NCBI GenBank assembly: GCA_020848455.1
Contig: JADLAB010000011.1
Span: forward strand, 1-41,092
Length of the DNA stretch: 41,092 nucleotides
Source: Polyangiaceae bacterium
GTDB lineage: Bacteria; Myxococcota_A; Polyangia; Polyangiales; Polyangiaceae
Reading direction: 5' to 3'
Under the pieces are notes generated by a model. The model worked only from the letters and a program-made list of their open reading frames with translations. It made no database searches and was not told where the DNA came from. The position numbers and the translations under genes are program-made. Below, piece after piece: positions 1 through 41,092 of this stretch. Position 1 is the stretch's first letter; each line of letters opens with the position of its first letter.

Positions 1-231
1 GTGGCGCGGGACGCGCTGGCCACGACGGCCCCGGCGCCGGTGCGCGAGCTCGGTGGGGCGATCTTCCGGATCGTGCTGCCGCTCGACGGTCCACCCGGCG
101 TGGAGTCGGCGCCCGCCGAGCCGGCCGGCCCCACCGCGACGTCCGCGCCGCCGCCTGCAGACCCGGGTGCCGGCGCACCCGCAAGCCCCATCGCCGCCCC
201 CGCGGAACGGAACCGACCCGTCGACGGTTGA
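1..231 (+). CDS. C-terminal fragment of a probable sensor histidine kinase
   Basis: The reading frame is open at the window edge and ends at TGA 229-231, so only the last 76 residues are seen. The stretch LGGAIFRIVLPL at about residues 17-28 resembles the end of a GHKL/HATPase_c ATP-binding domain, where the final strand reads G-G-x-F-x-[IV]-x-L-P. A disordered Ala/Pro-rich tail follows. From family knowledge this would be the catalytic domain of a two-component sensor kinase. The N, G1 and G2 boxes are outside the window, so the assignment rests on one short motif. The next gene starts 94 bases downstream on the same strand, with its own -10-like TAGAAT at 311-316. Confidence 0.55.
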   Translation: MARDALATTAPAPVRELGGAIFRIVLPLDGPPGVESAPAEPAGPTATSAPPPADPGAGAPASPIAAPAERNRPVDG

Positions 232-325
232 CAGGTGTCGGCCGCAGCGGGACGCGTACGCGCCACCCACCATGGCCACCATCGCCGCCCCGGCCACCAC
301 CCCCCTCGAGTAGAATCGGCAGCCC

Positions 326-2995
326 ATGCGCCTCGCGCCTGCCCTGGCCCTCTGCGCCCTCGCCTGCCTCGCCTGCGGCGGGACGCCCCTGCGCCCGCTG
401 CCGCGGATGAAGGCGCCGGTGGGAACGGCGGAGGCCCCGGTCGCAGCGCCCGACGAGGGGCCGCCGCCGCTCACGGCGACGACCGTCGCCCACCTTCCCT
501 GGGCCGAGGGCGACGGCGTGATCGTCGCCCGGCGGGGCCGCGCCGGAATCATCGTCGAGGCCCGCTCGGGGCGGCTCTGGACCTACGCATTCGATGCGTC
601 GGTGCCCGCGACGGACGTGCCCCTGCTCGGCGGTGCCGCCCCCTCCGGCGGTGCGGGAGCGAAAGACGCCGGCCCGCTGCCCACGGAGGCGACGTCCCTC
701 ACGGCACGCCCCTTGAAGGACGGCTACCTCGTCGCCTGGGCGCAGGGGGACCCGTCGCGCCCCGAGATCGCGGCGCGAGCGCTCGACGCCGCGGGGGCAC
801 CGGTCGGCGAGACGCGCGTGCTCGGCTCGCTCGGCGGTGGGCTGCGCTGGCTCGACGTGCTGCCGAACGCCGCCGGAGCGCTGCTCGTCGTCGAGGTGTC
901 GCGCGAGGGTGCCCGCGACGTGCTCGTCGCAGCCTGGCCCCCCGCCGGGTCGGCCGCCCCGGTCGAGGTGGCGCGCGATGTCGCCGCCTGGCACGCCGTC
1001 GCCACCGACGGCGGCGCCGCCTTCGTCTACGTCGAGCGCGGCGACACGGCCGCACCGCCGCGGGGCCCGGCGCGCGGCACGAGCGCCGCGGCGGAGCGCT
1101 CCCTGCGGGTGAGGCTGCGCGAGGTCGACGGGGGTGGCGTCGCCCGCCCCGCGCTCGACGTGGCCGCGGGCCCGGACCTCGTGCCGGACGTGCAGGTCGC
1201 GGCGCTCGCCACGGGCTACCTCGTCGCCTGGACGCAGGGCAGCGACGAGCCGAGCGTGCGCGTCGCGACCGTCGCGCGCGGCGGCGGGGTGGAGGTCGCG
1301 GCGCACGCTCCGCTGCCGCGGCTCGGCGAGCAGGCCCTCGTGTCGCTCGTGGCCTCGGGCGACGGCGCGCGGGGGCTCGTCGTCTGGGAGGACCTGGCCG
1401 CGCGGCGCCGCCCGCGCGAGTTCCGGCTGAACGTGCTGTCACCGCAAGGCGAGCTCGTGGCCGGCGCCGAGGCGGTGGTGGAGCTCGACGCGCTCGGCGA
1501 TCCGGACGCCGCCAACGCCGTGCCCCACGTGGTGCCGAACGGGGCGGGCTTCCTCGCGGTCACGCTCGCGCCCCTCGAGCTCACCGGCAGCGAGCCCGCC
1601 GCGAGCCGGCGCAGCGCACCGCACTTCGTCCACTTCGGGCCGCGGCTGGCGATCGAGGCGAGCGAGCCCGTGCGGCTGCCGAACGTCGCGGGCGGGGGCC
1701 TGCCGTACCTCACGCGCGCCGAGCAGTGCGACGGCGCGCTCTGCACCGCGCTCTGCACGACGCAGAGCGACCCGGCGCCGCTGTGGGTCGTCGAGCTCGC
1801 GCGGCGCGCCGGCTCGTGGCGCGTGCCCGCGCACATCCTGCCCCCGACCCAGGCGCCGTACGCCGAGCGGCTGTCGACGCTCGCCACGGTCGAGGGGCTC
1901 GCGACCGACGTCGGCGCCGGTGGCGCGAGCCGCGGCGGGCTCGTGGGCTGGCTCGGCCGGCCGGACGCGAACGGGTTGACGACCCTCGGCACGCGCGTCG
2001 TCGCGGCGGACGGGACGGCGGGCGCCACGAGCGTGCTCGCTCCGAAGGCGCTGGCGGCGGGCGGCCTGGGCGTCGCGCCGGTGGGCGGCGAGGGACAGGC
2101 GCCGAAGTCGGGCACCGGCAAGCGGGCCACCGCCGCCCTGGCCTGGGCGGCCATGAACGAGAGCGCCCCCCAGGTCTTCGTCGGGCTCGTGGCCGACGAC
2201 GGCAGCAAGCTGACCCAGAAGGTGCTCACGTACCGGCGACGCGCGGCGAAGGGCGTGGTGGACGACGGCGTGTCGTGGGTCGATCTCGCCCCGGACGGGC
2301 GCGGCGGCTACGTCGCGGCCTGGGTGGACGGGCGCGACGGCGACACCGAGGTGTACGCCGCGCGCCTCGACGCGGAGCTCAACCGCCGCGGCGCCGAGCG
2401 GCGCGTCACGAGCGCCCCCGGCGACGCGAGCGAGGTGAGCGTGCTCGTGCTCGGCGACCGGGTGTTCCTCGCCTGGGGCGACGCGCGCGAGGACCCGAGC
2501 GGCGGCAGCGCCGACATCTACCTGGCCCAGCTCGAGGGCGACGCCCTCACGCCGACGGGCCCCGAGCGCGCGCTCATGCGCTCGGCGGCGCACTCGCGCA
2601 CGCCGAGCTTCGCCGCGAGCTCCGTCGGACCGCTGCTCGCGTGGATCGAGGAGCCGCGCGACGGCTCCGCGCCCGCCTCGGCGCGCATCGCCAGGCTCGA
2701 CGAGCTCGGCCGGGCGCGCGGGGACGTCGACACCGTCGCGGCCGCCGATGCCGTGACCGCCATCGCGCTCGGCTGCGTGGGCACGGTGTGTCGGGGCGTC
2801 GTGGCCCACGGCGGCGCGACCGAGCGCGTGATCGAGGTCTTCGTGCTGCCCGCGAGCCAGGCGGGCGTCGGCCCTCGCAAGCCGGTGTGGACGCTCGGCG
2901 GCCCGCTCGACGAGCTGGTGCCGCTGTCGCCGGACCTAGCTGCGGTCGCGTTCGTCGACCGGGAGCGGGTGCGTCGGCTCGGTCTGCGCTGGTGA
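326..2995 (+). CDS. Large secreted lipoprotein with propeller-like repeats
   Basis: An 889-residue protein with a lipoprotein signal peptide: a hydrophobic stretch and lipobox around L-A-C-G at residue 17. It should be anchored in the cell envelope. The body contains recurring blocks ending in a strand such as GYLVAWAQG, GYLVAWTQG, GYVAAWVDG and VFLAWGDA, each followed by a D-x-x-x-[VI]-x-x-A-x-[LV] strand. This pattern is typical of beta-propeller-like secreted proteins of myxobacteria. I see no catalytic motif. The ATG at 326 is chosen because it starts the signal peptide and lies 9 bases after TAGAAT (311-316), so the mRNA may be nearly leaderless. The 3' end overlaps the convergent gene by 60 bases. 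Function unknown. Confidence 0.85.
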   Translation: MRLAPALALCALACLACGGTPLRPLPRMKAPVGTAEAPVAAPDEGPPPLTATTVAHLPWAEGDGVIVARRGRAGIIVEARSGRLWTYAFDASVPATDVPLLGGAAPSGGAGAKDAGPLPTEATSLTARPLKDGYLVAWAQGDPSRPEIAARALDAAGAPVGETRVLGSLGGGLRWLDVLPNAAGALLVVEVSREGARDVLVAAWPPAGSAAPVEVARDVAAWHAVATDGGAAFVYVERGDTAAPPRGPARGTSAAAERSLRVRLREVDGGGVARPALDVAAGPDLVPDVQVAALATGYLVAWTQGSDEPSVRVATVARGGGVEVAAHAPLPRLGEQALVSLVASGDGARGLVVWEDLAARRRPREFRLNVLSPQGELVAGAEAVVELDALGDPDAANAVPHVVPNGAGFLAVTLAPLELTGSEPAASRRSAPHFVHFGPRLAIEASEPVRLPNVAGGGLPYLTRAEQCDGALCTALCTTQSDPAPLWVVELARRAGSWRVPAHILPPTQAPYAERLSTLATVEGLATDVGAGGASRGGLVGWLGRPDANGLTTLGTRVVAADGTAGATSVLAPKALAAGGLGVAPVGGEGQAPKSGTGKRATAALAWAAMNESAPQVFVGLVADDGSKLTQKVLTYRRRAAKGVVDDGVSWVDLAPDGRGGYVAAWVDGRDGDTEVYAARLDAELNRRGAERRVTSAPGDASEVSVLVLGDRVFLAWGDAREDPSGGSADIYLAQLEGDALTPTGPERALMRSAAHSRTPSFAASSVGPLLAWIEEPRDGSAPASARIARLDELGRARGDVDTVAAADAVTAIALGCVGTVCRGVVAHGGATERVIEVFVLPASQAGVGPRKPVWTLGGPLDELVPLSPDLAAVAFVDRERVRRLGLRW

Positions 2996-3889
2996 GCTCG
3001 CCTCGGACGTGGCGACGGCGGGGGCGTCCCCGCTCGCCGCGCCGCCGTGGTCCGCGCCGTCCGGCGCCGCGACGCCGTCGGCAGCGACGCGCGCGGCCCC
3101 GGCTTCCGACCCCGGCCGGGGGGCCACCGCGAGGCGCTCGAGCTCGCCGGCGATCTCCGCGTGGAAGCCCCGGAAGCGCGACTCCGCCGGCCACGCGGGT
3201 GCATCGGCGAGCAGGGCGCGCGCCCCGCCGAGGTCCCCGTCGTCGACCGCCAGGACGGCCGCCGCGTAGCGCATGGCCCAGTGCACGAGCGGGCTCGCGT
3301 CGCTCGCGGTCAGCAGCAGCTGCCGGTCGCCGCGCTGCCCGCGGTGCGCGAAGGCGCGCGCCAGGGCGGCGACGGCGCTGCGCAGCATCTGCACCCGCTC
3401 GGCGAGCTGGGGCAGCGAAGCCGGCATGGGCAGCTGGCGCAGGCGCTCGGCCTGGGCGAGCGCCGCGTCGGAGTCGCCCTCGAAGGTGAGCAGGATCGTG
3501 TCGAGAAAGAGCCGGTGCTCGAGCGCCGCTTCCCAGGCGGGGCCGCGCTCGGCCGCGCGCAGCACCTCGCGCGCCCGCGCGACCCAGCCGTACGCCGCGA
3601 AGGCCGTGGCCGCCATGAGCGGGCCCATCGTGGAGGCGTGGGGCACGCGCTCGAGCGCCTGCGTCCAGCGCGCGAGCACCGACTCGACGTCGCCGCTCTG
3701 CAGCAGCCGCTTCACGCGGCGCCGCGCGACCCAGCGCACGCCGAGCGCGACGCCGACGGCGAGCAGGCCCGCGCCGACGATGAGCGGCTCGCTCCAGGCG
3801 AAGCGCAGCAGCGCCGCCGCGGCCCCCGCGGAGAGCACGAACCACGCGACGCGCATCGCGTTCGGTCTCGGAGTCGCGGGCTCGGTCAC
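2936..3889 (-). CDS. Membrane-anchored protein with helical repeats, unknown function
   Basis: A 317-residue protein. Two hydrophobic helices at about residues 12-31 and 35-53 form a membrane hairpin. A long Ala/Leu/Arg-rich helical region (about 60-240) follows that looks like degenerate TPR or other helical repeats, then an acidic, disordered tail. The GTG start at 3889 lies 7 bases after a TACGCT -10-like hexamer (3902-3897 on this strand); an ATG 11 codons later is an alternative. It converges with the upstream lipoprotein gene and the coding regions overlap by 60 bases. I do not recognise a named family. Coding status is supported by length, third-position GC bias and sensible membrane topology. 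Confidence 0.75.
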   Translation of the reverse strand: MTEPATPRPNAMRVAWFVLSAGAAAALLRFAWSEPLIVGAGLLAVGVALGVRWVARRRVKRLLQSGDVESVLARWTQALERVPHASTMGPLMAATAFAAYGWVARAREVLRAAERGPAWEAALEHRLFLDTILLTFEGDSDAALAQAERLRQLPMPASLPQLAERVQMLRSAVAALARAFAHRGQRGDRQLLLTASDASPLVHWAMRYAAAVLAVDDGDLGGARALLADAPAWPAESRFRGFHAEIAGELERLAVAPRPGSEAGAARVAADGVAAPDGADHGGAASGDAPAVATSEASSPAQTEPTHPLPVDERDRS

Positions 3890-3973
3890 GAGGACAAGCG
3901 TACCACCGGCCGCGCGGCGCGCACGAGTCGCCTCGCGCGCACGACACCGCCCAGGCCGGGCGCCGCGTGCGCG

Positions 3974-4459
3974 TCACTCCGGCACGACGAGCCGCTGGGC
4001 GATCTCCTTGACGGTGCGCGGCATGCGGTTGTCGACCGCCACGGCGGCGATCTCCTTGCGCAGCAAGCGCAGCTCGCTCGGCAGCAGCCACAGGAGCCCG
4101 AGCCGCGTGAAGTGCGCCGCGCCCGACCCGAGGACGGCGCGCACGAGCTCGATCGACGGCACGCTCAGGGTGAGCGGATCCGAGGGCAGCCCGTAGGCCC
4201 GCGCGCGCGCATCGAGCAGCTGCTCCACCTCGGCACGCGGCGTCTCGAGCAGCTCGGCGAAGCGCCGCTCGGTGCCCGGCCCGAAGCAGAGCGGCGCCGG
4301 GTGGCCGGGCATGATCGTCACCCAGATGCCCTTCGGATCGAGCCCGAAGCGACTTCCCGACTCGAGATCGAGCAGGGGCAAGACGGCGACCGTGTCCCAG
4401 GTCTCGCCGCGCCCTTCCGCTATCAGCGCCGCGATCTGCGCCAAGAGTTGGGGGTCCAT
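3974..4459 (-). CDS. Unrecognised 161-residue protein
   Basis: A soluble protein without signal peptide or membrane helix. The sequence mixes an N-terminal alpha/beta segment (residues 1-65, containing WVTIMPGHPAP) with a Leu-rich helical C-terminal half. I do not recognise the family. The ATG at 4459 has a CAGAAT hexamer 9 bases upstream (4474-4469 on this strand), the same arrangement as other first genes in this window. It lies 84 bases upstream of the membrane protein gene on the same strand and may share its transcript. It is divergent from the metallophosphoesterase gene, separated by about 112 bases. Confidence 0.7.
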   Translation of the reverse strand: MDPQLLAQIAALIAEGRGETWDTVAVLPLLDLESGSRFGLDPKGIWVTIMPGHPAPLCFGPGTERRFAELLETPRAEVEQLLDARARAYGLPSDPLTLSVPSIELVRAVLGSGAAHFTRLGLLWLLPSELRLLRKEIAAVAVDNRMPRTVKEIAQRLVVPE

Positions 4460-4571
4460 GTCGCCGGTATTCTGGCACAGGGCGCGGGAGTCGGCCTAGC
4501 GCGCGGGTGCGGTGGCGCGCCGGTCGGGCCTTCCGGGTTCACGCCCACGGTGTTTCAGGTATCGTGTGCCC

Positions 4572-5420
4572 GTGGCACGCGTGGTCCAGTTGCCCGACCG
4601 GGGAAAGCTGCTGGTCGCGACGGACCTGCAGGGCAACGTGCGCGACTTCCGCCGGGTCGCAGAGCTCTACGAGGCGGCGGTGAGCGAGAGCCCGGAGGGT
4701 GCCCTGCTCGTGGTGACCGGCGATCTGGTGCACGGGCCCGAGATCCCGGCCTCGATGTGGCCCGACTACCTCGGCAGCTACTACCACGCGGACTCCGCGA
4801 CCCTGCTCGGCGAGGCGCGGGAGCTCGCCGAACGCCACCCGGGCCGCGTCATCTACCTGCTCGGCAACCACGAGCACGCGCACGTCGGCGGTCCGGTCGT
4901 GAGCAAGTTCTTCCCGGACGAGGCCGGGCGCCTCGATGCCATCCTCGGCCCCGAGCGCTCGGCCGCGATCCGCGCCTGGTTCACGGAGTGGCCCCTCGTG
5001 GCCTACGCGCGCCGCGCCGGGCTGTGCATGCTCCACGGCGCGCCGAGCGCGGGCATCACGCGGGCCTCCGACCTCGATCTCGCGCGGCTCGACACCCACG
5101 ACGACTTCGAGCAACCGGTGGACGAGATCCTCGCCGGCATCCTGTGGGCGCGCACCACCTCCACGGTCCGCGCGCGCGCCTTCCTGCAGGCCATCGACCC
5201 GGAGCTCTCGGTGGCGGTCTACGGCCACGACGTCGTGCGCGAGGGCTACACCATCGACCGCGAGCCGCTGCTCTGCATCTCGACGAGCTTCGGCTGCTTC
5301 GACGGTGACAAGGTCTACCTCGAGTGGGATCTCGCGGAGCGCGCCGAGAGCGCCTATCAGCTCGCCGCGCGCGGGCTCCGACCGCTCTACCCGACGGCGA
5401 CGTCGGTCTACCGCGCCTGA
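4572..5420 (+). CDS. Calcineurin-like metallophosphoesterase
   Basis: A 282-residue protein with the ordered motifs of the calcineurin-like phosphoesterase fold: TDLQGN near the N-terminus (in place of D-x-H-G), GDLVHG, GNHEH, LHGAPS and YGHD. These provide the Asp, Asn and His ligands of a two-metal centre. The family hydrolyses phosphate mono- or diesters, including phosphoprotein and dinucleotide substrates; the substrate here cannot be told. There is no signal peptide, so it is cytoplasmic. GTG 4572 is preferred because TATCGT (4560-4565) lies exactly 6 bases before it; GTG 4566, two codons upstream, is the alternative. The longer open frame back to 4512 lacks family similarity. It appears to be a single-gene unit ending before ffs. 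Confidence 0.88.
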   Translation: MARVVQLPDRGKLLVATDLQGNVRDFRRVAELYEAAVSESPEGALLVVTGDLVHGPEIPASMWPDYLGSYYHADSATLLGEARELAERHPGRVIYLLGNHEHAHVGGPVVSKFFPDEAGRLDAILGPERSAAIRAWFTEWPLVAYARRAGLCMLHGAPSAGITRASDLDLARLDTHDDFEQPVDEILAGILWARTTSTVRARAFLQAIDPELSVAVYGHDVVREGYTIDREPLLCISTSFGCFDGDKVYLEWDLAERAESAYQLAARGLRPLYPTATSVYRA

Positions 5421-5509
5421 GCGCGTCGCGGCGCTCGCGCGGGCGTGCCGCAGCCCCGAGCCCGCGCAAGCGCAGCCTCGCCGCCCGGTCGGGGGCGCAC
5501 GCAAAGGGC

Positions 5510-5538
5510 TTGCGAGCGAGGCGCGGGCTCGCTACACC
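5510..5538 (+). promoter_or_regulatory. Sigma-70-like promoter of ffs
   Basis: TTGCGA (5510-5515) and TACACC (5533-5538) are separated by 17 bases. The start of transcription would fall near 5545, about 22 bases before the mature SRP RNA. This fits a short 5' leader removed by processing. The assignment is by consensus and position only. Confidence 0.6.
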
Positions 5539-5567
5539 TTGCCCATCGGTTCGAAAGAACCGCCTGT

Positions 5568-5650
5568 GGGTCCGCCGACAGCGCATCGTGAACCCCGCCA
5601 GGCCCGGAAGGGTGCAACGGTAGCGGGAAGCGGGTGTGGCGGGCCCTTTC
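5568..5650 (+). ncRNA. ffs: Signal recognition particle 4.5S RNA, short bacterial type
   Basis: The universally conserved SRP domain IV is present: CCAGGCCCGGAAGGG at 5598-5612 followed by TGCAACGG, giving the GGAA tetraloop closed by C-C-C/G-G-G and the asymmetric loop that binds Ffh. The ends pair perfectly: GGGTCCGCC (5568-5576) with GGCGGGCCC (5638-5646), so the molecule folds into one long hairpin of about 80 nt with no Alu domain. A T-rich tract follows directly. The RNA with Ffh targets ribosomes making membrane and secreted proteins to FtsY. Upstream, CGGTTC-GAAA-GAACCG (5547-5562) forms a separate hairpin in the presumed leader. Confidence 0.93.
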
Positions 5651-5656
5651 CTTTTT
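5638..5656 (+). terminator. ffs: Intrinsic terminator of ffs
   Basis: The 3' strand of the SRP RNA terminal helix is followed immediately by TTTCCTTTTT (5647-5656), so the RNA's own hairpin can serve as the terminator stem. This is the longest T-rich run near any stem in the first 6 kb. Confidence 0.7.
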
Positions 5657-5748
5657 GTCCGCGCCAGCGCGAGCAACCCACTCCCGGCCGGGAGCGCCGG
5701 AACGCCGTTTTCCTGGGCGGGGCCGCGTGGGCTCGCTACCTTCCGCGC

Positions 5749-7647
5749 GTGCACGGCGCCCGGGCGACATGGCTGGCCACGAGGAGCGGCGCGCTCGCGC
5801 TCGGCGCCCTGTTCGGCGTGATGGCCTGCTGCCAGCCGCCGGCCTCGACCGAGCCGGCCCCGCCGGCCCCGACCGAGAGCGCAGCCGTCGCCCCCGACGG
5901 CGCCGCGGGCTCCGGCGCGGTCGCCGGGGCCGCGGCCCCTGCCGGCGTGGCCCCGTTCGAGGAGCCCTACTTCCCGTTCTTCGACGACGAGCCCACGGAC
6001 GCGTCGGTGTCGGTCGGCTCGAGTGCGCGCGGCCTGCTCGTCAACGCGCGCGCGGTCGCGGAGGACGCGGCGCTCGGGATCCTGCCGCGGCAGAAGGCGC
6101 GCGACCTCGGGTGGGGCACGGCCGAGATGGTGGAGCTCCTGACCGACGCGGCGCGGAGCTTCCACGCGGCGACCGGCGCGCGCATGTGGATCGGCGACGT
6201 GGCGCGCCGCGGCGGAGGCGACATCGTCTGGTCGGTGAGCCACAACACGGGCCGCGACGCCGATGTCGCGTTCGCCTACACCGACGCGCGCGGCAAGCCC
6301 GTCGACCCCCCCGACCTCGTGCCCCTCAACGACCAGGGCGTGAGCCCCGCGCAGGGGCTGAAGCTCGACGCCGCGCGCACCTGGATCCTCGTCAAGGCGC
6401 TCGCCGGCCATCCGCGCGTGGCCGTGCAGTACCTGTTCGTCGCCCCGTCCCTGAAGCGCAAGATCTTGCTCCAGGCCAAGCAGGCGGGCGACCCGCCCGC
6501 ACTCGTCGAGCGCGCCGCGGCCATGCTGTGGCCCCAGGCGGGACACGCCGACCACCTGCACGTGCGCATCTACTGCAGCGCGCGGGACGTCGAGGGCGGA
6601 TGCCGCAACGAGGGTGTGGTGCAGCCCTGGGCGGAGCTGCACGAAGACGCCGCGCGACGGCGCGAGGCGCTGGCCGCCGCTGCGCTCGAGGCCTCCGATG
6701 CGACGGCGCGGCGACGCGGGGTCGAGCGGCTCGAGCTGCTCGGGGCCCGGGCCCACGCCGGGCGCGTGGCCGCACGGCTCGACGACGACGACCTCGCGGT
6801 GCGCGCGGCAGCGGCCCGGGCGATCGGCACGCTCGGGGGCGAGGACGAGGCTCCGCGCCTGGTCGCGCGCTTCGCCGTGGAGCCGAGCGACGAGGTGGCG
6901 CTCGCGCTGCTCCGCGCCATCGCCGCCCTCGGCGGCGCCACGGCCGGGAGCTTCTTCCGCGACGCCATCGCGGCCCAGAGCCCGCTCAGCCTGCGGGCCG
7001 CGGCCCCGGCCCTCGCCTGGCTGGGGAGCACCCCGGGCGGGCTCGCCTGGGGCCTCGGGGCGTTGCTGCCGTACGCCGTGCCCGAGCTGCCGGCCCCGCT
7101 CACCTGGCTCGAGCCCGCGGCGCGCGCGCGCGACGAGCGCGTCTGGCCGACCCTGCTCGAGGCCGCGGGTCGCTCGGAGCGGCTCGAGCCGGTGCCCGTG
7201 CTGGTGCCGCTCGTGGCGGCCGAGGACGATGCCACGCGGACGAGCGCGGCCCAGGCGCTCGCCCGGCTCGCCAACCGCTCCTTCGGCGGCGCCGACGACG
7301 GCGACCCGCGCGTGCGCGCCCGGACGCTCGCGGAGTGGCAGAGCTGGGTGAAGCGCCAGCGCAACCAGCCGCGCGGGGCGTGGCTCTGCGCCGGCTTCCA
7401 GGCGGCCGGTTACCGCATCGGCGAGCTGCACCAGAAGAACCTCTGGGAGCTCGTGCGCGCGGCGAGCGGCCCCGATTTCCTGTCCTTCAACGCCCAGCGC
7501 GTGCTGGCGGCGCTCACGCAAAGACCCGACGCGTCGGTGCTCGCCCCGGCGACCGCGTGCCGCGACTGGCTGCGGTGGCTGTCGGCGCGGCGCGACGACT
7601 TCCGGCTGGGGCGCCCGCCCGAGCGCGTGCTCGCGAGCTGTCGCTGA
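5749..7647 (+). CDS. Penicillin-insensitive murein endopeptidase (M74) fused to HEAT-like repeats, lipoprotein
   Basis: A 632-residue protein with a lipobox ending at C27. The N-terminal half matches the MepA/M74 (LAS) peptidase pattern: SHNTGRDADVAF supplies H165 and D172, and HADHLHVR supplies H266, H269 and H271 as zinc ligands or catalytic residues. Known members cut D-Ala-meso-DAP cross-links of peptidoglycan. From about residue 300 the protein continues with Ala/Leu/Arg helical pairs resembling HEAT repeats (for example LARLDD-x-x-x-AVRAAAARAIGTL), which in other proteins bind partners. MepA itself is only about 270 residues, so this is a fusion. GTG 5749 is chosen because it starts the signal peptide and lies 6 bases after TACCTT (5737-5742). 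It probably acts in the periplasm, tethered to a membrane. Confidence 0.87.
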   Translation: MHGARATWLATRSGALALGALFGVMACCQPPASTEPAPPAPTESAAVAPDGAAGSGAVAGAAAPAGVAPFEEPYFPFFDDEPTDASVSVGSSARGLLVNARAVAEDAALGILPRQKARDLGWGTAEMVELLTDAARSFHAATGARMWIGDVARRGGGDIVWSVSHNTGRDADVAFAYTDARGKPVDPPDLVPLNDQGVSPAQGLKLDAARTWILVKALAGHPRVAVQYLFVAPSLKRKILLQAKQAGDPPALVERAAAMLWPQAGHADHLHVRIYCSARDVEGGCRNEGVVQPWAELHEDAARRREALAAAALEASDATARRRGVERLELLGARAHAGRVAARLDDDDLAVRAAAARAIGTLGGEDEAPRLVARFAVEPSDEVALALLRAIAALGGATAGSFFRDAIAAQSPLSLRAAAPALAWLGSTPGGLAWGLGALLPYAVPELPAPLTWLEPAARARDERVWPTLLEAAGRSERLEPVPVLVPLVAAEDDATRTSAAQALARLANRSFGGADDGDPRVRARTLAEWQSWVKRQRNQPRGAWLCAGFQAAGYRIGELHQKNLWELVRAASGPDFLSFNAQRVLAALTQRPDASVLAPATACRDWLRWLSARRDDFRLGRPPERVLASCR

Positions 7648-7734
7648 GCCCGGGCGCCGCGGCGGACGCGAGGCCGCGCTCGGCCGCGCGCGCCCGCTGG
7701 CGTGGGCTCGGGTTTCGAGCTAACCCCCGCCCTC

Positions 7735-9252
7735 GTGACACCGCGCTCCCCCGCAGCCGACGGCTGCCCGACTCCGCCCGCCACGCGCCGCGCGTGGCTG
7801 TGGCTCGCCTGGCTGCTCACCGCGTGCAGCACCTCGAGCGGCGCCGAGCCGGTGCGCACCTCGAGCGGCGCCGCGACCGCTGCCGAGGCGCGCAGCCCGG
7901 ACGACGTCGCGGGCGGGCCGACCGCGGCGCCGAGCGCGAGCAGCGCGGTGCCCGCCGCGCGCCAGCCCCTCAACGTGCTCCTCGTCACCGTCGACAGCAT
8001 GCGCGCGGACATGCCCTGGGCCGGCTACGGGCGCGACATCGCGCCGAACCTGACGAAGCTCGCGCGCGACAGCATCGTCTACGACAACGCCTACACGGTC
8101 TCGAGCTACACGGCGAAGAGCGTCGCCGCCTTCCTCACGGGCCGGTACCCGTCCACGCTCTACCGCGATGGGGCCTTCTTCACGGCCTACGCCCCCGGCA
8201 ACGTCTTCTTCACCGAGCTCTTGCAGACCGCGGGGGTCCGCACGCTCGGCGCGCACGCGCACGCCTACTTCGATCGGGGCAAGAACCTGAACCAGGGCTT
8301 CGACGTGTGGCGCATGGTGCCGGGCATCAAGTTCAACGCCACGACCGACGAGTCGGTGACCGGCGACAAGCTCACCGACCTGGCGGTCGAGATGCTGTCC
8401 GACGCGAAGAACACCGGCGGGCCGTTCTTTCTGTGGCTCCACTACATGGATCCGCACGACGTCTACAAGAAGCACAAGGAATCGCCGGACTTCGGCAGCA
8501 AGGGGCGCGACCTCTACGACAACGAGATGTTCTACACCGACCTCCAGATCGAGCGGCTGCTCGCCTTCTGTCGCCAGCAAGCCTGGTGGCCGCGGACGGC
8601 CGTCGTCGTGAGCGCCGATCACGGCGAGGGGTTCGGCGAGCACAAGAACTACTACCGGCACGGCTTCGCCCTCTGGGAGGTGGTCACGCACGTGCCCTGG
8701 TTCTTCCACCTGCCCGGGCAGGCGCCGCGCCGTGTGACCCAGCGCCGCTCGCACATCGACCTCGCCCCGACCGTGCTCGAGCTCATGGGCCAGAGCCCCG
8801 ACGTGCCCGGCATCCAGGGCAGGAGCCTCGTGCCCGAGCTCACCGGCGGCGCGCCGCCCGACGACCGCGAGCCGATCCTGCTCGACCTCCCGGCCGACAG
8901 CCACAACCCGCCGGCGCGCGCCATCCTGAAGGGCCGCTACAAGCTCGTCGTCGACATCGACGACCTGCGCTTCACCCTCTTCGACCTCGAGAAGGACCCC
9001 GGCGAGACGAAGGACATCGCCAAGGCGGAGCCCGCCGCGCTCGCCGAGATGAAGGCGGCCTTCGAGAGCGCGTGGGCGAAGGTGCCGCGCATCCACCCCT
9101 ACGGCGGCAACAAGCTGAAGGGCGGCGGCGCGGCCGACGGCCCGCAGGGGCCGGACGACCCGAGGCACAAGGGCACCGCCACGGACGAGCGCGGCAAGGG
9201 CGCCGGCGACGCGAAGAAGAAGGCGCCGAAGAAGCACGCGAAGGACGGCTAG
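7735..9252 (+). CDS. Sulfatase/alkaline-phosphatase-fold lipoprotein with Thr at the nucleophile site
   Basis: A 505-residue protein. The signal peptide ends in a LLTAC lipobox. The alkaline-phosphatase-superfamily core is clear: VTVDSMRAD (D87 metal ligand), SYTAKSVAAFLTGRYP, and SADHGEGFGEH (D295, H296 metal ligands), with DLAPTVLELMG near the end. In type I sulfatases the motif C/S-x-P-S/A-R-x3-L-T-G provides a formylglycine; here T126 occupies that position and Pro is replaced by Lys. Thr nucleophiles occur in phosphoglycerol and phosphoethanolamine transferases of the same superfamily, so a sulfatase function is doubtful. The C-terminus is Lys-rich. GTG 7735 fits the signal peptide; GTG 7702 is a longer alternative. 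Confidence 0.83.
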   Translation: MTPRSPAADGCPTPPATRRAWLWLAWLLTACSTSSGAEPVRTSSGAATAAEARSPDDVAGGPTAAPSASSAVPAARQPLNVLLVTVDSMRADMPWAGYGRDIAPNLTKLARDSIVYDNAYTVSSYTAKSVAAFLTGRYPSTLYRDGAFFTAYAPGNVFFTELLQTAGVRTLGAHAHAYFDRGKNLNQGFDVWRMVPGIKFNATTDESVTGDKLTDLAVEMLSDAKNTGGPFFLWLHYMDPHDVYKKHKESPDFGSKGRDLYDNEMFYTDLQIERLLAFCRQQAWWPRTAVVVSADHGEGFGEHKNYYRHGFALWEVVTHVPWFFHLPGQAPRRVTQRRSHIDLAPTVLELMGQSPDVPGIQGRSLVPELTGGAPPDDREPILLDLPADSHNPPARAILKGRYKLVVDIDDLRFTLFDLEKDPGETKDIAKAEPAALAEMKAAFESAWAKVPRIHPYGGNKLKGGGAADGPQGPDDPRHKGTATDERGKGAGDAKKKAPKKHAKDG

Positions 9253-9269
9253 CGGCTTCGGCTCCCGCG

Positions 9270-9725
9270 CTAGGGCTGCGCCGCGGGAGGCTCGGCGGCC
9301 GGCGCGACGTCCACGAGCGCGATGCCGAGGTCGCGCGCGAAATCGAAGATGCGCTCGTCGCGGTAGAACTCGCCGTACACGATGCGGCGGATGCCGGCGT
9401 TCGCCACCATCTTGAAGCAGTTCCAGCACGGCGAGGCGGTCACGTAGATGTCGGCGCCGTCGATGCGCGCGCCGTGGCGGGCCGCCTGGATGACGGCGTT
9501 CGCCTCCGCGTGGATGGTCCGCACGCAGTGCCCGTCCTCCATCATGTGGCCGGCCTCGTCGCAGTGCGCGTGGCCGCGCAAGGAGCCGTTGTAGCCCGTC
9601 GCGAGGATGCACTTGTCGCGCACGATGACGGCTCCGACGTGCTTGCGGTGGCAGGTCGATCGCGAGGCCACCTCGCGCGCGATGCGCATGAAGTACTCGT
9701 CCCAGCTCGCTCGCTTGTCGCTCAT
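9270..9725 (-). CDS. comEB: dCMP deaminase (ComEB-like)
   Basis: A 151-residue cytidine/deoxycytidylate deaminase. Zinc-site motifs are intact: H72-A-E74 (HAEANA) and P-C100-W-N-C103. TGYNGS and the GHAHCDEAGH block are typical of dCMP deaminases. The enzyme converts dCMP to dUMP, feeding thymidylate synthesis; it is cytoplasmic. The name ComEB refers to the Bacillus homologue and does not imply a role in competence here. ATG 9725 is preceded by a GGGAG Shine-Dalgarno-like sequence on this strand. It converges with the sulfatase-fold gene 17 bases away and diverges from the exported protein gene at 10093. Confidence 0.93.
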   Translation of the reverse strand: MSDKRASWDEYFMRIAREVASRSTCHRKHVGAVIVRDKCILATGYNGSLRGHAHCDEAGHMMEDGHCVRTIHAEANAVIQAARHGARIDGADIYVTASPCWNCFKMVANAGIRRIVYGEFYRDERIFDFARDLGIALVDVAPAAEPPAAQP

Positions 9726-10092
9726 GGCAGGCTCCCGGTGAGGGACGCCCTGTCGACGAGCGCGCGCGCGCCGTCAAGGTGTGTAGAGGTGATCCATGCT
9801 GCTACCTACCGTCGCGCGTGGACGCCCGGGCGCCCGAAGTGAGGAAGTGGTACGCCCGGAAGGGCGTATTGGTGGCGTGAGCCGGACGCGAGCGGAGGGC
9901 ACGCACACCGCCCGACATGTCTGGACAGCGCCCACGGCACGATTTTCTCGCTTCGTTTCAATCAAAGCCGAGCGCCGCACGTCGAACTCATCCAGCGCAC
10001 ACGAAACGAAGAACCTTCCCGCAAGTGACGTTGTCACAGTCGCGAGCCTGGACGCGATGGCAGAACGAGCCGCAAGCCTCTCGGAGGAGCCC
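9726..10092. other. Divergent intergenic region with two hairpins
   Basis: This 367-base region separates dCMP deaminase from the exported protein gene and is visibly less GC-rich in 9930-10040. It holds TACGCCC-GGAA-GGGCGTA (9851-9868, a perfect 7-bp stem) and the dyad GTGAC-GTT-GTCAC (10025-10037). The frame of the downstream gene stays open back to 9796, but the stretch lacks the third-position GC bias of its neighbours, so I do not treat it as coding. I find no convincing -35/-10 pair. Confidence 0.5.
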
Positions 10093-10794
10093 ATGAGCAC
10101 CAAGACCCTTTCCGTCGTCCGCAACGTCTTCCTCGCCCTCGGCGTCACGGCCGCGCTCGGTGTCGGGGCGGTCTCCTCGGACGCGCAGGCTTGCGGTGGC
10201 GCATGGGTGCCCGAGGTCGAGATCGACTACCGCATCGCCGGCATGGCGATGGCCGAGAAGTCGCTCGACCAGGGCGAGTACGTGGCGGTGGCCGGCAGCG
10301 TGCTGCGCATGATCCCCCACATCGTGGCCTCGAAGCCCGGGCGCGACCCGATCATGGGTCGGGCCCTGCGCGCGCTCGCGGTCTCGACCGTCCGCATGGA
10401 CGGCGCCCTGTCGAAGATCGACAAGGAGCTGCCCTACGAGATGATCGGCTCGTGGGTCGGCAAGAAGGCCGAGGACCGCAGCGCGAACCTCGAGTGGTCG
10501 GTGCAGGCCCTGCGCGCGCTGAACGAGCAGAAGAAGAACGACCCGGCGCTCCAGACCGAGCTCGGCGAGGCCATGAGCAAGGTGCCCGCGCACCAGGAAG
10601 AGGCCCTCAAGCTCCTCGGCGGGCTCGCCGAGAAGGACCTCGTGGCGAGCCCCGAGGGCTACGCGGCGCTCGCGCGCCTGCGCAACGGCAGCGGCGACAA
10701 GAGCGGCAGCGAGCAGGCGCTCAAGCGCTGCGCCGCGATGGCGAAGAGCGACAGCCTGTGCCAGGTGACGGGCAAGTTCGGCGGCGACACCTGA
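10093..10794 (+). CDS. Exported helical protein, unknown function
   Basis: A 233-residue protein with a typical cleavable signal peptide (residues 1 to about 33, ending SSDAQA before CGG). The mature part is almost wholly helical and TPR-like, with many Lys/Glu and Ala/Leu pairs and no catalytic motif. Two cysteines near the C-terminus (…KRCAAM…SLCQVTG) and one at the mature N-terminus are notable. The ATG is preceded by a strong Shine-Dalgarno GGAGGAG (10083-10089), unlike the near-leaderless starts elsewhere in the window. It is followed by a strong terminator. The long untranslated region, strong ribosome site and terminator suggest a well-expressed single-gene unit. Confidence 0.82.
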   Translation: MSTKTLSVVRNVFLALGVTAALGVGAVSSDAQACGGAWVPEVEIDYRIAGMAMAEKSLDQGEYVAVAGSVLRMIPHIVASKPGRDPIMGRALRALAVSTVRMDGALSKIDKELPYEMIGSWVGKKAEDRSANLEWSVQALRALNEQKKNDPALQTELGEAMSKVPAHQEEALKLLGGLAEKDLVASPEGYAALARLRNGSGDKSGSEQALKRCAAMAKSDSLCQVTGKFGGDT

Positions 10795-10834
10795 GTCTGG
10801 GCGCCACGAGCAGGCGCGGGCGCGCGGAACGAGC

Positions 10835-10875
10835 GGGAGGCTGGAGGTGCGACGCCTTCGGCCTCCCTCGTTTTT
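10835..10875 (+). terminator. Rho-independent terminator
   Basis: GGGAGGC (10835-10841) pairs with GCCTCCC (10861-10867), followed by TCG and TTTTT (10871-10875). It lies 40 bases after the exported protein's stop and before the cytochrome gene. Confidence 0.75.
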
Positions 10876-10919
10876 GTGCGCCGCGCGCGCGAGCCACTCG
10901 GTAGAGTCGAGGTGACGGG

Positions 10920-12335
10920 ATGGATCGAAACAGGGGCTCGGCGCCGGCGCCAGGCGAGGCGCGCGGACGGCACAAGTGGGCAGCGTGGGCGGCGCCGGTC
11001 GCGGCCGTCGTGCTCGGGCTCGGGCTCGCGATCTTCACGGGCTGCGGCAGCGAGCGCGAGGCGCCGCGTCCGGGGCCCGAGCCGGGCCTCGTGACCGAGG
11101 CAGCGGCGGCCGAAGAGACCGCGAGCGCGGCGCGAGCCGACCCTCGGGGGGCGCCGAGCGCGGGAGCAGCCGCCGCGGCGGCGGCACCCGCGCTGCGACC
11201 GGGCGATCCGGCGCGCGGGCGCGAGCTCGCGACGCAGTTCGAGTGCGGGCGCTGCCACGACGGGCTCGACGTGCCTCCCGTCGCGATGGAGAAGCACTGC
11301 TTTCACTGCCACCAGGACATCCTCGCCGACAAGTTCAAGGGGGCGAGCACCACCGCCATCGCGAAGTGGAAGCCCCACATCGCCTATGCGCGCGACGTGC
11401 CGTCGCTGCTCGGCGCCGGCCGGCGCTACGACCCGGCGTGGATCGAGCGCTTCCTGCTCTCGCCCTACGATCTCCGCCCGCTCTTGCGCCCCACGATGCC
11501 GCGGCTCGCCCTCGACGCGCAGCAGGCGCGCGATCTGGCAGCCTACGTCACGCGCGAGCGGCTCGCGACCGTGCCCGAGGAACCGTCGCTCGCCGGCGCC
11601 GACCTCGCGCGCGGCCGCAAGCTCATCGAGGACAAGGGCTGCGGCGCCTGCCACAGCTTCACCGGCGTGGCCGCACTGCCGGAGGCGCCGCCGCAGCTCG
11701 AGGACGAGCACTACGCCTTCGAGGAGCGCGCACCCGTCGCGCTCGCCCCCGATCTGCGCAACGCACGCGACCAGCTGTCGGTGCGTACGGTGTACGAGTG
11801 GATCGCCAACCCGAAGGGCATCAAGGAGGACACGCCGATGCCCAAGACCGAGCTCGAGCCGGACGAGATCCGCGATCTCGCCGCCTACGTGCTCCAGGCG
11901 CCCCTCGAGGCCGTGCCCCCGAAGCCCATCCCCGCGCGGCTGCCGGTGCTCGAGCGTCGCGTCAGCTACCAGGAGGTCTCCGAGCGCGTCCTCGGCATGA
12001 CCTGCCGCCACTGTCACTCGGACCCGGACATCGCGCGCGGCGACGGCGGCGCCGGCAACACGGGGGGCTTCGGCTTCAAGCCACGCGGCCTGAACCTGAA
12101 GGACTACGAGAGCACGCTCGCCGGGGCGCTCGACGACCACGGCGAGCGCCGCAGCATCTTCGCGCCGCTCTCCGACGGGACGCCGCGACTGCTCGGCGCG
12201 CTCCTCGCGCGCCAGGCCGAGGAGGCGGGCCAGGTGAACCCCGAGATCCGCGGGATGCCGCTCGGCCTGCCGGCCCTGCCACCGGAGGACATCCAGATCG
12301 TCGAGAGCTGGATCGCGCAGGGCCGCCCGCGTTGA
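10920..12335 (+). CDS. Tetraheme cytochrome c lipoprotein
   Basis: A 471-residue protein with an N-terminal hydrophobic segment and FTGC lipobox (about residues 20-42), then an Ala-rich linker. Four CxxCH heme-binding motifs are present: CGRCH (109-113), CFHCH (127-131), CGACH (241-245) and CRHCH (362-366). Possible axial Met residues lie in TMPRL, TPMPK and RGMPLG. The layout suggests cytochrome c domains in series, with a fourth heme close to the first. Family knowledge supports electron transfer in the periplasm; the partner is unknown and no oxidase or reductase gene is adjacent. The start at 10920 is preceded by GAGGTG (Shine-Dalgarno-like), which follows TAGAGT (10902-10907). Confidence 0.88.
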   Translation: MDRNRGSAPAPGEARGRHKWAAWAAPVAAVVLGLGLAIFTGCGSEREAPRPGPEPGLVTEAAAAEETASAARADPRGAPSAGAAAAAAAPALRPGDPARGRELATQFECGRCHDGLDVPPVAMEKHCFHCHQDILADKFKGASTTAIAKWKPHIAYARDVPSLLGAGRRYDPAWIERFLLSPYDLRPLLRPTMPRLALDAQQARDLAAYVTRERLATVPEEPSLAGADLARGRKLIEDKGCGACHSFTGVAALPEAPPQLEDEHYAFEERAPVALAPDLRNARDQLSVRTVYEWIANPKGIKEDTPMPKTELEPDEIRDLAAYVLQAPLEAVPPKPIPARLPVLERRVSYQEVSERVLGMTCRHCHSDPDIARGDGGAGNTGGFGFKPRGLNLKDYESTLAGALDDHGERRSIFAPLSDGTPRLLGALLARQAEEAGQVNPEIRGMPLGLPALPPEDIQIVESWIAQGRPR

Positions 12336-12363
12336 GCCCGCGGCACGCGGCGCGCGACGACCG

Positions 12364-12393
12364 TTGCCGCGCGCCACCGCCGCACAGTAGCTT
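12364..12393 (+). promoter_or_regulatory. Sigma-70-like promoter for the beta-barrel-like gene
   Basis: TTGCCG (12364-12369) and TAGCTT (12388-12393) are 18 bases apart, giving a predicted start near 12400 and a leader of about 60 bases before ATG 12463. This is a consensus match only. Confidence 0.4.
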
Positions 12394-12462
12394 GGGCAGA
12401 GAGCCGCCCCGGCGGGCCCGCTCGAGCCGAGCGACCTGCGCGGCGTCGCTCCGACGCTGATC

Positions 12463-13614
12463 ATGCGGCACCGTGTCCCTGTTCGCCCGCGCGCCCCGAG
12501 CGCACCCGGCGCTCGCGTGCGGGCGTGCGGAGCCTGCGCCATCGCGCTCGCGACGCTCACCGCGCCGCGCGCGCTCCGAGCGGAGGAGGAGCCGGTGGCG
12601 CTGCGCTACGAGGGGCCGGAGCGGTGCCCGCGGCGCGAGGCCTTCGTGGCCCAGGTGGAGGCGCGCACGAACCGCGCGCGCTGGGTCGACGCCGCGCCCG
12701 GCGTGCGGCGCTTCGGGGTGGAGCTCAGCGCGGACGACGGCGTCGCACGCGGCGTGCTCACGCTGCGCGACGCGGCCGGGACGGAGGCGCGGCGCGAGAT
12801 CGACGGGCAGAGCTGCGAGGAGGTCGTCGCGGCGCTCGCGCTCATCACGGCGCTCGCCATCGACCCGAGCGCGCGGACCGCGCCGATCCCGGCGGCGCCG
12901 GTGCCCGGGCCGGTGCCGGGGCCCGCACCCGAGCCCGCGCCCACACCCGTGCCGGGCGGCCCCGGCCCGGGGCCCGCGCCACCCAGCCCCGTGCCGGCGC
13001 CGGCGCCCGCGCCCGAGCCGCCGCCGCCGAGGCCGCCGCCACCCCCGATGGGCCTCTGGTCCGACGAGCTCTGGGGCGCGAGCGAGCCCGCCCGGTGGCG
13101 CTTCGCGCTCGGCCTGCACGTGTGGGCCTCGAGCGTGCTCGGCAGCACGCTCGGACCGGTCGTGCCGATCTTCTTCGACGCGGCCTCGGGCGCCACGGGC
13201 GTCCTCGCCCCCGCCTTCCGCATCGCTTTCTCGGTGATGCCGCCGCGCACGCTCGCGGCGGGCGACGGCACGGCCTCGTTCACGCGCTTCGCGGGCCACC
13301 TGAGCGGCTGCCCCGTCCGGCTCGACCTCTACGAGAGCCTCGCGCTCCGGCCGTGCCTCGAGCTCGAGCTCGGCGCGCTGCGGGCGACGGGCAGCGGCGT
13401 GCCGGACGCGAGCGTGGCGACGACCCCCTGGGTGGCCGCCGACCTCGCGCTGCGCCTCGAGGTCGCGCCCGTCGACTGGCTGCTGCTCGAGCTCGACGGC
13501 AAGGCCTCGGTGCCGTTCGTGCGGCCGCGCTACGCCTTCGTGCCGGACGTCCCGATCGTCGCGGTCGATCCGGTCCTCGGCACCTTCGGGGGCGGGGCGG
13601 CGATCCGCTTCTGA
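12463..13614 (+). CDS. Probable outer-membrane protein with Pro-rich linker
   Basis: A 383-residue protein. It has an Arg-rich start and hydrophobic signal (about 20-40), then a small domain (about 45-140) with two conserved-looking cysteines (ERCPRR and QSCEEV) and the ending ALALITALAIDPS. A Pro/Ala/Gly linker (about 145-195) follows. The C-terminal region (about 205-383) has alternating amphipathic strands and ends in AAIRF, a terminal Phe typical of outer-membrane beta-barrels. From experience with Polyangia genomes this architecture often sits next to an ECF sigma gene; that is recollection, not a search result. It is the first gene of a same-strand group with the sigma factor, but about 450 bases of repeat-rich DNA separate them. 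Confidence 0.75.
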   Translation: MRHRVPVRPRAPSAPGARVRACGACAIALATLTAPRALRAEEEPVALRYEGPERCPRREAFVAQVEARTNRARWVDAAPGVRRFGVELSADDGVARGVLTLRDAAGTEARREIDGQSCEEVVAALALITALAIDPSARTAPIPAAPVPGPVPGPAPEPAPTPVPGGPGPGPAPPSPVPAPAPAPEPPPPRPPPPPMGLWSDELWGASEPARWRFALGLHVWASSVLGSTLGPVVPIFFDAASGATGVLAPAFRIAFSVMPPRTLAAGDGTASFTRFAGHLSGCPVRLDLYESLALRPCLELELGALRATGSGVPDASVATTPWVAADLALRLEVAPVDWLLLELDGKASVPFVRPRYAFVPDVPIVAVDPVLGTFGGGAAIRF

Positions 13615-13641
13615 GAAGGGAGCTCGGCTCCAGCGTGACGT

Positions 13642-13672
13642 GGCTTCAGGCGTCGGGCTGCAGGCTTCAGGC
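13642..13672 (+). repeat. Dispersed intergenic repeat, copy 1
   Basis: The segment contains GGCTTCAGG and GGCTGCAGGCTTCAGGC. It matches the minus strand of 27713-27743 at about 26 of 31 positions, with 16 of 17 in the core. Both copies lie in non-coding DNA. Confidence 0.6.
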
Positions 13673-13810
13673 CCAGAAGCCGGAGCGCGGATCCCACGCG
13701 GACACGTACGCGCCTGCGGGGGGGCGCCGTTTCATGCGACACGGGTCGGGCGCAGCCCGGTTCTGGAGCTCACTCCCTCTTGCTCCGTACTCCCCGCACC
13801 CAACCCACGA

Positions 13811-13979
13811 GCCCGGGGACCGGGGCGCGCGGCGCGGCGCCGCATGGGAGGGCCCCGATGTCGAGCGCGAGGACGCGGGCGCTCGAGCTCGCACCCACAA
13901 CCGGCCCCCTGCCCGCGCCGCAGTGCGAGTTGGGGTCGGGGCCCATGCGGCGCCGCGCCGCGCGCCCCGGCCCCCGGGC
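13811..13979. repeat. Near-perfect long inverted repeat
   Basis: The left arm 13811-13858 and right arm 13936-13979 are reverse complements: 37 of 38 bases match continuously, then a 4-base bulge (13849-13852, left arm only) and 6 more matches. The spacer of 77 bases contains CTCGCAC and GTGCGAG (a further 7-bp stem). It begins 196 bases after the upstream stop and ends 85 bases before the sigma factor start. Confidence 0.85.
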
Positions 13980-14064
13980 GAGCCGCGAGACTCGCACCCC
14001 GACCCACACGCACCGCGCGCCCGCTTTTTCGGGATCGCGGGACCGCTTTGGGGCCATATTGCTG

Positions 14065-14706
14065 ATGATGTCTGTCGCCCCGACCGCCCTCGCCGAGGCG
14101 CCGCCGTCCAAGCGCGCGCGCTCGGTCGACCGCGCTGCGGCGACCCATCGCAGCGACGCGCGGTTGCGGCAGATCTTCGACGGGCAGTTCGGCTTCGTGT
14201 GGCGCTACCTGCGGCGCCTGGGCTTGCCGGAGGCCGACGCCGACGACGCGACGCAACAGGCCTTCCTGGTGCTGTCGCGCCGTCTCGACGACGTCGAGGC
14301 GGGCAAGGAGCGCGCGTTCCTGTGCGGCACCGCGCTGCGGCTCGCCTCCGAGCACCGGCGCAAGCAGCTGCGTCGGCGCGAGGTCGGCGAGGAGCAGGCC
14401 GGAGACCTGCTCGCCGACTCTTCGGCCCGACCCGAGGTCGACCACGAGCGCAAGCGCGCGCGGGCGCTGCTCGATCGGGTGCTCGACGCCATGGACATAG
14501 AGCTGCGCAGCGTGTTCGTCCTCTTCGAGCTCGAGGAGCTCGGCAGCGCCGACATCGCGGCCGCCCTCGGCCTGCCGGTCGGGACGGTCGCCTCGCGGCT
14601 GAGGCGCGCGCGCGAGAGCTTTCAGGCCATCGTGAGGCGGCTGCGCGCCGCCGAGGAGCACGCCGAGCGGTGCCACGGGGACGTCTCGGACGGAGGCACG
14701 CCATGA
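14065..14706 (+). CDS. ECF-like sigma-70 family RNA polymerase sigma factor
   Basis: A 213-residue protein with sigma region 2 at about residues 30-95 (DGQFGFVWRYLRRLG, then DADDATQQAFLVLSRRL, the core-binding and -10 recognition helices) and region 4 at about 130-190 (ELRSVFVLFELEELG followed by the helix-turn-helix SADIAAALGLPVGTVASRLRRARE). There is no region 1 or 3, as in ECF sigma factors. It directs RNA polymerase to a dedicated set of promoters. ATG 14065 or 14068 is the start; CATATT (14055-14060) lies just upstream. The stop overlaps the next gene by ATGA (14703-14706), indicating translational coupling to a probable regulator partner. Confidence 0.9.
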   Translation: MMSVAPTALAEAPPSKRARSVDRAAATHRSDARLRQIFDGQFGFVWRYLRRLGLPEADADDATQQAFLVLSRRLDDVEAGKERAFLCGTALRLASEHRRKQLRRREVGEEQAGDLLADSSARPEVDHERKRARALLDRVLDAMDIELRSVFVLFELEELGSADIAAALGLPVGTVASRLRRARESFQAIVRRLRAAEEHAERCHGDVSDGGTP

Positions 14707-15662
14707 ACGATCCACAGAGGCTCGAGCTCGGCGGCGACGACTTCGAGGCGGCGCTCCTGCGCTCCGCGAAGGCGGACGCGCCGTCGCGACACGCGCGCGG
14801 TCGTGCGCTCGTCGCCCTCGGGATCGCGGGGGGCCTCGCCGGCTCCGCGGTCGCGACGGGCAGCGCCGTGGCAGCGCCGGCGGTCACCAACGCGATCGCC
14901 GCGACCTCGGTCGGCGCGAGCGCCGCGGCCGGCGCGGGCGCCGCCGCCGGAGCCGCAGGGGCCGCGGGTGCCGCGGGTGCGACCGCGTCGGTCGCGATGA
15001 GCGCGACCGCGCTCATCGTCGCCAAGTGGGTCGGGATCGCGACCGTCGCGGGGATCGGCGTGTGGGGCGTCGCCAAGCAGGTGCAGAGCGACCCGGCTGC
15101 GCACGGCGCGCCGACGGCGGCGGTCACCGCGGCCGTCGAGGCCCGCCCGGCGGGCGACCCTCACGCGCGCGCGGCGCTGCCACCCCGCGGGGCGCGGCCC
15201 ACCGACGACGGCGCGGCAGCGGCCGCGACGACCGAGACCGCCGGCGAGGACGACGGCACCGAGGCTGCGCCCGCGGTCGAGCCGACCGTGGCGAAGGCAG
15301 CGCCGCAGAAGACGGACGCCGCGCTCGCTCCGGCGCCCCTGCGTCCGACGGGGACCGCGGTCGCACCGAGCGCGGCGCCCGCCAAGGGGCTCACGGACGA
15401 GATCGCGGCGCTCGACCAGGCGCGCGCGGCCATGGAGGGCGGCGACGCGGAGGCCGCGCTCCGTGCCATCGAGGCATACCAGCGCGAGTTCTCGCGCGGC
15501 ACCCTCGGGCCCGAGGCCGAGGTGCTGCGCATCGAGGCCCTGGCCCGTGGCGGCGACATGGCGACGGCGCGCGCGCTGGCGCAGGCGTTCCTCGCTCGCC
15601 ACCCCTCGAGCCCCGCGGCCCAGCGCCTGCAGTCGCTCCTCGCGGGCGGCTCGACCCCCTGA
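14703..15662 (+). CDS. Membrane protein with TPR-like tail, probable sigma-factor partner
   Basis: A 319-residue protein. The N-terminal segment (about 10-35, LLRSAKADAPSRHARGRAL) is cytoplasmic-looking. A very Ala/Gly-rich hydrophobic region (36-100) and a second hydrophobic helix (about 103-122, ALIVAKWVGIATVAGIGVWGV) follow, then a Pro/Ala/Asp/Glu-rich linker, and a C-terminal TPR-like domain (about 235-319). The position, with an ATGA overlap after the sigma gene, suggests an anti-sigma or sensor role. It lacks the His-x3-Cys-x2-Cys zinc motif of classical anti-sigma factors, so this is inference from context only. Confidence 0.75.
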   Translation: MNDPQRLELGGDDFEAALLRSAKADAPSRHARGRALVALGIAGGLAGSAVATGSAVAAPAVTNAIAATSVGASAAAGAGAAAGAAGAAGAAGATASVAMSATALIVAKWVGIATVAGIGVWGVAKQVQSDPAAHGAPTAAVTAAVEARPAGDPHARAALPPRGARPTDDGAAAAATTETAGEDDGTEAAPAVEPTVAKAAPQKTDAALAPAPLRPTGTAVAPSAAPAKGLTDEIAALDQARAAMEGGDAEAALRAIEAYQREFSRGTLGPEAEVLRIEALARGGDMATARALAQAFLARHPSSPAAQRLQSLLAGGSTP

Positions 15663-15681
15663 GCGGCGGCGGAGGCGAGCG

Positions 15682-16668
15682 GTGCACGTTCCCCGTCGTC
15701 TGCTGCGCGCCGCGCTCCTCGGCGTGCTCGGCTTCGCGGGCTGCGAGCTCACGGTCACGCTCGGCGGCAGCACCGCGACCCCCGCGCCCGACCCCTGCGC
15801 CAACCGCCCGTGCGGAGCGCCGTGCCTGCCGCCCGGCGACGCGGGCGTGCTCGGGCCTTCGCAGTGCACCGAGCAGGGCGCATGCGTGCCCGGCCCGGTG
15901 CCCTGCGCGAGCTGCGAGGCCATGCCCTGCGGCATGCCGTGCGGCACCGGTGACGTCGTGCCCAATGGGGCGGGCAGCGGCGGCATGCCGACCGAGCCGC
16001 CGCCGCCGTTGCCACCGGTGTGCGACGGCAACGGGCTCTGCATCGGCTCCGAGGTCTTCGCGTGCCCGCCCGGGCCGTGCTCGGGCCTGCCGTGCGGTGC
16101 GCCGTGCGCCCCCTGCACCTTCGGCCCCGACCCGAGCTGCGAGGTCCTGCTCTACTGCGACGACTTCGGGCAGTGCTCCGACCTCGTCCCGCAGTGCGCC
16201 GGGGGCGTGCCCTGCGGCATGGCGAACGGCCAGCCCGTCTTCTGCGAGCCCGGCAGCTACTGCTGCAACGAGAGCTGCGGCATCTGCGCGCCGCTCGGCG
16301 CGACCTGCGTCGCGGTCGCCTGCGACCCGGGGCTCGAGCCGTGCGGTCCGACGCTGTGTGCGCCGGGGACCTACTGCTGCGATCCGATGTGTGGCGTGTG
16401 CGCGGACGTGGGAACCGGCTGCGCCTCGCCGGGCTGCCCGCAACCGGGTGAGGTGTGCGGGCAGAACTACTGCGGCCCCGGCACCACCTGCTGCAACCCG
16501 ACCTGCGGCATCTGCGCGCCCGATGGCGTGCCGTGCGTGCCCGAGGTGTGCACGAGCGCGCCGAGCTGCGGCAACACCGACTGCGCGCCCGACGAGGTGT
16601 GCTGCAACCCGAGCTGCAGCATCTGCGTGCCGCCCGGCGAGGACTGCAGCCAGGCCGTGTGCCCGTGA
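15682..16668 (+). CDS. Cysteine-rich repeat lipoprotein
   Basis: A 328-residue protein. GTG 15682 begins a signal peptide with lipobox GFAGC (C at about 18). The mature protein is extremely Cys-rich. From about residue 185 there are four tandem repeats of 30-37 residues with the pattern C-G-x4-C-x-P-x3-C-C-N/D-x2-C-x-I/V-C-x4-G-x2-C; earlier repeats are looser (CGAPC, CGMPC). Such disulfide-knot repeats suggest an extracellular adhesive or structural protein exposed at the surface. It begins 19 bases after the TPR-like gene and probably belongs to the sigma operon. I do not recognise a named family. Confidence 0.83.
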   Translation: MHVPRRLLRAALLGVLGFAGCELTVTLGGSTATPAPDPCANRPCGAPCLPPGDAGVLGPSQCTEQGACVPGPVPCASCEAMPCGMPCGTGDVVPNGAGSGGMPTEPPPPLPPVCDGNGLCIGSEVFACPPGPCSGLPCGAPCAPCTFGPDPSCEVLLYCDDFGQCSDLVPQCAGGVPCGMANGQPVFCEPGSYCCNESCGICAPLGATCVAVACDPGLEPCGPTLCAPGTYCCDPMCGVCADVGTGCASPGCPQPGEVCGQNYCGPGTTCCNPTCGICAPDGVPCVPEVCTSAPSCGNTDCAPDEVCCNPSCSICVPPGEDCSQAVCP

Positions 16669-16674
16669 GCGGGC

Positions 16675-18849
16675 TCAGTCGTCGTCCGGCGTGAGCAGCT
16701 CGCCGCGGATGGTGCGCGGGGCGTCGTCGAGCTCCACGATGCGCACGGCCCGCAGCCCGTCGGCCGAGGGCGTCGGCTCGGCGATGCTCTCCGGTGCCTC
16801 CTCGCCCTCGGCGACGCTGCCGGGCGACGAACGCTCCGAGAGCGCGCCCAGGCTCTCGGCGGAGTCGCGCGCGCCGCCGCCACCGAGGGCGCGCTTGTTC
16901 TCGAGGAAGCGCAGCACCGACTCGTCCGAGGCACGCACGAGCGCGACCCGGAGGTCGGGCGGCATGGGGGACTCGATGAGCAGCCGCGCGCGCGACACCG
17001 GGTGCTCGAGCTCGACCCGCACGAGGTGCAAAAAGCTCCGGTCGAGCCCGTGCTTCTCCTCGAAGTAGCGATTCGTCGGCGCATGGCCGTAGCGGGCGTC
17101 GCCGAGCACCGGATGCCCGATCGCCGCGAGGTGGCGCCGGATCTGGTGCACGTGACGGCGCTCGGGCACGACGCGCAGCACCGAGTGGCCGCCGCCGATC
17201 GCGAGGCGCCGGTAGCGGGTACGCGCCATGCGGGGCCCTTCGGGACCGCGCAGCTCGCGGCTGATGGCGCCCTTGCTCGGGGTCACGCCGCGCGCCGCGG
17301 CCAGGTACACGAGCCGCACGCCGTCGCCGAGCGCGGCGCTCCAGCGCGCGGCCGCCGCCTCGTTCTTCGCGACGATGCACACGCCGCTCGTGCCGGCCTC
17401 GATCTTGAGGACGGGCAGCCACGCGCCCCCGGCGACGTGGGGTCGGGCGCGCGCCACGAGGCTCGTCGGGTACTCGGGCTGGTCGGTCAAGGGCTCGTGG
17501 GGCGGCTTGTCGAAGGCCACGATGTCGTCGTCCTCGTAGAGCACCACCGGCGCCGGCAGCGGCGCCGCCTCGAGCACGGCGATCGCCTCGACCTCCTCGG
17601 TGAGCGGCAGCATGTCGAGCGGGACGGCGTGGCGCAGCCGCAGGCCCAGCCGGCCGAGGTGATCGACGTCGCGGCTCAGGTTGTCGAGGTCGCAGGCGAC
17701 GTACACGACGCGCCTCGGGTGCAGGGCCGCGAGGGCCTCGCGCGCCGCCGGCGAGAGCCCGCGGCGCGGCGGGTTCGCGACCACGACGTCGAAGCGCGCG
17801 ACCGCGCTGCCGAGCGCCTTCGTCACCGAGGCGACGTCGCCGGCGACGGCCTCGACCGGCACGCGCTGCGCCTGCGCGGCGCGCGCGGCGAAGTCGACCG
17901 CGGGCGCGAACGACTCCACGAGGGTGACGGCGTGCCCGCGGTGGGCCAGGCAGAGCGCGATGGCCCCGGTGCCACCGTAGAGGTCGAGCACGCGCCCCGG
18001 CGCCCCGCCGGTGGCCTCGTCGACCACGGCCGCGACGACCTCGTAGAGCCGATGGGCCTGCGCGCGGTGCACGTGCAGGAACGAGCCGTGCGACACGAGC
18101 TGGTGGCCGAGCGGCAGCGCGTCCTTCACCTCGGTCACGCCCGCCACGCTGATGTGCTCGACGGCAGGGGTCTGGCGGCTCTGCGGCCGGAGCGTGACCG
18201 CCACGCCCGCGACGACGGGCAGGCGCGCCTGCAGGGCGCGCGCCGCGGGGCGGAGCTCGTCGATGGGTCGCGCGCGCTCCGCCGCGAGCACGAGCGTGAG
18301 CAGCACGACCGGCGCCTCTTGCCCGGGCGGCCGCAGCTCGCGCAGATCGAGGCCGGAGAGCACGCCCGTGCCGTCGTCGCCGGCGGGCGTGAGCAAAGGG
18401 GCGAGCTCGGCCGGAGGGTCCTCGGCCCAGCCACGCAGCGTGCCGACGAGCTCGTGCAAGAGCGGGCTCAGCACCTGGCAGCCCGGGATGTCGACCACGC
18501 CCTGGTTGTCGTGGCGCCGGTAGAGCCCCACGGCGACGCGGCCCGGCGCCGGGGCGTCCGCGCGCACCGGCCCGCCGCCGACGCCGCGCTCGCTCGAGCG
18601 CGGGATGCCGGTCGTGCGCGCCACGACCAGCTTGGCGCGCCGCCGGTAGCCCAGGATGGGGTCGGCGGCGATGACGGCGCCGAGCGGCTCCACCGGCACG
18701 AGGGCGTAGCGCTCGAGGGCGCGCTCGAGCCGGCCGAGCTTCTCGCGACACTGGTCCTCGTAGCGGCGCGGCATCAGAGGACAGGCACCGCACTCCTCGA
18801 CGTGGATGCAGTGCACTTCCGCCCGCGGGTCCCAGTTGAGCTCGGTCAC
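16675..18849 (-). CDS. RlmD-like RNA (uracil-5)-methyltransferase fused to an RluA-like pseudouridine synthase domain
   Basis: A 724-residue fusion. Residues 1-430 match the RlmD/RumA family: four Cys for a 4Fe-4S cluster (C14, C20, C23, C124), SAM motif LDLYGGTGAIAL, NPPRRG, catalytic Cys in VYVACD (C386) and general base E421 in LPLTEEVEAI. The usual F-F-Q-x-N is F-L-H-V-H here. No TRAM domain precedes. Residues about 430-640 match RluA-type synthases: YEDDDIVAFDKP and HVHQIRRHLAAIGHPVLGDARYG. The catalytic motif H-R-L-D-x2-T-S-G reads L-K-I-E484-A-G-T-S-G, so the essential Asp is Glu. An acidic tail ends the protein. GTG 18849 is preferred because GGGAGGG lies 7 bases upstream; GTG 18900 is possible. 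Confidence 0.88.
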   Translation of the reverse strand: MTELNWDPRAEVHCIHVEECGACPLMPRRYEDQCREKLGRLERALERYALVPVEPLGAVIAADPILGYRRRAKLVVARTTGIPRSSERGVGGGPVRADAPAPGRVAVGLYRRHDNQGVVDIPGCQVLSPLLHELVGTLRGWAEDPPAELAPLLTPAGDDGTGVLSGLDLRELRPPGQEAPVVLLTLVLAAERARPIDELRPAARALQARLPVVAGVAVTLRPQSRQTPAVEHISVAGVTEVKDALPLGHQLVSHGSFLHVHRAQAHRLYEVVAAVVDEATGGAPGRVLDLYGGTGAIALCLAHRGHAVTLVESFAPAVDFAARAAQAQRVPVEAVAGDVASVTKALGSAVARFDVVVANPPRRGLSPAAREALAALHPRRVVYVACDLDNLSRDVDHLGRLGLRLRHAVPLDMLPLTEEVEAIAVLEAAPLPAPVVLYEDDDIVAFDKPPHEPLTDQPEYPTSLVARARPHVAGGAWLPVLKIEAGTSGVCIVAKNEAAAARWSAALGDGVRLVYLAAARGVTPSKGAISRELRGPEGPRMARTRYRRLAIGGGHSVLRVVPERRHVHQIRRHLAAIGHPVLGDARYGHAPTNRYFEEKHGLDRSFLHLVRVELEHPVSRARLLIESPMPPDLRVALVRASDESVLRFLENKRALGGGGARDSAESLGALSERSSPGSVAEGEEAPESIAEPTPSADGLRAVRIVELDDAPRTIRGELLTPDDD

Positions 18850-18971
18850 GGTTCGACCCTCCCCGGCCTCGCTGCTTGCGATCGACGTCTTGCGTTGCAC
18901 GCTGCCACCGTCCGTGTCGATGGCATTCGAGCGTAGCCGACTTCGCCGCGCGAGCCGAGCGCCCGCCGTGA

Positions 18972-19000
18972 TTGCATCTATCTACAAGAATGCATATAGT
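18972..19000 (+). promoter_or_regulatory. Promoter with embedded operator-like palindrome before the ArsR-methyltransferase gene
   Basis: TTGCAT (18972-18977), a 17-base spacer and TATAGT (18995-19000) form the best promoter in the window. Transcription should start near 19007, which is the GTG start codon. The spacer and -10 box carry the imperfect palindrome CTATCTACA (18978-18986), agaa, TGCATATAG (18991-18999), matching at 7 of 9 positions. This AT-rich island in very GC-rich DNA is the likely operator. Confidence 0.7.
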
Positions 19001-19006
19001 GGGCTC

Positions 19007-20191
19007 GTGTCGCCCCTCGCCACGGCCACCTCGGCTCTCGCCGGCCCGCGCTGGGAGCTCTACCGCCTGCTCGCCGACGCGACGCGCGTGCGCCTGCTCG
19101 CGCTCGCGTCGCAGGAGGAGCTCGGCGTGAGCGAGCTCGCCGAGCTCGTGCGCGAGGGCCAGCCGAAGGTGTCGCGCCACGCCGCGCTGCTGCGCGACGC
19201 GGAGCTCTTGCGGGCGCGGCGCCACGGCACCTGGCTCCTGTTGCGGACGGTCGAGGACTGGCAGAGCGACCCGGTCGTGGCGGACGCCGTGCACGCGGGC
19301 CTGGCGGCCTGTCGCGCCGACGGGACGCTCGAGCGCGTGGCCGAGGTGGTCGCGGCGCGCGACGCCGCCACCCGCGCGTTCTTCGCGCGCGGCGGGCGCC
19401 CGGTGCGCTCGGGCGCACCCGAGGAGCTCACGAGCTACCTCGCGGCGCTCGGCGAGCTCGTGTGGCCGCGCGGTCTGGCCATCGACGTCGGCTGCGGCGA
19501 CGGCGCGCTCCTCGAGGTGGTGGCGCCCGTGTTCGGGCGCGTCATCGCGCTCGACCGCTCGGAGGCGCAGCTCGAGGCGGCGCGGGCGCGCGCCGAGCGG
19601 CGCGGCTTGCGCAACGTGCGCTTCGTGCGCGGCGAGGTGGACGGCCCCGAGATCCGGCGCGCGCTCGGCGGCGAGCAGGCGGGGCGCAACGGCGCCCGCC
19701 ACGCCGCGGCGCGGAGCCACGCGCGGACGCGTCGGGCCGAGACCGACACGAGGGCGGCGGAGCGCGCGCCCGGCGGCGCGGCAGAGGGCGCCGACGCCGT
19801 CTTCGCCTCGCGCGTCCTGCACCACGCGCCGCTGCCGAGCCGGGCGCTCGCGGCCATCGTCGGGCTCGCGCGTCCGGCGGCGACCGCCGGGCGCGGCGAC
19901 GAGACGGCGGGCGGCTCGGGGGGGGCGGTGGTGGTGCTCGACTACGAGAGCCACCACGACGAGTCGCTGCGCGAGCAGGAGGCCGATCTGTGGCTCGGCT
20001 TCGCACCCGCGGAGCTCGCCGCGATGGCCCGCGCCGCCGGCCTCGTCGGGGTGCGCGGGCGGCGCCTGCCGGCGGCCTGGTGCGGCGACGGGCCGGACCG
20101 GCACCTGCGCTGGCAGCTGCTCGTCGGGCGGCGCGGCCCGGTGGCGGCCGAGCGCGCGACGACCGCCTCGCGCGGTGCCACCCCCGACTGA
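19007..20191 (+). CDS. ArsR-family regulator fused to a SAM-methyltransferase domain
   Basis: A 394-residue protein. Residues about 15-90 are an ArsR winged helix-turn-helix ([48 protein letters not shown]). Residues about 145-380 form a class I methyltransferase fold with motif I I-D-V-G162-C-G164-D-G166. A low-complexity Ala/Arg insertion (about 222-265) interrupts the domain. No metal-binding Cys cluster is visible in the HTH domain, so a metal sensor is unlikely. Followed by ahcY after 73 bases, it is probably a methionine-cycle regulator that senses SAM or S-adenosylhomocysteine, analogous in role to SahR (inference). GTG 19007 coincides with the predicted transcription start. Confidence 0.85.
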
Positions 20192-20264
20192 CCCCGCGCG
20201 CGCCGGGCGCGCGCACGACACGACCCGGAAACCGAATCAGCGAACGAACAGGAGCCAGGAGCGA

Positions 20265-21713
<1,449 letters not shown>

Positions 21714-21852
21714 GCGCCGCGCGCGCGGGCGGGCCGGGCGCGCGCTCGGCTCGCACCGCGTGGCGGCCCCGGCGCCGGCGCGGCGCCCGACGGTCGCCGG
21801 CCGCGCCGACCCGCTCGACGCGCCGCGCGAGACTCCGTATAAACAGGGCCGG

Positions 21853-23910
21853 ATGGAGTCGCGGTTCGACTCGCAAGCGGAAGCCGAGCTTCGCGCGCGC
21901 CACGGCAGCGCGCACGGGGAGGATCTGGCCTCGCGCCGGTACACGGCGCGGCTGCTCGCCAGCGCGCTCGGCCCCGGCCGGGGTGGCCTCGGCTGCTCGC
22001 TGAAGGCACGCGCCCGCGACGCCTTCGGCCTGGAGCTCGGCGTGCTCCACCTGCACGAGGGCGAGCTCGGTCCGCCCGGCCTCGAGCCGAGCTCGTTCGC
22101 GGCGTGCGAGCTCGCGAGCCTGGTGCGCGCCGCGACGCTCGACGGGGCGCTCGAGCCGGCCCTCGAGGCCGAGCTCGCGCGCAGCCGCCGCGATCCCGAC
22201 GGGGTGCGCCCCTCGAGCGCGGCCCTGTGGCACGCGCAGCTGCCCGCCGCGTTCGTGGACCACTGCCAGGCCGACGTCGTGCTCGCCATCCTGGTGCAAG
22301 AGGACGCGGAGGCGAGCGCGCGGCGCGTGTGGGGTGACGAGCTGTCGTTCGTGCCGTACACGCGCTCGGGCGCCCTCCTGGCCCGGCGCGTGGCCGAGAC
22401 CTTCCGGCGCCACGTCGCGGAGCGCGGCCGCGAGCCGAGCCTGCTCGTGCTCGAGCGGCTGGGCATCGCGACCTGGGGCGCGACCGCGCGCGAGTGCTAC
22501 GAGCGCACCGTGCAGGCCGTCACGCGCGCCGAGCAGCACGTCGTGCCGGCGCTCCCCGAGGCCGCCTTCGCCGAGCCCCTCGCGGACAGCGACGGCCCGC
22601 GGCGCACGATGGCGCTCGCGCTGCGCGGTGCGCTCGCGCGCGCGAGCGGGCGGCACGTCATCGCCCACTGGCGTGCCACCCCGGAGCTCGTCCGCTTCAG
22701 CCTCGCGGCGGCCGAGCTCGGGCCCGAGCGCTGCGCCGCGGCGACGCCGGCCCAGGTGATCCACGCGGGGCGCCTGCCGCTCGTGGCCCGGCACGAGTAC
22801 GGCGAGGCCTCCGAGCTCATCGCGGCGCGGCTCGACGCCGAGCTCGCCGGCTACGCGCGGACCCACGACGCCTACCTCGCGCGCGGTGCGGAGCTGCGCG
22901 GACGCCGCCCGGAGCGCGGCGCGCCGTGGCCGCGTGTGGTGCTGGTGCCCGGGCTCGGTGCGCTGTGCCTCGCGCCGAGCCTGCGCGAGGCGTGGGCCAC
23001 GGCCGACGCCTACGAGCACGGCGTGGCCGTGGCCGAGCGGGCCCGCGCGCTCGGCCGCTATGCGCCGCTGCCCGAGCTCGATGCCTTCGAGGCGGAGTGC
23101 GGCGCGGCGCCCCCGGCAGCGGGCCCGCCGGCGCGCCTCGCGGGGCTCGTGGCGCTCGTCACCGGCGCGGCGAGCGGCATCGGCCTCGCCACGGCGAAGG
23201 CCATGCTCGCCGCCGGCGCCCACGTCGTCATGGCGGACCGCGACGAGCGCGTGCTCGAGTGCGTGGCCGAGGGCCCGCGCGAGGCCCACGCGGGGCGCGT
23301 CGTCACGGTGTGCTGCGACGTCGCCGACGGGCGCTCGGGCTTCGAGGCGGTGCGCGCCGCCTGCGAGGCCTTCGGCGGGGTCGACATCCTGGTCTCGAAC
23401 GCGGGGGTGGCGCCGAGCGGTGCCCTGCACACCGACGGCGGCGAGGAGGCGCTGCGGCGCTCGCTCGAGGTGAACCTGCTCGGACACCAGCACTTCGCCC
23501 GGGCGGTGGCCGATGCGTTGCTCGTGCAGCGCGCGGGCGGCGCCCTCCTGTTCAACGCCTCGAAGGCGGCCTTCCACCACGCTCCCGGGCTCGGCCCCTA
23601 CTCCGTGCCCAAGGCCGCCCTGCTCGCCCTCATGCGGCAGTACGCGGTCGACCTCGGGCACGAGGGCATCCGCAGCAACGCGGTCAACGCCGACCGCGTG
23701 CGCACGGGCCTCTTCGCCACCGGGGCGCTCGCGACGCAGACGCGCGCCCGGGGCGTGTCCCCGAGCGAGTACTTCCGCGCCAACCTGCTCACGCGCGAGA
23801 CGAGCTCGGAGGACGTCGCCGAGGCCTTCGTGTACCTCGCGACCGCGCACGCGACGACCGGCTGCGTGCTCACGGTCGACGGCGGAAACGCCGCTGCGTT
23901 CCCGCGCTGA
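21853..23910 (+). CDS. Class II aldolase-like / short-chain dehydrogenase fusion with altered aldolase zinc site
   Basis: A 685-residue protein with the architecture of bifunctional rhamnulose-1-phosphate aldolase/alcohol dehydrogenase (RhaD-RhaE type, YuxG family). The C-terminal SDR is intact: T437-G-A-A-S-G442-I-G444 for NAD(P), NAG, and the catalytic S-x-Y583-S-V-P-K587. In the aldolase half, where relatives have V-D-H-T-H and H-G-[LI]-x-T-[WF]-G, this protein has V-D-H137-C-Q139 and L203-G-I-A-T-W-G, so two of three zinc His are missing. The G-G-N-T-S phosphate motif also reads G-G-L-G-C-S. The dehydrogenase is likely active; the aldolase half is probably not, or has changed. TATAAA (21838-21843) lies 9 bases before the ATG. 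Confidence 0.85.
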   Translation: MESRFDSQAEAELRARHGSAHGEDLASRRYTARLLASALGPGRGGLGCSLKARARDAFGLELGVLHLHEGELGPPGLEPSSFAACELASLVRAATLDGALEPALEAELARSRRDPDGVRPSSAALWHAQLPAAFVDHCQADVVLAILVQEDAEASARRVWGDELSFVPYTRSGALLARRVAETFRRHVAERGREPSLLVLERLGIATWGATARECYERTVQAVTRAEQHVVPALPEAAFAEPLADSDGPRRTMALALRGALARASGRHVIAHWRATPELVRFSLAAAELGPERCAAATPAQVIHAGRLPLVARHEYGEASELIAARLDAELAGYARTHDAYLARGAELRGRRPERGAPWPRVVLVPGLGALCLAPSLREAWATADAYEHGVAVAERARALGRYAPLPELDAFEAECGAAPPAAGPPARLAGLVALVTGAASGIGLATAKAMLAAGAHVVMADRDERVLECVAEGPREAHAGRVVTVCCDVADGRSGFEAVRAACEAFGGVDILVSNAGVAPSGALHTDGGEEALRRSLEVNLLGHQHFARAVADALLVQRAGGALLFNASKAAFHHAPGLGPYSVPKAALLALMRQYAVDLGHEGIRSNAVNADRVRTGLFATGALATQTRARGVSPSEYFRANLLTRETSSEDVAEAFVYLATAHATTGCVLTVDGGNAAAFPR

Positions 23911-23935
23911 CGCGCCCCGGCCCGCAGAAGCGCGC

Positions 23936-23965
23936 TTGTACACCGAGCCGCGCCCGCGCTAGAAG
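23936..23965 (+). promoter_or_regulatory. Promoter of the TatT-like gene
   Basis: TTGTAC (23936-23941) and TAGAAG (23960-23965) are 18 bases apart. The ATG at 23971 is only 5 bases beyond the -10 box, so the mRNA should be leaderless or nearly so. Confidence 0.5.
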
Positions 23966-23970
23966 CGGGC

Positions 23971-24957
23971 ATGCTGAACGTGAGCCTTTCGGGTGCGAGC
24001 CGCGGCTGGGGACGGTGGGCGCGGCGGGCGGCGCCGCTGCTGCTCGGTGCCCTGTGCAGCCTGTCCACGGCGGGGTGCTTGAAGAAGCTCATCTTCGACG
24101 GCCAGGTCGCCTCGACGCGCAAGGGCGCCGACGCGGTCAACACGCTCAGCGACTACGAGGTCGCGAACGTCATCGCCTTCGCCGGCCTCGGGCAGTTCGA
24201 GGGCATGCACTTTCTCGGGCCGTACAACGAGGACGCGCTCTTCATGCTCGTGAAGGGCTGGGCGGGCGCAGGCTTCGGCTTCATCGAGGACAAGATGGAG
24301 CAGGCGGCGGACGCCTACGGCGAGGAGAGCGAGCTCGCCGAGTATCACAAGGCGCGCGCCATCGCGGCCTACGACCGCGCCACCTTCTACGGCGTGAAGC
24401 TGCTCGAGATGCAGCACCCGGGCTTCGAGGCCGCCAAGAAGGGCGGCATCGACGGCATGCGCGCCTGGCTCGCGGAGTTCGTCGACGCGGAGAAGGACAC
24501 GCCCATCCTGTTCTGGGTCGGGCAGGCCTGGCTCAGCAAGGTGAACCTCCTCAAGGACCAGCCATCCCAGGTGGCCGAGCTGTTCGTCGGCGTGGCGCTG
24601 GCCGAGCGCGCGGTCGAGCTCGACGAGACCTACCTCTACGGCTCGGGCCACGTCGTGCTCGGCGCCTACCACGCGCGCTCGGGCATGGCCGAGCTCGACG
24701 AGGCGAAGAAGCACTTCGAGCGCGCCTCGGAGCTGAACGGCGGCAAGGCCCTGCTCGGGAAGTTCCAGTACGCCGCCAGGTACCTCTGCGCCCGGCCCGA
24801 GAAGACGGCGGCCGACAAGGAGGAGTACGTCAAGCTGCTCACCGAGGTCGTCGAGGCCGGGGACACCCTGCCCGAGCAGCGCCTGCAGAACGTCATCGCC
24901 AAGCGCAAGGCCCGCCGCGCCCTCGGCAAGGCGCGGATGGACGACTGCGGGTTCTGA
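23971..24957 (+). CDS. TRAP transporter TatT-component-like lipoprotein
   Basis: A 328-residue lipoprotein: signal peptide with lipobox STAGC (C at about 36), then an all-helical protein. It resembles the TatT component family (TRAP-associated, TPR-like; known from Treponema): NTLSDYEVANVIAFAGLGQFEGM, then paired helices such as LFMLVKGWAGAGFGFIEDKME and AERAVELDETYLYGSGHVVLGAYHARSG. In Treponema the TPR protein pairs with a periplasmic substrate-binding partner. No TRAP membrane or P-subunit gene is adjacent here, so the role is uncertain; stand-alone TatT-like genes are common in myxobacteria (recollection). The following lipoprotein gene starts only 3 bases later. Confidence 0.78.
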   Translation: MLNVSLSGASRGWGRWARRAAPLLLGALCSLSTAGCLKKLIFDGQVASTRKGADAVNTLSDYEVANVIAFAGLGQFEGMHFLGPYNEDALFMLVKGWAGAGFGFIEDKMEQAADAYGEESELAEYHKARAIAAYDRATFYGVKLLEMQHPGFEAAKKGGIDGMRAWLAEFVDAEKDTPILFWVGQAWLSKVNLLKDQPSQVAELFVGVALAERAVELDETYLYGSGHVVLGAYHARSGMAELDEAKKHFERASELNGGKALLGKFQYAARYLCARPEKTAADKEEYVKLLTEVVEAGDTLPEQRLQNVIAKRKARRALGKARMDDCGF

Positions 24958-24960
24958 CGC

Positions 24961-25416
24961 GTGCTTGGCCGTTCCGGCGCGCCACGAGCGCTCGCGGGTC
25001 GCGGGTCGCGGATCGCCGGGCTCCTCGCGCTCGCGGCAGCCGCGGTGGCGTGCGGCGGCGGCACGTCGGACGGCAGTGCGTCGAGCTCGGGGCGCGGGAC
25101 CGCCGCGGACGGGCTCGCGGCGCCCGGCGCGAGCTCGGCCGCCGCGCCGATGTGCGACGCCTACTGCGACCAGGCGCTCGGCTGCGCCGTCGATCTCGCG
25201 TCCAAGATGGGCGGTCCGGCGCTCGCGGACAAGGCCCGGCAGGACGTCGGAGCCAAGCTCGGCGACTGCAAGAAGAAGTGCAAGGACGGCATGGCGCGCG
25301 CGGGTGCCGGCAGTAACGCCGTCCTCGGCCGGCTCGAGCCGTGCTTGAAGATGACGGACTGCACCGAGTTCCTGCGATGCGCGATGCAGGTGGGTCTGGG
25401 CGCGCTCGGCCCGTGA
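24961..25416 (+). CDS. Eight-cysteine lipoprotein, paralogue 1
   Basis: A 151-residue lipoprotein (lipid Cys at 31 after AAAVA). A short Ser/Gly/Ala linker precedes a small domain with eight Cys: C65-x3-C69-x5-C75, C103-x3-C107, C128-x5-C134-x5-C140. The same spacing and local sequence (CD-x2-CD-x4-CAV-x-LA … C-x3-C) recur in the lipoprotein at 26168. The regular pattern suggests four disulfides in an envelope-exposed helical domain. Function unknown. Its stop overlaps the DUF4336 start (GTGA, 25413-25416), indicating translational coupling. Confidence 0.78.
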   Translation: MLGRSGAPRALAGRGSRIAGLLALAAAAVACGGGTSDGSASSSGRGTAADGLAAPGASSAAAPMCDAYCDQALGCAVDLASKMGGPALADKARQDVGAKLGDCKKKCKDGMARAGAGSNAVLGRLEPCLKMTDCTEFLRCAMQVGLGALGP

Positions 25417-26126
25417 GCGACCGGGACGCGGGCGCGAGCGCGGCGCGCGGCTGCCCGGCGCTCGAGGTCGCCGGCGACGGGCTCTGGACCGCGACGCGCA
25501 GGCAGCGCTTCTGGGGTCTCGAGACCGGCACCCGCATGACCGTCGTGCGCCTCGGCGACGGCGGGCTCTTCGTGCACTGCCCGGTGGCGCTCGACCGGGC
25601 GACGCGCGCCGCCGTCGACGCGCTCGGGCCGGTGCGGGCGGTCGCGGCAGCGAGCCTGTTCCATCACCTCTACGCCGGCGACTGGCTGCGCGCCTACCCG
25701 GACGCGCTCTTCTGCGCCTCGCCGGGGCTCGAGAAGAAGCGCGCGGATCTCGCCTGGGGGCACGTGCTGTCGGACACGCCCCACCCGCTCTGGGCGGGCG
25801 AGCTCGACCAGCGCTACTTCGGCGCGCGCTTCGAGCACGAGGTCGTGTTCTTCCACGCGCGGAGCCGCACGCTCGTCTGCGCCGACGCGCTCCTCGACCT
25901 GTCGCGGCACCCGTCGCGGACGACCCGCCTCGTCGCGCGGCTCATGGGCAACACGGCGCCCGGCCGGGGCTGGCCCGAGCGCTTCGCCGTGCGCGATCGC
26001 GCCGCGGCGCGCCGGCAGGTCGATGCCATGCTCGGCTGGGACTTCGAGCGCATCGCGCTCGCGCACGGCACGCCGGTCGAGCAGGACGGGCGCGCGATCC
26101 TGCGCGCGGCGTACGCGTGGCTGTAG
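25413..26126 (+). CDS. DUF4336 family protein
   Basis: A 237-residue soluble protein whose pattern fits DUF4336: LWTATRRQRFWGLETGTRMTVVRL, ASLFHHLYAGDWLRAYPDA, EHEVVFFHARSRTLVCADALLDL, FAVRDRAAARRQVDAMLGWDFERIALAHGTPV. The family looks related to metallo-beta-lactamase-fold proteins but lacks the full HxHxDH motif; a conserved His-rich HHLYAGD and terminal AHG remain. Activity is unknown. GTG 25413 is chosen for its 4-base overlap with the upstream lipoprotein stop. It is flanked by two paralogous lipoprotein genes. Confidence 0.82.
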   Translation: MSDRDAGASAARGCPALEVAGDGLWTATRRQRFWGLETGTRMTVVRLGDGGLFVHCPVALDRATRAAVDALGPVRAVAAASLFHHLYAGDWLRAYPDALFCASPGLEKKRADLAWGHVLSDTPHPLWAGELDQRYFGARFEHEVVFFHARSRTLVCADALLDLSRHPSRTTRLVARLMGNTAPGRGWPERFAVRDRAAARRQVDAMLGWDFERIALAHGTPVEQDGRAILRAAYAWL

Positions 26127-26167
26127 CGCGACGCGCACCGCCCGCGCGAATGTGGTACCCCGGCCTC

Positions 26168-26734
26168 ATGCGGAAAGTCGGTGGCGCGCTCGGGCTCGGC
26201 CTCGCGGGGCTCGTCGCTTGCGGCGGCGGGGACAAGGCGAGCGGGAGCTCCACCGCGCGCTCGGCGACCGCGACGGCCGCCGCCGCACCTACGGCGAGCG
26301 CCACGGCGAGCGCGAGCGCGAGGGCCGACGGCGAGGGCGGCCCGGCCGCGTCGGCAGCGGCGCACCCGACGAGCTCGGGGACGGCGTCTTCGTCCGCGTC
26401 CGCATCGGCTGCCGTGTCCGCAGCGGCTACCGCATCCGCATCGGCCTCGGCCTCGGGCGTGCTGGCCGATTGCGACAAGGCCTGCGACATGATCTCGAAG
26501 TGCGCCGTGGAGCTCGCCGTGGAGCTCGCGAAGACGGACGGCACCGCGCCCGAGGAGCTCGCGGCGACGAGGCAGGAGGCCGCCGACGAGGCGAAGGAGT
26601 GCCGCGAGGAGTGCCGCGAGGCGCCCTCCGAGGCCGACGCGATGAAGAAGCTCGCGCGCTGCGCCGACCAGGGCTGCGACGCCTTCATGAAGTGCGTGGG
26701 CGAGCTCCGCATCGGCGAAGAGGACGAGCCGTAG
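26168..26734 (+). CDS. Eight-cysteine lipoprotein, paralogue 2
   Basis: A 188-residue lipoprotein (lipid Cys at 18 after GLVA). A long Ala/Ser/Thr-rich linker (about 25-97) spans to a C-terminal domain with C102-x3-C106-x5-C112, C145-x3-C149, C165-x4-C170-x5-C176. This matches the paralogue at 24961 in cysteine spacing and in residues around the first three cysteines. ATG 26168 starts the signal peptide; a TACCCC hexamer lies 6 bases before it (26156-26161). The linker length suggests the domain stands off the membrane. Function unknown. Confidence 0.76.
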   Translation: MRKVGGALGLGLAGLVACGGGDKASGSSTARSATATAAAAPTASATASASARADGEGGPAASAAAHPTSSGTASSSASASAAVSAAATASASASASGVLADCDKACDMISKCAVELAVELAKTDGTAPEELAATRQEAADEAKECREECREAPSEADAMKKLARCADQGCDAFMKCVGELRIGEEDEP

Positions 26735-26786
26735 GGCAGGCCCCGGGGCGTCGCCCGCGTGCACCGTTCGCGGTAGACTTGGCCCG

Positions 26787-27383
26787 ATGAGTGCGCCCGC
26801 CGAGACGCCCCCGATGACTGCCGAGGCGTACCTCGGGCTCGAGCGGGCGAGCCCGACCCGGCACGAGTTCGTCCGTGGCGCCATCTTCGCCATGTCCGGG
26901 GCGACCAAGCTGCACAACGACGTCGTGGCCAACGTCGCTGCCGTCTTGAAGGCGCACCTGCGCGGTCGCCCGTGCCGCACGTACCTGCTCGACGTGAAGC
27001 TGCACGTCGAGGCCGCGGACGCGTACTTTTACGCCGATGTGTTCGTGACCTGCGACCCGCGTGATCGCGACGACCCGCTTATCGCGCACTACCCGTCCCT
27101 CATCGTCGAGGTTCTCTCGGACTCGACCGCTGCCTACGACCGGGGCGAGAAGTTCGACGACTACCGGCGCCTGCCCGAGCTGCGCGAGTACGCGCTCGTC
27201 GACTCGCGCCAGCGCCACGTCGTCGTGTACCGCTCGACCGCCCGGAGCACCTGGGAGTTCGATCCGGTGGGCGCCGACGGCCTGGTCCGGCTCACCTCGG
27301 TCGGTCTCACGGTACCGATGTCGGCCTTCTACGAGGACACGGACGTGCCCGCCACGCGCCCGCGCTCGGAGGCGGCGACCTGA
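26787..27383 (+). CDS. Uma2 family (DUF820) nuclease-fold protein
   Basis: A 198-residue protein of the Uma2 family: MTAEAYLGLERASPTRHEFVRG at the N-terminus, then the PD-(D/E)XK-like core with ADVFVTCDP (Asp of the motif), SLIVEVLSDST (E-V-L-S) and the KFDDYRRLPELREYALVDSR segment, which carries the conserved Lys and Tyr. The family is predicted to be nuclease-like; biological roles are poorly defined and copies are numerous in some bacteria. ATG 26787 is 7 bases after TAGACT (26774-26779). It stands alone. Confidence 0.9.
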   Translation: MSAPAETPPMTAEAYLGLERASPTRHEFVRGAIFAMSGATKLHNDVVANVAAVLKAHLRGRPCRTYLLDVKLHVEAADAYFYADVFVTCDPRDRDDPLIAHYPSLIVEVLSDSTAAYDRGEKFDDYRRLPELREYALVDSRQRHVVVYRSTARSTWEFDPVGADGLVRLTSVGLTVPMSAFYEDTDVPATRPRSEAAT

Positions 27384-27440
27384 CCCGAGACCCCGCGCGC
27401 GGCACACGTGGCGCGCCTGGACGAGCACGCCCAGCCGCAG

Positions 27441-27464
27441 GGGTGCAGGGGTGCAGGGGTGCAG
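27441..27464 (+). repeat. Three tandem copies of an 8-base unit
   Basis: GGGTGCAG is repeated three times without interruption, in the spacer after the Uma2 gene. It could be a slippage-prone microsatellite. Confidence 0.8.
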
Positions 27465-27478
27465 GCGCGCCCACGCGC

Positions 27479-27637
27479 CTACTCCAGGTGGAAGCAGTTC
27501 GCCTCCCAGTAGGCCTGGAACTCCGCCATGCCCTCCCGGTCCGCCATGCCGACGCCCAGGATCGGAGGGCGAAGCGTGTCCTGCTCGTAGCGAAGCCCGA
27601 TGGTCTGGACGCTCTCCGGGAGGTCGCTGCATTCCAT
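27479..27637 (-). CDS. Small 52-residue ORF
   Basis: ATG at 27637 on the minus strand runs to TAG at 27481-27479. The protein starts MECSDLPESVQTIGLR and ends FQAYWEANCFHLE. About 92 % of its codons end in G or C, like the known genes here, and it has a balanced composition with Trp, Phe and His rather than the Arg/Ala/Pro bias of shadow frames. An in-frame TGA stands six codons upstream, so it is not the tail of a longer frame. There is no strong Shine-Dalgarno. It may be a small gene or a remnant. I do not recognise it. Confidence 0.45.
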   Translation of the reverse strand: MECSDLPESVQTIGLRYEQDTLRPPILGVGMADREGMAEFQAYWEANCFHLE

Positions 27638-27679
27638 CGTGATGAGCTCGAGTCACGCTAGGATGAGCGCGTGCGTGCG

Positions 27680-27706
27680 CTCGAGGGACTGATTCGCTCC
27701 CTCGAG
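27680..27706. repeat. Perfect 9-bp hairpin
   Basis: CTCGAGGGA (27680-27688) and TCCCTCGAG (27698-27706) flank a 9-base loop. No T-run follows on either strand, so it is not an obvious terminator. Confidence 0.55.
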
Positions 27707-27712
27707 TCGCGT

Positions 27713-27743
27713 GCCTGAAGTCTGCAGCCTGATCCCTGTAGCC
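27713..27743 (-). repeat. Dispersed intergenic repeat, copy 2
   Basis: The minus strand contains GGCTGCAGACTTCAGGC, which matches copy 1 at 13656-13672 in 16 of 17 bases; about 26 of 31 match over the longer segment. Confidence 0.6.
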
Positions 27744-27751
27744 GCGAGACT

Positions 27752-27769
27752 TTCGCCCGAAAGGGCGAA
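27752..27769 (-). other. Hairpin after the MATE gene
   Basis: TTCGCCC (27752-27758) and GGGCGAA (27763-27769) flank GAAA on the plus strand. It is 7 bases beyond the MATE stop codon. The minus-strand transcript lacks a U-run after it, so it may protect the 3' end or act as a weak terminator. Confidence 0.4.
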
Positions 27770-27776
27770 CGTCGAG

Positions 27777-29252
27777 TCAGAGCCGGATGCGCTTCCAGCC
27801 GCCGAGCTTGAACTTGATGCCCATCGCGAGCGCGAGGCCGACGATGTAGGCCACCGCGGCCGACCACACGCCCATGAGGCCGAGGTCGAGCCGCAGGCCG
27901 AGCAGCCAGGCGAGCGGGACGAGGCAGGTGAAGTGCAGGAGCAGCTCCGCCACCATGACGTACTTGGTGGCGCCGGCGCCGAACAGGGCCTGCGTGAGGA
28001 TCATGCCCGTCGCGATGAGCGGGGTGATGATGCCCATCAGGCGGAAGGGGCCGGTCGCGGCGTCGAGCACCGCGTCGCTGTTCTGGAACAGCCCGAGGAG
28101 CGGGCGCGCGGCCAGGGCCTCGACGACGCCCACCACGCCGAACACGACGATGCCGAGCTTCACCGACGACCAGCCGAAGCGCGCCGCCTTGTCGGGGTCG
28201 CGCTCGCCGAGCGCCTGCGACACGAGCGTGGCGGTCGAGGTGCCGAAGGCGAGACAGGCGAAGAAGGTGAGCTTCATCACCGTGACGACCAGGGTCGTGG
28301 CGGCGCCGTTGATCGGGCCGATGGTCGAGCCGTCGTCGAGCTTGCTCGCGATGCCGGCGAACACGAGAAAGCCGCTCATCACCGCCACGGTGGCGAGCCC
28401 GCCGGGGATCGACAGCTTGACGACGTCCCACGTGAGGCGCCGCGAGAACTTGCGGAAGTCGAAGAAGTGGTAGCGCTTGCGGTAGGCGGGCGCGAGCATG
28501 AAGCCGAGCATGATGACGAGCCCGAGGTAGGTCGCCACGGTGCCGCTCACGGCGGCGCCCACGAAGCCCATGGGGGCGATCCCGAGCGGCTCGGCGCCGG
28601 TGATGAGCACCCACGACAGGGCGACGTTGACCGTGTTCATGATCGCCGAGGCGACGAAGTGCACGCCCGTCTTGCCCACGCCGTCGAAGAAGGCCTTGAG
28701 CGCGAAGGTCGCGGCCATGGAGGGGATCGACAGCAGGCGGATCCCGAGGAAGTGCTCGGCCGCCTCGCGCGCGTGCGGGTCGGGGCAGAGCGCCCCGAGC
28801 AGGGGCCCCTTGAAGAGGTAAGCCAGGCCCGTGAACAGGAGCCCGAGCACCCCGGCGACCGTGAGCGCGTTGAGCAGCACGCCGCCGGCGTCCCCGTAGC
28901 GCTGCTCGGCGTAGCGCCGACCGCTGAAGGCCTGCGTCCCGACGGAGATGGCGCTGAGCGAGCCGCCGAAGATCCAGAGGATGACGAGCGACGGAAAGAA
29001 CACCGCGTCGGCCGCCGTGGCGTCCGCCTCGGACAGCTTGCCGAAGCGGTACATGTCGACGATGTTGACGACGTTCTGGAGCAGCATCGCGCCCACGGTG
29101 GGCAGCGCCAGCTTCAGGATGACCCGGTACGGGTTGCCGGAGGTCACCAGGTTGACGGACGGGGCGGCGGCCTCCTGGGGGGCGGCGACCTCGCCGGTGG
29201 TCACGTCCGCGCTCGACGGCGCAATTTCCTGGGTCGCGGGAGCGATCGTCAC
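27777..29252 (-). CDS. MATE family efflux transporter
   Basis: A 491-residue integral membrane protein with about 12 hydrophobic helices in two homologous halves. Typical MATE features include LKLALPTVGAMLLQNVVNIVDMYRFGKL near the start, AVFFPSLVILWIFGGSLSAISVGTQAFSGRR, GTSTATLVSQALGERD and FNS/QNSDAVLDAATGPFRLMG in the second half. The family exports cationic or amphipathic compounds in exchange for Na+ or H+. The N-terminal 40 residues are a disordered cytoplasmic extension. GTG 29252 gives a complete protein; the frame upstream runs into the kinase gene in shadow. The substrate cannot be told from sequence. Confidence 0.93.
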   Translation of the reverse strand: MTIAPATQEIAPSSADVTTGEVAAPQEAAAPSVNLVTSGNPYRVILKLALPTVGAMLLQNVVNIVDMYRFGKLSEADATAADAVFFPSLVILWIFGGSLSAISVGTQAFSGRRYAEQRYGDAGGVLLNALTVAGVLGLLFTGLAYLFKGPLLGALCPDPHAREAAEHFLGIRLLSIPSMAATFALKAFFDGVGKTGVHFVASAIMNTVNVALSWVLITGAEPLGIAPMGFVGAAVSGTVATYLGLVIMLGFMLAPAYRKRYHFFDFRKFSRRLTWDVVKLSIPGGLATVAVMSGFLVFAGIASKLDDGSTIGPINGAATTLVVTVMKLTFFACLAFGTSTATLVSQALGERDPDKAARFGWSSVKLGIVVFGVVGVVEALAARPLLGLFQNSDAVLDAATGPFRLMGIITPLIATGMILTQALFGAGATKYVMVAELLLHFTCLVPLAWLLGLRLDLGLMGVWSAAVAYIVGLALAMGIKFKLGGWKRIRL

Positions 29253-29376
29253 GTGGGGGGATCCGTTCGGCCGAGGCTCGTGGCGGGGTCGGTGGTGTAC
29301 AGCCGGCCTCTCATAGCACGGGCGCGGCCGTCGAAAAGCTTCACGGCGCGCGCGCGAGCCGCGGGCCCGTGCACCG

Positions 29377-31812
<2,436 letters not shown>

Positions 31813-31844
31813 GTAGGACAAGGTGGGCCAAGTTTCCCATCGCC

Positions 31845-31873
31845 TTGCTGGCCGCGACCTGGACGGCTAGGTT
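31845..31873 (+). promoter_or_regulatory. Promoter of the triple DsbA-like gene
   Basis: TTGCTG (31845-31850) and TAGGTT (31868-31873) are 17 bases apart, in the divergent region with the kinase gene. A leader of about 40 bases precedes ATG 31920. Confidence 0.55.
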
Positions 31874-31919
31874 TCGCGGCGCGCCTCCCCCCGAGGCGCG
31901 TCCCCAGGACGAGCAAGCA

Positions 31920-34031
31920 ATGAACAAGGGTACGGCAGTCGTCGGTTTCATCCTGTGTTTCCTGGCCGGTGTGGGCCTCATGTGGGGCGTCGACCGGGGC
32001 GGCGGCGGGTCGCACAGCGTCGCCGCCGAGCACGGCCAGGCCAAGGGCCTCTACCCGCAGGGGCCCTGGAGCGACGAGGCCGCGTCCATCCCGGTGTCCT
32101 CGAAGGATCCGAGCTGGGGCGCGCGCACCGCGCCCGTGACCATCGTGATCTTCAGCGACTTCCAGTGCCCGTACTGCAAGGACAACGAGCTCGGCACCAT
32201 GCAGACGCTCAAGGAGAAGTACGGTCCCGAGAAGCTGCGCCTCGTCTGGAAGAACAACCCGCTGCCCATGCACTCGAAGGCGATGCCGGCGCACGTCGCG
32301 GCGCAGGCGGTCTTCCGCCTGGCGGGCTCCGAGGCGTTCTGGGCGTTCAACGAGCGCGCCTTCGAGAACAACCGCGATCTGTCGCCCGACAACTTCGAGG
32401 TGTGGGCGGCCGAGGCCGGCATCGACGCCGCCAAGTGGAAGGCGGCCATGGCCGACAACGCGGCCGACCGGCAGAAGGTCCAGGAGGATCTCGACCTCGG
32501 CCGGCGCTCGGGCGTGAGCGGCACGCCGGCCTTCTTCGTCAACGGCGTGTTCATCAACGGCAACCAGTCGGTGGGCACCTTCTCGCAGGAGATCGACCGG
32601 CAGCTCAAGGCGGCCGAGCAGGCGCTCGCCGCGGGGACCAAGGCCGACGAGCTCTACGTGAAGCTCACGAACCAGAACAAGCCGAAGGATCCGAGCGCCG
32701 CGAGCGCGCAACCGCAGCCGCAGCCGCCGCCCCCGAAGGAGCCGCCGAAGAAGCCGGAGCAGGACACGAAGACCGTCTGGAAGATCGTGCCGCCGGCCGG
32801 TGCCGCGTCGCGACTCGCCGGCCCCGAGCCCTTCAAGAAGGCCGACGCGCTCGTCACGATCGTGGAGCTGTCGGACTTCGAGTGCCCGCAGTGCAACAAG
32901 GTCGCGCCCACGGTGAAGAAGATCCTCGAGACCGAGAAGTACGCCGGCAAGGTGCGCCTCGTGTGGCTCGACAACCCGATCCCCCGGCGCCCGGGCGAGT
33001 CGGCCGCGAGCTTCGCGCTCGAGGCCCTGGCCCAGAAGGGCGCGCCGGGCTTCTGGGCGGCGCACGATCTGCTCTTCTCGAAGCAGGCGGCGCTCGGTGC
33101 GGCCGAGCTCGACAAGTACGCCGCCGAGCTCGGCGACGTCGAGGTCACGGTCGACGGCAAGAAGCAGAAGCTCGGCACGGACGCGGCCAAGCTGAAGGAC
33201 GCCGTCCAGAAGCGCCGCCACGCAGACCGCATCTACGCGGGCCAGGTCGTGGCGGACGACTTCCAGGCCATCGGCATCCCGCAGTTCTTCATCAACGGCC
33301 GCCGCATCGCGGGGGCCGAGGAGCTCGAGACCTTCACCAAGGTCATCGACGAGGAGCTCGTGCGGGCCGAGGCGCTCCTCAAGAAGGACGTGAAGCCTGC
33401 CGACCTCTACAAGGAGCTCGTCAAGGACGGCAAGGAGCCGCCGGCCCTCGCGTCCACCCTCGAGAAGAAGGACGTGGGCCCGGCGCCGAAGGATGCCCCC
33501 ACGAAGGGCGGCGACAAGGCCACGGTCGTCATCCAGCAGTTCTCGGAGTTCGAGGACCCGTACTGCGCGCGCGCCGCGGGCGTGATGAGCCAGCTCGTCG
33601 AGACCTACGGCGACAAGATCAAGGTGGTCTGGCGCCATCGCCCGCTGCCGGTGCACAAGAACGCCCTGCCGGCGGCGATCGCGGCCCAGGCCGTGTACGA
33701 GCAGAAGGGCAGCAAGGGCTTCTGGGCCCTGCACGACGTGCTCTTCCAGAACCAGAAGGCGCTCGACACGGACGCGCTCAAGAAGGCGGTGGGCGAGCTC
33801 GCGCTCGACGGCAAGCCCGCGGGCCTCGACCTCGGCAAGTGGTCGGCCGCCATCGCGAGCGACGCCTTGAAGAAGCGCGTCGAGGCCGACGGCGAGGCCG
33901 CGACCAAGGCCCAGATCGGCGGAGCACCCGCGTTCGTGGTGAACGGCTACTACGTGTCGGGTCCCCAGAGCTTCGTGCGCTTCCGGCGCGTGGTGGACCT
34001 CGCGCTCAAGGAGGCCGCCGCCAAGCCGTGA
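31920..34031 (+). CDS. Triple DsbA-like thioredoxin-fold protein
   Basis: A 703-residue protein with an N-terminal hydrophobic signal or anchor (about 4-22) and three DsbA-like domains in series. Their active sites are FSDFQ-C83-P-Y-C86, LSDFE-C322-P-Q-C325 and FSEFE-D546-P-Y-C549. The cis-Pro motifs are SGTPAFFVNG, IGIPQFFING and IGGAPAFVVNG. Pro/Lys-rich linkers separate the domains. Domains 1 and 2 can do disulfide exchange; domain 3 has lost the attacking cysteine (Asp instead). Usual DsbA-like proteins have one such domain in about 200 residues. It should act in the periplasm, in disulfide formation or isomerisation for the many Cys-rich lipoproteins (inference). Confidence 0.88.
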   Translation: MNKGTAVVGFILCFLAGVGLMWGVDRGGGGSHSVAAEHGQAKGLYPQGPWSDEAASIPVSSKDPSWGARTAPVTIVIFSDFQCPYCKDNELGTMQTLKEKYGPEKLRLVWKNNPLPMHSKAMPAHVAAQAVFRLAGSEAFWAFNERAFENNRDLSPDNFEVWAAEAGIDAAKWKAAMADNAADRQKVQEDLDLGRRSGVSGTPAFFVNGVFINGNQSVGTFSQEIDRQLKAAEQALAAGTKADELYVKLTNQNKPKDPSAASAQPQPQPPPPKEPPKKPEQDTKTVWKIVPPAGAASRLAGPEPFKKADALVTIVELSDFECPQCNKVAPTVKKILETEKYAGKVRLVWLDNPIPRRPGESAASFALEALAQKGAPGFWAAHDLLFSKQAALGAAELDKYAAELGDVEVTVDGKKQKLGTDAAKLKDAVQKRRHADRIYAGQVVADDFQAIGIPQFFINGRRIAGAEELETFTKVIDEELVRAEALLKKDVKPADLYKELVKDGKEPPALASTLEKKDVGPAPKDAPTKGGDKATVVIQQFSEFEDPYCARAAGVMSQLVETYGDKIKVVWRHRPLPVHKNALPAAIAAQAVYEQKGSKGFWALHDVLFQNQKALDTDALKKAVGELALDGKPAGLDLGKWSAAIASDALKKRVEADGEAATKAQIGGAPAFVVNGYYVSGPQSFVRFRRVVDLALKEAAAKP

Positions 34032-34048
34032 CGCCACGCGCGCCGCGC

Positions 34049-35701
34049 TCAGCTGCGGCGCGCCTTCTTCTTCACGATGAGCGCCGCCATCGCGGCGCCG
34101 GCCGCCTGCGCCACCGAGGCCGCCTCGGCCACGGCCTCGCCGTCGACGTCGTCGGGCGCGTCGTCGGCGTAGAGCATGGCCACGACTCGTCCCCGCACCC
34201 GCAACGGCAGGAGCGCCGCGCGCAAGGCCGGAGCGTCGGTCGTGTGGCCGAGCGCGGCGAGGAGCTCGCCGTCCGAGCCGGTGGGTCGCAGCGCGCCGAC
34301 GAACAGGGCGCCGCTCTTGGCCGCGACGCTGAGCCGACCGTCGTCTCCGAGCCCGAGCCGCAGCGCCCCGACGGCGCCGGGCACGCCATGGGCGGTCCGG
34401 ACCTCGGCCGCCTCGCCCTGCCCCTGCACGACGAGCAAGGCGACGCGCTCGAAGAACTGGCGGGCGTAGTAGACGAAGATCTCGGGGAGCAGGCGCGGAT
34501 CCTCGGCCGCGGCGATCGCCTCGTCCGCCTGCTCGCGGGTGAGCGGACCGCGGTGCCGGAACACCACGCGGTGCGCCGCCGCACCCTCGGCCCCGCCGAG
34601 CGCGGTGCGGAGCGACGGAGGCGCGTCGTCCGCCGGCAGCGGCGTCGGTGGTAGCTCCACCGCGAGGACCGTGGCCTCGGGCGCCGGGGCCTCGTGCACG
34701 CGACGCGTCGCCGGCTCGTGCGGGATCTCGTCCGGCGCCGGAGCCGCGGGCTCGGCGGGCGCCTCGTCCGGCGCCGCGGCCGCGGGCTCGGCGGGCGCCT
34801 CGTCCGGCGCCGGAGCCGCGGGCTCGGCGGGCGGGACCTCGTCCGGTGCCGCGGCCGCCTCGAGCTCGAGGCCCGCGGGCGCGCGCAGGAGCGAGGGCTG
34901 GCGGGCCGAGACGACGACGCCGAGCGGATGCTCGCTCATGCGGCGGTAGGGCGGCCGCGACGGCGGCCCCGCCGGCGTCTCGATCACCTCGGCCTCGGCG
35001 GTGAGATCGACGACGGCGCTCGTCTCGGTCGCGAGCTCACCGACCGGGGCGGGCTCGGCGGGCGCCGCCTCGACCGGCGCGGCGGCCGCCCCCTCGGCCG
35101 CGGGCTCGGGCGCGAGGGTCGCCTCGGCGGCCGGCATGCCGAGCGCCTCCTCGGCGAGCGTCGCCGCGACGTCGATCCCGAGCTCGTCCTCGCCGGGCGC
35201 GGACGCCGGTGGCTCGACGGACGGCAGGCCCCCGTCGACCACCTCGATGACCGCCTGCAGGCGCTCGTCCACGGGCGCACCGCAGTGGCGCCAGAGCGCC
35301 TCCTGCAGCCGGATCTCCGTGACGACGACGCAGCGCACCCCGGAGCGCCCGGCCCCCCTGGCGAGCCCCGCGGCGGTCTGGGGATCGAGCGGTGCCGCCG
35401 CGGCGAGCTCGAGCGACGCGGCGTCGAGCGCGAGCGGGAAGACGCAGTGGCGTCGCGCCAGGCGCGGGGGACAGGCGACCCCGAGCTCGTCGGTAGGTGC
35501 GGGCAAGCGCCCGAGCGGGCCTGCCGGCAGCCCCGTGTGCTCGACCAGCACCGACAACAGGCCGAGCTCACTCAGCACGCCGAGCTCGAGCAGGCTCGTG
35601 CCGATGTCGCCGCCGTGCAGGCTCTGCCGGCGCAGCGCCGCCTCGTACTCGGGCACGCTCACCGCACCGGTCTTGAGGAGGAGCGAAGCGAGCGTCGTCA
35701 T
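34049..35701 (-). CDS. Protein with PilB/MshE-N-like N-terminus and GAF-like C-terminus
   Basis: A 550-residue protein. Residues 1-150 resemble the MshEN/GspE-II N-terminal domain (LASLLLKTGAVSVPEYEAALRRQ, then GTSLLELGVLSELGLLSVLVEHTGLP), which in some ATPases binds c-di-GMP. A long Glu/Pro/Ala linker holds three to four near-identical 12-residue units (A-P-D-E-x-P-x-E-P-A). The C-terminal part (about 400-550) has the alternating pattern of a GAF-like domain (FERVALLVVQG, GALRLGLGDDGRLS, VGALRPTG, LRVRGRVVAMLYADD). There is no ATPase Walker motif, so it is not a PilB. A signalling adaptor is possible. ATG 35701 follows GGAG. Confidence 0.72.
   Translation of the reverse strand: MTTLASLLLKTGAVSVPEYEAALRRQSLHGGDIGTSLLELGVLSELGLLSVLVEHTGLPAGPLGRLPAPTDELGVACPPRLARRHCVFPLALDAASLELAAAAPLDPQTAAGLARGAGRSGVRCVVVTEIRLQEALWRHCGAPVDERLQAVIEVVDGGLPSVEPPASAPGEDELGIDVAATLAEEALGMPAAEATLAPEPAAEGAAAAPVEAAPAEPAPVGELATETSAVVDLTAEAEVIETPAGPPSRPPYRRMSEHPLGVVVSARQPSLLRAPAGLELEAAAAPDEVPPAEPAAPAPDEAPAEPAAAAPDEAPAEPAAPAPDEIPHEPATRRVHEAPAPEATVLAVELPPTPLPADDAPPSLRTALGGAEGAAAHRVVFRHRGPLTREQADEAIAAAEDPRLLPEIFVYYARQFFERVALLVVQGQGEAAEVRTAHGVPGAVGALRLGLGDDGRLSVAAKSGALFVGALRPTGSDGELLAALGHTTDAPALRAALLPLRVRGRVVAMLYADDAPDDVDGEAVAEAASVAQAAGAAMAALIVKKKARRS
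34727..34860. repeat. 36-base tandem repeats inside the linker of the MshEN-like gene
   Basis: Three near-identical units starting CTCGTCCGGCGCC (about 34727, 34763 and 34799), followed by a degenerate fourth. Each encodes 12 residues, so copy changes stay in frame. Confidence 0.7.
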
Positions 35702-35783
35702 GGGACTCCGGGGCAGGCGCGCGAGCGCGCCCGGGCAGTTTAGCCGGCGCGCCCGCCGGCGCGGCAAGCAAATGGCGGCCGGC

Positions 35784-36901
35784 TCAGGTGCCCGGGGCCG
35801 GGTGCAAGGGGTGGCTGGCGACGCGCTCGAGCCAGCGCGCCAGGATCGCCCGGCCCTGCAGGAGCGCCGCGAGGCTCGTCCACTCGTTGCGCTGGTGCGC
35901 CTGCGCGTTGGTGCCGGGACCGAAGTTGACCGCCGCGACGCCGTGGACCGCGAAGCGCGCGACGTCGGTCCAGGCCTGCTTGGGCTCCACGGCCGCGACG
36001 CCCGCGTCCCGGAGCAGCGCGACGAGCGGGTGGTTCGCGCAGGGCGGCGCCGCGGGCGACAGATCGCGCCAGGTGATCGCGGCGCGGCCCGCGACCAGAG
36101 CCTCGATGTCGCGCTGCGCCTGCTCGAGCGTCGTGTCCGGGCTGAAGCGATGATTGAGGTTCAAGACGAGCTCGTCCGGTACGACGTTGCGCCCGCGACC
36201 GCCGTGGACGAGGGTCGCGCTCGTCACGGTGCGCATGACGAAGCCCTCGCACAGGCTCTCGCGCGGTGCGAGCGCGGCGAGGTCGCACAAGAACGGCCCG
36301 GCCTTGTGGATGGCGTTGTCACCCTGCCACGGGCGCGCGCTGTGCGCCGTGCGGCCGGTGAAGCAGAGCTCCGCGTGGATCGAGCCGCAGGCGCCGAGCG
36401 ACAGCTTGTTGTCGCTCGGCTCGAGGCACACGGCCAGATCGACCGCGCGGAGCTCGGGGTCGTCGGCGAGCACGCGCTCGAGCTCGTTGTCGAGGTAGGG
36501 CCCCTCCTCGCGCGCATAGAACACGAGCGTGAGGTCGAGGTCGTCGCAGAGGTCGGGGTCGGCCTCGCAGAGGTCGAGCATGAGCGCGAGTCCACTCTTC
36601 ATGTCGCTCGCGCCGGCCCCGTAGAGCCGGTCGCCCTCGACGCGCGGGGGCCCGTCGTGGTCGGTGGGCACGACGTCGGTGTGGCCGACGAGCGCGACGT
36701 GCGGGCGCCGCGCGCCGTCCGGGCCGAGGCCGCGCGACACCGGCACGACCAGCGAATCGCCGTAGCGCCGCACCGCGCCGGCGAGCCGCACGGGCTCCAG
36801 GCGCCGCAGGAGTGCCTCGCACAGGGCCTGCTCCTCGCCCGTGAACGACGGGACGCGGCACAGCCAGAGCAAGGTGTCGCGCAGGCGCTCGGCGACCGCG
36901 C

Positions 36902-36905
<4 letters not shown>
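35784..36905 (-). CDS. dapE: Succinyl-diaminopimelate desuccinylase
   Basis: A 373-residue M20-family amidohydrolase of the DapE type. Metal and catalytic motifs are visible: VGHTDVVP (His ligand and Asp), GAGASDMKSG (bridging Asp), YAREEGP (catalytic Glu-Glu), CLEPSDN and AQAHQRNEW near the C-terminus. It removes succinate from N-succinyl-LL-2,6-diaminopimelate, giving LL-DAP for lysine and peptidoglycan. GTG 36905 overlaps the dapD stop by 4 bases (GTGA read on this strand), so the two are translationally coupled. The length matches the family. The aminotransferase (DapC) step between DapD and DapE is not encoded in the window. Confidence 0.92.
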
Positions 36906-37726
<821 letters not shown>

Positions 37727-37776
37727 GGCGCCGCTCGTCGCCCTCTTTGCGGCGAGCGTCAACGGGCACCGCCCCG

Positions 37777-38667
37777 TCAGCTCGCGGCGACCTGGCCCCA
37801 CGAGGGGGGCTCGATGGGCAACCCGAGGCGCTGCACGCTCGGGCCGCGCTCGAGCCGCAGACCGAGCTGGGCGGCCGCGGCCCCGGCCACCACGAGGTCG
37901 ACCGGGAGACCGGGCCCGACGACCACGACGAGCTCGGACCACCGCACGCCGTCCTGCGTGATCGCGCTGTGGTGGCCGCGCGCCGCCACCTCGACCTCGA
38001 GCCAGTCGCCCGCCGGCCGCACGCAGAGCTCGGCTCCGCCGCTGGCGGCGACCGCGCGCAGGAGCACCTCGAGCACGCCCCAGGCGACGTGCGGGTCGGC
38101 CGAGAAGCTGCGCTCGTCGGCGATGCCGAGGAGCACGGAGAGCGCCTGGGGCGCCGGGCCGGCCGTGCTCTGCGCCGCGCGCGCCCGGGCGAGCTCGGAC
38201 GCGCGGTGCGACTCGACCAGCTCGCGCACGCCGAGCTCGAGCAGGCGCGGGTGCAGCGCCGCGTACACCAGCTCGCACAGGCTGCGAATGCCGTCGATGT
38301 CCGCCGCGGCGCCACCGACCGCGCGCTCGAGCTCGAGCCGGTCGCGGGCCCCGAGCTTCGCCCAGGACGAGCGGCCGAAGGCGCGCGCGACCGCGTCGAG
38401 CGGCCCGGGCAGCGCCCGCTCGAGCGCCTCGACGGCCGGGCCGAGCGGCGAGCCCGCGGCCTCGCGCCCGAGCACGCCGAAGAGCATGCGCATCTGCCCT
38501 GCCAGCCCGAGCGAGCTGTCGAGGAAGGTCTCGATGGCCGGCAGGATCTGCACCGGCCCGAGCCCGCGCGAGGCGCACAGCTCGTGTACGCCTCGCAAGG
38601 CGCTCACCGCCTCGCCGAGCACGCCGAGCGCGGTTCGAACTCTCCGTTCGGTGTCTGTGCCCCCCAT
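37777..38667 (-). CDS. Unknown protein, possibly a degenerate histidine-kinase-like module
   Basis: A 296-residue soluble protein. The first about 170 residues are helical with many Leu/Ala/Arg. The C-terminal about 110 residues (VAWGVLEVLLRAVAASGGAELCVRPAGDWLEVEVAA … LGLRLERGPSVQRLGLPIE) loosely resemble the order of strands and helices of an HATPase_c domain, but no conserved N-box Asn or G-x-G loop is seen, so this is weak. ATG 38667 is chosen because GGAGGTG lies 9 bases upstream. It lies 42 bases after ndk and 50 before dapD, all on the same strand, so probably in their operon. Confidence 0.65.
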   Translation of the reverse strand: MGGTDTERRVRTALGVLGEAVSALRGVHELCASRGLGPVQILPAIETFLDSSLGLAGQMRMLFGVLGREAAGSPLGPAVEALERALPGPLDAVARAFGRSSWAKLGARDRLELERAVGGAAADIDGIRSLCELVYAALHPRLLELGVRELVESHRASELARARAAQSTAGPAPQALSVLLGIADERSFSADPHVAWGVLEVLLRAVAASGGAELCVRPAGDWLEVEVAARGHHSAITQDGVRWSELVVVVGPGLPVDLVVAGAAAAQLGLRLERGPSVQRLGLPIEPPSWGQVAAS

Positions 38668-38709
38668 GGCGCCCCGCACCTCCCGCCACAAGACCGCGTG
38701 GATCCGCGA

Positions 38710-39138
38710 TCAACCAGTCAATCGTAGCTCGTATCCCGCGAAGAAGTAAGCAATCTCCACCGCGGCCGTCGCCGGGGCATCGGAGCCGTGGACGGCGTTT
38801 TCGCCGACGTCGGTGCCGTACAGGGCGCGCACGGTGCCGGGCGCCGCCTTCTTCGGGTCGGTCGCGCCGATGACCTCGCGGTACTTGGCGATGGCGTCCT
38901 CGCGCTCGAGGACCATGGCGACGATCGGGCCGCGCGACATGAAGCTCACGAGCTCGCCGAAGAAGGGCCGCTCGCGGTGCACCTCGTAGAAGCCCTCGGC
39001 CTGCAGGCGCGAGAGGCGCAGCTGCCGGAGCGCGCGCACGCGGAAGCCCTCCTTCTCGAGCTGCGCGACGATGAGACCTGCCTTGCCGTTCTCGACGGCG
39101 TCCGGCTTGATGAGCGCCAAAGTTCTTTCGAGTGCCAT
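38710..39138 (-). CDS. ndk: Nucleoside diphosphate kinase
   Basis: A 142-residue protein matching the family in length and motifs: [15 protein letters not shown] at the N-terminus, [25 protein letters not shown], and the active site NAVHGSDAP with phosphohistidine H117. It transfers gamma-phosphate from ATP to other nucleoside diphosphates. ATG 39138 is the family start; a TTG four codons upstream (39150) lies within the -10 region and is unlikely. It is the first gene of a minus-strand group ending with the MshEN-like gene. Confidence 0.97.
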
Positions 39139-39147
39139 GGTGCGGGC

Positions 39148-39176
39148 CAAATACTGTCCCGGCCCGAGCGACGCAA
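39148..39176 (-). promoter_or_regulatory. Promoter of ndk
   Basis: On the minus strand TTGCGT (39176-39171) and TATTTG (39153-39148) are 17 bases apart. The ATG is 9 bases beyond the -10 box. Confidence 0.55.
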
Positions 39177-39216
39177 GTCCGCGGCTGCGCTAGGCTCGAG
39201 CCGAAGGAACCAACCG

Positions 39217-40269
39217 ATGACCCACCCACGCCTGACGAGCCTCGTCGCGGGCGGTGGCTGAGCGCGCAAGCTCGCCGCCGAGAGCCTGGTCCAGGCTCTG
39301 AAGCACCTCGTGCCCCGTACGCACCCGTGGATCGACGAGCGGCCCGGACCGCTCGACGACGCCGCGGTGGTGCGCCCGCCGGGCGCCCTGCGCTCGCTCG
39401 TGCTCACGGTCGACGTCATCACGCCCATCGTGGACGATCCGCGCGCCTTCGGGGCGATCGCGGCGGCGAACGCGCTGTCCGACGTGTGGGCGATGGGCGG
39501 CCGGCCCGAGGTCGCCCTCTCGTTCGTCGGCTTGCCGAACGACAAGCTCGGCCTCGAGGTCCTCGCCGAGGTGATGGCGGGCCTCGACGAGGCCTGCGCC
39601 CGGGCGCGCTGCGCCATCGTGGGCGGCCACACCATCCACGACACCGAGCCGAAGTGCGGTCTGTCGGTCGTCGGCAGCGTGGATCCGGCGCGCCTTTGGT
39701 CGCAGCGCGCGGCGCGCCCCGGCGACGTGCTCGTGCTCACGAAATCCATCGGCACGGGCCTGCTCGCCCAGGCGGCGCGCGCCGACCGCGCCGATCCGGC
39801 GGCCTTCGCCGAGGCGACCGCCCAGATGCTCGCCCTGAACGACGTCGCCTGCGAGGTCGGGCTCGAGCTCGGCGCCCACGCCGCGACCGACGTCACGGGC
39901 TTCGGCCTCCTCGGCCACCTGCGCCACCTGGTCGAGGCGGCCCGGATCGGCGCACGCCTCCGTGCCGCCGACGTGCCGCTGCTCCCGACCGCGCTCGAGC
40001 TCGCGGCCGAGGACTGCGTGCCGGGCGGCACCCGCAAGAACCTCGTCTACGCGGGGGCGATCACGCGCTTCGCACCCGCGCTCGGCGAGCCCATGCGCCT
40101 GGCGCTCGCGGACGCGCAGACCTCGGGTGGGCTGCTCCTGTGCCTTCCGGCGGAGGTGGCGGCCCGCGCCGTCGACACCCTGCGCGCCCGCGGCTGCGTA
40201 CGCTCGAGCGTCGTCGGCGAGCTCGTGGCGCTCGCCCCGGACGAGGCGCCCTACATCGAGGTCGGTTGA
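39217..40269 (+). CDS. selD: Selenide, water dikinase with in-frame UGA read as selenocysteine
   Basis: A 350-residue SelD if TGA 39259-39261 is read as Sec15. The frame is continuous through it: MTHPRLTSLVAGGG, U, ARKLAAESLVQALKHL, then TVDVITPIVDDPRAFGAIAAANALSDVWAMGGRPEVAL, DVTGFGLLGHLRHL and ADAQTSGGLL, all typical SelD. Sec15 aligns with catalytic Cys17 of E. coli SelD (GAGCGCK), followed here by A-R-K, so the conserved Lys is kept and the second Cys is Arg. A SECIS-like hairpin with a GGUC loop lies at 39281-39299. The enzyme makes selenophosphate from ATP and selenide. ATG 39217 follows AAGGA. Without read-through the gene would look broken or begin near 39310. Confidence 0.93.
39259..39299 (+). 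promoter_or_regulatory. selD: Sec UGA codon and bacterial SECIS hairpin
   Basis: UGA at 39259-39261 is followed 19 bases later by AGAGCCTG (39281-39288) pairing with CAGGCTCT (39292-39299). The apical sequence CCTGGTCCAGG shows the G-G-U-C loop found in the E. coli fdhF SECIS, the SelB-binding element. The loop starts about 26 bases after the UGA, in the usual range. Confidence 0.85.
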
Positions 40270-40277
40270 GGCTCGCC

Positions 40278-40907
40278 ATGCGCGCCGCGCTGCGGTCCGC
40301 GACCTCGCTCCTCGCCGGGTGGTGCCTGGCCGCGTGCGCGACCGACCGGGGCCCGAGCACCGTCGCTCCGCCGCCGCTCGTCGCCATCGCGCCGCCCACC
40401 CTCGTGGCCGCCTCGGTCGCCGAGCCGGAGCCGGCCCCGCCGCCCGAGCCGCCGCGCGCGCCGCCGCCCGGCGAGCTCACGAGCGCCGTGCTCGTCGCGG
40501 CGCGGCACGAGGTGCTCGGCAACCAGCCCCCGCGCGCCCGCGAGCTCACGGTCACCGAGGCCGTCCTGCTCGGCCGGCTCCTCGACGCCACACCGCGCAC
40601 GGCCGCGGACCGCCCCAAGCTCGTGCGCCGGCTCGCGAGCACCTACCTCGATCTCGCCCTGCGGCCGCTCGAGAGCGCCGACCAGGCCAAGACGGCGCAG
40701 GCGGCCCTGAACAAGAGCGTCGAGCTCCTGGGCGTGCTCGTGAGCACCTACCCCGCCGAGGCCCGCACCGACGAGAGCCTCTTCTGGCTCGGCCGCGCGA
40801 GCGAGCTTCTCGGTGAGCGCGCCCGCGCGCGCGAGGCCTACGCGCTCCTCGTGCGGCGCGTCCCGGACTCGAGCTTCGCGGGGCGCGCGACCGAGCGCCT
40901 GCGCTAG
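40278..40907 (+). CDS. Lipoprotein with TPR-like tail
   Basis: A 209-residue lipoprotein. The signal peptide has a lipobox around CLAAC (C at about 20), followed by a Pro/Ala/Glu linker (about 25-70) and a helical region (about 72-209) with a TPR-like end (DESLFWLGRASELLGERARAREAYALLVRRVPDSSFAGRATERLR in outline). This resembles the outer-membrane lipoproteins that carry YbgF/BamD-type repeats. It starts 8 bases after the selD stop and is probably co-transcribed, though no selenium role is suggested by sequence. Confidence 0.78.
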   Translation: MRAALRSATSLLAGWCLAACATDRGPSTVAPPPLVAIAPPTLVAASVAEPEPAPPPEPPRAPPPGELTSAVLVAARHEVLGNQPPRARELTVTEAVLLGRLLDATPRTAADRPKLVRRLASTYLDLALRPLESADQAKTAQAALNKSVELLGVLVSTYPAEARTDESLFWLGRASELLGERARAREAYALLVRRVPDSSFAGRATERLR

Positions 40908-40974
40908 TCGCGCAGGCGCTCGGGGAGGGACCACGAGACGGGTTGCGGCCCAGATCAGGACGCGCCGGCAGTGC

Positions 40975-40980
40975 TACCAT
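40975..40980 (+). promoter_or_regulatory. -10-like hexamer before the second Uma2 gene
   Basis: TACCAT (40975-40980) lies 6 bases before GTG 40987, the same spacing seen at 4572, 5749 and 19007. No clear -35 is seen. Confidence 0.35.
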
Positions 40981-40986
40981 CGGCCC

Positions 40987-41092
40987 GTGGGCAACCTCGC
41001 GCTGTCGCTCGGCTATACGTTCGACGAGTACCGCCGCTTCGACGCCCACGCCGAGGAGCGCCACGAGTTCGTGGACGGAGCGATCCTCGCCA
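40987..41092 (+). CDS. Uma2 family (DUF820) protein, 5' part only
   Basis: The first 35 codons are visible: a TFDEYRRFDAHAEERHEFVDGAILA stretch matches the N-terminal E-Y-x3-x-R-H-E-[FL]-[VI]-x-G-x-I-x-A consensus of Uma2 proteins. It runs off the window, so the nuclease core is unseen. It is a different sequence from the Uma2 gene at 26787. GTG 40987 is the likely start, 6 bases after TACCAT. Confidence 0.75.
   Translation, partial: MGNLALSLGYTFDEYRRFDAHAEERHEFVDGAILA

Follow-up and report, generated by a model that had tools for sequence, protein, structure and literature searches.

The selD gene described here almost certainly encodes a selenide, water dikinase (SelD) that is itself a selenoprotein, with selenocysteine (Sec) inserted as residue 15 at an in-frame UGA by means of a SECIS hairpin. 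The reading frame, the alignment column in which the UGA falls, the hairpin, the way it accompanies UGA, and the presence of selA, selB and selC in the genome can all be observed directly; the actual insertion of Sec at position 15 and its catalytic role are predicted from them. The gene is located in a stretch of 41,092 nucleotides (the window), whose contig (C11) belongs to a 9.2-Mb assembly of 742 contigs (G000). The relevant features, with the evidence for each, are as follows (the congener is a second, independent assembly from the genus of the window):

39204..39209, + strand: Shine-Dalgarno-like AAGGAA upstream of the selD ATG (direct reading; conserved in the congener)
39217..40269, + strand: selD, selenide-water dikinase by sequence, 350 residues with predicted Sec15, ATG start (frame, TIGR00476, E. 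coli alignment, congener orthologue)
39259..39261, + strand: in-frame TGA, read as Sec15, at the column of E. coli SelD Cys17 (sequence, alignment)
39281..39299, + strand: predicted bacterial SECIS hairpin with an 8-bp stem and GUC (GGUCC) as apical loop (folding, recoding test, compensatory changes)
39310..40269, + strand: truncated 319-aa ORF with a GTG start, from a table-11 reading (genetic code table 11)

Only two TGA triplets are found in the frame 39217-40269 (+), the inner one at 39259-39261 and the terminal stop, and the frame is otherwise open. If the inner TGA is taken as a residue, the TIGR00476 selD profile matches the product with 317.9 bits (cut-off 125), and residues 5-312 cover positions 1-308 of 311 in the profile, the extent of a full-length equivalog. 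In the alignment to the E. coli SelD (PDB 3u0o), residue 5 falls on chain residue 7 and no gap is required across the TGA. A previous sequence-only reading of the window had claimed SelD homology on both sides of this triplet and had placed it at the position of Cys17 of the E. coli enzyme, and both claims hold, the TGA (U15) being exactly on Cys17. Lys18 falls on Lys20, so that the catalytic Cys/Sec and the conserved lysine are both accounted for, and the same U15/K18 arrangement of the N-terminal loop appears in the aligned SelD relatives. The column of E. coli Cys19 is occupied by Arg, and Ala, Ser or Arg are common there among the Sec forms. By its sequence the product of 39217-40269 is a full-length SelD (selenide, water dikinase), for which the selenide- and ATP-dependent formation of selenophosphate is the predicted function.

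Shortly after the UGA the transcript can form a hairpin of eight perfect base pairs (5' arm 39281-39288, loop GUC 39289-39291, 3' arm 39292-39299), which can equivalently be counted as 7 bp with a GGUCC loop. The published rules for bacterial SECIS elements (bSECIS) specify a loop of 3-9 nt with a G in the first two positions, located 16-37 nt after the UGA, and a minimum free energy of -7.5 kcal/mol or lower (PMC13188914). The selD hairpin satisfies them, with G at the first position of the loop GUC, a UGA-to-loop spacing of 27 nt and an energy of -14.4 kcal/mol for the best local fold (-12.8 with 10-nt arms). By these rules the putative element at 39281-39299 is a bacterial SECIS, and the GGUC-loop hairpin at the right distance that had been proposed from the letters alone is thus recovered. 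Rfam models run on the window matched no SECIS family.

One way to assess such a hairpin is to recode the gene synonymously with its own codons and fold the products in the allowed range. None of 300 recodings of selD reached -12.8 kcal/mol. Since in six Sec-containing relatives between 18 and 112 of 300 recodings were as stable as the native sequence, this test is weak evidence on single genes; the comparison across genes is strong. Among 11 distinct sequences of the family, 96.6% of the pair cells in the stem are paired, a figure that falls to about 52% when the partners are slid by one column. Two stem pairs have changed on both sides (compensatory changes), as in AGC...GCU versus GAC...GUC, where the change replaces Ser by Asp in the SelD protein.

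The sequence-only reading implied that selA, selB and selC exist elsewhere in the genome, and they do. The tRNA-Sec gene (selC) is at C410:2460-2553 (75.4 bits against a gathering threshold of 47, anticodon TCA), and ARAGORN also calls it a tRNA-SeC. It is adjoined, on the opposite strand, by selB (C410:486-2402, 293 bits), and selA is found at C326:78853-80190 (470 bits), both proteins scoring over their cut-offs. The assembly of the window hence carries the whole set expected of a genome with a bacterial selenoprotein gene. In the congener (G001, an 86% complete assembly) no selB was found over the cut-off. A single SelD-like gene was detected in G000, i.e. neither a second SelD nor one of the Cys type was seen in this assembly, and for SelU/ybbB (selenouridine) there were just weak matches of 25 residues below the cut-off.

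SelD as the only selenoprotein of a genome is a known special case (PMC1794560) and was rejected here, given a SelW-like selenoprotein gene and a formate dehydrogenase fragment that runs off the end of its contig. The SelW-like gene (L148:1309-1533, on G000:C480) has its TGA in a CxxU motif (IRILYCVVU), followed after 21 nt by a hairpin of 7 bp with a GGUCU loop (22 nt if counted to a 3-nt GUC loop). The GGUC core is common to this hairpin and that of selD, as expected for elements served by one SelB. The match to the formate dehydrogenase alpha subunit (FdhA) in G000 appears to extend to the contig end and the part with the TGA is missing; FdhA of the congener has a TGA in NRTUHAPSV. A hairpin GUCGUC-GGUCU-GGCGAC is possible there by eye, and the minimum-energy fold at that place is a different one.

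The TGA of selD is not particular to this assembly. It is present in the congener, whose SelD is 96% identical, and the two genes differ by 27 synonymous and 12 nonsynonymous codons but are identical over the 45 nt that span the TGA and the hairpin. Among named relatives the nearest SelD, with 96% identity, is that of 'Myxococcales bacterium NC_groundwater_1660_Pr3_B-0.1um_73_17' (L066), and the SelD of Minicystis rosea (L068) is laid out as in the window. Among the 29 SelD genes of the order with a readable active-site loop, 24 have TGA and five TGC at this column. In a broader set of genome contigs either TGA or Cys occupies it in Nitrospirota, Acidobacteriota, Bacillota, Chloroflexota, Actinomycetota and others. 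The alignment of N termini, a check proposed in the sequence-only reading, gave Sec or Cys at this column, with TGA in most relatives and TGC in the SelD of genome G033 (L007) and others. The residues that precede the TGA and those immediately behind it are conserved between families. The hairpin and the TGA go together in these genes: the longest qualifying stem reaches at least 6 bp in 73 of the 75 distinct sequences with TGA, against one of the 18 with Cys (p 3e-10 for stem length by Mann-Whitney, shared ancestry being ignored).

These comparisons bear on the two other ways of reading the triplet. The gene might be a pseudogene, or be translated solely as a truncated product from an internal start; read mechanically with table 11 only the open frame from GTG 39310 to 40269 (319 aa) is left, so gene callers would be expected to shorten it, as the sequence-only reading had warned. 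This product, however, would be deprived of the U/K active-site loop, and the excess of synonymous differences to the congener, the conserved N terminus around the TGA, and the Sec machinery in a genome where no second SelD was found all speak against it, so that we regard it as highly improbable and have rejected it on conservation. Less credible still, to the point of being ruled out, is that an error of sequencing or assembly has put TGA in the place of TGC or TGT in the gene of an ordinary Cys enzyme, a condition named already in the sequence-only reading and conceivable in principle for a single base of a draft in 742 contigs (G033 does have a Cys form), but at odds with the same TGA in an independent assembly of the genus and in most of the order, and with a hairpin that accompanies TGA but has decayed where the gene has Cys.

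Bacteria are known to incorporate Sec by a pathway in which SelB, loaded with Sec-tRNA-Sec, binds a hairpin in the mRNA and Sec is inserted at the UGA, and in which SelD provides the selenophosphate used by SelA. For the Sec-containing SelD of the window, the GGUC-loop hairpin just past the UGA of the selD mRNA would be bound by SelB carrying Sec-tRNA-Sec, and the ribosome would incorporate Sec15 with no stop. The full SelD would convert selenide and ATP into selenophosphate, with Sec15 and Lys18 in its N-terminal loop, and SelA would use this product to turn Ser-tRNA-Sec into Sec-tRNA-Sec, which would be needed in turn for more SelD, for the SelW-like protein and probably for formate dehydrogenase. 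Because only one SelD-like gene is present in G000, the synthesis of selenophosphate appears to require its own product, as originally suggested, and this self-dependence looks complete here because the assembly shows no Cys-type SelD.

Sec-containing SelD has long been known and the present one adds a case. It is the second largest family of prokaryotic selenoproteins (PMC13188914) and makes up 19% of SelD (PMC4561486); a list of 38 examples includes another myxobacterium, Anaeromyxobacter dehalogenans (PMC1794560). A literature search on myxobacterial SelD retrieved nothing relevant. With the members of the Sec-SelD/SPS2 family our protein shares the UGA at the catalytic Cys column, the bSECIS within the coding sequence right after it and selA, selB and selC in the genome; nothing essential differs, apart from the Arg at the Cys19 column and a SECIS spacing of 27 nt instead of 33 nt, the commonest in the set examined. 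The E. coli protein is by sequence the same enzyme, aligned ungapped over the active-site loop, but with Cys in place of Sec, which makes recoding unnecessary. The Cys-SelD of G033 is 65% identical and of the same family, but has TGC in place of the Sec codon, and its hairpin is degraded. Our reading restores the full length of a selenium enzyme whose annotation by standard callers would be too short, and indicates that this myxobacterial family uses selenocysteine. Its relatives provide natural Sec/Cys pairs and varied SECIS distances for studying the gain and loss of Sec.

A mildly new point is that the distance from the UGA to the SECIS loop in selD is clade-specific, being 18, 20, 27 or 33 nt (SelD loci L005-L034 and L066-L145). 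It is 27 nt in Nannocystaceae and in the majority of Sec forms from the window's family, 18 nt in Kofleriaceae-like Myxococcota, 20 nt mainly in Acidobacteriota (Bryobacterales and Terriglobia), and 33 nt in Anaeromyxobacter, Nitrospirota, Lachnospiraceae and others. The clade-specific distances therefore suggest that the SECIS was rebuilt at different codons of selD. The Cys form of G033 (G033:C1:8678675-8679688) is nested with good support inside a Sec clade, its hairpin has decayed and the genome keeps selA and selB (both over the cut-off); as judged from the tree, this is a change from Sec to Cys. In the Kofleriaceae-like Myxococcota (L071, L074, L075, L077, L078, L081, L083, L086, L091, L096, L097 and L102), Sec forms with the SECIS at 18 nt and Cys forms are intermingled. 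This mixture and the new distance are compatible with a regain of Sec. Trees that keep the Sec rows of this group together, or its Cys rows, are not rejected (p-AU 0.155 and 0.166), and we consider it rather unlikely that the SECIS was rebuilt across lineages with Sec in this group lost to Cys and then regained at a new SECIS position. If true, this would document, beyond Pasteurellales, one of the rare reversals from Cys to Sec.

Two minor observations can be added. In a relative (contig G028:C657, L047) a selD-like match (127-1065) is directly followed on the same strand by selB (1213-2469), forming a selD-selB pair. The window itself contains, at 5565-5652 (+), a bacterial small SRP RNA (49.6 bits with Rfam).
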